Below are positions 1-46,663 of a stretch of DNA of 46,663 bases, in pieces. Every line of letters starts with the position of its first letter. The first letter of the stretch is position 1. Made by a program: the position numbers and the translations under genes. Under the pieces are notes generated by a model. It saw nothing but the letters and a program-made list of their open reading frames with translations, searched no databases and was not told the DNA's origin. The stretch is from an uncultured Treponema sp. (GTDB lineage: Bacteria > Spirochaetota > Spirochaetia > Treponematales > Treponemataceae): contig CAMJZA010000022.1 in the NCBI GenBank assembly GCA_946410085.1, positions 1-46,663 on the forward strand, given 5' to 3'.

Positions 1-2
1 AC

Positions 3-71
3 GACAACGTTCAGAAAAAATACCTTGAGAGCAAATACTGCAGGGTTCCGTACGGTGAATGGGAAGGCTGA
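3..71 (+). CDS. C-terminal end of an unidentified protein (partial)
   Basis: An open frame enters the window and ends at a TGA at 69-71, giving 22 residues that end in PYGEWEG. The composition (YLESKYCRVPYGEWEG) looks like a genuine protein tail rather than noise, and it lies just upstream of a same-strand glycan gene. Nothing more can be said of its function. The roughly 250 bases that follow hold no gene. Confidence 0.35.
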   Translation, partial: DNVQKKYLESKYCRVPYGEWEG

Positions 72-191
72 TGCCGGGATACCGGACAGACGCTGAATCC
101 CGGCAGCCCCGGTACCCGGTATTCCGGTGAAATCTGACGGTATGACGAATAGTCTGCATTCTCCTTTGAGAAGAGCTGCCTGCGGAAAAAC

Positions 192-217
192 AGCCTGAAC
201 TTTACAGGCTCATTTTT
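192..217 (+). terminator. weak rho-independent terminator candidate
   Basis: A 6-bp stem, AGCCTG / CAGGCT, with a 7-base loop is followed by CATTTTT. It lies between the partial gene ending at 71 and the glycosyltransferase starting at 320. The stem is short, so this could be chance. The rest of 72-319 shows several CCGG-rich inverted segments but no recognisable promoter. Confidence 0.35.
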
Positions 218-319
218 CCATCGCGCAGGTAAACCCTATCGCCGAATCTTCATGCCGTATTGGACGGCTGACACGCAGTCTCTCCTCATTCCGGCGAACA
301 CTATCAATTCTCAAAAAAT

Positions 320-1447
320 ATGGACAGAAAAGAACCCCTCGTAAGTATAATAACGGTCGTCTTTAATGCGGCGGCAACCATAGAGCGGACGATACAGAGC
401 GTCCTGTCACAGTCATACGGGAACATCGAATACATCATCATTGACGGAGGATCAACGGACGGCACGCTTGATGTCATAGACAAATACCGGGACAGGTTCG
501 CATATTTTGTGAGCGAGCCGGACGGCGGCATCTATGATGCGATGAACAAGGGAATACGAAAGGCAACGGGCGACATCATCGGGATTCTGAATGCTGATGA
601 CTGGTATAAGCCTGATGCAATTAAGGTTGTCGCTGATGCGTATAAACGTACCGGTGCCGATATCATCGTGGGAGAGGCATGGGTCATAGACGAAAAAGGC
701 AGGGGGCACATCCGCGGGAACAGCAGCTTTGATGAGTTATGGCGGGGCATAAGCGCCTGCCATCAGTCAGTCTTCATTACACGGAATGCGTATGAACGGT
801 TCGGACTATACGACACGCAGTATGAGCTGTGTGCCGACTATGAGCTGCTGCTGCGCATGTACCACAACGGCGTGACCGTCTTCATGACGGATGATATTCT
901 GGTTAACTACAGCGCAACAGGGAAATCATCACGGTTATCGGTCAAGCTTGCCGAAGAAGCCAAGGCAATAATGCAGCGGTATCTGAACAAATATCCCGGC
1001 AAAGAACGGAAGATTTCCAGACTGCATGAAGAGAACCTTGCATATGCGAAGGCCCGGGCAGTCTGTAACAGTTCTCCCGATGATACCGGACAGATTCTCT
1101 CTAAGTTTGGTTTACGAACCGGAGAAGACTGCGCCGTCTGGGGTACAGGAGTCTGGGGCGGAAGAATTGCCGGTATCCTCTTGAAGCATGGAATCGAAAT
1201 CCCATTTTTTATTGACATCAGCAAGTCAAAGCAGAACGGTCTTTTTAACGGAATTCCCGTGAAATCACCTGAAGCGGTGAGGAACTATGCGGGGACCGTG
1301 TTCCTTGCCGTTAAGGATCATGATGCCGATATTGCGCAGCGGCTTTCCGACATGAACAACCCGGACCTGCACTGGGTGACGCTGCAGGATTTCATCGATG
1401 CCGCGGCGGTCTGTTACGACGAGATGGCAGCAAGCCAGGATGCATAG
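320..1447 (+). CDS. family 2 glycosyltransferase with C-terminal Rossmann-like module
   Basis: This 375-residue protein is probably a cytoplasmic, inverting sugar transferase of a surface-glycan pathway. Residues 7-220 form a GT2 (GT-A) domain: VSIITVVFNAAATIE opens it, IDGGSTDGT follows, and NADD near residue 91 is the metal/nucleotide-sugar DXD-type site. A helical linker leads to a second domain at about 271-366 with VWGTGVWGG, FFIDISKSKQNG, GIPVKSP and TVFLAVK. This is the glycine-loop Rossmann module found in most proteins of this locus. The start is taken from the GT2 domain boundary; no clear Shine-Dalgarno sequence precedes it. The acceptor and donor sugars cannot be read from sequence. 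The GT2 call is firm; the module's function is unknown. Confidence 0.88.
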   Translation: MDRKEPLVSIITVVFNAAATIERTIQSVLSQSYGNIEYIIIDGGSTDGTLDVIDKYRDRFAYFVSEPDGGIYDAMNKGIRKATGDIIGILNADDWYKPDAIKVVADAYKRTGADIIVGEAWVIDEKGRGHIRGNSSFDELWRGISACHQSVFITRNAYERFGLYDTQYELCADYELLLRMYHNGVTVFMTDDILVNYSATGKSSRLSVKLAEEAKAIMQRYLNKYPGKERKISRLHEENLAYAKARAVCNSSPDDTGQILSKFGLRTGEDCAVWGTGVWGGRIAGILLKHGIEIPFFIDISKSKQNGLFNGIPVKSPEAVRNYAGTVFLAVKDHDADIAQRLSDMNNPDLHWVTLQDFIDAAAVCYDEMAASQDA

Positions 1448-1539
1448 CCTGTGATATCAGGAACGGTTAGGCAGTGCGGAGTCAAGTGTTCATGTACAAC
1501 GGTAAAACATGTTAAGGCTTGCGGAATCATGCCGTATGG

Positions 1540-1571
1540 AAGTGGAACACGATTTAAGTGGAACACGATTT
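1540..1571 (+). repeat. 16-bp tandem duplication
   Basis: The 16-base unit AAGTGGAACACGATTT occurs twice back to back (1540-1555 and 1556-1571) in the spacer upstream of the methyltransferase-like gene at 1601. No function is apparent; it could set promoter or leader length. Confidence 0.8.
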
Positions 1572-1600
1572 AAATAAACGGAAAACTACTGGAGGAAAAT

Positions 1601-2614
1601 ATGAAAAATCAGTACATGTTATTTGGAGCAGGACGTGAGGGGGTATTCTTTAAGGATTTATTAGGAAAAGAGAACGTTCTATGCTTCATTGATTCCAACA
1701 AAAGTGGAAAAGTTGATGATTTGCCTATCTTTTCGCTAAACGAGTTGCCAGAAGAATATTTAGAAAAGGGTGAAATAGTAATTACTACTCGTTCAACACG
1801 AGTTGCTTCTGAAATTGCTATGACACTAGAGAAAAAGGGGCTCAGTGGGTATTTGTTTAAGGATGAAGTTATAAAAAAAGAATGCAGGGATCTGGCAATT
1901 GTTGAGTATCCGCCCTCGGAAAATAAAGACTCGTTTTGGAATGTAAACAGTCAAAACGGTGAAGACGGAATCCTGGAATGGCTGTTCGGAAAAATCGGAT
2001 TCAAAGGTAAGCTTGCCGTAGAGTTTGGAGCATGGGATGGAATATATCTAAGCAACATCCGGTATATTTCAACTAAGAATCAATTGAAAAGGATTTATAT
2101 TGAGGGTGATAAGAAAAAGTTTGAAGAAGGAAAAGAAAATTATAAAAATCAGGAAGATGTATTATTCATAAATGAATATGTAGGTTTAGGAAAGAAATAC
2201 AAATCTTTGGATACAATACTGAAAGAAAACAATGTATCAGATGAATTGGATGTTCTTTCTATAGATATTGACGGATATGATTATTGGGTATGGGATTCAT
2301 TGTCCGAATATCGTCCTCGAGTTGTAGTCATAGAGTACAATCCAACTGTATCGAACAGTGTTGTAATGGTTCCTCTGCAAGAGGAAATTCCAGGAATCGG
2401 TGCCTCCCCTAAGGCAATTGTACAATTGGCAAAGAAAAAACATTACAAGCTTGTCGAAGTAACACATTGTAACTTGATTTTCATTGTTGAAGAAGAATAC
2501 GATAAATTAGGTATAGCAGATAATTCACTTGAGACATTAAGAAGTGAAAGAAATTATTGCAGGTCACTTCCTATACAAGATTATTCAGGTCGGTTGATTC
2601 ATTCAGTTTTTTAA
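1601..2614 (+). CDS. N-terminal Rossmann-like module fused to FkbM-like methyltransferase domain
   Basis: The 337-residue protein opens directly with the shared module (MLFGAGREG, LCFIDSNKSGK, IVITTRS; residues 1-95). A second domain starts near residue 115 with SQNGEDGILEWLFG, then VEFGAWDGIYLSN and LSIDIDGYDYWVW. This pattern is that of FkbM/class I SAM methyltransferase-like proteins (glycine-rich SAM loop, acidic end of strand 4). It may methylate a sugar of the surface glycan. GGAGG at 1591-1595 sits a few bases before the ATG. The gene and its downstream neighbour are visibly A+T-richer than the flanking genes, which suggests separate acquisition. Catalytic activity and substrate are inferred from family resemblance only. 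Confidence 0.75.
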   Translation: MKNQYMLFGAGREGVFFKDLLGKENVLCFIDSNKSGKVDDLPIFSLNELPEEYLEKGEIVITTRSTRVASEIAMTLEKKGLSGYLFKDEVIKKECRDLAIVEYPPSENKDSFWNVNSQNGEDGILEWLFGKIGFKGKLAVEFGAWDGIYLSNIRYISTKNQLKRIYIEGDKKKFEEGKENYKNQEDVLFINEYVGLGKKYKSLDTILKENNVSDELDVLSIDIDGYDYWVWDSLSEYRPRVVVIEYNPTVSNSVVMVPLQEEIPGIGASPKAIVQLAKKKHYKLVEVTHCNLIFIVEEEYDKLGIADNSLETLRSERNYCRSLPIQDYSGRLIHSVF

Positions 2615-2669
2615 GAGAGTTATATTCAATTATGGTTTTTTGACAATAAAAAAATGCCGGAGGATTTAG

Positions 2670-3563
2670 ATGAAATTTTATTTATTCGGAGCTGGAAAAT
2701 ATGGAAAGCTCTTTATAGAAAAGAATGGTAAATCAGATATTATTGCCTTTATTGACAATGATTCCAGCAAGCAGTCAAGTAAAAAAAAAGGTGAAAACGA
2801 AATACCGGTTCTATCATATGCAGAATTCAAAGAGGTCTTTAATCCGGAAGCCGAAAGAATAATAATAACCTGCAATAGTGATACCGCCATATATAAGCAG
2901 CTCCATGATGACGGTTTTGCGACATACGTTGCCGGTTTCAGCAAGGCAGGCTTACCGGCAATGAACTATACGCTGTTCAACAGCTACATAAATCTCCTCG
3001 GTATAAACATAACGGAAAGACTTCCGACGCATAAAGACAAGGAATGCATAATAAATGAATTTATCAGTCAGTTCGGCAAAAAGGTACTCGTCGAGACTGG
3101 TACTTACCTCGGAGCAACGGTGACGGCCTTTAAAGACAAGGTTGACTGGATGTCATCGGTCGAAGTGAAAAAAGAACTGTATGAAGATGTTGTAGAAAAA
3201 TTCAAAGACTGCAGCAACGTTCATTTATACCTTGGAGATTCCTCAGACCTTCTTCCCCGTATGATTTCAGACATACCGGATAATATCCGTAACCAAACGA
3301 TCTTTTTTCTTGACGGGCACTGGTCGCAGGGAATAACAGGAAAAGGGAAAAAAGATACCCCAATTCTTGAGGAAGTAAAAATCATACGTGACTTTTATCC
3401 GTCTGACGTAATAATACTGATAGATGATGCCAGACTGTTCAAACATGGGGGAACGGAGGTGTATCCGGATTACTTGGAGCTGCATGCTGTCCTGAAGCAA
3501 CTGTGGCCTAAGGCAATAGTGTTCAGGGAATGTGACATAATTCACGTCATAATTCCTGCTTGA
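2670..3563 (+). CDS. N-terminal Rossmann-like module fused to SAM-methyltransferase-like domain
   Basis: This 297-residue protein has the shared module at residues 1-95 (FYLFGAGKYGKLF, IAFIDNDSSKQSSKKKG, EIPVLSY, IIITCNSD). A class I methyltransferase-like domain follows, with VETGTYLGATV as the SAM-binding loop and FFLDGHWSQG and ILIDDARLF as later acidic strands. It resembles small-molecule or sugar O-methyltransferases in layout, but the substrate is unknown. GGAG at 2660-2663 supports the ATG. The codon stretch at 2781-2789 is a run of nine adenines, a possible slippage site. The arrangement (module first, enzyme second) matches the gene before it. Confidence 0.72.
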   Translation: MKFYLFGAGKYGKLFIEKNGKSDIIAFIDNDSSKQSSKKKGENEIPVLSYAEFKEVFNPEAERIIITCNSDTAIYKQLHDDGFATYVAGFSKAGLPAMNYTLFNSYINLLGINITERLPTHKDKECIINEFISQFGKKVLVETGTYLGATVTAFKDKVDWMSSVEVKKELYEDVVEKFKDCSNVHLYLGDSSDLLPRMISDIPDNIRNQTIFFLDGHWSQGITGKGKKDTPILEEVKIIRDFYPSDVIILIDDARLFKHGGTEVYPDYLELHAVLKQLWPKAIVFRECDIIHVIIPA

Positions 3564-3777
3564 ATTCTTGTATGCACCCGTGTTCACGATGATACTTCTT
3601 TAATAAATCGGGATATCCTGCCGGTACATCAAGTTTTAAGCTGTAGCATCAATAATCAAACTTGCATTCTTTCAGATTCCGTCCAGCCGGTACTTTCAGT
3701 GGTGTACGACAAAAACTCTGAAAAAACAATACTCAGAAACTGTATTATGGTATGGGAACCCCGTAATAAAAGCAGAC

Positions 3778-5226
3778 ATGATGAAATTTAAAAACAGTAG
3801 CTTTTATCTTTGGTACATTAGGGCAAAAAAGAACGGAAAAAGCATCAGGAACGCTGTTGAAAGAGCCTATTCCCTGAAAAACAGGGAGGCAGCATCCGGG
3901 CCGCAGAAATGCGTCATCTGCATGCACGATAAAAACGGCGGCTATGGCGGCGGCGGCCTTGCCGACCGGCTCAAGGGCATGCTGTGCACCTATTCAGTCT
4001 GCAGGAAATACGGACTGCCGTTCAGGATTCATTTCATTGATCCTTTCCCGCTTCTTGACTATTTTATTCCTGCCGGATATGACTGGCGCATAGAACCCGG
4101 ACAGATAAGCTATGACGTAAAAAGCATACGGATCGTAGCGCTGGACAATACGTCTGACAGCCCCTTCATGCACAGAAAACAGAAGGCATACCTTGAGCGG
4201 AAACTGCGCCGGATAAAGATCCAGACCCACGTGTTTACCAATGCTGCTTTTGTTTCGGGAAAAGAATACGGAATTCTGTTCAACGAGCTGTTCAGGCCGT
4301 CTGAACGGCTGGCAAAATCCATTGCCGAGCAGAAGGGCATCATCGGTCAGAAGTACATCAGCATTTCCTGCCGTTTCCTTAATATGTTCGGCGATTTCAA
4401 TGAAACCTGCTGCCGTAAGAAGATATTTACTGAAAGTGGAAAACAACGGGTACTGGCTGAAATAGACGGAAAAGTCGGGGAACTGCTGAAGGACAATCCC
4501 GGGTGCAGGCTTCTCGTAAACTCTGACAGTACAACGTTCCTGCAATACTGGCGCGGGAAGCCCTGTGCCTATGTCATTCCCGGTACCGTCACTCATATCG
4601 ACAACATTCAGGACGGATACAACTATGAGAAATATGAGAAGACCTTCCTCGATTTCATGATGATAGCTTCTGCGGAAAAAATCTTTGTCCTGGCAAACAA
4701 CTACATGCATATCAGCGGCTATCCGAGGTCAGCATCATTCATTTACGGGAGGCCTTTTGAAACCGTAAGGCTCAGCTGCTATCCTGAAGATGAACTTGTC
4801 GACGACATGACCGCAGGGCTTGCAAGTCCAGAAGGATTCAAAGTTTTTCTTACCAAAAATCCCAATATCCTGAAGACCGTACTGAATGCATCCATGCCCG
4901 GCATTACGGCTGCCGTCATCTGGGGAACCGGTGTATGGGGCAGGGTTGTAAAGGATGTCCTTGCCTTGTATAACATACAGATTCCGTTCTTCATAGACTC
5001 TGATTTGAAGAAATCGGGGACTGACTGCTGCGGTATCCCCGTCAGGTCCCCCGACTGTCTCAAAGGCTATTCCGGTACAGTTTTCATCGCCGTTAAAAGG
5101 CAGGATGCTGACATTGCTGAAACGGCGAAAAAACTGGGCGGTACGGATCTCAATGTCATACGGCTGAGGGATTTCTTGAAATCTGTCACTGCCATTTTGG
5201 TAGAAAAAGGCGGTCCTAATGATTGA
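3778..5226 (+). CDS. fucosyltransferase-like glycosyltransferase with C-terminal Rossmann-like module
   Basis: The 482-residue protein has GGGGLADRLKGMLCTYSVCR near residue 58. This resembles the GG-x-(A/G)-DR-(L/R) nucleotide-sugar loop of the alpha-1,6-/O-fucosyltransferase superfamily (NodZ-like). Later LVNSDS, a conserved D-rich helix and a SGY-(P)-RSAS segment occur in the order seen in that family. A fucose-type donor is therefore plausible but not proven. The shared module occupies about 379-478 (VIWGTGVWGRVV, FFIDSDLKKSGTD, GIPVRSP, TVFIAVK) and is nearly the same as that of the GT2 at 320. Two ATG codons stand in tandem at 3778 and 3781; either could start it. Its end overlaps the next gene by 8 bases, so the two are probably translationally coupled. 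Confidence 0.7.
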   Translation: MMKFKNSSFYLWYIRAKKNGKSIRNAVERAYSLKNREAASGPQKCVICMHDKNGGYGGGGLADRLKGMLCTYSVCRKYGLPFRIHFIDPFPLLDYFIPAGYDWRIEPGQISYDVKSIRIVALDNTSDSPFMHRKQKAYLERKLRRIKIQTHVFTNAAFVSGKEYGILFNELFRPSERLAKSIAEQKGIIGQKYISISCRFLNMFGDFNETCCRKKIFTESGKQRVLAEIDGKVGELLKDNPGCRLLVNSDSTTFLQYWRGKPCAYVIPGTVTHIDNIQDGYNYEKYEKTFLDFMMIASAEKIFVLANNYMHISGYPRSASFIYGRPFETVRLSCYPEDELVDDMTAGLASPEGFKVFLTKNPNILKTVLNASMPGITAAVIWGTGVWGRVVKDVLALYNIQIPFFIDSDLKKSGTDCCGIPVRSPDCLKGYSGTVFIAVKRQDADIAETAKKLGGTDLNVIRLRDFLKSVTAILVEKGGPND

Positions 5227-6499
5227 AATTGACAAATACTGTAATGCAGGAGAAACAATAAAGACCCGGTATCTGATACTCTGGGGAGGCGGAGGATACG
5301 GGAATTCCGCTGCATGCTATCTGCATCTGAATAGCTGCCCTCAGCATGTTCTGATATGCGACAGAAGCTGGAATGACCCGGAGAAACTTGCAGAACGTGT
5401 TTCGTTTGAAAACAGATACCGGGGAGTGTACCTCCAGCCTCTCGATGCCGAATATGTCGGTACTGACAGGCTGAAGGACATTGTCAGTGGAAGCGCCGAA
5501 GATTTTTCTGCCATTATTGCCGTTGCAAAAGATGAGACGGCAGAAGAGATCAGGCGTGAATGCCGTGCAATAGGGATTGATGAAGACAATATCTACCGGT
5601 TCATCAGCGAAAACATCGAAGAAAGAAGCAAAAAGTTCTACCAGAAGAGACTCTGGGGAAAAGCCGGAAAGAATACAATACTTTCTGATGATGTTGCCAA
5701 TGCGGAAATCCGTAACATGGTAAAGAACGGAACCCCTTTCTTAATCTCCCGCTGGGGATCAACTGAGAATACTGCTCAGATGCAGTACATGAACGGATGC
5801 CTGAATGAAGGAAGCCTGTACAACCTTCAGAATGCCAGCGGTATATTTCCTTCCGTCAATGCATCGTTTTTAAAAGCCTATTTTCCTGTCGTAGAGAGAG
5901 CAGCAGCAGAAATTGATTTCTATGTGTGCGGTGCATGGAATCCGTTCGGTGAAGAGCTGCAGGAATTGCTGTCACCCGGTGTACGCCTGGTACTGAACAG
6001 CATGCTTCCTCCCTGCCCGGGAGAAGAAAGCTGGTTCACTGCGCTTGCGGGAAAAAAAGTTCTGATCGTCCATCCGTTTGCCCCGCTGATTGAAAGCCAA
6101 TACAGGAGGCGTACGCTGCTTTGGAAAAATGCCGATGCCGTACTGCCGGAGTGGAATCTGAAGACATACGCCACCGTCCAGTCTTTGGGCGGCAGCGATG
6201 TATATGCTACCTGGCTGGATGCCCTCCACAAAATGGAGGATGACATAGGCAGAATCGACTTTGACTGTGCGCTTATCGCAGGCGGCGGATACGGAATGCC
6301 GCTGGGAGCATTCATAAAGTCAGAGCTAAAAAAACAGGCGGTTCACGTCGGGGGACAGCTGCAGCTCCTTTTCGGAATAAAGGGAAGACGCTGGGATGAA
6401 TGGTTTGGACCAGACCACTATAACGAGTACTGGGTCAGGCCATCCGATGATTTGAAGCCGAAGAATTTCAAGTCTGTCGAGGGAGGGTGCTACTGGTGA
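5219..6499 (+). CDS. N-terminal Rossmann-like module plus GT-D-type glycosyltransferase domain
   Basis: Residues 15-125 hold a divergent copy of the shared module (LILWGGGGYGNSA, LICDRSW, AIIAVAKDE). From about residue 165 the protein matches the GT-D-like (DUF1792-type) glycosyltransferase pattern. FLISRWGSTE carries the acidic residue after the arginine-tryptophan turn, VLIVHPFAPLIESQY follows, and then CALIAGGGYGMPLGAFIK and HVGGQLQLLFGIKGRRWDEW. The order and spacing of these blocks make the fold assignment good, while donor and acceptor are unknown. The gene starts inside the previous one and its TGA overlaps the GTG of the next, so it sits within a coupled block. Confidence 0.75.
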   Translation: MIEIDKYCNAGETIKTRYLILWGGGGYGNSAACYLHLNSCPQHVLICDRSWNDPEKLAERVSFENRYRGVYLQPLDAEYVGTDRLKDIVSGSAEDFSAIIAVAKDETAEEIRRECRAIGIDEDNIYRFISENIEERSKKFYQKRLWGKAGKNTILSDDVANAEIRNMVKNGTPFLISRWGSTENTAQMQYMNGCLNEGSLYNLQNASGIFPSVNASFLKAYFPVVERAAAEIDFYVCGAWNPFGEELQELLSPGVRLVLNSMLPPCPGEESWFTALAGKKVLIVHPFAPLIESQYRRRTLLWKNADAVLPEWNLKTYATVQSLGGSDVYATWLDALHKMEDDIGRIDFDCALIAGGGYGMPLGAFIKSELKKQAVHVGGQLQLLFGIKGRRWDEWFGPDHYNEYWVRPSDDLKPKNFKSVEGGCYW

Positions 6500-7509
6500 G
6501 CGGAAAAGACGATACACAGAAACATGCCGCATTGGAAAGGAATTCATCATTTGAACTGCTAAGAATAATCTGCATTTATGGTATCATATCCATGCATATG
6601 TTCGGACCATACGTTGGAAATGCAACAGGAATTGGAAGAGTATACGGCTGTATGATCTGTTCGGTATTTAATATGGGCGTATCACTGTTTATGTTTATCA
6701 GCGGATATTTCGGTGTTACTTTTTCTGTCGGCAAATTAATCAGGTTACTTGCCATCATCATTTTTTATTGCTTAACAAGCACTGTGTGTAAATATATAAT
6801 GGGGGGGGGCATATCAATAAAGGAAATAACAGAAGATTTCCTTGCAATTTTTAGAAATAGATATTGGTATGCGACCGTTTACATTATTATGTTTTTAATT
6901 TCCGATATCATAAACAGAACTCTGATATCACTAGATAAGGCTGATTTCAACCGATTGATTTTCGTTTTATTTCTGTTTTTTGTCCTGTCGCCGACTATAC
7001 TGCGAACAGAAATTCTCGGTGATGCAGGGAAAGGGATTGTTAATATGTTTTTGGTTTATATCGTCGGGCGATATATTAAAATATACAAAATCAGAATGAC
7101 AATTTTAAAATCATCTTGCCTTGCCACATTAATCATCGGAAGTCTATTTGCAATAACGTTGTTAATGTCTTTTAGAAAAGATTGCGGTATCTCGGCAAGA
7201 CTGTGTCATGATAATTCAGTATTCATCTTTTTCGGTTCATTCTTTACGTTTCTTGCATTTCGGGAATTAGAGTTTAGAAGTAAAATTATAAACAGACTGG
7301 CAAAAGCTGTTTTTGCGACATATCTTTTTGAGGGTACTGCCAGAGGAATTATTACTCGTATTTACAATTGGCAGCCAATTAAAGCTTGCAATGAAGTTTA
7401 TTTCCTTCTGGTTCCCATACTGGTCATTTTACTTGTATTTGCCTTAGAATCCATGAGGCTGTTATTTTTTTCTCGGTCCGAAAATAAAATTGCTGCCGCG
7501 TTATCCTGA
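6496..7509 (+). CDS. integral-membrane acyltransferase (acyltransferase 3 family), poly-G containing
   Basis: About 337 residues with roughly ten hydrophobic segments. It starts with SSFELLRIICIYGIISMHMF, the N-terminal R-x-x-x-x-x-H helix of OafA/WecH-type acyltransferase 3 proteins, which move acetyl or other acyl groups from the cytoplasm onto envelope sugars. I choose the GTG at 6496 because GGGAGG at 6481-6486 lies well placed before it; the GTG at 6487 would sit on top of that site. The GTG overlaps the upstream stop as GTGA. A run of nine guanines at 6801-6809 encodes the glycines in IMGGGIS. Gain or loss of one G would end translation shortly after it, so the gene looks phase variable and is currently ON. 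It lacks the shared module and is A+T-rich. Confidence 0.82.
   Translation: MSGKDDTQKHAALERNSSFELLRIICIYGIISMHMFGPYVGNATGIGRVYGCMICSVFNMGVSLFMFISGYFGVTFSVGKLIRLLAIIIFYCLTSTVCKYIMGGGISIKEITEDFLAIFRNRYWYATVYIIMFLISDIINRTLISLDKADFNRLIFVLFLFFVLSPTILRTEILGDAGKGIVNMFLVYIVGRYIKIYKIRMTILKSSCLATLIIGSLFAITLLMSFRKDCGISARLCHDNSVFIFFGSFFTFLAFRELEFRSKIINRLAKAVFATYLFEGTARGIITRIYNWQPIKACNEVYFLLVPILVILLVFALESMRLLFFSRSENKIAAALS
6801..6809 (+). repeat. poly-G tract (G9) in coding sequence
   Basis: Nine consecutive guanines inside the acyltransferase reading frame. Reading the alternatives by hand, eight Gs gives a TAA a few codons later and ten Gs gives a TAG about 18 codons later. Such homopolymer tracts are classic slipped-strand mispairing sites in surface-glycan genes of other host-associated bacteria. 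Confidence 0.85.
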
Positions 7510-7530
7510 TTTGCAAGGCAAGAATGAACT

Positions 7531-8520
7531 ATGCAAACTTTTCATATCAAAGATGACAACACCCTCCTGCACAGCGCCTTTTCCGGTGATAATTTCAAGG
7601 TTATCAACGGAATGGTAACAAACAGAAAATGCATCATCTTCTGTTCTGGCAACGGAATCTGGTTTCCTGACACAGACGGATGCTTCAGGCAGACCATTAT
7701 CAGCCGAGACCGATACGAGTGGAGTTCGACCGCTTCCCATATACTGGACTATGTTGAACGGATTATTTTTATACGGGACCTGCATAAATGCTGGTATGCC
7801 GGGGGAATCAATGGCAGGATAGATTCCATCGATAAACTCGCAGACTTTTTATCCGGGATATGCAAAGGCTTCAGGACCGTTGTAACCGGGAACAGTGCAG
7901 GCGGATACATTGCAAGTCTGCTGGGGTACAAGCTGCATGCAGATTTTGTGCTGAACTGGAGCGGTCAGTGGAACCTCTGGAAATGCGGCAGTGTAACAGA
8001 GGACTACTTTTTCGTGAAAAAATATGCATCCGACGAATCACGCACCCGGTATTATGATATTGTCCCCCTGCTGCAGGACAGCACCGTTCCCGTCTATTAT
8101 TTTTATCCGGCGCACAGTGAACAGGACATCGTTCAGTATGAATGTGCAAAAGTACTGCCTTCGGTATATCCCATAGCACTGGACAGTACACGGCATGGAG
8201 CAGGTGTCAGCGGCAAAGGATATTTTACGCTGCTCCTGTCCGAAAACGCTCAGCTGCAGGAATTGTACAGGAACACTGCCGGAAAAACGCTTGCCACGGC
8301 GGAACTGGAGACTCTGATAGACACGCTTCCCATGGCAGCACAGTATTACGAATTCGATACACCCTTGACGGGAGCTGATAAAACCAAAATTTACCGGGAC
8401 ATGCTTTTAAAATGGGTCCGCATACAGCAGCACGGGAAAAATCTTTTCCGCACCGGAAAATTTACCGGCCTGACATATTTTGCCGTATATGGGAGGGGGG
8501 GGTATCAAAGCTGCTCATAG
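7531..8520 (+). CDS. alpha/beta-hydrolase (esterase-like); C-terminal module cut off by a poly-G frameshift
   Basis: The readable product has 329 residues. VVTGNSAGGYIAS around S122 is a G-x-S-x-G-type nucleophile elbow. HSEQD and the later STRHGAGV offer candidate acid and histidine of a catalytic triad, so an esterase or deacylase acting on a glycan substituent is plausible. At the very end the frame enters FAVYGRGG, the opening of the shared Rossmann-like module, and then leaves it for YQSCS and a stop. The missing remainder continues in another frame to 8756. The break coincides with eight guanines at 8495-8502. With nine the two parts join in frame as YGRGGVSKLLIEEL. The hydrolase domain itself appears complete in either state. 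Neighbouring the acyltransferase suggests opposing roles, which is inference. Confidence 0.75.
   Translation: MQTFHIKDDNTLLHSAFSGDNFKVINGMVTNRKCIIFCSGNGIWFPDTDGCFRQTIISRDRYEWSSTASHILDYVERIIFIRDLHKCWYAGGINGRIDSIDKLADFLSGICKGFRTVVTGNSAGGYIASLLGYKLHADFVLNWSGQWNLWKCGSVTEDYFFVKKYASDESRTRYYDIVPLLQDSTVPVYYFYPAHSEQDIVQYECAKVLPSVYPIALDSTRHGAGVSGKGYFTLLLSENAQLQELYRNTAGKTLATAELETLIDTLPMAAQYYEFDTPLTGADKTKIYRDMLLKWVRIQQHGKNLFRTGKFTGLTYFAVYGRGGYQSCS
8495..8502 (+). repeat. poly-G tract (G8) at the glycine loop of the module
   Basis: Eight consecutive guanines after GGGA. They encode the glycine-rich loop of the Rossmann-like module. With G8 the frame terminates at 8518-8520; with G9 (or G6) it continues to 8756. 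This is the second poly-G tract within 1.7 kb. Confidence 0.85.
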
Positions 8521-8756
8521 AAGAGTTGGGTCTGTCACATAAAAACATACGCTGCATAGTGGAAAGCAGTCCTTCTTCCGTAGACTACGAAGGTTATCCC
8601 GTCATTAAACCAAGCGGCCTGAATGAATCCGTTGAGGCGGTAATCGTTGTTCCCTTTTATGACATGGGTGCAATACGGTCTGCATTGCTTGATGCAGATT
8701 ATAAAGGTCTGATATGCGGCCTTGACGAACTGCTGGAACAGGCTGATGCCGGCTAG
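8502..8756 (+). other. out-of-frame C-terminal Rossmann-like module of the hydrolase gene
   Basis: This frame encodes SKLLIEELGLSHKNIRCIVE, then DYEGYPVIKPSG, AVIVVPFYD and a final helix-strand ending in EQADAG. It aligns position by position with the rest of the shared module (I-x-C-I-V-E for the FID strand, G-Y-P-V for GIPV, V-I-V-V for the AV-K strand). There is no credible start or ribosome site of its own, so it should be read as the 3' part of the gene at 7531, expressed only when the poly-G tract changes length. Confidence 0.8.
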
Positions 8757-8843
8757 CGTCATTTCATGGCGAAAACATACAGCAGGAAATATTTACCAGC
8801 TTTTTTACCAATAGGCTGGCATAGAACGAGGTGTGAAAAGCTG

Positions 8844-9734
8844 ATGAAAAAGAAACTGATACTCTATGGAGCCGGTAAAATTGGAAAGAAATGGCTGGAC
8901 AAGTTAGGTTCGGAAAATGTATATGGATTTGCGGATACCAATCGGTCAGAGCCTGTATATGCAAAACCATTGCTTTCATTAATCGATTTAAAAAAGGATT
9001 GTGAAAATATTGTCATATTTATCAGCACTTCTGCTCAATATAAAACAGTAATAAAGGAACTTTTAGCGCGAGAGGGTCTTGAAAAACTCCTGATAGATTA
9101 TCCACTTTCTGAAAAGATGATCAGGTGCATGGATGGATCTTATGTTGATACAGAAAGCGAATTTGAAGGGCATAATTATTTAGGACCAGATACCATTATG
9201 TCCAATGCAAAAATTGGTTATGCAACTTATTTTGCCGGAAACTGTACAATTACGGATGCAGTTATTGGTAGATACTGTGCAATAGCTAAAAACGTGGTAT
9301 TCATTTCTGGCCAGCATCCTGCTCGTAATATGGTATCAATCCATCCCTCGTTTTATTCGGCTGTGAATCCTGTAGTTGATTTTCACTATACTAGTGAGCA
9401 GAAATTTGAGGAATTCAGATATATCTCCGGGAGGGGAAAGGTGCGATTTGAAATCGGAAATGATGTCTGGATAGGTGAAGGTGCTAAAATCATGGAAGGC
9501 GTTACAATCGGTGACGGCGCTATCATTGCTGCAGGTGCGGTTGTAGTTAAAGATGTAAAAGCATACGAAATTGTTGGTGGTGTCCCTGCAAGATTCATCA
9601 GAAATAGGTTTACTGAAAATGAGAAAAGATACCTCCAGAAATTACAGTGGTGGAATCGAGGGGAAGAATGGATCCGCCGTTTTGCCGAATACTTTACGGA
9701 TGTGAAACTATTAATGGAAAAGTTTCCTGTTTAA
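8844..9734 (+). CDS. PglD/LpxA-like hexapeptide acyltransferase with N-terminal Rossmann-like module
   Basis: From the ATG at 8844 the protein has 296 residues. The module comes first ([33 protein letters not shown]), exactly where sugar O/N-acyltransferases of the PglD type carry a Rossmann-like sugar-nucleotide-binding domain. A left-handed beta-helix follows with hexapeptide repeats: [19 protein letters not shown], then [18 protein letters not shown] and [12 protein letters not shown], ending in GGVPARFI as in CatB/NeuD-like enzymes. SGQHPARN holds a candidate catalytic histidine. I prefer 8844 over the ATG at 8766 because the module starts there and the 26 extra residues are unlike any domain. 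It probably acylates an amino or hydroxyl sugar precursor. Confidence 0.82.
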
Positions 9735-9757
9735 ATATGAATTCTGAAAGGATTAAA

Positions 9758-10999
9758 ATGACTACCGAAAGTTTTGAACTTTATACACCGGTTGCATATA
9801 TAATATTCAACCGGCCGGACTGCGTACGGCGCAGCTTTGAGAGCATACGAAAAGCAAGGCCAAAGAAACTGTTTGTCATTGCGGACGGTCCGCGTGATGA
9901 CCATCCTGATGAAGGGAGACTCTGCGCTGAGTGCCGAGAGATAGTTACAAACATTGACTGGGACTGTGAGGTGTATCGCAGGTATTCAGATGTAAACTTA
10001 GGATGCGGACCATGCATTGCGGCCGGGATTTCATGGGTGTTCTCGCAGGTTGAAGAAGCCATACTCATCGAAGATGACTGCGTCCCGTCGATGAGTTTTT
10101 ACAGGTTCTGTCAGGAGATGCTTGAATGTTATAGGAATGACAAACGGGTATTGTCCATATCCGGCCTGGGGTTCGGACATGAGAATGATAGTAGCGGGGA
10201 TTACTTCTTCAGTCGATTCCATAATCCCTGGGGATGGGCAACATGGAAACGAGTCTGGGATATGTATGACTATGATATGAAAGACTATCCGCGTTTTAAA
10301 AAAAGTCCCCAACTGAGAGAATTGCTCATCCGAAAGGATTATGTTGATTTTTGGTACAATATTTTTGACATGATGTATGAGAAAAGGGGGCCTTCCACGT
10401 GGGACTATCAGTTCATGTTCCTCTCATTTGTACACAAAGGTTTGCATTTGCACCCCAAAAAGAATATGGTTCAGTGCATCGGATGGGGAGATACTGCTAC
10501 CCATTGTAAAGACTCACCTTCGGAAGGAAGCGTACTTTCAAAGCTTTCCCTTATGCCGGAAGAAATGGATTTTCCCATACATACCCTGCACGATGTTACT
10601 GATGATTATGCATTTGACTGCAAGCGGATGGAATTTGGTCACGGTGTTCCGATTGATGGGAAAAAACATCTCTGGGAACTGTCGGAGAATGAACTGAATG
10701 CCATGCGGTCCGCAGAGAATCTGATTGTCTACGGTGCGGGCCGGGGATGCTGGGAGCTGATATGCCTCCTGGGGAAAGAAGGGATAAACCGATTCCGTGT
10801 CGCCGTTACCAAGGGTGATGGTGATGCGTATGTTATGGGTAACAAGGTCGTTGAGATAGCGGATCTTGTTTCAATGAAGGATACCGCTCTTGTCGTTATC
10901 GCGGTTAAGTCAGAAACCGCAATACGAAGCATGAAAACTGAATTAGAACGGCTCGGCTTTACCCGGTACATTGCATTGGGAGAGGGGAAAGGTGCATGA
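9758..10999 (+). CDS. GT2-like glycosyltransferase with C-terminal Rossmann-like module
   Basis: About 413 residues. The N-terminal GT-A-like domain has TPVAYIIFNRPDCVRRSFES, LFVIADGPRDD, NLGCGPCIAAGISWVF and EEAILIEDDCVPS, the last carrying the acidic metal-site residues. NPWGWATWKRVWD and the following acidic helix are typical of a glycosyltransferase group often annotated as nucleotide-diphosphosugar transferase. The shared module covers about 318-410 (LIVYGAGRGCWELI, RVAVTKGDGD, GNKVVEIADL, LVVIAVKSE). The first glycines are kept but the usual third position is a cysteine. I choose ATG 9758 because GAAAGGA lies 6 bases upstream and the domain begins soon after. Its stop overlaps the next start (ATGA). 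Confidence 0.78.
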   Translation: MTTESFELYTPVAYIIFNRPDCVRRSFESIRKARPKKLFVIADGPRDDHPDEGRLCAECREIVTNIDWDCEVYRRYSDVNLGCGPCIAAGISWVFSQVEEAILIEDDCVPSMSFYRFCQEMLECYRNDKRVLSISGLGFGHENDSSGDYFFSRFHNPWGWATWKRVWDMYDYDMKDYPRFKKSPQLRELLIRKDYVDFWYNIFDMMYEKRGPSTWDYQFMFLSFVHKGLHLHPKKNMVQCIGWGDTATHCKDSPSEGSVLSKLSLMPEEMDFPIHTLHDVTDDYAFDCKRMEFGHGVPIDGKKHLWELSENELNAMRSAENLIVYGAGRGCWELICLLGKEGINRFRVAVTKGDGDAYVMGNKVVEIADLVSMKDTALVVIAVKSETAIRSMKTELERLGFTRYIALGEGKGA

Positions 11000-12228
11000 G
11001 ACCTCTGATTAGCGTTATTGTGCCAGTATATAATGTCGAAGCATACCTTTGCTTTTGTCTGGACAGTGTGCTCTCACAGACACTTCAAGATTTCGAGGTT
11101 ATATGTATTGACGATGCGAGCTCCGATTCTTCCTATAAAATTCTTAGCGAATATGCCCATAAAGACAGTCGCATTCATGTCTTAAGGAATGGGCAGAACA
11201 AGGGTTTGTCCTATACGCGCAATGTCGGGTTGGATGCTGCAAAAGGAACATATATTTATTTTCTTGATTCAGATGATACCATAGTTCCTGAGTGCCTTGA
11301 GAAGGCATGCCATGCAGCAGAGGAGAATGCTGCTGATTTTGTCATGTTCGGAGCCAAACTACTGCAGGATGGAAGGCAACGTACATATGTGAGTTTTACA
11401 CAACAGATATGTGATAAGGTTTGGAACGGGAGGGAACTTTTTACAGTTCTGCAGAATAGTCCAGCAGGTATATTTAGCTGTGTACAGTTCAAATTATGGC
11501 GAAGTGCTTTTCTTTTACAATTCGGACTTCGATTTTATGAGGAAATTTATTATGAAGATTTGCTTTTTAATTTTTCTACCATGATGTATGCTAAGAAAAT
11601 TGTTTGCATACCAGACTTGCTTTATCACTATTGTCGTCGGTGTAACAGCATTATAATGCAAAAAAAGGATTTTAAGCATATCTATAGTTATCTAATCAGC
11701 ATAGACGAAATCAAGAATATTTTTTTTAGAACTGAAAATACTTTCTTCCCTGAAGAAAGAAAGGCTTTTTTTGATTACATAGTAATTCTGTGTCAGCACG
11801 CAATGTCTATGATGTCATCGTTTGGATTAGAAAAATTACCGGATGATTCTAATCTGTTCGATTCTTCGAAACGGGATCTGTTTTTTTTCCTTCGTGCAAT
11901 GGCAAGCCGTAAATTCGGTGGTTCCTTTAGTCAAGGTGAAGTGGATTATTTAAAATGTTTTAAGTATATCATTGTCTACGGAGCCGGGAAAAAGGCAAAA
12001 AAGGTGCTCCCTGAGCTTTTGAAAAATGATATAGAAAATTTCGATATAGTTGTTACTTCGAAAAACGGATGTCAAGAAACTTTATACGGTTTCCCGATAA
12101 AAGAGATAGGTTCTATAGATTATCCGAAAGAAAAATGCGTCGTCATTGTGGCAGTAGGAACAAAACTTGAGCAAGAAATACAGGAAAACGTAAAAAAACT
12201 TGGATATGAAAATGTTTTATCATTTTAA
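10996..12228 (+). CDS. family 2 glycosyltransferase with C-terminal Rossmann-like module
   Basis: The 410-residue protein opens with a textbook GT2 domain: ISVIVPVYNVEAYL, VICIDDASSDSSY, GLSYTRNVGLDAAKG and YFLDSDDTIVP with the DSDD metal site near residue 92. The acceptor-side half has YEEIYYEDLLF, usual in wall and capsule GT2 enzymes. From about residue 320 comes the shared module (YIIVYGAGKKAKKVL, FDIVVTSKNG, GFPIKEI, CVVIVAVGTK). Here the second glycine of the loop region is replaced by alanine. The start overlaps the preceding stop, so the two genes are translationally coupled. The gene is A+T-rich compared with those at 16.9-26.5 kb. GGGGAAAGG at 10984-10992 supports the start. Confidence 0.87.
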   Translation: MRPLISVIVPVYNVEAYLCFCLDSVLSQTLQDFEVICIDDASSDSSYKILSEYAHKDSRIHVLRNGQNKGLSYTRNVGLDAAKGTYIYFLDSDDTIVPECLEKACHAAEENAADFVMFGAKLLQDGRQRTYVSFTQQICDKVWNGRELFTVLQNSPAGIFSCVQFKLWRSAFLLQFGLRFYEEIYYEDLLFNFSTMMYAKKIVCIPDLLYHYCRRCNSIIMQKKDFKHIYSYLISIDEIKNIFFRTENTFFPEERKAFFDYIVILCQHAMSMMSSFGLEKLPDDSNLFDSSKRDLFFFLRAMASRKFGGSFSQGEVDYLKCFKYIIVYGAGKKAKKVLPELLKNDIENFDIVVTSKNGCQETLYGFPIKEIGSIDYPKEKCVVIVAVGTKLEQEIQENVKKLGYENVLSF

Positions 12229-12284
12229 TTATGGCTTGTGTTTTCTCTGCATAAAATTAACTGGTTTAGTGAAAAGACAAAATC

Positions 12285-13388
12285 ATGCTTAAGATTTGTT
12301 CATTTACAGATTTCGATACAGTTTCTCGGATTAGGAAAATTTTTTTCATCGGAGCAGGAAAGAGAGCCCTGTCATTTCTTGAAAAATATGATTGGGATGT
12401 ATTCTGCTGCATAGACAATGATATCGGGAAGCAGGGAACATATATAAAAGCACATGGGAAGACAATCCCAGTTTATGACTGGGATTATCTCACGCACAAT
12501 GTAGGCCCTGCCAGTGTACTTCTGATAACACCGATTTCATATGTTCCCCTGCTCGAAAAAATAGAGTCTGATGATTGCCTGAAAATGATTGACTATTATC
12601 TTCCTGTTCATATGGCTATAATGCAGTGGGATGCAGACCGGATAGCCGCCTCGAACGTACCTTTTACCATTACAAAGGGAACTGTTCCAAAGATTCCGAA
12701 GATTATCCACTATTTCTGGTTCAGTGGTGATCCCTATCCCGAAAAAGTACAGAAATGTCTTGACAGCTGGCACAAATTCTGTCCCGGCTATGAATTCAGG
12801 AAATGGGATCTGAATAACTATAAGACTAATAATCAGTTCGTACAGGATGCCCTGCAGAATAAAGACTGGGCACATGCTTCTGATTTTGGCCGCTGTGACG
12901 TAGTGTACCGGTACGGCGGAATCTATCTTGACACGGATGTAGAACTGGTAAAACCGCTTGACGACCTTCTATATGACACCGGCTTTTTCTGTTTTGAAAG
13001 TGCCCGAGGCGTTGATCCCGGTTCTGGATTTGGTGCGGAAGCATATAATCCGATTATACAGGAAATATGTGAAGCATATAATTCGATTCCCTATAAAAAG
13101 GCTGACGATAGGATCTGGAATCAGGCAGATATTCTCTTGATATACACTACCCCCTTTGTAAAAAGAGGACTGGTTTTAAATGCACAGTATCAGAATATTG
13201 AAGGTTTCGCATTCTATCCTCCGCTTGTACTAAGTCCCTACAGCTATATGACGGGACTTCTCGCACCCTACGACAGGACCTACGGCATCCATCACTGGGT
13301 ATCTGCATGGATTACTGAGAAACAGATGAAAGTAATGAATGAACGGAAGGCATTCATACAGAAATGCCTTGCTGAAAATTTGGATTAA
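12285..13388 (+). CDS. N-terminal Rossmann-like module fused to GT32-like (capsular/OCH1-type) glycosyltransferase
   Basis: The 367-residue protein begins with the shared module (KIFFIGAGKRALSFL, FCCIDNDIGKQGTY, IPVYDWD, SVLLITPIS; residues 17-115). From about 140 it becomes a GT32-type enzyme: IPKIIHYFWFSG, CLDSWHKFCPGYEFRKWD, SDFGRCDVVYRYGGIYLDTDVELVKPL with the DTD sugar-nucleotide site near residue 216, and a histidine-rich end GIHHWVSAW. These blocks are in canonical order and at normal length. Such enzymes are retaining transferases using UDP- or GDP-sugars, although the donor here is not readable. It ends just before a broken GT2 gene. Confidence 0.82.
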   Translation: MLKICSFTDFDTVSRIRKIFFIGAGKRALSFLEKYDWDVFCCIDNDIGKQGTYIKAHGKTIPVYDWDYLTHNVGPASVLLITPISYVPLLEKIESDDCLKMIDYYLPVHMAIMQWDADRIAASNVPFTITKGTVPKIPKIIHYFWFSGDPYPEKVQKCLDSWHKFCPGYEFRKWDLNNYKTNNQFVQDALQNKDWAHASDFGRCDVVYRYGGIYLDTDVELVKPLDDLLYDTGFFCFESARGVDPGSGFGAEAYNPIIQEICEAYNSIPYKKADDRIWNQADILLIYTTPFVKRGLVLNAQYQNIEGFAFYPPLVLSPYSYMTGLLAPYDRTYGIHHWVSAWITEKQMKVMNERKAFIQKCLAENLD

Positions 13389-13424
13389 AGGGAATATCAT
13401 CATCATTTCAGGAGCTTGCATCAC

Positions 13425-13757
13425 ATGAAAAAGGCATTTGATTCAATACACAGACTGGGAATCGACGGAGAAGTCATCGTTGCCGACAACGGGAGCAGTG
13501 ACAGTTCGGTCAGCATAGCACAATCTCTGGGAGCGAAAGTCATAAGCATACAGAAGAAAGGCTACGGGAGCGCCCTTCGCGGCGGCATCGAAGCTGCATC
13601 CTACCAGTACATCGTCATGGGGGACGCAGACGACTCCTACTTTTTTTCCGCGCTGGATGCATTTATTGCTAGGGAAAACCGCCAGCTACGGCTGGCGGTT
13701 TTCCCTAGCAATAAGTTTCTTCCTCTAAAAGACAGGGAATCTCCTGTAAAACAGTGA
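13425..13757 (+). pseudogene. remnant of a DPM1-type family 2 glycosyltransferase, truncated at both ends
   Basis: The frame encodes LGIDGEVIVADNGSSDSS, KKGYGSALRGGIEAA and YIVMGDADDSYFFSALDAFI, all highly typical of polyprenyl-phosphate mannosyl/glucosyltransferase-like GT2 proteins. The first strand (VSVVIPxxNE) is missing: a stop lies 39 bases upstream of this ATG with unrelated sequence between. Homology ends at ALDAFI, precisely where a perfect palindrome begins. The last 20 or so residues are palindrome and unrelated sequence. With about a third of a normal domain left, it cannot be an active enzyme. AGGAG at 13410-13414 means a peptide may still be made. Confidence 0.75.
13663..13714 (+). 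repeat. perfect 24-bp inverted repeat with TACG loop
   Basis: Left arm 13663-13686 and right arm 13691-13714 are perfectly complementary over 24 bases, separated only by TACG. As RNA this closes as C(UACG)G, the especially stable UNCG tetraloop. There is no U-tract after it, so it is not a classical terminator. It interrupts the GT2 remnant at the point where protein similarity stops. It could be a mobile palindromic element, a transcription or translation barrier, or an mRNA processing site. Confidence 0.85.
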
Positions 13758-13782
13758 TAATCGATACCGGAGAAAATATACT

Positions 13783-15285
13783 TTGAGAATAATCCAGGTC
13801 CTGAACCATCTCATTTATGGGGATGGTGTCACCAATACGGCTCTGTTCATAAATCATGTCCTTGATTCTGCAGGCATACCGCACCGAATCATGACGAGCT
13901 ATAAGGATGAACGCATCGACTGGGATGAGGAAATCCTCGTAATGAAATCCGTTACAGAAAATGCAATAGATGAAAATGACATTGTCCTGTACCATTTTCT
14001 TGGTGGGCTCGGTCTGAACAGAGACATGGAAAACCTTGACCGTAAGAAAATCCTGGTTTTTCATAACGTGACGGTTCCGGACTTTTTCCGAGATGTTGAT
14101 GCATCGGTATATCAGAACTGTCTGATCGGTCACGATGACATAAAATATACTGCAAGCAGATACTTGCGGGCAATTGTCCTGTCTGATTTCAGCAGAAGAA
14201 CGCTCGTTGCAGGCGGGTGGAAGAATGGGGACATAGATACGCTACCTCTACACGAAGTCATGAATAGTACGACATCTGTCGATGATTCCATTATATCAAA
14301 AATGGGATCCAGAGAATGGACAAACATCCTCTTCACTGGCAGGATAAGTCCTAATAAAAAATTCGAAGATATCATAAGGATATTCGAATACTATCAGAAA
14401 ACAAGAAACGTAAAATCGCGCCTCATCCTGATCGGATCGTCGCAGTTTCCTTCGTATCGGGAAGCACTTGAAGAGTATATACGAAGCAATGAGATAGTAA
14501 ACGTCATATTCACGGGGCACATTACCGATGCAGAGCGGAATGCATATTATGCCGCTGCAGATGTTTTCCTGTGCATGAGCGAACATGAGGGCTTCTGCAT
14601 ACCTCTTCTGGAGGCTTTCCAACGGAAAATACCTGTAATCGCATATAGGGCAGCTGCTGTTCCCGATACCATGGGAAATGCGGGGGTTCTTGTGGACACA
14701 AAGGATCCTGAGACTGTCAGCAGGGAGATTGAAAGGCTTATCAATGATAAAAACTACCGAAACTGTATCGTGCAGGGGCAGCTGGAGCGGCTGAAGGTGA
14801 TGACCTTGAGTTCCCATAAAGAAGAGTTCTTAAACTGCCTTAAGAAAGTTTACAGCATGAATGAATGGAAATACAGTAAGGATATGGCTACATGGCTTCC
14901 CATTCCTCCCCCCTCCCCCATTCTCCCACCGAAGCTTGAATTCGTTGGTTTTGACAAGCTTGTGAACTGCGGGGGCATTGTACTGTACGGCATTGGGAAA
15001 ACAGGTCAGTTCCTTTTGAGGAACCTTCCGTCAGATATTGCAAAAAAAATCGTAGCGATATGCGACAACGGGTATAAAGAGGGAACATATATGCACAAAA
15101 ATGTTCCAATCCCCGTATATCCCCAGGAGATGTGCATAGACAGGGTCTCCTCCGATGCAATGTACTTGATAACAGTTCAGAAAGGGTACTTGAAGATTTT
15201 AAGGGGTCTTCTGGACTGCAGCATACCCTTCGAACGGATTCTTTTTTATGACAATGCAAGAAAACGAATCGAATCAATGCAGTAA
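13783..15285 (+). CDS. family 4 glycosyltransferase with C-terminal Rossmann-like module (copy 1)
   Basis: The 500-residue protein starts at a TTG. The choice is supported by CCGGAG upstream and by the aligned ATG start of the neighbouring paralogue (IIQVLNHLIYGDGVTNTALF against IQIVELLNYGDGVGNTVFF). It is a GT-B, GT4-like retaining transferase: ILFTGRISPNKKFEDII and the C-terminal donor site CMSEHEGFCIPLLEAF, with the E-x7-E-type pair, then AAAVPDTMGNAGVLV. A proline-rich linker at about 375-388 (PIPPPSPILPP) joins it to the shared module (IVLYGIGKTGQFLL, VAICDNGYKEGTY, VPIPVYP, YLITVQKG). A cytoplasmic mannosyl-type transferase is likely. Confidence 0.86.
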   Translation: MRIIQVLNHLIYGDGVTNTALFINHVLDSAGIPHRIMTSYKDERIDWDEEILVMKSVTENAIDENDIVLYHFLGGLGLNRDMENLDRKKILVFHNVTVPDFFRDVDASVYQNCLIGHDDIKYTASRYLRAIVLSDFSRRTLVAGGWKNGDIDTLPLHEVMNSTTSVDDSIISKMGSREWTNILFTGRISPNKKFEDIIRIFEYYQKTRNVKSRLILIGSSQFPSYREALEEYIRSNEIVNVIFTGHITDAERNAYYAAADVFLCMSEHEGFCIPLLEAFQRKIPVIAYRAAAVPDTMGNAGVLVDTKDPETVSREIERLINDKNYRNCIVQGQLERLKVMTLSSHKEEFLNCLKKVYSMNEWKYSKDMATWLPIPPPSPILPPKLEFVGFDKLVNCGGIVLYGIGKTGQFLLRNLPSDIAKKIVAICDNGYKEGTYMHKNVPIPVYPQEMCIDRVSSDAMYLITVQKGYLKILRGLLDCSIPFERILFYDNARKRIESMQ

Positions 15286-15347
15286 GCCCATAGCGGAAGG
15301 GAAGGTTATGGTTTCCCTCTTTTATATAAGTAGGCGAGGTATTTTAT

Positions 15348-16856
15348 ATGCATGTAATTCAGATTGTTGAATTGCTTAATTACGGAGACGGTGTAGGTAA
15401 TACGGTTTTCTTTATCAAACGGGTGCTGAATTCGCATAGTATTCCTAATTCAATTTTGACCACGAGATGTGATCCGCGGATTACCGATGAAACGGTATCT
15501 GTCTCAAATGATATTTTGGGAATGAGCTTCAGGGCCGATGACATAGTGCTGTTTCATTTTGCCATCGGCAGCGCGATAAATGTAATAGCAGAAAGCATTC
15601 CCTGCCGGAAAATCCTTGTGTTCCATAATGTCACGAGTCCTGCCTTACTCAGGGAATGGGACTATGCTGCCTATATGTCTTGTACATCAGGATATGAAGA
15701 CATACGCTTTTCTGTTGGGAAATACCAGCATGCCATAGCCCTGTCACAGTTTTCAAAGCAGACCCTTGTCGATGCCGGCTGGAAACCTGATGACATCAGC
15801 ATATTTCCTCTGCATGAATTATCCCGGTCTGGCGGTTTGTATGATGAAGAAAAAGCCAGCAGTTTGAAAGACGGAAATGTGAACATACTCTTCACGGGAA
15901 GGATCGCACCGAACAAAAAGATAGAAGACCTGATAAAGATATTCTGGTTCTACAATCTAAACTTCAACGAAAAATCAAGGCTGCTGTTAGTCGGTAGCAT
16001 AGGCCTTTCAAGTTACAAGAATGCCCTTGATTCATACATCTGTGAAAACAGTATAAAGAATGTTCTTTTTACGGGACACATTAGTGATTCCGAGCGCAAT
16101 GCATATTACGAGGCTGCCGATATCTTTCTGTGCATGAGCGAGCATGAGGGGTTCTGTATTCCTCTGCTTGAAGCCTTCCAGTGGAAACTCCCTGTAGTCG
16201 CATACAATGCGAGTGCCGTCCCCGATACCATGGGGAACGCAGGAGTTCTGGTCAACACAAAAGAACCGGCGGCAATATGCCGTGTTATAGAGGAGCTCCT
16301 TAAGAACAAATCGTACAGGCAGAACATAATCGACGGCCAGCTCCAAAGATTGTCCTGCATGACCCTTTCCGCTCACGACGATGAGTTCGTTCAGCTCCTT
16401 CAGACGGTTGCCGGTGGAGAATGGGAACTGCGGAAATCATCCAAATCCGTATGGTTTTCACCATTGCCTCAGTATCACCAAACTCACGAGACTCACGAAC
16501 CGTTTCTTCAGAGAAATTCCATTTCAAAAGTACTGGAGTTCTCAAAAAACGGTGGAATTGTCATTTGTGGAGCGGGAGTAGCAGGTACGAAGCTCGCAGA
16601 CTGTCTTCTTTCCTTAGGCGGTGTAAAAATCAATGCCGTCTGTGATGCGGCTAAAGCAGGATCCGTCATGAGCGGGTTCAATGTGGTTCCGTATGATGAA
16701 TGTATACGGCTTTTCCCCAATTCCTTCTATATAATAACGGCTCAACAGTATTTCTTGGATATAGCGTTTGACCTTGCGTCAGCAGGAGTCCCGAAATATA
16801 ACATGGTCGTGTTCGATAGTGCCAGGAGAAGGCTGGTCTGTTGCAGCAAGGAATAA
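15348..16856 (+). CDS. family 4 glycosyltransferase with C-terminal Rossmann-like module (copy 2)
   Basis: A close paralogue (502 residues) of the gene just upstream, alike along its whole length. ILFTGRIAPNKKIEDLI, NVLFTGHISDSERNAYYEAA and CMSEHEGFCIPLLEAF mark the GT4 donor-binding half; SAVPDTMGNAGVLV follows. The module spans about 403-500 (GIVICGAGVAGTKLA, NAVCDAAKAGSV, FNVVPYDE, YIITAQQ). The YGAG motif has become CGAG. The linker differs: THETHE replaces the proline-rich stretch of copy 1. The pair most probably arose by tandem duplication and may add successive residues of one type or have diverged in acceptor. The ATG fits the paralogue alignment. Confidence 0.86.
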   Translation: MHVIQIVELLNYGDGVGNTVFFIKRVLNSHSIPNSILTTRCDPRITDETVSVSNDILGMSFRADDIVLFHFAIGSAINVIAESIPCRKILVFHNVTSPALLREWDYAAYMSCTSGYEDIRFSVGKYQHAIALSQFSKQTLVDAGWKPDDISIFPLHELSRSGGLYDEEKASSLKDGNVNILFTGRIAPNKKIEDLIKIFWFYNLNFNEKSRLLLVGSIGLSSYKNALDSYICENSIKNVLFTGHISDSERNAYYEAADIFLCMSEHEGFCIPLLEAFQWKLPVVAYNASAVPDTMGNAGVLVNTKEPAAICRVIEELLKNKSYRQNIIDGQLQRLSCMTLSAHDDEFVQLLQTVAGGEWELRKSSKSVWFSPLPQYHQTHETHEPFLQRNSISKVLEFSKNGGIVICGAGVAGTKLADCLLSLGGVKINAVCDAAKAGSVMSGFNVVPYDECIRLFPNSFYIITAQQYFLDIAFDLASAGVPKYNMVVFDSARRRLVCCSKE

Positions 16857-16917
16857 GGACAACCGTGTACCATTGCCGTCTTTTACCGAATGCATTATTT
16901 TCTTGTCACCTTGATAT

Positions 16918-18405
16918 ATGCACAGCCTCCATTTCTGCGTCGTAATTCCCATTTACAAAGCAAATCCTCTGGATGACGAGCTTTTCTCCATAAAAACCAC
17001 CGTGGAAAAGATGCCTGGTATCCCCGTATTCTTTGTTGCACCAAAGAAGCTTGATATATCAGCCTATGCCTCATTCCCTTCCATAGGAATCCTGCGCTTT
17101 CCCGACCGGTACTTCAAGAACCTATACGGCTATAACCGCCTGATGCTGAGTTTGAGCTTCTACAGGAGGTTCCGAAATTACAAGTACATCCTCATCGTGC
17201 AGCCGGATGCCCTCATTCTACGGGACAAGGCATATCTGGATGAGCTTCTGGACGGAAACGACTATGATTACTGGGGAGCTCCATGGAAGGATAAAATTGC
17301 ATTAAATAACATCAATTTCTTCCTGTACAGAAAATGGCTTCAGAATTTTAATTTCCTATTGAGTTTTTTCAAAAAAAAGGACCTGATCTGCGAGGTAGGG
17401 AACGGGGGACTTTCGCTCAGAAACATCAGCAAGACAGTCGCCCTGCTTAAAAGCAAATTCCTGGCAAAAACACTGTGGGGAGCAAATGAGGATGCTTTCT
17501 TCTCCTACTTCGGGCAGGAGAACAAGGTCGGTTTCACACTTGCCCCCGTGGGTCTTGCAAACAGATTCAGTTGGGAAGGCCTGTTACACGACAATCTCCA
17601 TTATGAGGATCTTTCTTTCGGGCTGCACAACTGGAGAACATATTTCCCTGACATCATGAGATACTGGGAAACACTGAGCGTGACTCCGAATTTTTTCCAT
17701 AAACCGTATGTTTACAAAATCGGTGATACCGTTTCTTTCTGTACGGAGGGATTCAACGCAACCCCGTATATGCTTTCAGGATTTTATGATACCGGTAAGG
17801 CAGGTTCCTGGACAGTGGACGACAGCGCCGAACTCCTTTTCCGAATTGGCGGTCATAAGGAAGGAAATACAATTCATGCCGAGATAGTCCTGTCTGACGT
17901 ATGGTCAGGCTGCAAGGCTGTCCTCATATATATTAACGGAGCCTTTCTGGCGCTTAGACCTGTCTTTGGAAAAACGATAACGTTCGATTTCAGATGCGAA
18001 TCCTCCGTCCTCCTGCTCAGGCTCGTCATGCTGAATCCTTTTACGCCTAGTTCCCTTGAGCTTGGCAGCCAGAGACTTCGCCTGGGGATATGCATAAAAA
18101 GCCTGCGCTTTACAGAAGAAGATTTGTATATCTACGGTGCAGGGAAAATCGGCCGGTCAGTACTGCGGCAGATGCGGAGCCTCTGCATGGAACCTGCAGC
18201 CTGCCTGGTCGCCGATACGACCCGCAATCCTTCTTCTCTTGTCGGCGTTCCCGTCATGGGCATTCAGGATATTGATATCATGAATGCCCGCGTTGTCGTA
18301 GCTGTCGGCCGGAAGCTCTGGGACGAAGTCAGGACCGCACTTACTGATAAGGGGTTTACTAAAGTAGAGCTGTATACGGACTTTTTCAGCCGAATACAGT
18401 GCTGA
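16918..18405 (+). CDS. DUF5672-like transferase with a middle beta-rich domain and C-terminal Rossmann-like module
   Basis: The 495-residue protein has three parts. Residues 5-250 resemble the DUF5672 glycosyltransferase-like family: CVVIPIYKANPLDDE, YKYILIVQPDALILRD (acidic site), YDYWGAPW, EVGNGGLSLRN and WGANEDAFFSY. Residues 270-395 are strand-rich with alternating hydrophobics (VYKIGDTVSFCTEGFN, SWTVDDSAELLFRIGG, AVLIYINGAF). This could be a beta-sandwich domain for carbohydrate contact, which I do not recognise with certainty. Residues 400-493 are the shared module (LYIYGAGKIGRSVLRQM, CLVADTTRNPSS, GVPVMGI, VVVAVGRK). The start shows only weak ribosome-site similarity. Confidence 0.72.
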   Translation: MHSLHFCVVIPIYKANPLDDELFSIKTTVEKMPGIPVFFVAPKKLDISAYASFPSIGILRFPDRYFKNLYGYNRLMLSLSFYRRFRNYKYILIVQPDALILRDKAYLDELLDGNDYDYWGAPWKDKIALNNINFFLYRKWLQNFNFLLSFFKKKDLICEVGNGGLSLRNISKTVALLKSKFLAKTLWGANEDAFFSYFGQENKVGFTLAPVGLANRFSWEGLLHDNLHYEDLSFGLHNWRTYFPDIMRYWETLSVTPNFFHKPYVYKIGDTVSFCTEGFNATPYMLSGFYDTGKAGSWTVDDSAELLFRIGGHKEGNTIHAEIVLSDVWSGCKAVLIYINGAFLALRPVFGKTITFDFRCESSVLLLRLVMLNPFTPSSLELGSQRLRLGICIKSLRFTEEDLYIYGAGKIGRSVLRQMRSLCMEPAACLVADTTRNPSSLVGVPVMGIQDIDIMNARVVVAVGRKLWDEVRTALTDKGFTKVELYTDFFSRIQC

Positions 18406-18458
18406 ACCGAATGCACGGCTCCATCGACAAACTACCGGTACAATCAAGGGGGCATACT

Positions 18459-19661
18459 ATGCCAACAATCTCAGCGATACTGCTCGTCTCTGACAGTCAG
18501 AAATATGAGCTGCGGCAGTCGCTGCTTTCCGTCTGCTCGCAGTCGAGACAAGCGGACGAGGTCATAATCGCCGACACCTCATCCGGTACCGGGAACCATG
18601 ATTTCGTAAAAGATTTGCTCCAGGAAAGCGGGAAATACATTTCCGTTGATTCTTCCGGGACTGGACAGGTTTCCGGCCGTATGAGGTTCGAAAGCGGTGC
18701 CAGGAATTCAACCGGTGACTACCTTGCCTTCCTGAAGGCCGGGGATATCTGGAACGAAGATAAGCTGAAAACTGTTGCGGCAGCACTGGAAAAGGAAGGC
18801 TGTCCAGATCTTGTCATTCATTCGTGCCTCCGGCGGATCTGCACGAGCGATGAGACGGTCTGCGTACAGGAGCTTCCGGATACCCCCCAGTTCCCCGTCT
18901 TCTATGCCCTGTCCTTCATGTCCGCAGCCGTCATGAAGCGGAACGCATTCTTTGCCCTGGAAGCGTTTTCCGCGGAAGAACTTGAAAAGCTTCGGACCGT
19001 TCCGATTGATGCCGTCCTGTCAAGCCTGAGGAGTGATGCCCGGAAAGACCGGCTTCAGGAAGAAAAGCGATTCTGGGATGACAACTACGGCTGGCTGAAG
19101 GAAAAATCCCTCCTCCAGCCGGCGGCACTGTTCTGCATCCGGACCTTCCAGAAAAGGATACCGTCGAAAGACAGCTACATGGATTTCGCCGGGAACGCCG
19201 GGCTTTCCGCTTCGGACTGCATTGAAGTGCTGTTCGGGAAAGACGATTTTGCCCGTACGGTTGAGCTGGTGCCTTCTGACGGGAAGCTTGCAGAACGCAG
19301 GCAGCGCTTCTATGTGTTTGCAAGGAACTGGCTTGAATTCAAGACTGCAGGCGGACATGTCAGCGAGAGGCTCCGGTTCCGGGGACTGTCAAAAATTGCG
19401 GTCTACGGGGCCGGGAAACACGGCAGTATTCTGTACAGCGAACTTCGAAATTCGGATGTGCAGATCCTGTTCTGGCTTGACTCATCCCCCCGGGCGGACT
19501 CATTCCTCGGCATTCCCGTATTCCGGGAAGTCTCAAGGGAAACGGCTGACAGTGTCGACGGCATAGTCGTCACGCCCTTCCTTGAGTTCACGGCAATCTC
19601 TGAGTCCCTGAAGCAGTCCGGATTCAGAAAAATCATTTCCATAGAGGACGTGACGAAATAG
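18459..19661 (+). CDS. divergent family 2 glycosyltransferase with C-terminal Rossmann-like module
   Basis: I place the start at ATG 18459, six bases after AAGGGGG; an upstream in-frame ATG at 18399 overlaps the preceding gene and would add 20 unmatched residues. The 400-residue product begins ISAILLVSDSQKYELRQSLL and has QADEVIIADTSSGTGN, RNSTGDYLAFLKAGDIWNEDK. This is a GT2 layout in which the usual D-x-D is replaced by KAGD, so metal binding may be weakened. The module at about 308-398 is intact (IAVYGAGKHGSILYSEL, LFWLDSSPRADSF, GIPVFRE, IVVTPFLE). From here to 26.5 kb the genes are visibly more G+C-rich than the upstream half. Confidence 0.76.
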   Translation: MPTISAILLVSDSQKYELRQSLLSVCSQSRQADEVIIADTSSGTGNHDFVKDLLQESGKYISVDSSGTGQVSGRMRFESGARNSTGDYLAFLKAGDIWNEDKLKTVAAALEKEGCPDLVIHSCLRRICTSDETVCVQELPDTPQFPVFYALSFMSAAVMKRNAFFALEAFSAEELEKLRTVPIDAVLSSLRSDARKDRLQEEKRFWDDNYGWLKEKSLLQPAALFCIRTFQKRIPSKDSYMDFAGNAGLSASDCIEVLFGKDDFARTVELVPSDGKLAERRQRFYVFARNWLEFKTAGGHVSERLRFRGLSKIAVYGAGKHGSILYSELRNSDVQILFWLDSSPRADSFLGIPVFREVSRETADSVDGIVVTPFLEFTAISESLKQSGFRKIISIEDVTK

Positions 19662-19663
19662 CC

Positions 19664-21298
19664 ATGGCAAAACTGGACATCCGTTTCTATGGAAAGTGTG
19701 AAGCCACCTCCCTGACCGGTCAGGAAAAGGACATTGCCCGCTATATATACAGGAATTCCTCCGGTGAAGACTATTCCGAGGCGATAAAGGGCGACGGAAG
19801 ATATTTCATCAGATATAATTTCAGCGACTACCGGTCCGCCATTTTGAGGTGGTACCCGTTCAGGACTGGTTCCGATGTACTGGAGATAAATGCTGAATAC
19901 GGGGCAATGACGGGTGCGCTGTGCGATGCCTGTGCTTCCGTTACCGTCACCGAGGATTCCCTTTTCAGGGCACGGCTCATCTGTGACCGTTATGCGGGAC
20001 GAGGGAACCTGACGGTATATGCCGCGGATTACCGGGATATCGGATTCGGGCGGATGTTTGACTACATAGTGTTCTTCAGGACCCTGGAAACGGTCCCTGA
20101 TCCTGCAGAGGTACTTGTACATCTGAAAAGCCTGCTCAGGCCCGGCGGAGTACTCCTTCTGGAAACGGAAAACCAGTACGGCATCCAGTACCTTGCCGGG
20201 AGGAAGGAGTCTCACTCCGGCATTCCGTTCGACAGCATCGCAGGCTATCCGGGCAGGCAGAGCGGCAGGGGCTACAGCAGGGCAGATCTTGATGATCTGC
20301 TCGTCAGGTCCGGCTTTCCGTTCCGGCGTTTTTTCTATCCCTTCCCTGACTATATTGCTCCGAGGGCCGTCTATTCCGATGAAGGACTGCCGGAAGCAAA
20401 CATAACCGAGCGGCTTACCGTCACGTACCATGAAGGTTCTTCCTACGCAGTCGCCGGGGAGGAACAGCTTTTCATAGACTGCGTAAGGAACAGGGTCTAC
20501 CCGTTCGTCTCCAACCACTTTATTGTGGAGGCTTCTGGTTCTGCATCTGCGTTGTCCGGCGTCAGGTCATGTACGCTCAGCCCCTACCGGGTGCGGGAAA
20601 AAGCCTTTGCCACGATAATACGCTCCGACGGAATTGTGCAGAAGAAGGGCATGTTCCCCGAGTCAGCGGGGTATGCCGCATACCTGCAGGCCATTTCAGA
20701 CGAACTTGCCAAGACAGGTGTTGAGGTCCTGCCGATGAGGCGGGAGGGGAACTCCCTTTTCATGGATTTCGTTGAGGCAGATACGGTACAGATGGTTCTG
20801 CGGAAACTGGTAAAATCAGGTGACAGGAAAGGGGCTGCAGAGAGAATATTCAGCATTTTCGACAGGATCTGGGAGAACATCCTGCAGTCATCCGTACTGT
20901 CTGACCGGTGTGCCTTCGGCACAGGGGGACTTGACGTAGGACCGATTTTAAAGAAAGCCTACGCCGAAATGGTAACGATAAACAGCTTCTGGACGGACGA
21001 CGGCCTGCTTTTTTTCGATCAGGAAGTCGTGAAGGATGATTACCCCGCCAGATATGTCCTGTGGAGGAGTATCCATCTGCTTTACGGGCAGCAGCCTGAT
21101 GCGGAGGACGTCATACCGAGGAAACGGATGCTTGAGCATTATGGGATTACGGCTGCCACGGAAGAACTGTTCGGCAGGCTGGAAGCAGAACTCGGCGAAT
21201 CCGAAAACCCCTATATTGTTTTCTTTGACGGCGCCCCTTCTCCCGGACAGACGGCGCGGAACAGGATGAAGCTTCTGGAGTGCGGTGATGGCAGATGA
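19664..21298 (+). CDS. SAM methyltransferase-like domain fused to a kinase-like domain
   Basis: The 544-residue protein starts two bases after the previous stop. Residues 60-190 are a class I methyltransferase fold: DVLEINAEYGAMTGALCD (SAM loop), VTVTEDSLFRARLI, FDYIVFFRTLETVPDPAEVL and LRPGGVLLLETEN. The second half (about 290-520) resembles aminoglycoside phosphotransferase/choline-kinase-like domains often found fused to methyltransferases in polysaccharide loci. SDGIVQKKGMFPESAGYAAY would be the N-lobe, and FWTDDGLLFFDQEVVKDDYP the acidic motif with the following Y-x-L-x-R-x-I helix. Kinase activity is inference. It stands directly before a cytidylyltransferase and LicD, so it could supply a phosphorylated alcohol for CDP activation. 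It carries no Rossmann module of the shared type. Confidence 0.68.
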   Translation: MAKLDIRFYGKCEATSLTGQEKDIARYIYRNSSGEDYSEAIKGDGRYFIRYNFSDYRSAILRWYPFRTGSDVLEINAEYGAMTGALCDACASVTVTEDSLFRARLICDRYAGRGNLTVYAADYRDIGFGRMFDYIVFFRTLETVPDPAEVLVHLKSLLRPGGVLLLETENQYGIQYLAGRKESHSGIPFDSIAGYPGRQSGRGYSRADLDDLLVRSGFPFRRFFYPFPDYIAPRAVYSDEGLPEANITERLTVTYHEGSSYAVAGEEQLFIDCVRNRVYPFVSNHFIVEASGSASALSGVRSCTLSPYRVREKAFATIIRSDGIVQKKGMFPESAGYAAYLQAISDELAKTGVEVLPMRREGNSLFMDFVEADTVQMVLRKLVKSGDRKGAAERIFSIFDRIWENILQSSVLSDRCAFGTGGLDVGPILKKAYAEMVTINSFWTDDGLLFFDQEVVKDDYPARYVLWRSIHLLYGQQPDAEDVIPRKRMLEHYGITAATEELFGRLEAELGESENPYIVFFDGAPSPGQTARNRMKLLECGDGR

Positions 21299-21737
21299 CT
21301 TGAGTGCAATAGGACACTACAATACCGGCTACATCTGCGGGGTGTTCGACCTTTTTCATGCGGGGCACCTCGCCATCCTCCGCCGCTGCAGGGAACACTG
21401 TGACCGACTCATTGTGGGCGTTGACTCCGACGACCTAACGGAGCTGTACAAGTCAAGGAGGCCCGTCATAAATCAGGATGACCGTATGGATATCATACGT
21501 GCAATACGCTACGTGGATGAGGCCGTACTCGTTGATTTTCATAACGATTCACCCGAACGTGCATGGGAGCTGTACCGATTCGACGTGCAGTTCTGCGGCG
21601 ACGACCATGAAAAGGCTCTGCAGGGAGCAAGGATCTGGCTGCGGGAGCACGGGTCCGACCTCGTGTTCTTCCCGTACACAAAAAGAATCAGTTCGACAAT
21701 GATAAGGAAACAGACAGGGAGGCAGCAGGATGAGTGA
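21288..21737 (+). CDS. cytidylyltransferase (TagD/LicC-like nucleotidyltransferase)
   Basis: The 149-residue protein has all signatures of the glycerol-3-phosphate/ethanolamine-phosphate cytidylyltransferase family: GVFDLFHAGHLAIL with the catalytic H-x-G-H, LIVGVDSDDLTELYKSRRP with the lysine, DRMDIIRAIRYVDE, and KRISSTMIR, the C-terminal S-S/T-x-I-R nucleotide motif. It most likely makes a CDP-alcohol (CDP-choline, CDP-glycerol, CDP-ribitol or similar) from CTP and a phosphorylated alcohol; the exact alcohol is not readable. ATG 21288 is preferred over GTG 21285 because GGAG lies 8 bases ahead. It overlaps the upstream gene by 11 bases and the downstream one by 8, giving a coupled trio with the LicD protein as likely user of the product. 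Confidence 0.85.
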   Translation: MADDLSAIGHYNTGYICGVFDLFHAGHLAILRRCREHCDRLIVGVDSDDLTELYKSRRPVINQDDRMDIIRAIRYVDEAVLVDFHNDSPERAWELYRFDVQFCGDDHEKALQGARIWLREHGSDLVFFPYTKRISSTMIRKQTGRQQDE

Positions 21738-23349
21738 CGGGACATACAAGACCGGATATGTCTGCGGGTTCTTTGACGGACCGCCCGGCATGGAAACTAT
21801 TCAGCTGCTTGCAGCGTGCAGGAGCCGGTGCAGCCGGCTTATAGCCGGCTGCATTTCCGACGACCTGATGCTGAGGCTTCTGGACCGGCCTCCCGAGTAC
21901 CCTTTTGAAACAAGAAAAAAGGTCCTGCTCCAGCTCCGCAGTGTCGACGAAGTTGTTGAAGTCGGCTGGGACAACTTCGGCAGGCAGGAAAGCTTCGGGC
22001 AGCTGCACTATGATGTCTGCTTCTGCGGTTCGGAGTACGGGCTGCCCTATCTGCAGGACAAGGCATTCCTTGAGAAACGCGGAGCAGAGCTCAGTCTGCT
22101 TCCAGGACTGACTCTTGACCTGCACGGCAGGGCCCTGGAAGCGGCACTGGACTCCGCGTCCAAGGACAGGGACATCGTGCTTTTCGGAACCGGCAGGTAT
22201 TTTGATGCCTATATGAAAATATGCGGGGACAGGTTTCCGCCCCGCTATGCCGTGGACAGTGATGTACGGAAGCACGGGACGGAAAAGGGAGGAGTCAGGA
22301 TTTTCAGCCCGGACAGGCTCCTGGAGCATGCAGAAAAGAAGCCGTTCGTCGTAATATGCGCCAAAAACTGTACGGAAATGAAGGAACAGCTTGTACAGCT
22401 CGGCGGCATAGACTTCAGGACCCTGTACGCCGCCGGGGAATTCGCCCTCTGTGACGAATACGCAGTACTGCTCGGAGAAGAAAAAGCGTATGTGAAAGAA
22501 TCCCACCGGATGCTGCTGCTGTGCCTCCGTGAATTCGACCGGGTGTGCAGGAAGTACGGCCTGAAATACTTCCTGCAGGGAGGAAGCCTCATCGGGGCCG
22601 TTCGGCACCATGCGCTCATTCCCTGGGATGACGACGCTGACGTCGCCATGTTCAGGGAAGACTTCGAGAAGCTCAAATCCGCTGCGCAGTCAGAATGGGG
22701 GAGCGGGGATTTCCGCCTCGTGTCCTATGACGGAATCGGCAGGAACGTATTCCACGACTTCATGACCCGGCTGGTGTACGTAAAGGAAAGCATCCCGACC
22801 AGTGCCCTCAGGAAGAGCGGAGGCCGCCTGCGGCCGGAGCTGAAGGACAGGATGGTCATGGACATATACATCCTGGATGAGGCAGACGGAGATGAACGGA
22901 AGCATGCTGCCCAGGTTTTCAGGATCAAAACCCTGTACGGACTGGCAATGGGACACAGGGTACGGATTGCCCCCTCTGACTATGAAGGCTGCAGCGCCTT
23001 CGTAAAGGCAGCCGTACGCTCCCTGTCCCTTCTGGGCAGGCTGCTTCCCCTGCCGCTGATTTTCCGGCTCTATGAGCGGACTTGCCGTAAATACCGGATG
23101 AGGGCCGGCAGCTCCGGCAGGGTATATGAGGTGAATTCCCCCCTGTGTAACCTGAACATGAGAATAGACAGGTCTCTGTTCGGAAACGGAACCTGCCTTG
23201 ACGTCTCAGGATATGCCGTCATGGTTCCGGAACATTACGCAGAGTACCTTGAAGTGCACGGCTACCGTAATTTCATGCAGTTCCCGCCGGGAAACGTGCG
23301 GAAGCCGACCCACTGGATAAAGACCCCCGGGGTCAAGTACACACTGTAG
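21730..23349 (+). CDS. degenerate cytidylyltransferase – Rossmann-like module – LicD transferase fusion
   Basis: Three domains in 539 residues. Residues 8-130 follow the cytidylyltransferase just upstream (TGYVCGFFDGPPGMETIQ, LIAGCISDDLMLRLLDRP, CFCGSEYG). The catalytic H-x-G-H is replaced by PPGM and the S-S-T-x-I-R motif is missing, so this copy should be inactive. Residues 148-245 are the shared module (IVLFGTGRYFDAYM, YAVDSDVRKHG, VRIFSPD, VVICAKN). Residues 257-539 are a LicD domain with FLQGGSLIGAVRHHALIPW followed by DDDADVAM, the acidic nucleotidyl/phospho-transferase site, and a KTPGVKYTL end. LicD proteins transfer phosphocholine or other alcohol phosphates from CDP carriers to glycans. 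The start overlaps the upstream stop region. Confidence 0.84.
   Translation: MSDGTYKTGYVCGFFDGPPGMETIQLLAACRSRCSRLIAGCISDDLMLRLLDRPPEYPFETRKKVLLQLRSVDEVVEVGWDNFGRQESFGQLHYDVCFCGSEYGLPYLQDKAFLEKRGAELSLLPGLTLDLHGRALEAALDSASKDRDIVLFGTGRYFDAYMKICGDRFPPRYAVDSDVRKHGTEKGGVRIFSPDRLLEHAEKKPFVVICAKNCTEMKEQLVQLGGIDFRTLYAAGEFALCDEYAVLLGEEKAYVKESHRMLLLCLREFDRVCRKYGLKYFLQGGSLIGAVRHHALIPWDDDADVAMFREDFEKLKSAAQSEWGSGDFRLVSYDGIGRNVFHDFMTRLVYVKESIPTSALRKSGGRLRPELKDRMVMDIYILDEADGDERKHAAQVFRIKTLYGLAMGHRVRIAPSDYEGCSAFVKAAVRSLSLLGRLLPLPLIFRLYERTCRKYRMRAGSSGRVYEVNSPLCNLNMRIDRSLFGNGTCLDVSGYAVMVPEHYAEYLEVHGYRNFMQFPPGNVRKPTHWIKTPGVKYTL
21829..21853 (+). repeat. perfect 11-bp inverted repeat inside coding sequence
   Basis: TGCAGCCGGCT, a TAT loop and AGCCGGCTGCA form a perfect G+C-rich hairpin within the degenerate cytidylyltransferase part of the fusion gene. 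It may simply reflect codon choice (SRLIAGC). Confidence 0.7.
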
Positions 23350-23379
23350 CCGTATCTGAAAGGAGCTTTTCCCGTTACC

Positions 23380-25170
23380 ATGAAATCGTTCAACACATTC
23401 TCAGAAATCTGCAGGAAATCCCTGTACATATTCGACCGCAGGCAGAAGCGACGCCTCGTATTCATGATCCTGATATCCTTCATGGAGGTAGCCTTCGAGC
23501 TTGCAGGTGTCGTCTCGGTCTACCCCTTCATTGCCCTGATCCTGAACCCCGGGATGATACAGAGTAATGCGGTTCTCCGCTTCCTCTATCAGGTGTCGGG
23601 CTGCAGGAGCAACGAGGCCTTCTTCGCCCTCGTCGCCCTGGGAATCATCCTCCTGTACCTGGTGAAGAACGCCTTCAACGCAACCGCAGGCTACTTCCGC
23701 TACGGCTTCGTGTGCAACACGCAGCGGGAAATCAGCGTCCGCCTGATGCGGGGCTACATGGGCGAAAGCTATACCTTCTTCCTGAAGAACAACTCCTCCG
23801 TCCTGATGCGGGGCGTCGGAGGCGACGTGAGTACCTTCTTTAACATGGTACTCCAGTGCCTCTACTTCTTCTCGGACGGCCTCATCATACTCTCCTTCGG
23901 CTCCGTCCTCTTCTTCATGGACTTTACGCTCTCCCTCACCTGCTTCATCGTCATGTTCCTGTTCGTCGCCGTCTTCGTCCGGTGGAATAAGAAGCGGGCG
24001 GCGCACTACGGGAAGAAGACACAGGAGGTCTCCGGCCGTACGACGCAGTGGCTGCAGCAGGCATTCGGCGGAATAAAGGAAATAAAAATCCTCCGCCGCG
24101 AGGAGTACTTCATCCGCAACTTCGAGGAGAACTGCGCCGCCGCAAACAGGATGGGCCAGCGCTTCATGTTCCTGAACCAGATCCCCCACATCGTGCTGGA
24201 GTGCTTCTGCACGGCGGCAGTCCTCTCCGTCATCGTCGTCAGGGTCTTCCAGGGGACGGACGTGAACGTCTTCATGCCGAAGATGGCCGTCTTTGCCATG
24301 TCCCTGTTCAGGGTCTTCCCGCGCGTGAGCCGCCTGAACCAGAGCCTGAACACGATGATCTTCTCCTACCCCTTCCTCAGCACGGTTTACAATGACATCA
24401 GGCTCACCGAAGGCCATACGGCGGAAGTCCGGCAGGATCAGGATGCCGGCAGGAAGGAAGGCGGACTGACCTTTGAGTCGGAAATCAGGCTGGAGGACGT
24501 GCACTATACTTATCCAAATACGGAGGCTGAGGTCCTGTCGGACATCAGCCTGACCGTGAAGAAGGGGCAGGCGGTCGGGCTTGTGGGGGCGTCGGGGGCG
24601 GGCAAGAGCACGCTGGCGGACGTGCTGCTTGGAATCCTGGAGCCTGCCGGCGGCAGGATTCTGTGTGACGGGAAGGACATTGCACTCCATGCGGCCGAGT
24701 GGTCGGCGAAGCTCGGCTATATCCCCCAGTCGATCTTCCTTTCCGACGACACCATACGGAACAACGTCGCCTTCGGTCTTGAGGTCGGCCCTGAGGTTGA
24801 CCGGAAGGTGTGGGAAGCGCTGGAGCGGGCCCAGCTTGCAGACTACGTGCGTACCCTGCCGGAAGGGCTTGATACGATGGTCGGCGAGCGGGGCGTGCGG
24901 TTCTCGGGCGGCCAGCGGCAGCGGATCGGCATTGCCCGCGCCCTGTACAACAACCCCGACATCCTCGTCCTCGACGAGGCGACGAGTGCGCTGGACAGCG
25001 AGACTGAGCAGGCCGTTATGGATTCGATTGAGCGCCTGCTCGGGCACAAAACCATGGTCATCATAGCCCACCGCATTACGACTGTACGGAACTGCGACGT
25101 GATCTACCGGGTTGAAGGCGGCGGGGTCCGGCAGGTCACGTACGAAGAGCTGCTGAAGAGCATCAGGTAA
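23380..25170 (+). CDS. ABC transporter, fused permease–ATPase (PglK/MsbA-like flippase)
   Basis: The 596-residue half-transporter has an N-terminal membrane domain of about six segments (residues 20-330). Its YPFIALILNPGMIQSNAVL region resembles the opening of PglK-type lipid-linked oligosaccharide flippases. The ATPase domain has Walker A GASGAGKST near 405, a Q-loop in LGYIPQSIFLSD, the signature RFSGGQRQRIGIARAL near 507, Walker B LVLDEATSALD and the switch histidine in IIAHR. It most likely homodimerises in the inner membrane and exports the lipid-linked glycan made by this locus. AAGGAG lies 14 bases before the ATG, longer than usual. Codon choice is strongly C-ending, which produces a very long antisense open frame. 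Confidence 0.88.
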   Translation: MKSFNTFSEICRKSLYIFDRRQKRRLVFMILISFMEVAFELAGVVSVYPFIALILNPGMIQSNAVLRFLYQVSGCRSNEAFFALVALGIILLYLVKNAFNATAGYFRYGFVCNTQREISVRLMRGYMGESYTFFLKNNSSVLMRGVGGDVSTFFNMVLQCLYFFSDGLIILSFGSVLFFMDFTLSLTCFIVMFLFVAVFVRWNKKRAAHYGKKTQEVSGRTTQWLQQAFGGIKEIKILRREEYFIRNFEENCAAANRMGQRFMFLNQIPHIVLECFCTAAVLSVIVVRVFQGTDVNVFMPKMAVFAMSLFRVFPRVSRLNQSLNTMIFSYPFLSTVYNDIRLTEGHTAEVRQDQDAGRKEGGLTFESEIRLEDVHYTYPNTEAEVLSDISLTVKKGQAVGLVGASGAGKSTLADVLLGILEPAGGRILCDGKDIALHAAEWSAKLGYIPQSIFLSDDTIRNNVAFGLEVGPEVDRKVWEALERAQLADYVRTLPEGLDTMVGERGVRFSGGQRQRIGIARALYNNPDILVLDEATSALDSETEQAVMDSIERLLGHKTMVIIAHRITTVRNCDVIYRVEGGGVRQVTYEELLKSIR

Positions 25171-25183
25171 CGGGACGCACCTC

Positions 25184-26527
25184 ATGGCACTGATCAACAC
25201 GAATGACCCGTATGTCCGGGAGTACTGCGGGACGCATCCAGGGGCGGACCTCGTACTCTCCGAGCTTGCCGCCCTGAAGGAGGCCCGCCTCAGAAAATAC
25301 GGGCTGCTGCAGGACGGCGGCAGCCCGGCCGGCCTGAGTACGAGGGACTGGTTCAGGAAGGTGAAGGCGGTGCAGGTGGACCTGCTGCGGGAGCTGAAGC
25401 GGGTCTGCGACGGGAACGGGCTCAGGCTCTTCCTGACGTACGGCTCGCTCCTGGGGGCCGTCAGGGACGGCGGGAGGATAGACGGGGACGACGACATCGA
25501 CGTTGCGCTCATGCGGGATGACTACGATGCCCTCGTGCGCCTCGCACCTTCGTTCAGGGCCCCCTACTTCCTGCAAGACAATTACAGCGATGACTGCTTC
25601 TACGGCGGCTACATGAAGCTGCGCAACTCGGAGACGACGGCGATAGTCCCGCAGAACTGGTACGTGGACTGCAATGAGGGCATCTGCATCGACATCTTCC
25701 CCGTTGACCGCTGCTTCGGGTCGGAGCTGCGGGAGCGCAGGAAGCTCAGGCGGATACGGACGCTGCAGCGCCTCCTGTTCGCAAAGAGCTACGGCTTCTT
25801 CGCACGCTTCAGGGACATGCCGCTTCCGGTCTGGAAGGCCTATAAGTATGCGGGAAAGCCCTTTTCCCGCCGGAAGCTGCTTGAGGAGCTCGACGATGCG
25901 TTCCGCTCGCATGACGGCAGGGGCGGCAGGCTGTGCATCTACACGCATTACGGGAAGGCCGGGGCCGCAGTCTATATGGATGCCGCCTCATTTAAGGAGG
26001 TCGTTACCGTACCGTATGAGGGGATGGACTTCTCCGCCCCGAAGGGCCTGAAGGACGTCCTTGAGGGCTTTTACGGACCTGACTGCCTGCGGCCCGCGGA
26101 CCGGAGGGAGGGCCTGCATGCCTTCTACCGGCCTGACGTCCCCTACACGGCATACAAGGAGCGCTTCACCCGCCTGTTCACGTCCGTACCGGACGGTAAC
26201 AAAGCCCTGGTGGTCTTCGGCGATGCGGAGCTGTTCGGTGAATATACAAAGCGCTTCCCGGGGGCCGCATACAGGCCCGCGGCGTTCATCCCCTGCGGGG
26301 ATGAAGGGAAGCCCGGGGAACTCGACCGGCTCAGGGAATGCGACCCGGCCTCCACGTTCGTCGTCATCGCCGCCTTCGACTTCCTGTCCGCCGAGGATGA
26401 GGTCAGGGCTCTGGGCTTCAGGGACTATGCGATCTACGTCTATGACAGGAACTGGCTCTTCCTCCCGGACCTGAAGGCATCACGGAAGAAGTATCTGGAG
26501 GAAAAGGACGGCAGGCAGAAGCGCTGA
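25184..26527 (+). CDS. LicD family transferase with a degenerate C-terminal Rossmann-like module
   Basis: The 447-residue protein carries a LicD domain from about residue 60: QVDLLRELKRVCDGNGLRLF, TYGSLLGAVRDGGRI followed by DGDDDIDVALM (acidic active site), a CIDIFPVD core motif and FYGPDCLRP. The C-terminal 100 residues follow the module pattern (ALVVFGDAELFGEY, AAFIPCGDEGKPGE, TFVVIAAFDFLSAEDEV) with the glycine loop eroded to GDAELFG, so ligand binding may be lost. Together with the preceding LicD fusion it suggests that at least two positions of the glycan receive phospho-alcohol substituents. It is the last gene before a strong terminator and ends the locus. Confidence 0.83.
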   Translation: MALINTNDPYVREYCGTHPGADLVLSELAALKEARLRKYGLLQDGGSPAGLSTRDWFRKVKAVQVDLLRELKRVCDGNGLRLFLTYGSLLGAVRDGGRIDGDDDIDVALMRDDYDALVRLAPSFRAPYFLQDNYSDDCFYGGYMKLRNSETTAIVPQNWYVDCNEGICIDIFPVDRCFGSELRERRKLRRIRTLQRLLFAKSYGFFARFRDMPLPVWKAYKYAGKPFSRRKLLEELDDAFRSHDGRGGRLCIYTHYGKAGAAVYMDAASFKEVVTVPYEGMDFSAPKGLKDVLEGFYGPDCLRPADRREGLHAFYRPDVPYTAYKERFTRLFTSVPDGNKALVVFGDAELFGEYTKRFPGAAYRPAAFIPCGDEGKPGELDRLRECDPASTFVVIAAFDFLSAEDEVRALGFRDYAIYVYDRNWLFLPDLKASRKKYLEEKDGRQKR

Positions 26528-26592
26528 CGCAGCCGGCCTCAACGGTCTTCCGGCTCCCCTTCCCGGCATGCGCGGAGCCTCTTTTATATAGC

Positions 26593-26651
26593 AAAGCCCC
26601 CGGGCTGTCATGACGTGCACTGCACTTCACGGCATCCCGGGGGCTTTTTGT
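26593..26651 (+). terminator. rho-independent terminator of the glycan locus
   Basis: A perfect 12-bp stem (AAAGCCCCCGGG at 26593-26604 with CCCGGGGGCTTT at 26636-26647) encloses a 31-base loop that contains its own short palindrome (TGCACTGCA). A T-run follows. It stands 66 bases after the last glycan gene and closes the long plus-strand unit. Confidence 0.88.
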
Positions 26652-26735
26652 TTCTGTCCGCCTGGTTTGCTGCGTGCCGGTTAGACTCCCCGCCCGGCAC
26701 TTCTTATTTCATCCTTACTGAATACACGATTTCCC

Positions 26736-27173
26736 TCACTCCCCGAACTGTCCCATCAGCGTTTCCAAAATCCTTTTGAGCGTCATGGCATCTTCCTGCG
26801 AAAGCGTGAAACATGCTGCCATCTTTCCTGGAATACCCGCTGCCTTCTCCTTAAGTGCCCGGCCAGCTTCGGTTATCTGCACGTCAAGGTTCCGCTCGTC
26901 CTCCTTTGCCCGTTCCCGGCTGACGTAGCCCTTGGATTCAAGCTTTTTCAGCACGGGGGTGAGGGTGCCTGAGTCGAGGAAGAGCCGTTCGCCCAGTTCC
27001 TTGACGGTCAGTTCCTCCTGCTCCCACATCACCATCATCGTGATGTACTGAGTGTAGGTGAGGTCAAGCTCGTCCAGAAAGGGCTTATAACGGCGCACAA
27101 TCTCCTTTGAGCAGGCGTAGAGGGGAAAACAGAGCTGATTTTCAAGCAGCAGCGGGTCATAGTTCTTCGGCAT
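26736..27173 (-). CDS. ohrR: OhrR-type MarR family organic-peroxide sensor
   Basis: This 145-residue winged-helix regulator has NQLCFPLYACSKEI at its N-terminus. The cysteine is residue 15, the position of the peroxide-sensing cysteine in OhrR proteins, and a second cysteine lies at 21. TYTQYITMMVMWEQEELTVKELGERL, SGTLTPVLKKLE and GYVSRERAKEDERN are the recognition helix and wing of the MarR fold. OhrR represses peroxide-defence genes until its cysteine is oxidised. Here it lies 22 bases downstream of a glutathione peroxidase on the same strand, and an OhrR-like box overlaps the operon promoter, so autoregulation is likely. GGAGGG precedes the start. The function is established for the family; the target assignment is inferred. 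Confidence 0.87.
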   Translation of the reverse strand: MPKNYDPLLLENQLCFPLYACSKEIVRRYKPFLDELDLTYTQYITMMVMWEQEELTVKELGERLFLDSGTLTPVLKKLESKGYVSRERAKEDERNLDVQITEAGRALKEKAAGIPGKMAACFTLSQEDAMTLKRILETLMGQFGE

Positions 27174-27195
27174 GACGTTCCCTCCTTCCGGTCTT

Positions 27196-27738
27196 TTAGA
27201 GAACCTTCTCGATTTCAGCCTTTACCGTTTCCATATCCACCGTCGGTTCAAAGCGCTTCAGGATGTTTCCTTCACGGTCAATCAGGAATTTCGTGAAGTT
27301 CCACTTGATATCTCCGCTCTTCTTGTAGTTCCAGTCCTGTATCTTGAGGAAGGCGGACATCGCCAGTCCGGCCTTGCTGGTGCCGAAGCCCTCGAATGTC
27401 GTATTTGAGGTAAGGTACTTGAAGAGGGGGAGGGCGTTCTCGCCGTTCACCTCGACTTTGGCGAACTGGGGAAAGCTGATGCCGAACCTGCCCTTGCAGA
27501 ATGTATGGATTTCCTCGTTGTCGCCGGGTGCCTGGTTGCCGAACTGGTTGCAGGGGAAGTCGAGAATCTCAAGGCCCTTGTCATGGTCTGCCTCGTAAAT
27601 CTTCTGCAGATCCTCGTATTGAGGCGTAAAGCCGCAGCCTGTCGCCGTGTTTACGATAAGCAGAACCTTTCCCCTATAAGCTGCCATTGAAAGTTCCTCT
27701 CCTGTCCTTGCCTTGAATGTAAAATCGTACATGCTCAT
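27196..27738 (-). CDS. glutathione peroxidase family peroxidase (cysteine type)
   Basis: The 180-residue protein has NTATGCGFTPQYEDLQ with catalytic Cys35 encoded by TGC, not the selenocysteine codon. LDFPCNQFGNQAPG and IKWNFTKFLIDREG supply the conserved Gln/Asn/Trp partners. Cys81 in TFCKGRFGISFP sits where thioredoxin-dependent members of the family carry their resolving cysteine, so it probably uses thioredoxin rather than glutathione. GGAGG lies 8 bases ahead of the start. It is the first gene of a two-gene unit with ohrR, replacing the usual ohrA partner. It would detoxify organic and hydrogen peroxides in the cytoplasm. Confidence 0.9.
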   Translation of the reverse strand: MSMYDFTFKARTGEELSMAAYRGKVLLIVNTATGCGFTPQYEDLQKIYEADHDKGLEILDFPCNQFGNQAPGDNEEIHTFCKGRFGISFPQFAKVEVNGENALPLFKYLTSNTTFEGFGTSKAGLAMSAFLKIQDWNYKKSGDIKWNFTKFLIDREGNILKRFEPTVDMETVKAEIEKVL

Positions 27739-27787
27739 CAGATTTCCTCCTGTCTCAAAAATCTCTGTTTTGATAAATTAGATTGTG

Positions 27788-27802
27788 TACAATTAACTTG
27801 TA
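27788..27802. promoter_or_regulatory. OhrR-like operator
   Basis: TACAATTAACTTGTA is a 15-bp near-perfect dyad that closely resembles the TACAATT-AATTGTA boxes bound by OhrR in Firmicutes. It lies 50 bases upstream of the peroxidase start and overlaps the predicted -10 hexamer, as expected for repression. The comparison is from memory of the consensus. Confidence 0.7.
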
Positions 27803-27825
27803 TCATTCTTTTTATTTCCTGTCAA
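27797..27825 (-). promoter_or_regulatory. promoter of the peroxidase–ohrR operon
   Basis: Read on the minus strand: TTGACA (27825-27820), a 17-base spacer, then TACAAG (27802-27797). The -35 is perfect and the spacing ideal; the -10 is weak and part of the OhrR-like box. The start codon lies about 59 bases downstream. Confidence 0.65.
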
Positions 27826-27900
27826 GCTGTTTTGTGATTTTCCGGTTTGTGTTTTTCTTCTGCCCTGTTAGGAGGCAGGCTGCGTGCAGAACCATTGGGT

Positions 27901-27931
27901 CTGTCTCAAAAGGCGTTCGCATTTGAAACAG
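27901..27931 (-). terminator. imperfect hairpin after the ABC exporter gene
   Basis: CTGTCTCAAA and TTTGAAACAG pair with one mismatch around a GGCGTTCGC apex, immediately beyond the stop of the minus-strand ABC gene. There is no clear T-run, so termination is possible but not certain. Its outer stem resembles that of the hairpin at 42178-42226. Confidence 0.4.
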
Positions 27932-27938
27932 GCTTCCA

Positions 27939-29957
27939 TTATGACTGTTGCTTTCCGATCCTGAATTGCGTCTCGTACAGCTGCGCATAGACGCCCTTTG
28001 AGCCGCTGCCTGCACCGAGCAGTTCTTCGTGCGTCCCCCGTTCCACGATCATGCCGTCCTGCACGACGAGGATCTCATCGGCGGCGAGGATGGTGGAAAG
28101 CCGGTGTGCAATGAGGATGCTCGTACGTGCGTCTATGAGCGGATCGATTGCATCCTGTATCTTGCGTTCGGAAATGGAGTCGAGTGCGCTGGTCGCTTCG
28201 TCGAATATCAGCAGGGCAGGATCCTTGAGCAGGACGCGGGCTATGGAAATCCGCTGCTTCTCGCCGCCGGAGAGCTTGAGTCCCCGGTTGCCGACGAAGC
28301 TGTCAAGCCCCTGTTCCTGTGAGCAGATGAAGTCCCAGATGTTTGCCGTCCGGCAGGCTTCCTCCAGCTGTGCCTCGCTTGCGTCTTCCTTTGCATACAG
28401 GAGATTGTCGCGTATCGTTCCGTTAAAGAGGTAGGTTTCCTGGCTCACGATGCCGATGTTCCGCCTCAGGTAGCCCAAGTCCAGCCTGCGCACATCGATT
28501 CCGTCAAAGCTCACGCTGCCTGCGGTTACGTCATAGAGTCGGGGAATCAGGTGTACCATCGTGCTCTTGCCCGAGCCGGAAGGTCCGACGATGGCAATGC
28601 TTTTCCCCGGTTCGAGCGTGAAGGATACGTCCTTGAGGATCTGCCGCTCCGGGCTGTAGGAAAAGTACACGTGGTCAAAGACGATCCGGCCTTTGGCGCC
28701 GGTCGCACCCGCCCCAGCCGCATCGGGTCCAGTCGCTGCATCCGCTCCATCTACCTCTGCCGCTGCATTCGGCATGACCGTGCCCGGCGCATCGGGCGTA
28801 ATCGCGTCCGGGGCGTTCTGAATTTCCACCGGCATGTCCAGGTATTCAAAGATGCGGGTGAACATCGCCATGCTCCGTATCCAGTCCACCTGGATGTTTA
28901 ACAGCTGGTTTACCGGTCCGTACATCTTGCCGAGCAGGGCAACGAAGACGGTGATGTCGCCGACCGTGAGCGTCGGATCGCCGCGCATAATCAGGATGCC
29001 GCCTGCCAGGTAGAGCAGCATGGGGCCGATGCTTGCAAATGTGGAGAGGGCGACGCGGAACCAGCGTCCCGCCATGCCTTCGCGGATGTTCAGCCTGACC
29101 ATGCGTCTGTTGACCGCTTCGTAGCGCGAGTATTCGTCCTGCTCCTTGCCGAAAAGCTTGACCAGCAGCTGCCCGCTGACGGAAAGGGTCTCATTTAGGA
29201 TGCCGTTTATCTCGTCGCTGCATTCCTGCGCTTCCCGGGTGAGCGACCAGCGGGTTTTCCCTGCGCTCCTCGTCGGGATGATGAAGAGGGGAATAATCAG
29301 CACGCCGAGTGTGGCGAGCATCCAGTTCTTCTGGTACATTGCCAGCAGGGCGACGATGAGGGTAATGGTATTGGACAGGATGCTCGCAAGCGTACCGCTG
29401 ACCACCTGCTGTACGCCGGAGATGTCGCTCGTCATGCGGGTAATGATGTCACCCTGCTTGTGACTTGTAAAGAAGGATTGCGGCATCTGCTGCAGGTGGG
29501 CGTACATCGTGTTTCGGAGATCGTAGGTGATGTGCTGGGCTATCCAGCTGTTCAGGTAGCTTTCAAGCACCCCGATCAGGTTCGCTCCGAGCGTAACGGC
29601 GAGCGAGAGCAGGATCAGGGTAACGAGGGCACGGAAGTTCCGGCCGATCAGGCCTTCGTCGATGATCCGGCCGGTCAGGACGGAAGGTGTCAGGCTGAAC
29701 ACCGATGATACGGCAATTGCGGTGAAGACGAGCAGCATCTGCTTCCAGTAGGGGCGCAGGTAGGACAGGATGCGCCTGATGAGCGCACCGGTCACCTTAG
29801 GGCGGTTTGCCTTCTCCTCTTCCGTCAGGAAAGCCCGCCCCATCCTGCCGCCGGGCACTCCGGATCCTCCGCCCGGACCTCCAAAAGTTCCGCCGGGTCT
29901 CCCTCCCGGACCGGAGAGTCCGCCCGAACTGCTGCCTCCCGTCCCTCCCGGCGGCAT
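27939..29957 (-). CDS. ABC transporter, fused permease–ATPase (multidrug/lipid exporter type)
   Basis: The 672-residue half-transporter has a type IV exporter membrane domain (about residues 60-360, with QHITYDLRNTMYAHLQQMP and SHKQGDIITRMTSDI coupling-helix regions). Its ATPase domain has GPSGSGKST near 460, the signature LKLSGGEKQRISIARVLL near 560, LLIFDEATSALD and IAHRLS. Two parts are unusual. The first 40 residues are almost only Gly, Pro and Ser. The linker between membrane and ATPase domains is stretched by about 40 residues of Asp/Ala/Pro/Gly-rich low-complexity sequence (PDAITPDAPGT, GPDAAGAGATGAKG). It starts one base after the tatD stop, so the two form an operon. The substrate is unknown; drug or lipid export is typical. 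Confidence 0.87.
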   Translation of the reverse strand: MPPGGTGGSSSGGLSGPGGRPGGTFGGPGGGSGVPGGRMGRAFLTEEEKANRPKVTGALIRRILSYLRPYWKQMLLVFTAIAVSSVFSLTPSVLTGRIIDEGLIGRNFRALVTLILLSLAVTLGANLIGVLESYLNSWIAQHITYDLRNTMYAHLQQMPQSFFTSHKQGDIITRMTSDISGVQQVVSGTLASILSNTITLIVALLAMYQKNWMLATLGVLIIPLFIIPTRSAGKTRWSLTREAQECSDEINGILNETLSVSGQLLVKLFGKEQDEYSRYEAVNRRMVRLNIREGMAGRWFRVALSTFASIGPMLLYLAGGILIMRGDPTLTVGDITVFVALLGKMYGPVNQLLNIQVDWIRSMAMFTRIFEYLDMPVEIQNAPDAITPDAPGTVMPNAAAEVDGADAATGPDAAGAGATGAKGRIVFDHVYFSYSPERQILKDVSFTLEPGKSIAIVGPSGSGKSTMVHLIPRLYDVTAGSVSFDGIDVRRLDLGYLRRNIGIVSQETYLFNGTIRDNLLYAKEDASEAQLEEACRTANIWDFICSQEQGLDSFVGNRGLKLSGGEKQRISIARVLLKDPALLIFDEATSALDSISERKIQDAIDPLIDARTSILIAHRLSTILAADEILVVQDGMIVERGTHEELLGAGSGSKGVYAQLYETQFRIGKQQS

Positions 29958-29958
29958 G

Positions 29959-30750
29959 TCAGCCTTCTTCGCTTTCGCTCAGGCCGAAAATCCTGCAGGA
30001 GTTCGTCCAGAGCTGTGCACTCAGCGCTTCCAGATCCATCTGGACCATCTGGGCAAGGAATTCCGCCGTTGCCGGCAGGAATGACGGCATCGTCCGCTTG
30101 CCCCGGTACTTGGCGGGAACCATGAAGGGGCTTTCCGTTTCAATCAGAATCCGGTCAATGGGGATGTTCAGCACCGTCTCGTGCAGGTTCTGGGCATTCC
30201 GGTAAGTCAGGTTGCCTGCGAAGGAGAAGTATACGTCCAGTCCCGCATCCAGACACTGGGCGGCATAGGCTGCGTTCTCGCTGTAGCAGTGGAATACGGC
30301 TCCCTTGGGGGGAATGCGGTCACGGAGGATTTCATAGATATCCTTGCCGGCTCCCCGGTTATGGATGATGACGGGCTTGTCAAGGCTCTGCGCCATTTCC
30401 AGCTGGGATATGAACAGCTCTATCTGGCTCCGCTTGTCGCCGTACTGCTTCTCGTAGTCCAGCCCCGTCTCGCCGATGGCAACGACCTTGGGCAGCTTTA
30501 CGCTTTCTTCTATTATATTGCGCCAGTCGTCTCCCGGCGCAACGACTTCCGCCGGGCTGACACCGACGGCATGGAAGACGCCCTTCTTTGTCTTGAGCAG
30601 GACGTATTCCTTCTTGAAGTCATGGAGGCTGTTGTTGATTGAGACAATCCGGGTAACTCCGGCAAGTTCCGCTTCCTTTATGGCCCGGTACTGCTTGATG
30701 GGGTCGTCAAAAAGTAGCCCGATATGGGCGTGAGTATCAAAAAAATGCAT
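29959..30750 (-). CDS. tatD: TatD family metal-dependent DNase
   Basis: From ATG at 30750 the product has 263 residues. FFDTHAHIG gives the first metal-binding histidines, VVAIGETGLDY the metal-bridging glutamate, PVIIHNRGAG and VFHCYSE the later histidines, and ILIETESPFMVPAKYRGKR the TatD-specific end with the T-(D/E)-S/P-(F/Y)-x-P motif. The family carries out 3'-5' exonuclease and AP-site cleavage in DNA repair and quality control. The frame stays open 45 codons upstream of 30750, but those residues are low-quality and GAGGA sits just before this ATG. It is followed one base later by the ABC gene. Confidence 0.9.
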   Translation of the reverse strand: MHFFDTHAHIGLLFDDPIKQYRAIKEAELAGVTRIVSINNSLHDFKKEYVLLKTKKGVFHAVGVSPAEVVAPGDDWRNIIEESVKLPKVVAIGETGLDYEKQYGDKRSQIELFISQLEMAQSLDKPVIIHNRGAGKDIYEILRDRIPPKGAVFHCYSENAAYAAQCLDAGLDVYFSFAGNLTYRNAQNLHETVLNIPIDRILIETESPFMVPAKYRGKRTMPSFLPATAEFLAQMVQMDLEALSAQLWTNSCRIFGLSESEEG

Positions 30751-30773
30751 CGTTTTCCTCTGTACTGCAGAAC

Positions 30774-31074
30774 CGGTACACGGCAGTACGGCGGTTCGTA
30801 CCGCCTGCCGGTTTCCGGCTTGCGGGAACCCTGTTCCGGTCACCGCAGGTTGCTGTCGACCAGCTTCAATAGTCCGCTGCGGCATACACCGCAGGAAGGT
30901 TTTGAAGCTGCCTATCTGAATAAAAATAAAGTAGGGCTCCCGATCTGCTCCCGTACGGGGCAGTTTTCAAGATTCCCTACGCTCGCTGAGGCTATCAATT
31001 CCATTTTATCAGGAAACAGAAGAAAAATTATGCTTCCAGATAAAATATCAATCCCTTATATCCGATATTTTATC
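30774..31074. other. structured divergent intergenic region
   Basis: About 440 bases separate tatD (minus) from the M23 gene (plus). I see no convincing gene here but many inverted repeats. GGCGGT-TCGT-ACCGCC lies around 30790-30805. CAGCTTCAA (30861-30869) pairs with TTGAAGCTG (30902-30910), enclosing CTGCGG / CCGCAG. GTAGGG (30931-30936) pairs with CCCTAC (30975-30980) around a strong hairpin at 30945-30963. GATAAAATATC (31039-31049) pairs with GATATTTTATC (31064-31074). A second CCGCAG at 30843-30848 could compete for the same CTGCGG partner. It may be a structured leader of tatD, a small RNA, or a regulatory region. Confidence 0.5.
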
Positions 31075-31115
31075 ATAGCAGGCTTTCCCTGTCAAATGAA
31101 ATTCAAGCAGCGCCC

Positions 31116-31144
31116 TTGATTATTTGACGGTAACCTGTTAGAAT
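31116..31144 (+). promoter_or_regulatory. promoter of the M23–bactofilin block
   Basis: TTGATT (31116-31121), 17 bases, TAGAAT (31139-31144). Each hexamer is close to the sigma-70 consensus and the spacing is ideal. The start codon of the M23 gene lies 49 bases beyond the -10. Confidence 0.6.
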
Positions 31145-31192
31145 AGATGCTAGACTACCTGTAAAAGGTAATGTGAAAAAGGAGAATTCCCC

Positions 31193-32206
31193 GTGGCCCG
31201 CACGAGAAGATATAAAAATTTTGAGAAAAACTTTGTCTCGCGGATTGGTGACGGGCTTGCAGGCTTTTTCTCCCTTATCGGCCGTGGACTGGCAAAGGTG
31301 TTCCACCTGTTCGACGAAAAAATCACGGTCATGCTCGTTCCCCATTCAAACGGACGGGCCTTCAGCATTCAGACAAACGTATTCGCAATGGTCCTCGGCC
31401 TTGTCCTCCTCGGAGGCATCACCGGTTCCTTCGTCTATTTCAATAAGCGGGCCATCGGCAGTGAGATTGAAAACCGCCGTCTCCGTGCGGAAAACAAAGA
31501 GACGCTTGCATCGCTCGATGAGCTCCGTGACGAGAACGACAACCTGCTCAAGAGTGCCCGCCGCTTTCAGGCTTCGCTTTCGACAACCCTGTCCCTTTTG
31601 GGTATCAGTGACGGCGGAAACAGCATGGAAGGCGTCAACGGTAACGGCGACCTTTCCTCCCTGTTCAGCAGCCAGGGCCTTGCGGCCGGATCCCTGCAGG
31701 AAACGCAGGACGTGCGGCAGCTGACAGCCTACCTTGACAGTGCCGTTCAGCCCGTCGAAGAAATCGGAAAGATGCTCGAAAACCAGAGCTCCCTCTTTAC
31801 CGACATTCCGAACATCTGGCCCGTCAAGAACGGCATCGGCCATATTTCAATGGCATTCGGCCAGCAGATTCATCCGATTACAAAACAGTGGTATATTCAT
31901 AAGGGAACGGATTTCAGTACCTGGCGGACAGGTGATCCTGTCGTTGCGACTGCGAACGGTCAGGTCGTTTCCGTCGGCAACGATGCAACCTTCGGTCTTT
32001 CCGTCATCATCAAGCACAAATACGGCATCTACACCCGCTATGCTCACCTGAATACCATCCGCGTCCGCAGGGGCGATGACGTTACCCAGGGGCAGGTCAT
32101 CGGAACAATCGGTAATACGGGCATCACGACCGGTGCCCACCTGCACTATGAGGTTCACATCGGTACGACCGTCGTTGATCCGGCGAAGTACATCAACATT
32201 AAATAG
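31193..32206 (+). CDS. membrane-anchored M23 (LytM-type) peptidoglycan endopeptidase
   Basis: The 337-residue protein starts at GTG 31193, eight bases after AAAAAGGAG. A basic cytoplasmic tail is followed by one membrane segment at 63-83 (VFAMVLGLVLLGGITGSFVYF), a coiled coil at about 90-125 (ENRRLRAENKETLASLDELR) and a periplasmic M23 domain from 210. The zinc ligands are visible: H-x-x-x-D in HKGTD (236-240) and H-x-H in HLHYE (316, 318). The enzyme should therefore be active and cut peptide crosslinks. Membrane M23 proteins encoded beside bactofilins are known to steer cell shape, for example helical shape in other spirals, so a role in spirochaete morphology is plausible. Confidence 0.9.
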   Translation: MARTRRYKNFEKNFVSRIGDGLAGFFSLIGRGLAKVFHLFDEKITVMLVPHSNGRAFSIQTNVFAMVLGLVLLGGITGSFVYFNKRAIGSEIENRRLRAENKETLASLDELRDENDNLLKSARRFQASLSTTLSLLGISDGGNSMEGVNGNGDLSSLFSSQGLAAGSLQETQDVRQLTAYLDSAVQPVEEIGKMLENQSSLFTDIPNIWPVKNGIGHISMAFGQQIHPITKQWYIHKGTDFSTWRTGDPVVATANGQVVSVGNDATFGLSVIIKHKYGIYTRYAHLNTIRVRRGDDVTQGQVIGTIGNTGITTGAHLHYEVHIGTTVVDPAKYINIK

Positions 32207-32209
32207 CCA

Positions 32210-32626
32210 ATGTCAATTTTCAGCCCGGAAGACGCTTCAATCAATAATCTCCTGAACGCAGGTTCCTCAATCCGGGGCAATGTCCGCATTTCCGGTTTCA
32301 TGCGGGTTGACGGCGACATAGACGGCAATCTGGAATGCAGCGGAGCAGTCATCATCGGCGAAAAGGCGCGGGTCCGGGGCAACATTACCGCCCGGTCAAT
32401 CACGGTTTCCGGCATTGTGCTCGGGGACATCTGGGCACCGGAAGGCGTGCACCTGACTCCCCGCTCGGTGGTGCTCGGCGATGTGCAGACCCACAGCTTC
32501 CGGGCAGATGAAGACGTCGTATTCGACGGACACTGCATCTCGCTCAAGGACGATGCCGCATACAGCGAGGCTTCGGAGCGCTGGCAGAACGCAAAGGCGA
32601 TTAGTGCGAAAGCTTTCCGGGCATAG
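32210..32626 (+). CDS. bactofilin (polymer-forming cytoskeletal protein)
   Basis: The 138-residue protein shows the right-handed beta-helix repeat of bactofilins, with about six-residue periodic hydrophobics: SSIRGNVRISGFMRVDGDID, then GAVIIGEKARVRGNITA, ITVSGIVLGDIWAP and RSVVLGDVQTHSF. A short N-terminal SIFSPEDASIN segment precedes it. Bactofilins polymerise without nucleotides and recruit wall enzymes. It starts 3 bases after the stop of the M23 peptidase gene, so the two are surely co-expressed and probably form one complex at the inner membrane. Confidence 0.92.
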   Translation: MSIFSPEDASINNLLNAGSSIRGNVRISGFMRVDGDIDGNLECSGAVIIGEKARVRGNITARSITVSGIVLGDIWAPEGVHLTPRSVVLGDVQTHSFRADEDVVFDGHCISLKDDAAYSEASERWQNAKAISAKAFRA

Positions 32627-32641
32627 GGGGCAGCGCTTTTC

Positions 32642-33190
32642 ATGGACATGGACAGCGTAAGCAGCAGCGTAAACAACGCGACGGGCCTGTACTTCGCTGG
32701 TCTCCAGGGAGCGCAGGAACAGCTCAGGGCGAAGAAGAAGGAAGAGGTTAAGAAAACTCCCCGGAACAGCTTCGTGAGTGCCCTGCAGCGGTCACACGAA
32801 GAAAAGGAACTGGAAGAAGCGGGGCTGCCCAAGGAAATCGTCGGGATGGACAGCGCGGATGCGGTGATCTTCCTGAAGGATGCGGCGGACATTGCCGCGG
32901 ACCGGCTTAAGAGCAGGCAGACGCCGGAGAACTTTGCCGACTACCGCAAGAAGGTGACGCAGTTCATGCGCTACATCGTCAAGTACAACTTCAAGCGCGT
33001 CCAGAAGAAGCACTACCGGTCCAACCCCAAGCGGCACCTGAAGCTGAACGATTACGTACAGATTCAGGTAGTAAACCAGAAGCTCGACGAGATGGCCCGC
33101 TGGCTCATCTCCTCCCACCGGGACACCCTCGGGATGCTCTCGCGGATTGAGGAGATTTCGGGTCTCCTCGTGGATCTTATGGCAACCTAG
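32642..33190 (+). CDS. YaaR-like (DUF327) family protein
   Basis: The 182-residue, highly charged, helical protein matches the DUF327/YaaR family: NSFVSALQRSHEEKELEE, LKDAADIAADRLKSRQTPEN, YRKKVTQFMRYIVKYNFK, KKHYRSNPKRHLKLNDYVQI and VNQKLDEMARWLISS. The molecular function of this family is not established. It follows bactofilin by 15 bases and precedes a PSP1 protein; YaaR and PSP1 (YaaT) genes lie close together in Firmicutes as well, which supports the identification. No signal peptide is present, so it is cytoplasmic. ATG 32642 or 32648 could be the start. Confidence 0.85.
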   Translation: MDMDSVSSSVNNATGLYFAGLQGAQEQLRAKKKEEVKKTPRNSFVSALQRSHEEKELEEAGLPKEIVGMDSADAVIFLKDAADIAADRLKSRQTPENFADYRKKVTQFMRYIVKYNFKRVQKKHYRSNPKRHLKLNDYVQIQVVNQKLDEMARWLISSHRDTLGMLSRIEEISGLLVDLMAT

Positions 33191-33216
33191 GGCTGTCCCG
33201 GGCGCGGCGGGAACTG

Positions 33217-33309
33217 TCCTGAGTTCAGCGGGAACAAAGGCCGGGCAGCAGGATTGTTTTCGGCCGGGTTATCCTGAGTTCGGCAGTGACGAAGGCCGGG
33301 CGGCAGGAT
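33217..33309 (+). repeat. two imperfect direct repeats, period 55 bp
   Basis: About 38 bases at 33217-33254 recur at 33272-33309 with a few substitutions (shared core CCTGAGTTC, AAGGCCGGGC and GCAGGAT). They fill the spacer between the YaaR-like gene and the PSP1 gene. No open frame of quality runs through them. Confidence 0.75.
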
Positions 33310-33392
33310 ATCCGCTGCGGGCTTGTGCTGCAGGGCCCTGGATCCGAAGCGTCCGAAACGGTAAGTTTGAAACTGGAAAAAAGGAAAGGCGT

Positions 33393-34358
33393 ATGTCTGA
33401 TATATTTGAAACGGAGACTGATGACGATGAGGCAGAGCTCCGGGAACTGGAAGACTCTGACGGAGAAAGCTACGATGGCGGGGACAGCGGCAATTACGTT
33501 TTCCCCCATCCCCTCTACCGGCTCAAGCTGGACTATTCCAGTGAAGCCGTCTACGCGACTGCACCGAAGAAGCTTTCGTTAAAGCCGGGGGACTGTGTCC
33601 TTCTTCCCACCCGCTACGGCAGTGACCTTGCCCGCAACCTGGGGACGAGCGAGCACCCGGTCGGCATCAGGCCCTCTGATCTTGTCGAGGTTATCCGCCT
33701 TGCGAGCCAAAAGGATCTTGATCATGCCTGCGAGCTGGCAGCTCAGGAAGTGGATGCGGGCAAAGTCTTCCGCGAGAAGGTCAAGAAGCACGGCCTAGCG
33801 ATGAAGCTGATTGCCGTCCACTTTCTTGTCGGCGAGCCGAAGGTCCTTTTCTTCTTTTCGAGCGACAACCGCGTCGACTTCCGCGAACTGGTCAAGGATC
33901 TGGTCGGTGTGTTCAAGATGCGCATCGAGCTCCGGCAGATAGGCGTGCGGGACGAAAGCCGCATAACCGGCGGCCTCGGCATCTGCGGCCGTCCCTTCTG
34001 CTGCCACTGCATCAGCGAGAAACTGCCGTCCGTCAGCATCAAGATGGCGAAGGAGCAGAACCTGAGCCTGAATTCCGCCAAGATTTCGGGGCAGTGCGGC
34101 CGCCTCCTCTGTTGCCTGAGCTATGAGAGCAAGGTCTACGAGGACGCAAAGCATACCATGCCGCCGGAAGGAACGCGCTTCTTCTACGATGAAACCTCTT
34201 TCCGCGTCAGCTCCGTCAATGTGATTACCGGAATGGTGCAGATTACCGGTGAGGACGGACGCGTCCTTGAGGTCAATGCCAGTCGCTTCTCCCGCTCGGG
34301 GGGCCGCTGGAAAATCGATGAGCGCGACAAGAAAAGCGGTGAAACCGTAAAATCGTGA
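33393..34358 (+). CDS. PSP1 domain protein (YaaT-like)
   Basis: The start at ATG 33393 is preceded by AAGGAAAGG; the frame is open further upstream but runs through repeats. The 321-residue product has a very acidic N-terminal 35 residues (ETETDDDEAELRELEDSD) and then the PSP1 C-terminal domain: FREKVKKHGLAMKLIAVHFL, FFFSSDNRVDFRELVKDLV, RIELRQIGVRDESRITGGLG, the cysteine cluster GICGRPFCCHC, and SGQCGRLLCCLSYE. In Bacillus YaaT belongs to an RNA-maturation/sporulation complex (YlbF-YmcA-YaaT) whose iron-sulfur clusters use such cysteines. An equivalent role in a spirochaete is unproven. Confidence 0.9.
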   Translation: MSDIFETETDDDEAELRELEDSDGESYDGGDSGNYVFPHPLYRLKLDYSSEAVYATAPKKLSLKPGDCVLLPTRYGSDLARNLGTSEHPVGIRPSDLVEVIRLASQKDLDHACELAAQEVDAGKVFREKVKKHGLAMKLIAVHFLVGEPKVLFFFSSDNRVDFRELVKDLVGVFKMRIELRQIGVRDESRITGGLGICGRPFCCHCISEKLPSVSIKMAKEQNLSLNSAKISGQCGRLLCCLSYESKVYEDAKHTMPPEGTRFFYDETSFRVSSVNVITGMVQITGEDGRVLEVNASRFSRSGGRWKIDERDKKSGETVKS

Positions 34359-34417
34359 GCTGGTAAAATGTGAAATTTCGTTGCAAAATTATCTTTTAAA
34401 GGTATAATGGAGGTATT

Positions 34418-35359
34418 ATGGCAAGAACATCATATTTGACGAAGTTTTTTGTGATGCTGGGCCTCGGGCTTTCGCTTGTTTTTTCTCAGGTCTGTGCATA
34501 CGATTTTTCGGATGAACCGGAAGTCAGCGGTTCCGTGGAGGCTGAAAGCCTGGAGGAACTGGGAACCCTTCGGGAAGTTTCTTCCGGCGAATATTCATTC
34601 GGGACCTATCCCCAGTCGCTCAAAGAGTCTGACGTCACGATTGACGAGGATGAGACCTTTGATACCGGCGGTGAGACATACTATCTTGGCAGCGACGGCA
34701 GCTGGTACCAGAAGGTCGTGGCTGCTCCGCGCGGCCGTTACAATTTTAGTGACGGAACCCCCATACTCAAGGGTAAGACCTACTATTTTAAGGTTGAACC
34801 GGTCAAGTGGACCCGCATGGTCGGAAGCAAGATCATCGTTTCGAACGATATCCTGACGGCCCGCCGCTATGCGGAAGCCCTCAATAATTACGAAACGTCC
34901 GAAATCCGCGAATTCCTGAACGATGATTTCTTGAATCAGGTGTTTACCAAGAAGCAGCAGCGCAAGATTGCCCTGTCTGAGGTTGACAACAGTGCCGAAA
35001 GTACGTCCGACGCCCGCAAGAGCTGGAACGGAACCGGTACGAACAGCTATGCGAGCGAGTCAACCGATGACATGATTTTCCTCCTGTCCGAGGCAGAAAT
35101 AACGAGCGAGGAATGGGGCTTCAAGGGCTGCCGGGAAGACGATGACGAGCGGATCCGCTATCCTACGGACTATGCGCTTGCAGTCGGAGCCTACCGCAAG
35201 GCCGACCGCGATACCGGCTGGTACTGGCTCCGCTCTCCCTACTACAGCCAGAACGACTGCTATGCACTTGCCGTCACTGCAACGGGTTTTGCATACAACT
35301 TCGGCCACGTGAGCGATGTAAGCGGCGGGGTTGCACCTGCCCTTACCCTCTCCGAATAG
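34418..35359 (+). CDS. secreted DUF6273-like protein of unknown function
   Basis: The 313-residue protein has a signal peptide (TKFFVMLGLGLSLVFSQVCA, cleavage probably after AYA-like VCA) and an acidic stretch. Its body follows the DUF6273 pattern: EYSFGTYPQSL, GETYYLGSDGSWYQKV, YYFKVEPVKWTRM, YETSEIREFLNDDFLNQVF, WYWLRSPYYSQNDCYALAV and GGVAPALTL. Such proteins are common in gut and oral treponemes, are exported, and have no known activity. GGAGG sits 4 bases before the ATG. TTGCAA-16 bp-TATAAT is found just upstream, but its -10 ends only 9 bases before the ATG and would leave the ribosome site untranscribed. A terminator follows, so it is probably a single-gene unit. Confidence 0.75.
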   Translation: MARTSYLTKFFVMLGLGLSLVFSQVCAYDFSDEPEVSGSVEAESLEELGTLREVSSGEYSFGTYPQSLKESDVTIDEDETFDTGGETYYLGSDGSWYQKVVAAPRGRYNFSDGTPILKGKTYYFKVEPVKWTRMVGSKIIVSNDILTARRYAEALNNYETSEIREFLNDDFLNQVFTKKQQRKIALSEVDNSAESTSDARKSWNGTGTNSYASESTDDMIFLLSEAEITSEEWGFKGCREDDDERIRYPTDYALAVGAYRKADRDTGWYWLRSPYYSQNDCYALAVTATGFAYNFGHVSDVSGGVAPALTLSE

Positions 35360-35382
35360 GCCGTGCCGCAGTATAATACGGG

Positions 35383-35427
35383 AGCCTCCCCTGCCGCATG
35401 AAATCGTGTGGAGGGGAGGCTTTTTTT
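35383..35427 (+). terminator. rho-independent terminator after the DUF6273-like gene
   Basis: A perfect 10-bp stem AGCCTCCCCT (35383-35392) / AGGGGAGGCT (35412-35421) runs into seven or more Ts. It lies 23 bases after the stop codon and separates this gene from the lar operon. Confidence 0.9.
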
Positions 35428-35440
35428 GTCCGCTGCGCCC

Positions 35441-35559
35441 TGCCCCGGGCCTTTCGCTGCTCCGCCGGGGCTGACAGGCATTTTATCGGGGGAAGGCACT
35501 CTGCCGGGCCTTTTGCTGCGCCGCCGGGGCTGACGGGCGTCTTGCCGGGAGAGGGGAAC
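35441..35559 (+). repeat. two imperfect direct repeats, period about 60 bp
   Basis: The segment from 35441 recurs from about 35501 (shared CGGGCCTTT, GCTG, CCGCCGGGGCTGAC and GGGC). It occupies the spacer between the terminator and larE. Like the repeat at 33217, it is G+C-rich and has no obvious gene or promoter. Confidence 0.7.
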
Positions 35560-35624
35560 ACCGCCGGGTACTGGTGTTTCCGGGAGACCCCGCCGCTTTT
35601 GAATCCTGCTTGAAGGAGGACCGC

Positions 35625-36443
35625 ATGGCCGACAGCCATGAAAAGCTTGCAATCCTGAAATCATCGCTTTCTGCACTGGGCTCTGCCGCAATTGCCTTTT
35701 CCGGCGGGGTGGACTCTTCCTTTCTCCTGCGCGTCGCGCATGACGTCCTCGGCGAAAAGGCCGTTGCCGTTACGGTCATCTCCTGCTTTGTTCCCCGGCG
35801 GGAACAGGAGGAGGCTCGGGACTTCTGTACCCGGAACGGCATCCGCCAGCTTGAGCTTGCGGTCGACGTCCTTGCGCTTCCCGGCCTTGTGCGGAACCCG
35901 GCCGACCGCTGCTACCACTGCAAGAAGGCCCTGTTCACCCGGATTATTGGTCTTGCCGGGGACAGGGGCCTTTCCTGCGTCTGCGAGGGAAGCAACATGG
36001 ACGATACGGCTGACTACCGGCCGGGACTGAAGGCCATTGCCGAACTGGGCGTGCGGAGTCCCCTGCGGGAGGCCGGCCTGTACAAGGCAGAAATTCGGGA
36101 GCTGTCAAGGGAGCTGGGGCTTCCCGGCTGGAACAAGCCGAGCTTTGCCTGCCTTGCAAGCCGCATTCCCTACGGGGAGCCCCTCACGAAGGAACGGCTT
36201 TCCATGGTGGAGCAGGCGGAGCAGCTGCTTCTGGACCGGGGCTTTTCCCAGTTCCGCGTCCGCATGCACGGGGGTAGCCTTGCCCGGATAGAGGTTCCTT
36301 CCGCAGAGCTTGCCCGGCTCTTTGCGGACCGGAATTTCCTCGTGCAGACATTCCGGGATCTGGGCTTTACCTACGTTACGATGGACCTGCAGGGCTACCG
36401 GACGGGGGCGATGAATGAAACGCTGGGAAAGGAGGCTGACTGA
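35625..36443 (+). CDS. larE: LarE, ATP-dependent sulfur transferase of nickel-pincer cofactor synthesis
   Basis: From ATG 35625 (AAGGAGGA five bases ahead) the product has 272 residues. AIAFSGGVDSSFLLRVAHDV is the PP-loop ATP site, CVCEGSNMDDTADYRPG and GVRSPLREAGLYKAEIR are core LarE blocks, and FACLASRIPYG places a cysteine at residue 176, the sacrificial sulfur donor position of the Lactobacillus enzyme. A further RCYHCKKALF cysteine pair is present. LarE adenylates and then sulfurates the pyridinium dicarboxylate mononucleotide made by LarB. It is the first gene of larE-larB-larC; its stop overlaps the larB start by one base. Confidence 0.92.
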   Translation: MADSHEKLAILKSSLSALGSAAIAFSGGVDSSFLLRVAHDVLGEKAVAVTVISCFVPRREQEEARDFCTRNGIRQLELAVDVLALPGLVRNPADRCYHCKKALFTRIIGLAGDRGLSCVCEGSNMDDTADYRPGLKAIAELGVRSPLREAGLYKAEIRELSRELGLPGWNKPSFACLASRIPYGEPLTKERLSMVEQAEQLLLDRGFSQFRVRMHGGSLARIEVPSAELARLFADRNFLVQTFRDLGFTYVTMDLQGYRTGAMNETLGKEAD

Positions 36444-37153
36444 TGGCGTTACCGGACTGTAAGGACGGCTATCTTGACCTGGGCTTTGCCAGGCTCGACA
36501 CGGACCGGCGCAGGCGCACGGGCTTTCCGGAGGTCGTCTTCTGCCAGGGAAAGGAAGATGCCTTCCTGCGGGAGATTTTTACCCGCCTGTATGAGCAGAA
36601 CGGGGAGGTCCTGGGAACTCGTGCAGACGGGAAACAGGCCGCCCTCATTCAGAAGGACTTCCCGCAGGCGCAGTATGACCCCCGTTCCCGCCTCATCAGG
36701 CTCGGGGGCAGGGCGGACAGGCCACTTGACGGGAACGTTGCAGTCTGTACGGCGGGTACGGCAGACATTCCGGTTGCAGAGGAGGCGGCGCAGACGGCCG
36801 AATTCTTCGGCTCCCGGGTGACCCGCCTGTTCGATGTCGGGGTGAGCGGCATTCACCGCCTGCTTTCCAGGCTGGACGAACTGGAACAGGCGAATGTCGT
36901 CGTTGCCGCCGCCGGTATGGAAGGGGCACTTGCGAGCGTCATCGGCGGCCTTGTGTCCGTTCCCGTCATAGCCCTGCCGACCTCGGTCGGCTACGGGGCG
37001 AACCTGGGAGGGCTTTCCGCCCTCCTGACAATGCTGAACTCCTGCGCGAATGGAATCAGCGTAGTGAACATAGACAACGGCTACGGGGCGGGCTATCTTG
37101 CGACCCAGATAAACCGCCTTGCCGTGCAGGGGCGGGTAACCGGAACTGACTGA
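36443..37153 (+). CDS. larB: LarB, pyridinium-3,5-biscarboxylate mononucleotide synthase
   Basis: The 236-residue protein ends in an AIR-carboxylase (PurE)-like domain: GNVAVCTAGTADIPVAEEAA, GVSGIHRLL, VVVAAAGMEGALASVIGGLV, VIALPTSVGYGANLGGLSAL and NIDNGYGAGYLA. LarB carboxylates and hydrolyses nicotinic acid adenine dinucleotide to the dicarboxylated mononucleotide, the first step of the nickel-pincer cofactor. The ATG overlaps the larE stop and GGAGG lies 7 bases ahead. The family is well characterised and the full length is present. Confidence 0.93.
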   Translation: MALPDCKDGYLDLGFARLDTDRRRRTGFPEVVFCQGKEDAFLREIFTRLYEQNGEVLGTRADGKQAALIQKDFPQAQYDPRSRLIRLGGRADRPLDGNVAVCTAGTADIPVAEEAAQTAEFFGSRVTRLFDVGVSGIHRLLSRLDELEQANVVVAAAGMEGALASVIGGLVSVPVIALPTSVGYGANLGGLSALLTMLNSCANGISVVNIDNGYGAGYLATQINRLAVQGRVTGTD

Positions 37154-37164
37154 GGGAGGCTGGT

Positions 37165-38601
37165 ATGGCAGAAAAACAAAAGGACCTGTATCTGGAGTGC
37201 AGTGCGGGAATCAGCGGCGATATGGCAGTTGCGGCCTTGCTTGACGCAGGGGCAGATGCGGAAGTCCTGAATGCCGTCCTGCGGTCGATTCCGGCAGCCG
37301 GATTTCAGACCGAGATCCGGCGGGTCAGCAAAGGGGGCGTTGACTGCTGTGACTTCAACGTGATTCTGGACGCCGGGCACGAGAATCATGACCACGACAT
37401 GGAGTACCTGTTCGGACACGAGTCCGGGGGCAGCCTGACAGAACACGCACATCATCACGAGCATGAGCATGACGGCCAGCACGAACACCATCACGACCAC
37501 GGACATGACGACCTGCACGAACACGAGCACCCGGGACATGCCCACGAGCACCGGGGGCTTGCCGAGATAAACGCAATCATCGATGCGACGCAGATGACGG
37601 AAGGGGCGAAGTCGCTTGCCCGGAAAATCTTCAGGATTCTTGCGGAAGCCGAATCAAAGGCGCATGGAATTCCGGTCGGGCAGGTGCACTTTCATGAAGT
37701 CGGGGCCATCGATTCCATCGTGGACGTGATTGCCCTGGCGGTCTGCTTTGACAGCCTGCAGGTCGGAAAGGTTTACGTCCCGTCGCTGACCGAAGGCCGG
37801 GGGAGCATCCGCTGCCAGCACGGCATCCTGCCCGTGCCGGTTCCCGCTGTTGCAAACATCGTTTCGGCCTATGGCATTCCCCTTTCGTTCATCGGGGACC
37901 GCGGCGAGTTCGTCACGCCGACCGGGGCAGCCTTTGTCGCTGCCGTCCGCACCGATGCAGAACTTCCCAAATCATTCATCATCAGGAGAACCGGAATGGG
38001 GGCGGGAAAGCGGGCGTACGAGCGGCCGAACATCCTGCGGGCCTTTATTATAGAGGAAAACTGCGGGTCAACGTGCGGGGCAGCTGCGGACGGGGCGGGA
38101 CGGCCGGTAGAATTCAACGGCGCCACCGCAGATACCGGCGATTACATCGTAAAGCTTGAAACGAACATCGACGACTGCACTGCCGAACAGCTCGGCTTTG
38201 TGTCGGAGGAACTGTTTAAGGCGGGTGCGCGGGACGTTTCCTTTATTCCCTGCCAGATGAAAAAGAACCGGCCGGCTACCCTGCTGAACGTCATCTGCGG
38301 TGGGGCGCAGGTTCCGGCGCTGGAAGCGCTCATCTTCCGCCACACGACGACGATCGGTATCCGGCGGGTGAAATATGAGCGGACGGTCCTGCCCCGCGAG
38401 CCGTTTACGGTACAAACCGCATGGGGCGGAGCGCAGGCAAAGAAAGTCCGCCTCCCCGACGGGGAACTCCGCGTATACCCCGAGTACGAGAGCGCCGCCC
38501 GGATTGCCCGGGAGCAAGACCTCCCGTACGGGCAGGTCTACCGCGAAATTGAGCGCCGGGGGCAGGAGATGCTTTCCGGCGCTGCGGCCGGAACCTTGTA
38601 A
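37165..38601 (+). CDS. larC: LarC, nickel insertase, as one uninterrupted reading frame
   Basis: The 478-residue protein has LECSAGISGDMAVAALLDAG at the start, VHFHEVGAIDSIVDVIALA, GRGSIRCQHGILPVPVPA and, in the C-terminal half, KLETNIDDCTAEQLGFVSEE and KKNRPATLLNVIC. LarC uses CTP to insert nickel into the dithiocarboxylate cofactor. Residues 70-130 are extremely His/Asp/Glu-rich (HEHEHDGQHEHHHDHGHDD), a probable nickel store. In Lactobacillus plantarum larC is split into two frames joined by programmed frameshifting; here the frame is continuous. No larA (lactate racemase or another pincer enzyme) is visible in this window. Confidence 0.93.
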   Translation: MAEKQKDLYLECSAGISGDMAVAALLDAGADAEVLNAVLRSIPAAGFQTEIRRVSKGGVDCCDFNVILDAGHENHDHDMEYLFGHESGGSLTEHAHHHEHEHDGQHEHHHDHGHDDLHEHEHPGHAHEHRGLAEINAIIDATQMTEGAKSLARKIFRILAEAESKAHGIPVGQVHFHEVGAIDSIVDVIALAVCFDSLQVGKVYVPSLTEGRGSIRCQHGILPVPVPAVANIVSAYGIPLSFIGDRGEFVTPTGAAFVAAVRTDAELPKSFIIRRTGMGAGKRAYERPNILRAFIIEENCGSTCGAAADGAGRPVEFNGATADTGDYIVKLETNIDDCTAEQLGFVSEELFKAGARDVSFIPCQMKKNRPATLLNVICGGAQVPALEALIFRHTTTIGIRRVKYERTVLPREPFTVQTAWGGAQAKKVRLPDGELRVYPEYESAARIAREQDLPYGQVYREIERRGQEMLSGAAAGTL

Positions 38602-38675
38602 AAATCCTGTAAGAGGCCGCCGCGGGCCGGACTTACTGCGGTCTGGAACCCGTGGCGGACCGGTCAGCCTTCTGT

Positions 38676-40061
38676 CTAGAACTCATTCCCGGGGAAGCGG
38701 GGAATCAGGTCGGTTGCCTTCCTGATGTCCTCGTCCGTCGGAATGTAGTCGCTCATCGTTCCCTCGTTGAACTTCTGGTAGCTCATCATGTCAAAGTAGC
38801 CGGTTCCGGTCAGGCCGAAGAGGATGGTCTTTTCCTCGCCGGTTTCCTTGCACTTGAGGGCCTCGTCAATCGCCACCCTGATGGCATGGCTGCTTTCCGG
38901 GGCGGGAAGGGTGCCTTCAACGCGGCAGAAGAGTTCGGCTGCCTCAAAGACGGCCGTCTGCTCGACGCTCCGTGCCTCGATGTAGCCGTCGTGGTAGAGC
39001 TGGCTCAGGATGGAACTCATGCCGTGGTAGCGCAGGCCGCCTGCATGGCTGGGGCTGGGCATGAACTGGCTGCCGAGCGTGTACATCTTCTGGAGGGGGC
39101 AGACCTTGCCGGTATCGCAGTAGTCGTAGGCAAAGACGCCCCGGGTCAGGCTCGGGCAGCTTGCCGGTTCAACCGCAATAACCTGATAGTCCGCTTCTCC
39201 GCGCAGCTTCTCGCCGATGAAGGGCGACACCAGGCCGCCCAGATTGGAACCTCCTCCCGCACAGCCGATGATGACGTCGGGCTTGATTCCGTATTTGTTC
39301 AGGGCAGTCTTTGCTTCCAGCCCGATGACGGTCTGGTGCAGCAGGACCTGGTTCAGGACGCTACCGAGCACGTAGCGGTAGCCCGGGGTCTTCGTCGCCG
39401 TTTCGACGGCTTCGCTGATTGCACAGCCGAGCGAACCGGTACAGCCGGGGAACTCCTCGTTCATCTTGCGGCCTATTTCAGTTTCCATGCTCGGGGAGGG
39501 GATTGCCCGTCCGCCGTAGGTGCGGATTACTTCCCGCCGCTGCGGTTTCTGCTCGTAGGAACAGCGTACCTGATACACGATGCAGTCAAGTTCAAGGTAT
39601 GCGCAGGCCATGGCAACGGCGGTTCCCCACTGTCCTGCACCGGTTTCCGTCGTGACGCCCTTGAGACCCTGCTTCTTGGCGTAGTAGGCCTGGGCGATGG
39701 CGGAGTTCAGCTTGTGGCTGCCGGAGGTGTTCTGTCCTTCAAATTTATAGTAGATTTTTGCGGGCGTTCCCAGCTTGCGCTCAAGGCAGTAGGCGCGGAC
39801 GAGCGGGGAGGGCCGGTACATCTTGTAGAAGTCGACTATTTCCTGCGGAATGTCGATCCAGGCGTCCGTCGTGTTCAGTTCCTGCTTGACCAGTTCCTTG
39901 CAGAACACCTGCTCCAGCTCTTCGGCCGTACAGGGCTTGTGCGTCGCCGGGTTCAGGAGGGGGGCAGGCTTGTTCTTCATGTCGGCACGGACGTTGTACC
40001 ACTGGAGCGGCATTTCGTCTTCCGAAAGGTAAATCTTGTAGGGGATGTTCTCAGCTGTCAT
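38676..40061 (-). CDS. TrpB2-type tryptophan synthase beta chain
   Basis: The 461-residue PLP enzyme has EGQNTSGSHKLNSAIAQAYY with the Schiff-base lysine at 117, TETGAGQWGTAVAMAC, IIGCAGGGSNLGGL (phosphate loop) and the extended N-terminus (LQWYNVRADM) that sets TrpB2 apart from the usual TrpB1. TrpB2 makes tryptophan from indole and serine without a tight TrpA partner. No trpA or other tryptophan gene is nearby, so an indole-salvage role is likely. GGAATG precedes the ATG and a consensus promoter lies about 33 bases upstream of the start. A very long antisense frame across it is a composition artefact. Confidence 0.92.
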   Translation of the reverse strand: MTAENIPYKIYLSEDEMPLQWYNVRADMKNKPAPLLNPATHKPCTAEELEQVFCKELVKQELNTTDAWIDIPQEIVDFYKMYRPSPLVRAYCLERKLGTPAKIYYKFEGQNTSGSHKLNSAIAQAYYAKKQGLKGVTTETGAGQWGTAVAMACAYLELDCIVYQVRCSYEQKPQRREVIRTYGGRAIPSPSMETEIGRKMNEEFPGCTGSLGCAISEAVETATKTPGYRYVLGSVLNQVLLHQTVIGLEAKTALNKYGIKPDVIIGCAGGGSNLGGLVSPFIGEKLRGEADYQVIAVEPASCPSLTRGVFAYDYCDTGKVCPLQKMYTLGSQFMPSPSHAGGLRYHGMSSILSQLYHDGYIEARSVEQTAVFEAAELFCRVEGTLPAPESSHAIRVAIDEALKCKETGEEKTILFGLTGTGYFDMMSYQKFNEGTMSDYIPTDEDIRKATDLIPRFPGNEF

Positions 40062-40093
40062 TGTTCATTCCTTCCGTTTCTATTTTTGAAAAC

Positions 40094-40122
40094 ATTTTAC
40101 CGCAGAAGGCTGAATATGTCAA
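40094..40122 (-). promoter_or_regulatory. promoter of trpB2
   Basis: On the minus strand TTGACA (40122-40117), 17-base spacer, TAAAAT (40099-40094). Both hexamers are near consensus and the start codon follows 32 bases after the -10. Confidence 0.8.
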
Positions 40123-40223
40123 ACCGAAAGAGAATGAAAGCAAACGGAATGAACAGCGGTGAATGGCGGGCAAGACTTGAGCGGCTTCTATCGGAGGCTG
40201 AAACCAGGCAAAAACTATTATAG
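40116..40223 (+). CDS. possible small protein, 35 residues
   Basis: An ATG preceded by AGAAGG at a 6-7-base distance opens 35 codons, giving a basic, mostly helical peptide (GEWRARLERLLSEAETRQ in the middle). It overlaps the -35 of the divergent trpB2 promoter and stands upstream of the toxin-antitoxin pair. I do not recognise it; it may be chance. Confidence 0.2.
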   Translation: MSNRKRMKANGMNSGEWRARLERLLSEAETRQKLL

Positions 40224-40321
40224 CCGCTCCAGCAATTCGCGGATTCTGAGCTTTTGCACAAACCGGGAATCCTGCCTGGTGGAGTTGAGGCCTGGGAAAA
40301 CTGGCACAAACGTGCGAATCA

Positions 40322-40339
40322 TGCTATACTGTCAGACAG
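40322..40339 (+). promoter_or_regulatory. extended -10 promoter with overlapping palindrome for the toxin–antitoxin unit
   Basis: TGCTATACT gives an extended -10 (TG-n-TATACT). CTGTCAGACAG at 40329-40339, a perfect 11-bp palindrome, overlaps its end and abuts the Shine-Dalgarno sequence AGGAGG. A further GCAC-AAAC-GTGC dyad lies just upstream. Such dyads are where antitoxins usually bind for autoregulation. The -35 is poor. Confidence 0.55.
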
Positions 40340-40353
40340 GAGGTAAAAGACTT

Positions 40354-40608
40354 ATGAGCTACGAAGCCTACAATGCTTTTGCAACAGCAGTTCAGAAAGA
40401 GATGCAGCGGCTGGATTACGAAGAACAGCTGGGAATCCTGACCATCGTCGTTACCGCGATGAACAATAAAAAAAAGCAAGTTCCCGCAATGTCTCGGGAA
40501 GAGAAGCTGTCGTTATTTGAAAAGTTCAAGGGAAGTATGAAAGTTCCGGCGGATTTTGAAGCAAGAAAGGAATACCTTGAATATCTTGATGAAAGGTATA
40601 GCGTATGA
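40354..40608 (+). CDS. putative antitoxin of a PIN-toxin pair
   Basis: This 84-residue acidic, helical protein (SYEAYNAFATAVQKEMQRL, LGILTIVVTAMNNKKKQV, SREEKLSLFEKFKGSMKVPADFEARKEYLEYLDERYSV) begins 10 bases after AGGAGG and overlaps the PIN toxin gene by 4 bases. I do not see a clear DNA-binding motif. The C-terminal part, FKGSMKVPADFEARKEYLEY, resembles the toxin-wrapping tail of antitoxins paired with PIN proteins, where a tail of this kind inserts into the active site. The assignment rests mainly on the pairing, overlap and size. Confidence 0.7.
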   Translation: MSYEAYNAFATAVQKEMQRLDYEEQLGILTIVVTAMNNKKKQVPAMSREEKLSLFEKFKGSMKVPADFEARKEYLEYLDERYSV

Positions 40609-41015
40609 ATTTGTTTTTTGACACAAATGTGATTCTGGATTATCTCATCCCTACGAATTCTTTCCATAAGGAAGCCTGTGAAATCATGCATGCCGTTTTT
40701 GAAGGTGTCGTAACAGGCTTTGTTTCTTCTCATTCTCTGACAGATATTTTTTATATTTCACGGAAATATTTTTCGGTTGCAGATAGACGGCAATTTCTAT
40801 TGCTGATTGTATCATCATTTCAGATTATAACCGAGAAAAAGGAAGATTTTCTTTCGGTTCTAACTTCCGAGGGCTTTTTTGACCTGGAGGATAGCCTGCA
40901 GATGAAATGTGCAGAGAAAGCAAACCTTGATTATATTGTCACGGAAAACCTTAAGGATTTCAAAGACTCAAAAATTCCTGCAGTCAGTATCAATGAAGCT
41001 CTGGCAAAGCTATAA
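40605..41015 (+). CDS. PIN-domain toxin (VapC-like ribonuclease)
   Basis: The 136-residue protein opens MNLFFDTNVILDYLIP, the first acidic residue (Asp6) of a PIN domain with N8 and D12. KEACEIMHA gives the next conserved acidic helix, FDLEDSLQMKCAEKA the third, and DYIVTENLKDF the final T/N-x-x-D-F strand. PIN toxins cut RNA (often tRNA or rRNA) in an Mg-dependent manner when not bound by antitoxin. All four acidic positions are visible, so it is probably functional. ATG overlaps the antitoxin stop (ATGA), and a terminator follows 27 bases after the gene. Confidence 0.85.
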   Translation: MNLFFDTNVILDYLIPTNSFHKEACEIMHAVFEGVVTGFVSSHSLTDIFYISRKYFSVADRRQFLLLIVSSFQIITEKKEDFLSVLTSEGFFDLEDSLQMKCAEKANLDYIVTENLKDFKDSKIPAVSINEALAKL

Positions 41016-41041
41016 AGCTTCAAGTTGCGTATCAGTCATAC

Positions 41042-41075
41042 AAAAAGGACTTCCTGTTATGGAAGTCCTTTTTGT
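41042..41075. terminator. bidirectional rho-independent terminator
   Basis: AAAAAGGACTTCC (41042-41054) and GGAAGTCCTTTTT (41061-41073) form a perfect 13-bp stem with a TGTTAT loop. It has T-runs on both strands, between the plus-strand toxin and the minus-strand SHOCT gene. Confidence 0.9.
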
Positions 41076-41102
41076 AATATCATAATCTTTTTTCCGTCTA
41101 TT

Positions 41103-41633
41103 TTACAGTGTTCCCATCAGCTTTGCTTTTTGCGACGCAAACTCCTCATCACTTAAAAGACCTTTTTCCTTAAGTGCACCAAGCTTCTCTAGCTGAGTAA
41201 ATACGTCTTCAGAGGAGGCTGCGTTTGTGACAGACCTCGTTGAATTTTCTCCGCGGAATTCAGTCTCAGTCCGGTTGAATACTTCTTCTATTCCGTTCTT
41301 TACCATGCCTTTCTGGTATAAATAAAATGCAATCGGAATAACCCAGGCTATAGTGGTAAACAATCCAATTACCACGAAAACCCAAAACCAGGTTGACGGT
41401 TTATATGTGACATTTGCGACTAAAACTATATCGCTATCAACGGATTTTATTTCAATAGCCGTCCTGTCGCTTCGATTAATAGAACCAAACGTTGGGTTTA
41501 TCGATTGCACAATGAGAGAGCTTCCATTATCAGAAACCGTTCCTGCAGATTTCATAAACGAGGATTGCAAAAAGCTGGTAATTTCTTTTACGGTCGCTTT
41601 TGTTTGAAATCTTCTGCTGACATCAAAATTCAT
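41103..41633 (-). CDS. membrane protein with C-terminal SHOCT domain
   Basis: From ATG 41633 (AAAGGAG seven bases ahead) the product has 176 residues; the open frame upstream of this ATG overlaps the divergent regulator gene and is unlikely to be translated. An N-terminal soluble part (MNFDVSRRFQTKATVKEITS) precedes one or two membrane segments at about 90-115 (WFWVFVVIGLFTTIAWVIPI) and a C-terminal SHOCT motif (VFTQLEKLGALKEKGLLSDE, then FASQKAKLM). SHOCT domains are short helical modules thought to mediate oligomerisation. The function is unknown. Confidence 0.78.
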   Translation of the reverse strand: MNFDVSRRFQTKATVKEITSFLQSSFMKSAGTVSDNGSSLIVQSINPTFGSINRSDRTAIEIKSVDSDIVLVANVTYKPSTWFWVFVVIGLFTTIAWVIPIAFYLYQKGMVKNGIEEVFNRTETEFRGENSTRSVTNAASSEDVFTQLEKLGALKEKGLLSDEEFASQKAKLMGTL

Positions 41634-41715
41634 TTTAAACTCCTTTGAAAAAATATTCGTTATTAATAATACGATTTTTTGAAGTATAAATAACGCATAG
41701 TCGTAAGAATGTGTT

Positions 41716-42024
41716 ATGGATATACTGAGAAAGATAACTGAACTGAGGCTTGAAAAGAACTGGACGGAGTATGAGCTTGCTGAGCGGTCGGAGCTAACCC
41801 AGTCAACCATCTCGTCGTGGTACAGGAAGAAACTTGTTCCCTCGATTCCTTCCCTGGAACATATCTGCAACGCATTTGGCATCACTCTTTCCCAGTTTTT
41901 CCTTGAGGACGAGTGCTTTTCTGAGCAAATTTCGCAGGAGCAGGTAGAAATACTGAAATGCTGGAACCGTCTGACGAAGGCCCAGCAGAAGAAACTCGCT
42001 GATTTTTTGGATTCCGTGCTATAG
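41716..42024 (+). CDS. small XRE-type helix-turn-helix regulator
   Basis: The 102-residue protein has a lambda-repressor-like HTH in its first 65 residues: LRKITELRLEKNWTEYELAE, ERSELTQSTISSWYRKKLVP and LEHICNAFGITLSQFF. A short acidic/helical tail ends it. It is transcribed away from the SHOCT gene, with 82 bases between the two starts containing a TCGTTATTAATAATACGA-like imperfect dyad that could be its operator. This is a typical self-contained regulator as found in mobile or defence islands, though no target is evident. Confidence 0.82.
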   Translation: MDILRKITELRLEKNWTEYELAERSELTQSTISSWYRKKLVPSIPSLEHICNAFGITLSQFFLEDECFSEQISQEQVEILKCWNRLTKAQQKKLADFLDSVL

Positions 42025-42035
42025 GAGTGCGGACT

Positions 42036-42101
42036 TCCACTGCGTTTTGTGAGAAAATCCAGTGCATTTTGTCAGCAAATTCACTGGATTTTGCCGGTGA
42101 A
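42036..42101 (+). repeat. three tandem imperfect 22-bp repeats
   Basis: TCCACTGCGTTTTGTGAGAA, TCCAGTGCATTTTGTCAGCA and TTCACTGGATTTTGCCGGTG, each with two further bases, are head-to-tail units (42036-42057, 42058-42079, 42080-42101) just after the HTH gene. A weak fourth unit may follow. No gene is seen in 42025-42393. Confidence 0.7.
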
Positions 42102-42177
42102 TACACCAGTTCTATCTGCAAGCTCAACATATAGCAGATATCACTGGTTCTCGTTCAACGAAATGAAGTTTTAGAGG

Positions 42178-42226
42178 CAGTTTCAAAAGTCCCCGCGACT
42201 TTGTCGCAGCTGACTCTGTGAAACTG
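42178..42226 (+). terminator. stem-loop in intergenic region
   Basis: CAGTTTCA (42178-42185) pairs with TGAAACTG (42219-42226), enclosing a second hairpin GCGAC-TTT-GTCGC (42195-42207). There is no T-run downstream. It may act as a terminator or be a small palindromic repeat; its outer stem resembles the hairpin at 27901. Confidence 0.35.
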
Positions 42227-42393
42227 GGCAAAATTAACATCAAGAACTGCTCCGTCCGCCTTGCGGAACACCGTTGTCATCTGCCGCTGCAGACGCCTGC
42301 GCGAACGGTACGGCGTATGCCCCGCACGGGGGCCCGGCCGCAGTTCCTCCGCCGGACGTTTGCAGACAGCTTACCGCCGGAGCGGCAGGCCTG

Positions 42394-42888
42394 TCACCCT
42401 AGCCCGGCGGCGAGTTTCTCCACTTCCGCGAGGGAAAGGCCGGTTGCCCCGGCTATCTGCTCATGGGAAAGTACTCCCATATCAAGCAGGTTCCTGGCAG
42501 TCTCACAGGCTTTTTCCTCGCGCCCGCGCTTCATACTGTCTTCCCGCCCCTCGTTCCGCACGTCATAGTCGTGCAGGCTCCATGAGAAGTAAAGCTTCTT
42601 CGTTCCCTCAATCCTTTTCTGCGCTTCAACCATTTCCCGCAGCCTCCTCGTAAACTCAGACTCCGCCTCGTCCGTCTGGACATACTTCATGAACGCCCGC
42701 AGCTTCGGGTCCTTCACTTTCGCATACGCCCGGCAGTTCAGTACGTGCACGGTGGCGGCATCGCCTACTACCACGCTCCCGTCCTCTTCGCATTTCCGCC
42801 GTACAGTATACCACGGAATTCCCTTTTTGTAAGGGTCAAAGTGGCACAGGAAGATGATGATGCTCGCGGTGTGTTTAACACGGTGCAC
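42394..42888 (-). pseudogene. truncated Rpn-type PD-(D/E)XK nuclease/transposase fragment
   Basis: The frame (164 residues) carries the C-terminal half of the Rpn family (recombination-promoting nuclease/putative transposase): IIIFLCHFDPYKKGIPWYT, VRRKCEEDGS, KDPKLRAFMKYVQTDEAE, a basic KRGREEKACETARNLLDMG helix and IAGATGLSLAEVEKLA at the end. The N-terminal half with the catalytic core's first acidic residues is missing. Similarity stops at ASIIIFL, exactly where a 23-bp tandem repeat array begins, so the gene was probably cut by the array or by a rearrangement there. It cannot be an active nuclease. Confidence 0.8.
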
Positions 42889-43021
42889 ACGGCATGTTTA
42901 ATACGGTGCACGCGGTGTGTTCAATGCAGTGCACACGCTGTGTTTAACACGGTGCACGCGGTATGTTTAACACGGTGCACGCGGTGTGTTCAATACGATG
43001 CACTCGGTGTGTTTCGCCCGG
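42861..43021 (+). repeat. minisatellite, seven tandem 23-bp units
   Basis: Seven head-to-tail units of exactly 23 bases (42861, 42884, 42907, 42930, 42953, 42976 and 42999). The consensus is TGCACGCGGTGTGTTTAACA followed by CGG. Each unit contains GTGCAC- and TGTTTAACA-like palindromes across unit borders. There are no spacers, so this is not a CRISPR array. The unit length is not a multiple of three. Confidence 0.92.
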
Positions 43022-43283
43022 TGTTGTAAAAAAAATGACAAAACTATTTTAAATTCTTACATTGTATCGTTTTATTTTGAGCCTGAATACTACGAAAACG
43101 ACAGCTCCCGGTGATGTATATTTCCGGTACATCAATTTTGAGGAGGACGATATGCCTGAAACGTGTGAAGGGGCAGCTTACGCCCATCTGCGTAAAATAC
43201 TTGTTCCTGCTGGCAAAACCGTGCATGGTAATGACATGCTGCGTCAAGCGGTTGCCTTTGACGGACAAGCGCTGCCAGCTGTT

Positions 43284-44279
43284 TTAACATGGCTGCAGGC
43301 CTTCCGTAAATGGCTCGATATATTTCTGAATAAAATCCACCCTGTCAAAAACTGTCGGCTTAAAATACGAGGCTACGGCAACTACAAGGCGCTTTTCGGG
43401 ATTTATGTAAATCACGTTGCCGCTGTTACCGATGGCTGCGTAGATATTCTTTTTGCGGGATATAATCCACCACAGGTAACCGTATTCCATACCGCGGAAA
43501 TGCGTGCCTTCAACCGTGCGCGGCCGTGTCATCTCGCGAATCCAGTTAGGAGAGACTATCTGCCGGCCGTCAAGCTCTCCCTTGTTCAGGCACAAAAGCC
43601 CGATCTTTGCCATGTCCTGAGCCGTCATACAAAGTCCGTAGCCCGGAGTTCCAAGATCCTGAGGGTCGGCAAACCAGACGGCCTCTTTTGGCAGCTTACT
43701 GACGGTAAACTCCCTGTGTTCCCGGGCAGACTTTGCATAAAAATTCTTGTGCGTCGGAATGCCAAGCGGTTCAAACAGATACTTGTTGGCGTAGTCTACA
43801 GTCAGCATGCCCGTGGCCTTGTACAGAATCCCCGTCAGAATATGAAGGCACACCGACGAATACGTAAACGCATCCGTAAGCCCCTTGCGCCCGCCAAGAA
43901 AATCAAGCGAAGTATAGGTCCAGTTTTCGCTCGCACAAACCCTGCTCCAGGGGTCGCCCTTGCACTTGTAAGGAGCCCGCATCGTAAGCAGATGCTTTAT
44001 GGTTACCTCGTAAATCGTCTTTTCGCCGCGCCTGACTTTATAGTCGGGAAAATACTCCAGAACCTTGTCATCCACGCTTTTTATCTGCCCCTTGTCTCTG
44101 GCAATTCCGATGAGCAGAGCCATAATGCTTTTTGTTACAGACATGACGTGAAGGCAGTCCCCGCGCCTGTAATTATTCCAGGTGTCGCTGTAAACAGTCG
44201 TGCCGTCACGAATCGCCTCAATCTGGCAGATGTTCGCCTGCTGCGCTTCAATCATTTTGTGCAGTTCTTCTTTAGTCAT
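43284..44279 (-). CDS. serine beta-lactamase-like hydrolase (class C / esterase type)
   Basis: The 331-residue protein has the penicillin-binding fold pattern: MSVTKSIMALLIGIA with the catalytic S-x-x-K at 47-50, YSSVCLHILTGILYKATG in place of Y-x-N (YSS), GYGLCMTAQDMAKIGLLCLN, and YLWWIISRKKNIYAAIGNSG near the third motif. There is no signal peptide, so it is cytoplasmic. It may be an esterase or amidase rather than a resistance enzyme. GAGGA precedes the ATG. A long plus-strand frame across it is a shadow. It lies just upstream of a broken rhamnosidase on the same strand. Confidence 0.85.
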   Translation of the reverse strand: MTKEELHKMIEAQQANICQIEAIRDGTTVYSDTWNNYRRGDCLHVMSVTKSIMALLIGIARDKGQIKSVDDKVLEYFPDYKVRRGEKTIYEVTIKHLLTMRAPYKCKGDPWSRVCASENWTYTSLDFLGGRKGLTDAFTYSSVCLHILTGILYKATGMLTVDYANKYLFEPLGIPTHKNFYAKSAREHREFTVSKLPKEAVWFADPQDLGTPGYGLCMTAQDMAKIGLLCLNKGELDGRQIVSPNWIREMTRPRTVEGTHFRGMEYGYLWWIISRKKNIYAAIGNSGNVIYINPEKRLVVAVASYFKPTVFDRVDFIQKYIEPFTEGLQPC

Positions 44280-44333
44280 AGAATCCTCATTCTTCGTTTG
44301 TTTTAGGCGCCTGTATATCTAAGAATAAGCTGA

Positions 44334-45936
44334 TTAAAAATTGAATGCAAGAAAAATCTTAAAAATTGCCGCTGCTTCGGGATGCTTGTACTGTTTCGGG
44401 TACAGGGGCAGGGGCGGGCACGATCGGCCTGCTCCTGCCGGGTGTACTGACATGTCGCTCTCGGAGAAAGAGCGTGCCGCGGTGTACGGCAGGCTTGAGG
44501 TTTTCCGCATGGGAAGGAGGAGTAATGCTCCTTGCGTTATCCTCCTTAGACCGTTGCTCCGAAAATATATTTCCCTATGTACAGAGTTTGCATAAAAGGC
44601 ACTGCACACAAGGTCGTCGTTACTGTAGCCGCGTTTGGAAAGTTCGATTGTCGGAGGGACATACCCTTCCGGATGATCAAGGGCAAGCCAGTCCCCATAG
44701 GTCCAGCAGCCGGTAAACAGATCCGGCGTCTTGGAAACAGTCGGAATGTAGGCAATCCACTTTTTCATTGCGTCATACATATCCGCAACAAAACTGATGT
44801 CGCCGTACGTTTCGTAAAGCTGCCAGGGAATAATTGTAACTGCATCAGACCAGGCTGCACCTCCCGGCTGATAGGCAGTAAGACTCGGGATAACTTCGGG
44901 AACCCATCCGTTATCATGCTGGGCAGCCTTCATGTCGTTGAGCCATTTTCTGAAAAACTGCCTGACATCATACTGGTATGTTCCTGCCCTGCAGAAAATC
45001 TGCCCGTCGCCGGTCCAGCCGTATCGTTCATCACGCTGAGGACAGTCTGTGGGAATATCAAGGTAATTTCCTTTCTGTCCCCACAGGATATTGCTGAAAA
45101 GCTGATTGAGCATCGTGTCGCTGCTTTCGAGCCATCCGGTCCTCTTCATTTCTGAATGCAAAACGATGGCATGAATGTTTTCTGCCGTGAAAGCTTCGGG
45201 GGCTTCATCAATCCGTAGATAGCGGAAGCCGAAAAACGTGAGCTTCGGTTTATAGGACTGATGTCCTTCATGGCAGATGTAATGAAGCTGGCTTCGTGCC
45301 GAGCGGTAATTTGCCGTATAAAAGTTTCCGTCCTTATCAAGCACTTCAGCGGTAGAAATGCTCAGTTTTTCCCCTGCATGAGCATCCATCTCGAAAGACA
45401 TATAGCCGGTCATGTTCTGGCCGAAATCTAAAACCCATTCGTTTTTCGGAGTGCGGAAAGATCTGCAGGGATAAAGCCTTTCCTGCTCCGCTCAAGGTGA
45501 TTGTGCTTTCAGAAACCTGCCAGCTCCGGTCAGTCGGAATGACAGCTTCCGTGCCGTCTTCGTACATAGTGTGGATGACAGCGATGAGCATTGCCGGAAG
45601 GAATTCATCGGGGTTTTTCGTTTTCGTCCACGGTGCATTCGTCCGGCGGAACCATCCGTTTCCTACGGTTATGTCAAGCGTGTTGCTGCCGCAAAGTAAA
45701 GGGGTGATGTCATAGGTCTGAACCTGAAGCCGTTTACGGTATTCGGTCCAGCCCGGGGCCAGAATGAATTCCCCGACGCGTTTCCCGTTCAGAACAACCT
45801 CATACACACCGTCACAGGTAACTTCAAGCCCGGCACTTCTGATTTCCTTTGAAGTTTCGAATTGTTTCCTGAAAACGGGAACGACTGTAGAAGCGGCATC
45901 TTTCATCCGTATCCATGAAGCGTTTTGAATCAGCAT
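44334..45936 (-). pseudogene. alpha-L-rhamnosidase (GH78) broken by a frameshift and C-terminal decay
   Basis: Two minus-strand frames together give a GH78 enzyme. Frame one (from 45936) has FRKQFETSKEIRSAGLEVTC, GVYEVVLNGKRVG, WTEYRKRLQVQTYDIT and GNGWFRRTN, the N-terminal beta domains. Near 45480-45500 similarity jumps to a second frame reading NEWVLDFGQNMTGYMSFEMD, FFGFRYLRI, DIPTDCPQRDERYGWTGD (catalytic acid region) and CWTYGDWLALD. The segment between WQVSE and FRTPKNEW seems shortened. After YANSV the sequence degenerates, and the last 200 or so residues of the (alpha/alpha)6 barrel are missing. The gene is therefore inactive. It once would have released rhamnose from plant or microbial glycans. 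Confidence 0.85.
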
Positions 45937-46028
45937 ATTTTCTCATTGAGATATCCGGTTTCATTCATTATAGCATACAACGGCATGTTCTGGAACTGCG
46001 GCGGAACAGGCCGCCCGTGGAAAAAACA

Positions 46029-46663
46029 CTATTGTGTCAGTTCAGTGCCTTTTACTTCTTCCTGTGTCGGGATGGAATCCAGAGCCCCGTGCCTTGTCAC
46101 TGCAATCGCCGAGGCTTTTGCAGCAAGGGCAAGGCTTTCTGACGGGGTAAGGCCTTTTATGACGGAAGCGAAAAAGAAGCCCGTAAATGTATCACCGGCA
46201 GCAGTTGTATCAACAGGCTGTACCCTGTAGATTCCCTGACGGTACGTTTTGCCGGCATCAAAATACATAGAGCCTTCTGAACCAAGCGTCAGGACGATTT
46301 TTGCACTCGGATATTCCTGATGAATGGCGCGGATGATTTTTTCGGGTTCTTTTTCGCCGGTCATCTGCATGCCTTCAATTTCGTTCAGGATGAAATAAGA
46401 AACCTTTGCCAGATCACATGCATCAAGCGCTGTATCATAGGGCGACGGGTTCAGGACAATCTGCATTCCTTTCGCGTATGCCGTGTCGACTATTACATCA
46501 AGGAGATTGATTTCGTTCTGAAGGAGTATCATGTCGCCGCTTTCAAAATTGCTGATTACTTCGGCAATAAAAGCTTCGTCCATGCAGCGGTTTGCACCGC
46601 CGAACAGAATGATGGAGTTATTTCCGTTCTTGTCAACCTGAATTATCGTATGACCGGAGCGGC
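46029..46663 (-). CDS. rbsK: ribokinase (PfkB family), N-terminus beyond the window
   Basis: The frame runs from beyond the window end (SGHTIIQVDKNGNNSIILFG just before residue MDEAF) to a stop at 46029. It carries IVLNPSPYD, FILNEIEGMQMTGE, KIVLTLGSEGSMYFD and PVDTTAAGDTFTGFFFASV, the last being the PfkB anion-hole/catalytic-base motif with the aspartate in AAGDTF. Ribokinase phosphorylates ribose at O5; in this setting it may serve sugar or nucleoside use. No ribose transporter is in the window. Only the first 90 or so residues are missing. Confidence 0.88.
   Translation of the reverse strand, partial: RSGHTIIQVDKNGNNSIILFGGANRCMDEAFIAEVISNFESGDMILLQNEINLLDVIVDTAYAKGMQIVLNPSPYDTALDACDLAKVSYFILNEIEGMQMTGEKEPEKIIRAIHQEYPSAKIVLTLGSEGSMYFDAGKTYRQGIYRVQPVDTTAAGDTFTGFFFASVIKGLTPSESLALAAKASAIAVTRHGALDSIPTQEEVKGTELTQ

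Follow-up and report, generated by a model that had tools for sequence, protein, structure and literature searches.

Can nine consecutive guanines within a membrane acyltransferase gene from an uncultured Treponema sp. act as a switch that turns the gene on and off? The run lies at positions 6801-6809 (plus strand) of the window, by which we mean the whole 46,663-nucleotide stretch of DNA that was analysed (NCBI GenBank assembly GCA_946410085.1, contig CAMJZA010000022.1), and the original prediction took it for the seat of likely phase-variable glycan acylation. Our analysis indicates that this G9 tract is probably a translational phase-variation switch of the acyltransferase (AT3) gene. Phase variation is the best reading because of the genomic context and not because of the run by itself, the context counted here being an excess of long runs in the host genome, tracts in glycan and lipoprotein genes, the G8 or G9 of the neighbouring gene and its relatives, tracts in AT3 homologues, and runs throughout the genus.

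The gene itself (6496-7509, plus strand, GC 0.355) is in frame as assembled and encodes 337 residues. Its predicted identity as a membrane acyltransferase is borne out by a match to the Acyl_transf_3 profile (Pfam PF01757; E 3e-15, 56.5 bits versus a curated cut-off of 31), and the protein carries an RX10H motif at residues 23-34 (R23-H34), a motif of the first membrane segment in the AT3 family. The probable start, GTG 6496, is preceded at suitable spacing by a purine-rich GGGAGGG and overlaps the stop of the upstream gene (5219-6499, plus strand, with a weak GT-D-like match), so placed that translational coupling of the two is possible; an ORF tool gives GTG 6487 as an alternative start. The AT3 membrane fold has ten helices; a structure predicted from an input of four sequences is all-helical, with a mean pLDDT of 55 that is too poor for fold matching, and a fold search with this low-confidence model returned no significant structural match; a sequence search for solved structures found no relative of either the AT3 protein or the hydrolase-like protein encoded next to it. 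In 200 genus genomes searched there was no close orthologue of the AT3 gene, and hence no natural length variant of its tract that could be compared. Relatives in a genome-contig search were only 23-25% identical, came from Lachnospiraceae and had no tracts, and a flank pattern had no match in viral contigs.

Direct reading and a pattern search agree on the nine guanines, which are read in frame as ATG GGG GGG GGC, i.e., residues 102-105 of the protein; in the low-confidence model (mean pLDDT 55), residues 102-107 form a loop after a helix at 78-101. Frame translation bears out the predicted early stops on either side: G8 yields 107 residues and G10 yields 119, versus 337 for G9, so that a change of one base in either direction shortens the product, while lengths of G6, G9 and G12 stay in frame. 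A promoter-type role like that of the Treponema pallidum tracts, upstream of a transcription start or between the -35 and -10 elements, was considered and rejected, as the tract is found 305 bases into the coding frame.

Among the alternatives, chance has to be weighed at greatest length. It would mean that a three-glycine loop happens to use GGG codons, and that the tract, being of insufficient length or too stable, does not switch and the gene is simply expressed. Base composition speaks against it, a run of at least nine G being expected only 0.0008-0.0024 times (about 0.001) in this AT-rich gene, so that the tract is longer than expected for its gene; it is also longer than expected for its genome. 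The excess is weaker once the MGGG peptide is taken as given, a G9 then arising in 4% of synonymous permutations, and across the whole window runs of at least eight G are unremarkable, three being observed versus 2.1 expected under dinucleotide shuffling. Also counted against the switch are the other seven of the eight AT3 genes in the host genome, the window's being the only one with a poly-G tract. The length of the G9 is weak evidence taken alone and no proof of function. We nevertheless regard chance as unlikely, since the hydrolase-like neighbour has a length-variable tract of its own and tracts appear to have been gained independently in three AT3 homologues, both of which are described below.

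A further alternative concerns the genes around the tract. The AT3 gene belongs to a co-directional surface-glycan cluster (320-26527, plus strand) in which Pfam scans identified glycosyltransferases, methyltransferases, a hexapeptide transferase, two LicD proteins and an ABC exporter. In this setting, out-of-frame tract lengths would leave about 680 untranslated bases and might lower downstream expression, one tract thereby switching several genes. The tight packing favours such polarity, with the AT3 start lying over the upstream stop and 21 bases separating the AT3 stop from the start of the following gene; it would, however, supplement the frame switch and not replace it, and we hold it to be quite unlikely as the explanation of the tract. 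The GC content of the cluster genes ranges from 0.35 to 0.51, in a genome whose sampled value is about 0.55, and because it varies so sharply the cluster suggests a mosaic of acquired genes; those of low GC (0.35-0.39) are at 1601-2614, 6496-7509, 8766-9734 and 10996-12228, and the others are at 0.40-0.51. 

Given its family and the surrounding cluster, the AT3 protein in all likelihood carries an acyl group, usually acetyl, over the inner membrane to a surface glycan that the cluster makes. Of the phase-variable glycan acylation originally proposed, the frame switch is likely, and the acyl group and the glycan target are conclusions from family and neighbourhood.

Long G/C runs are not confined to the window. 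The host genome has 24 runs of at least nine, with a clear excess at ten and above and a moderate one at nine: there are 24 exact G8 runs versus about 13-25 expected by extrapolation, 13 exact G9 runs versus about 2-6, and 11 runs of at least ten versus about 0.2-2, all figures that are approximate because the background sample is biased and because two G15 runs with common flanks lie at contig ends. Stretches around the tracts were analysed along with this background, a 407-kb sample, chiefly of stretches without long tracts and with the window included (GC 0.554), which contains 2060, 527, 86 and 11 runs of lengths four, five, six and seven, respectively. The two G15 runs (G000:C40:51-65 and G000:C57:1-15) share the same flank and probably represent a single repeat at which the assembly broke. 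Several of the runs of at least nine G occur at sites without evident function, which counts against the switch. Many others lie on the sense strand of glycan-enzyme or putative lipoprotein genes. Among the former are a G11 in a DUF5672/GT2 glycosyltransferase gene and a G9 in a GT2 gene, and on contig C38 two methyltransferase genes separated by 10.8 kb have a G13 and a G9, respectively. Besides these two methyltransferase tracts, a third gene in the same region (G000:C38:1-20000, L125) has an 8-base run, antisense. FlaA, a flagellar family of spirochaetes, was matched three times in the host genome and in 0 of 14 control genomes.

The other poly-G tract of the locus was predicted to be 1.7 kb away, and it is indeed found in the next gene downstream, as a G8 at 8495-8502 (plus strand). 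This gene is assembled as a 329-residue frame (7531-8520, plus strand) that stops 18 bases past the tract, which itself falls in a glycine-rich motif, AVYGRGG; another frame (8503-8756, plus strand), with which the G8 is out of frame, continues to 8756 and would be joined to the gene as a C-terminal part of about 79 residues only at other tract lengths. The same genome has a paralogue on contig C25 (L111:681-1918), 92.6% identical in DNA, which shares both the G8 and the early end; this contig also carries further glycan genes and an AT3 gene of its own. Species G166 has an orthologue that is 80% identical in protein sequence, carries a G9 and reads through to 411 residues, and in L112:9878-11113 the C-terminal frame is contiguous with the hydrolase-like gene. 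Comparison of paralogue and orthologue therefore shows a tract that is conserved between species and differs in length, G8 versus G9, with an effect on the frame. The protein matched no family model above threshold, and because of its GNSAGG motif it suggests an alpha/beta-hydrolase. The proposed phase variation of an esterase-like neighbour is partly supported, in that the tract is present and differs in length between related copies, the word esterase-like resting on GNSAGG; what changes is the C-terminus. Because the tract switches the last ~79 residues and the presumed catalytic part with GNSAGG is made either way, its action may be something other than simple on/off switching.

The strongest evidence that G tracts of the host genome change length with an on/off effect comes from a family of putative lipoproteins. 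Four related putative lipoprotein genes, whose bodies are 34-56% identical over parts of their length, have G8, G9, G10 and G13 at the same site after CNGNGG or CTGNGG, and the signal peptide joins the body only in the G9 copy; two more relatives (contigs C28 and C12) have a G9 in frame. Altogether, six putative surface lipoproteins with poly-G are found (L077 and L141 on C7, L082 on C31, L086 on C40, L081 on C28 and L078 on C12), with tracts of 8-13 at or near the signal peptide, directly past the lipobox in five of the six, and out of frame in three of the six as assembled. In L078, a five-base CTCTT repeat array directly follows the G9 in the signal-peptide region (3010-3060), a possible second slippage site of the same gene. 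Slippage of RNA polymerase or of the ribosome, by which one DNA length would yield mixed frames, would suit the hydrolase-like gene, where both paralogues have the same out-of-frame G8, but it is very improbable given the in-frame G9 of the orthologue, the four DNA lengths among the lipoprotein relatives, which argue for change at the DNA level, and the lack of a second frame of any length past the AT3 tract.

Phase variation at the DNA level is also consistent with the wider genus, in which an anchored pattern detected runs of at least nine G in 185 of 196 genomes, with 0 to 81 per genome. Among 27 AT3 homologues from genus genomes (22-33% identical), three have an in-frame G8 or G9, and their alignment columns (118 for the G9 of L053, 456 for the G9 of L051 and 57 for the G8 of L042) differ from one another and from that of the window's AT3 gene (167), which points to independent origins of the tracts. 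A gene adjoining the AT3 homologue L044 carries a G9 and reads MGGGLGNQMFEYA, a glycine-rich start of the kind known from GT11 fucosyltransferases. Somewhat short of an even chance, and thus only tentatively, we propose that the whole genus, whose spirochaetes are mostly uncultured, possesses a large poly-G phasome by which surface glycans vary together with a family of lipoproteins. Its tracts would have arisen repeatedly where glycine codons fall in loops or glycine-rich motifs, and some, such as that of the hydrolase-like gene, would exchange C-terminal domains instead of turning genes on or off.

For the AT3 gene, slipped-strand mispairing in replication would add or remove G residues. The assembled length, or lengths differing from it by multiples of three, would give the whole protein, and other lengths would end it after 107-119 residues, i.e., after about three predicted helices, presumably without a working enzyme. 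If the AT3 and hydrolase-like tracts slip independently, up to four combinations could result from the two loci; with the methyltransferase, glycosyltransferase and lipoprotein tracts added, a population with varied surfaces might arise, with a presumed biological benefit.

Simple-repeat phase variation is best documented in small-genome pathogens, and the switch of the Haemophilus influenzae AT3 gene oafA consists of tetranucleotide repeats, not of poly-G. The oafA gene confers phase-variable O-acetylation of lipooligosaccharide and so resembles the present case as a phase-variable AT3 acyltransferase modifying a surface glycan, although it belongs to another phylum and its acetylation is proven, whereas that of the AT3 protein is presumed (PMC9558356); in Salmonella Typhi, rhamnose is acetylated by way of an OafB homologue, subject to epigenetic phase variation (PMC9558356). 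The poly-G tracts of T. pallidum (tprE/G/J, tprL and tp0126) are likewise those of a spirochaete, consist of about 7-11 G, a range over which they vary within isolates, and belong to surface-related genes; the characterised ones, however, act in promoters (PMC7864442), whereas the window's tract belongs to the coding frame of a gene for a glycan-modifying enzyme. Campylobacter has poly-G/C contingency genes such as Cj1295, a gene of flagellin glycan modification, with coding-frame G/C homopolymers in glycan-modifying genes, several per genome (PMC3068675); enzyme class and lineage differ from those of the AT3 gene, whose tract is known from a single assembly. A catalogue of homopolymeric tracts exists for cultured treponemes of cattle and humans, and the tract distributions and tract-derived pseudogenes that it reports in Treponema genomes are a likeness to our case; neither acyltransferase nor phase variation turned up when its text was searched for these terms (PMC8049484). 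A literature search on phase variation in gut or commensal spirochaetes found no study of a poly-G AT3 case. The mechanism, that of a poly-G contingency locus, is already known, and its setting is little studied. If the switch is confirmed, coding-frame poly-G systems would be known also from a large spirochaete genus that has received little study. A set of switches acting on glycan acylation, glycan methylation and lipoproteins could matter for resistance to phages or for dealings with a host, and where such assemblies have genes annotated as truncated, these may show one momentary state only.

Repeats of other kinds also occur in the window: about seven 23-base units form an array at 42859-43014, with a three-unit period of 69, and repeats at 37444-37563 encode a histidine-rich stretch inside a nickel insertion protein gene.
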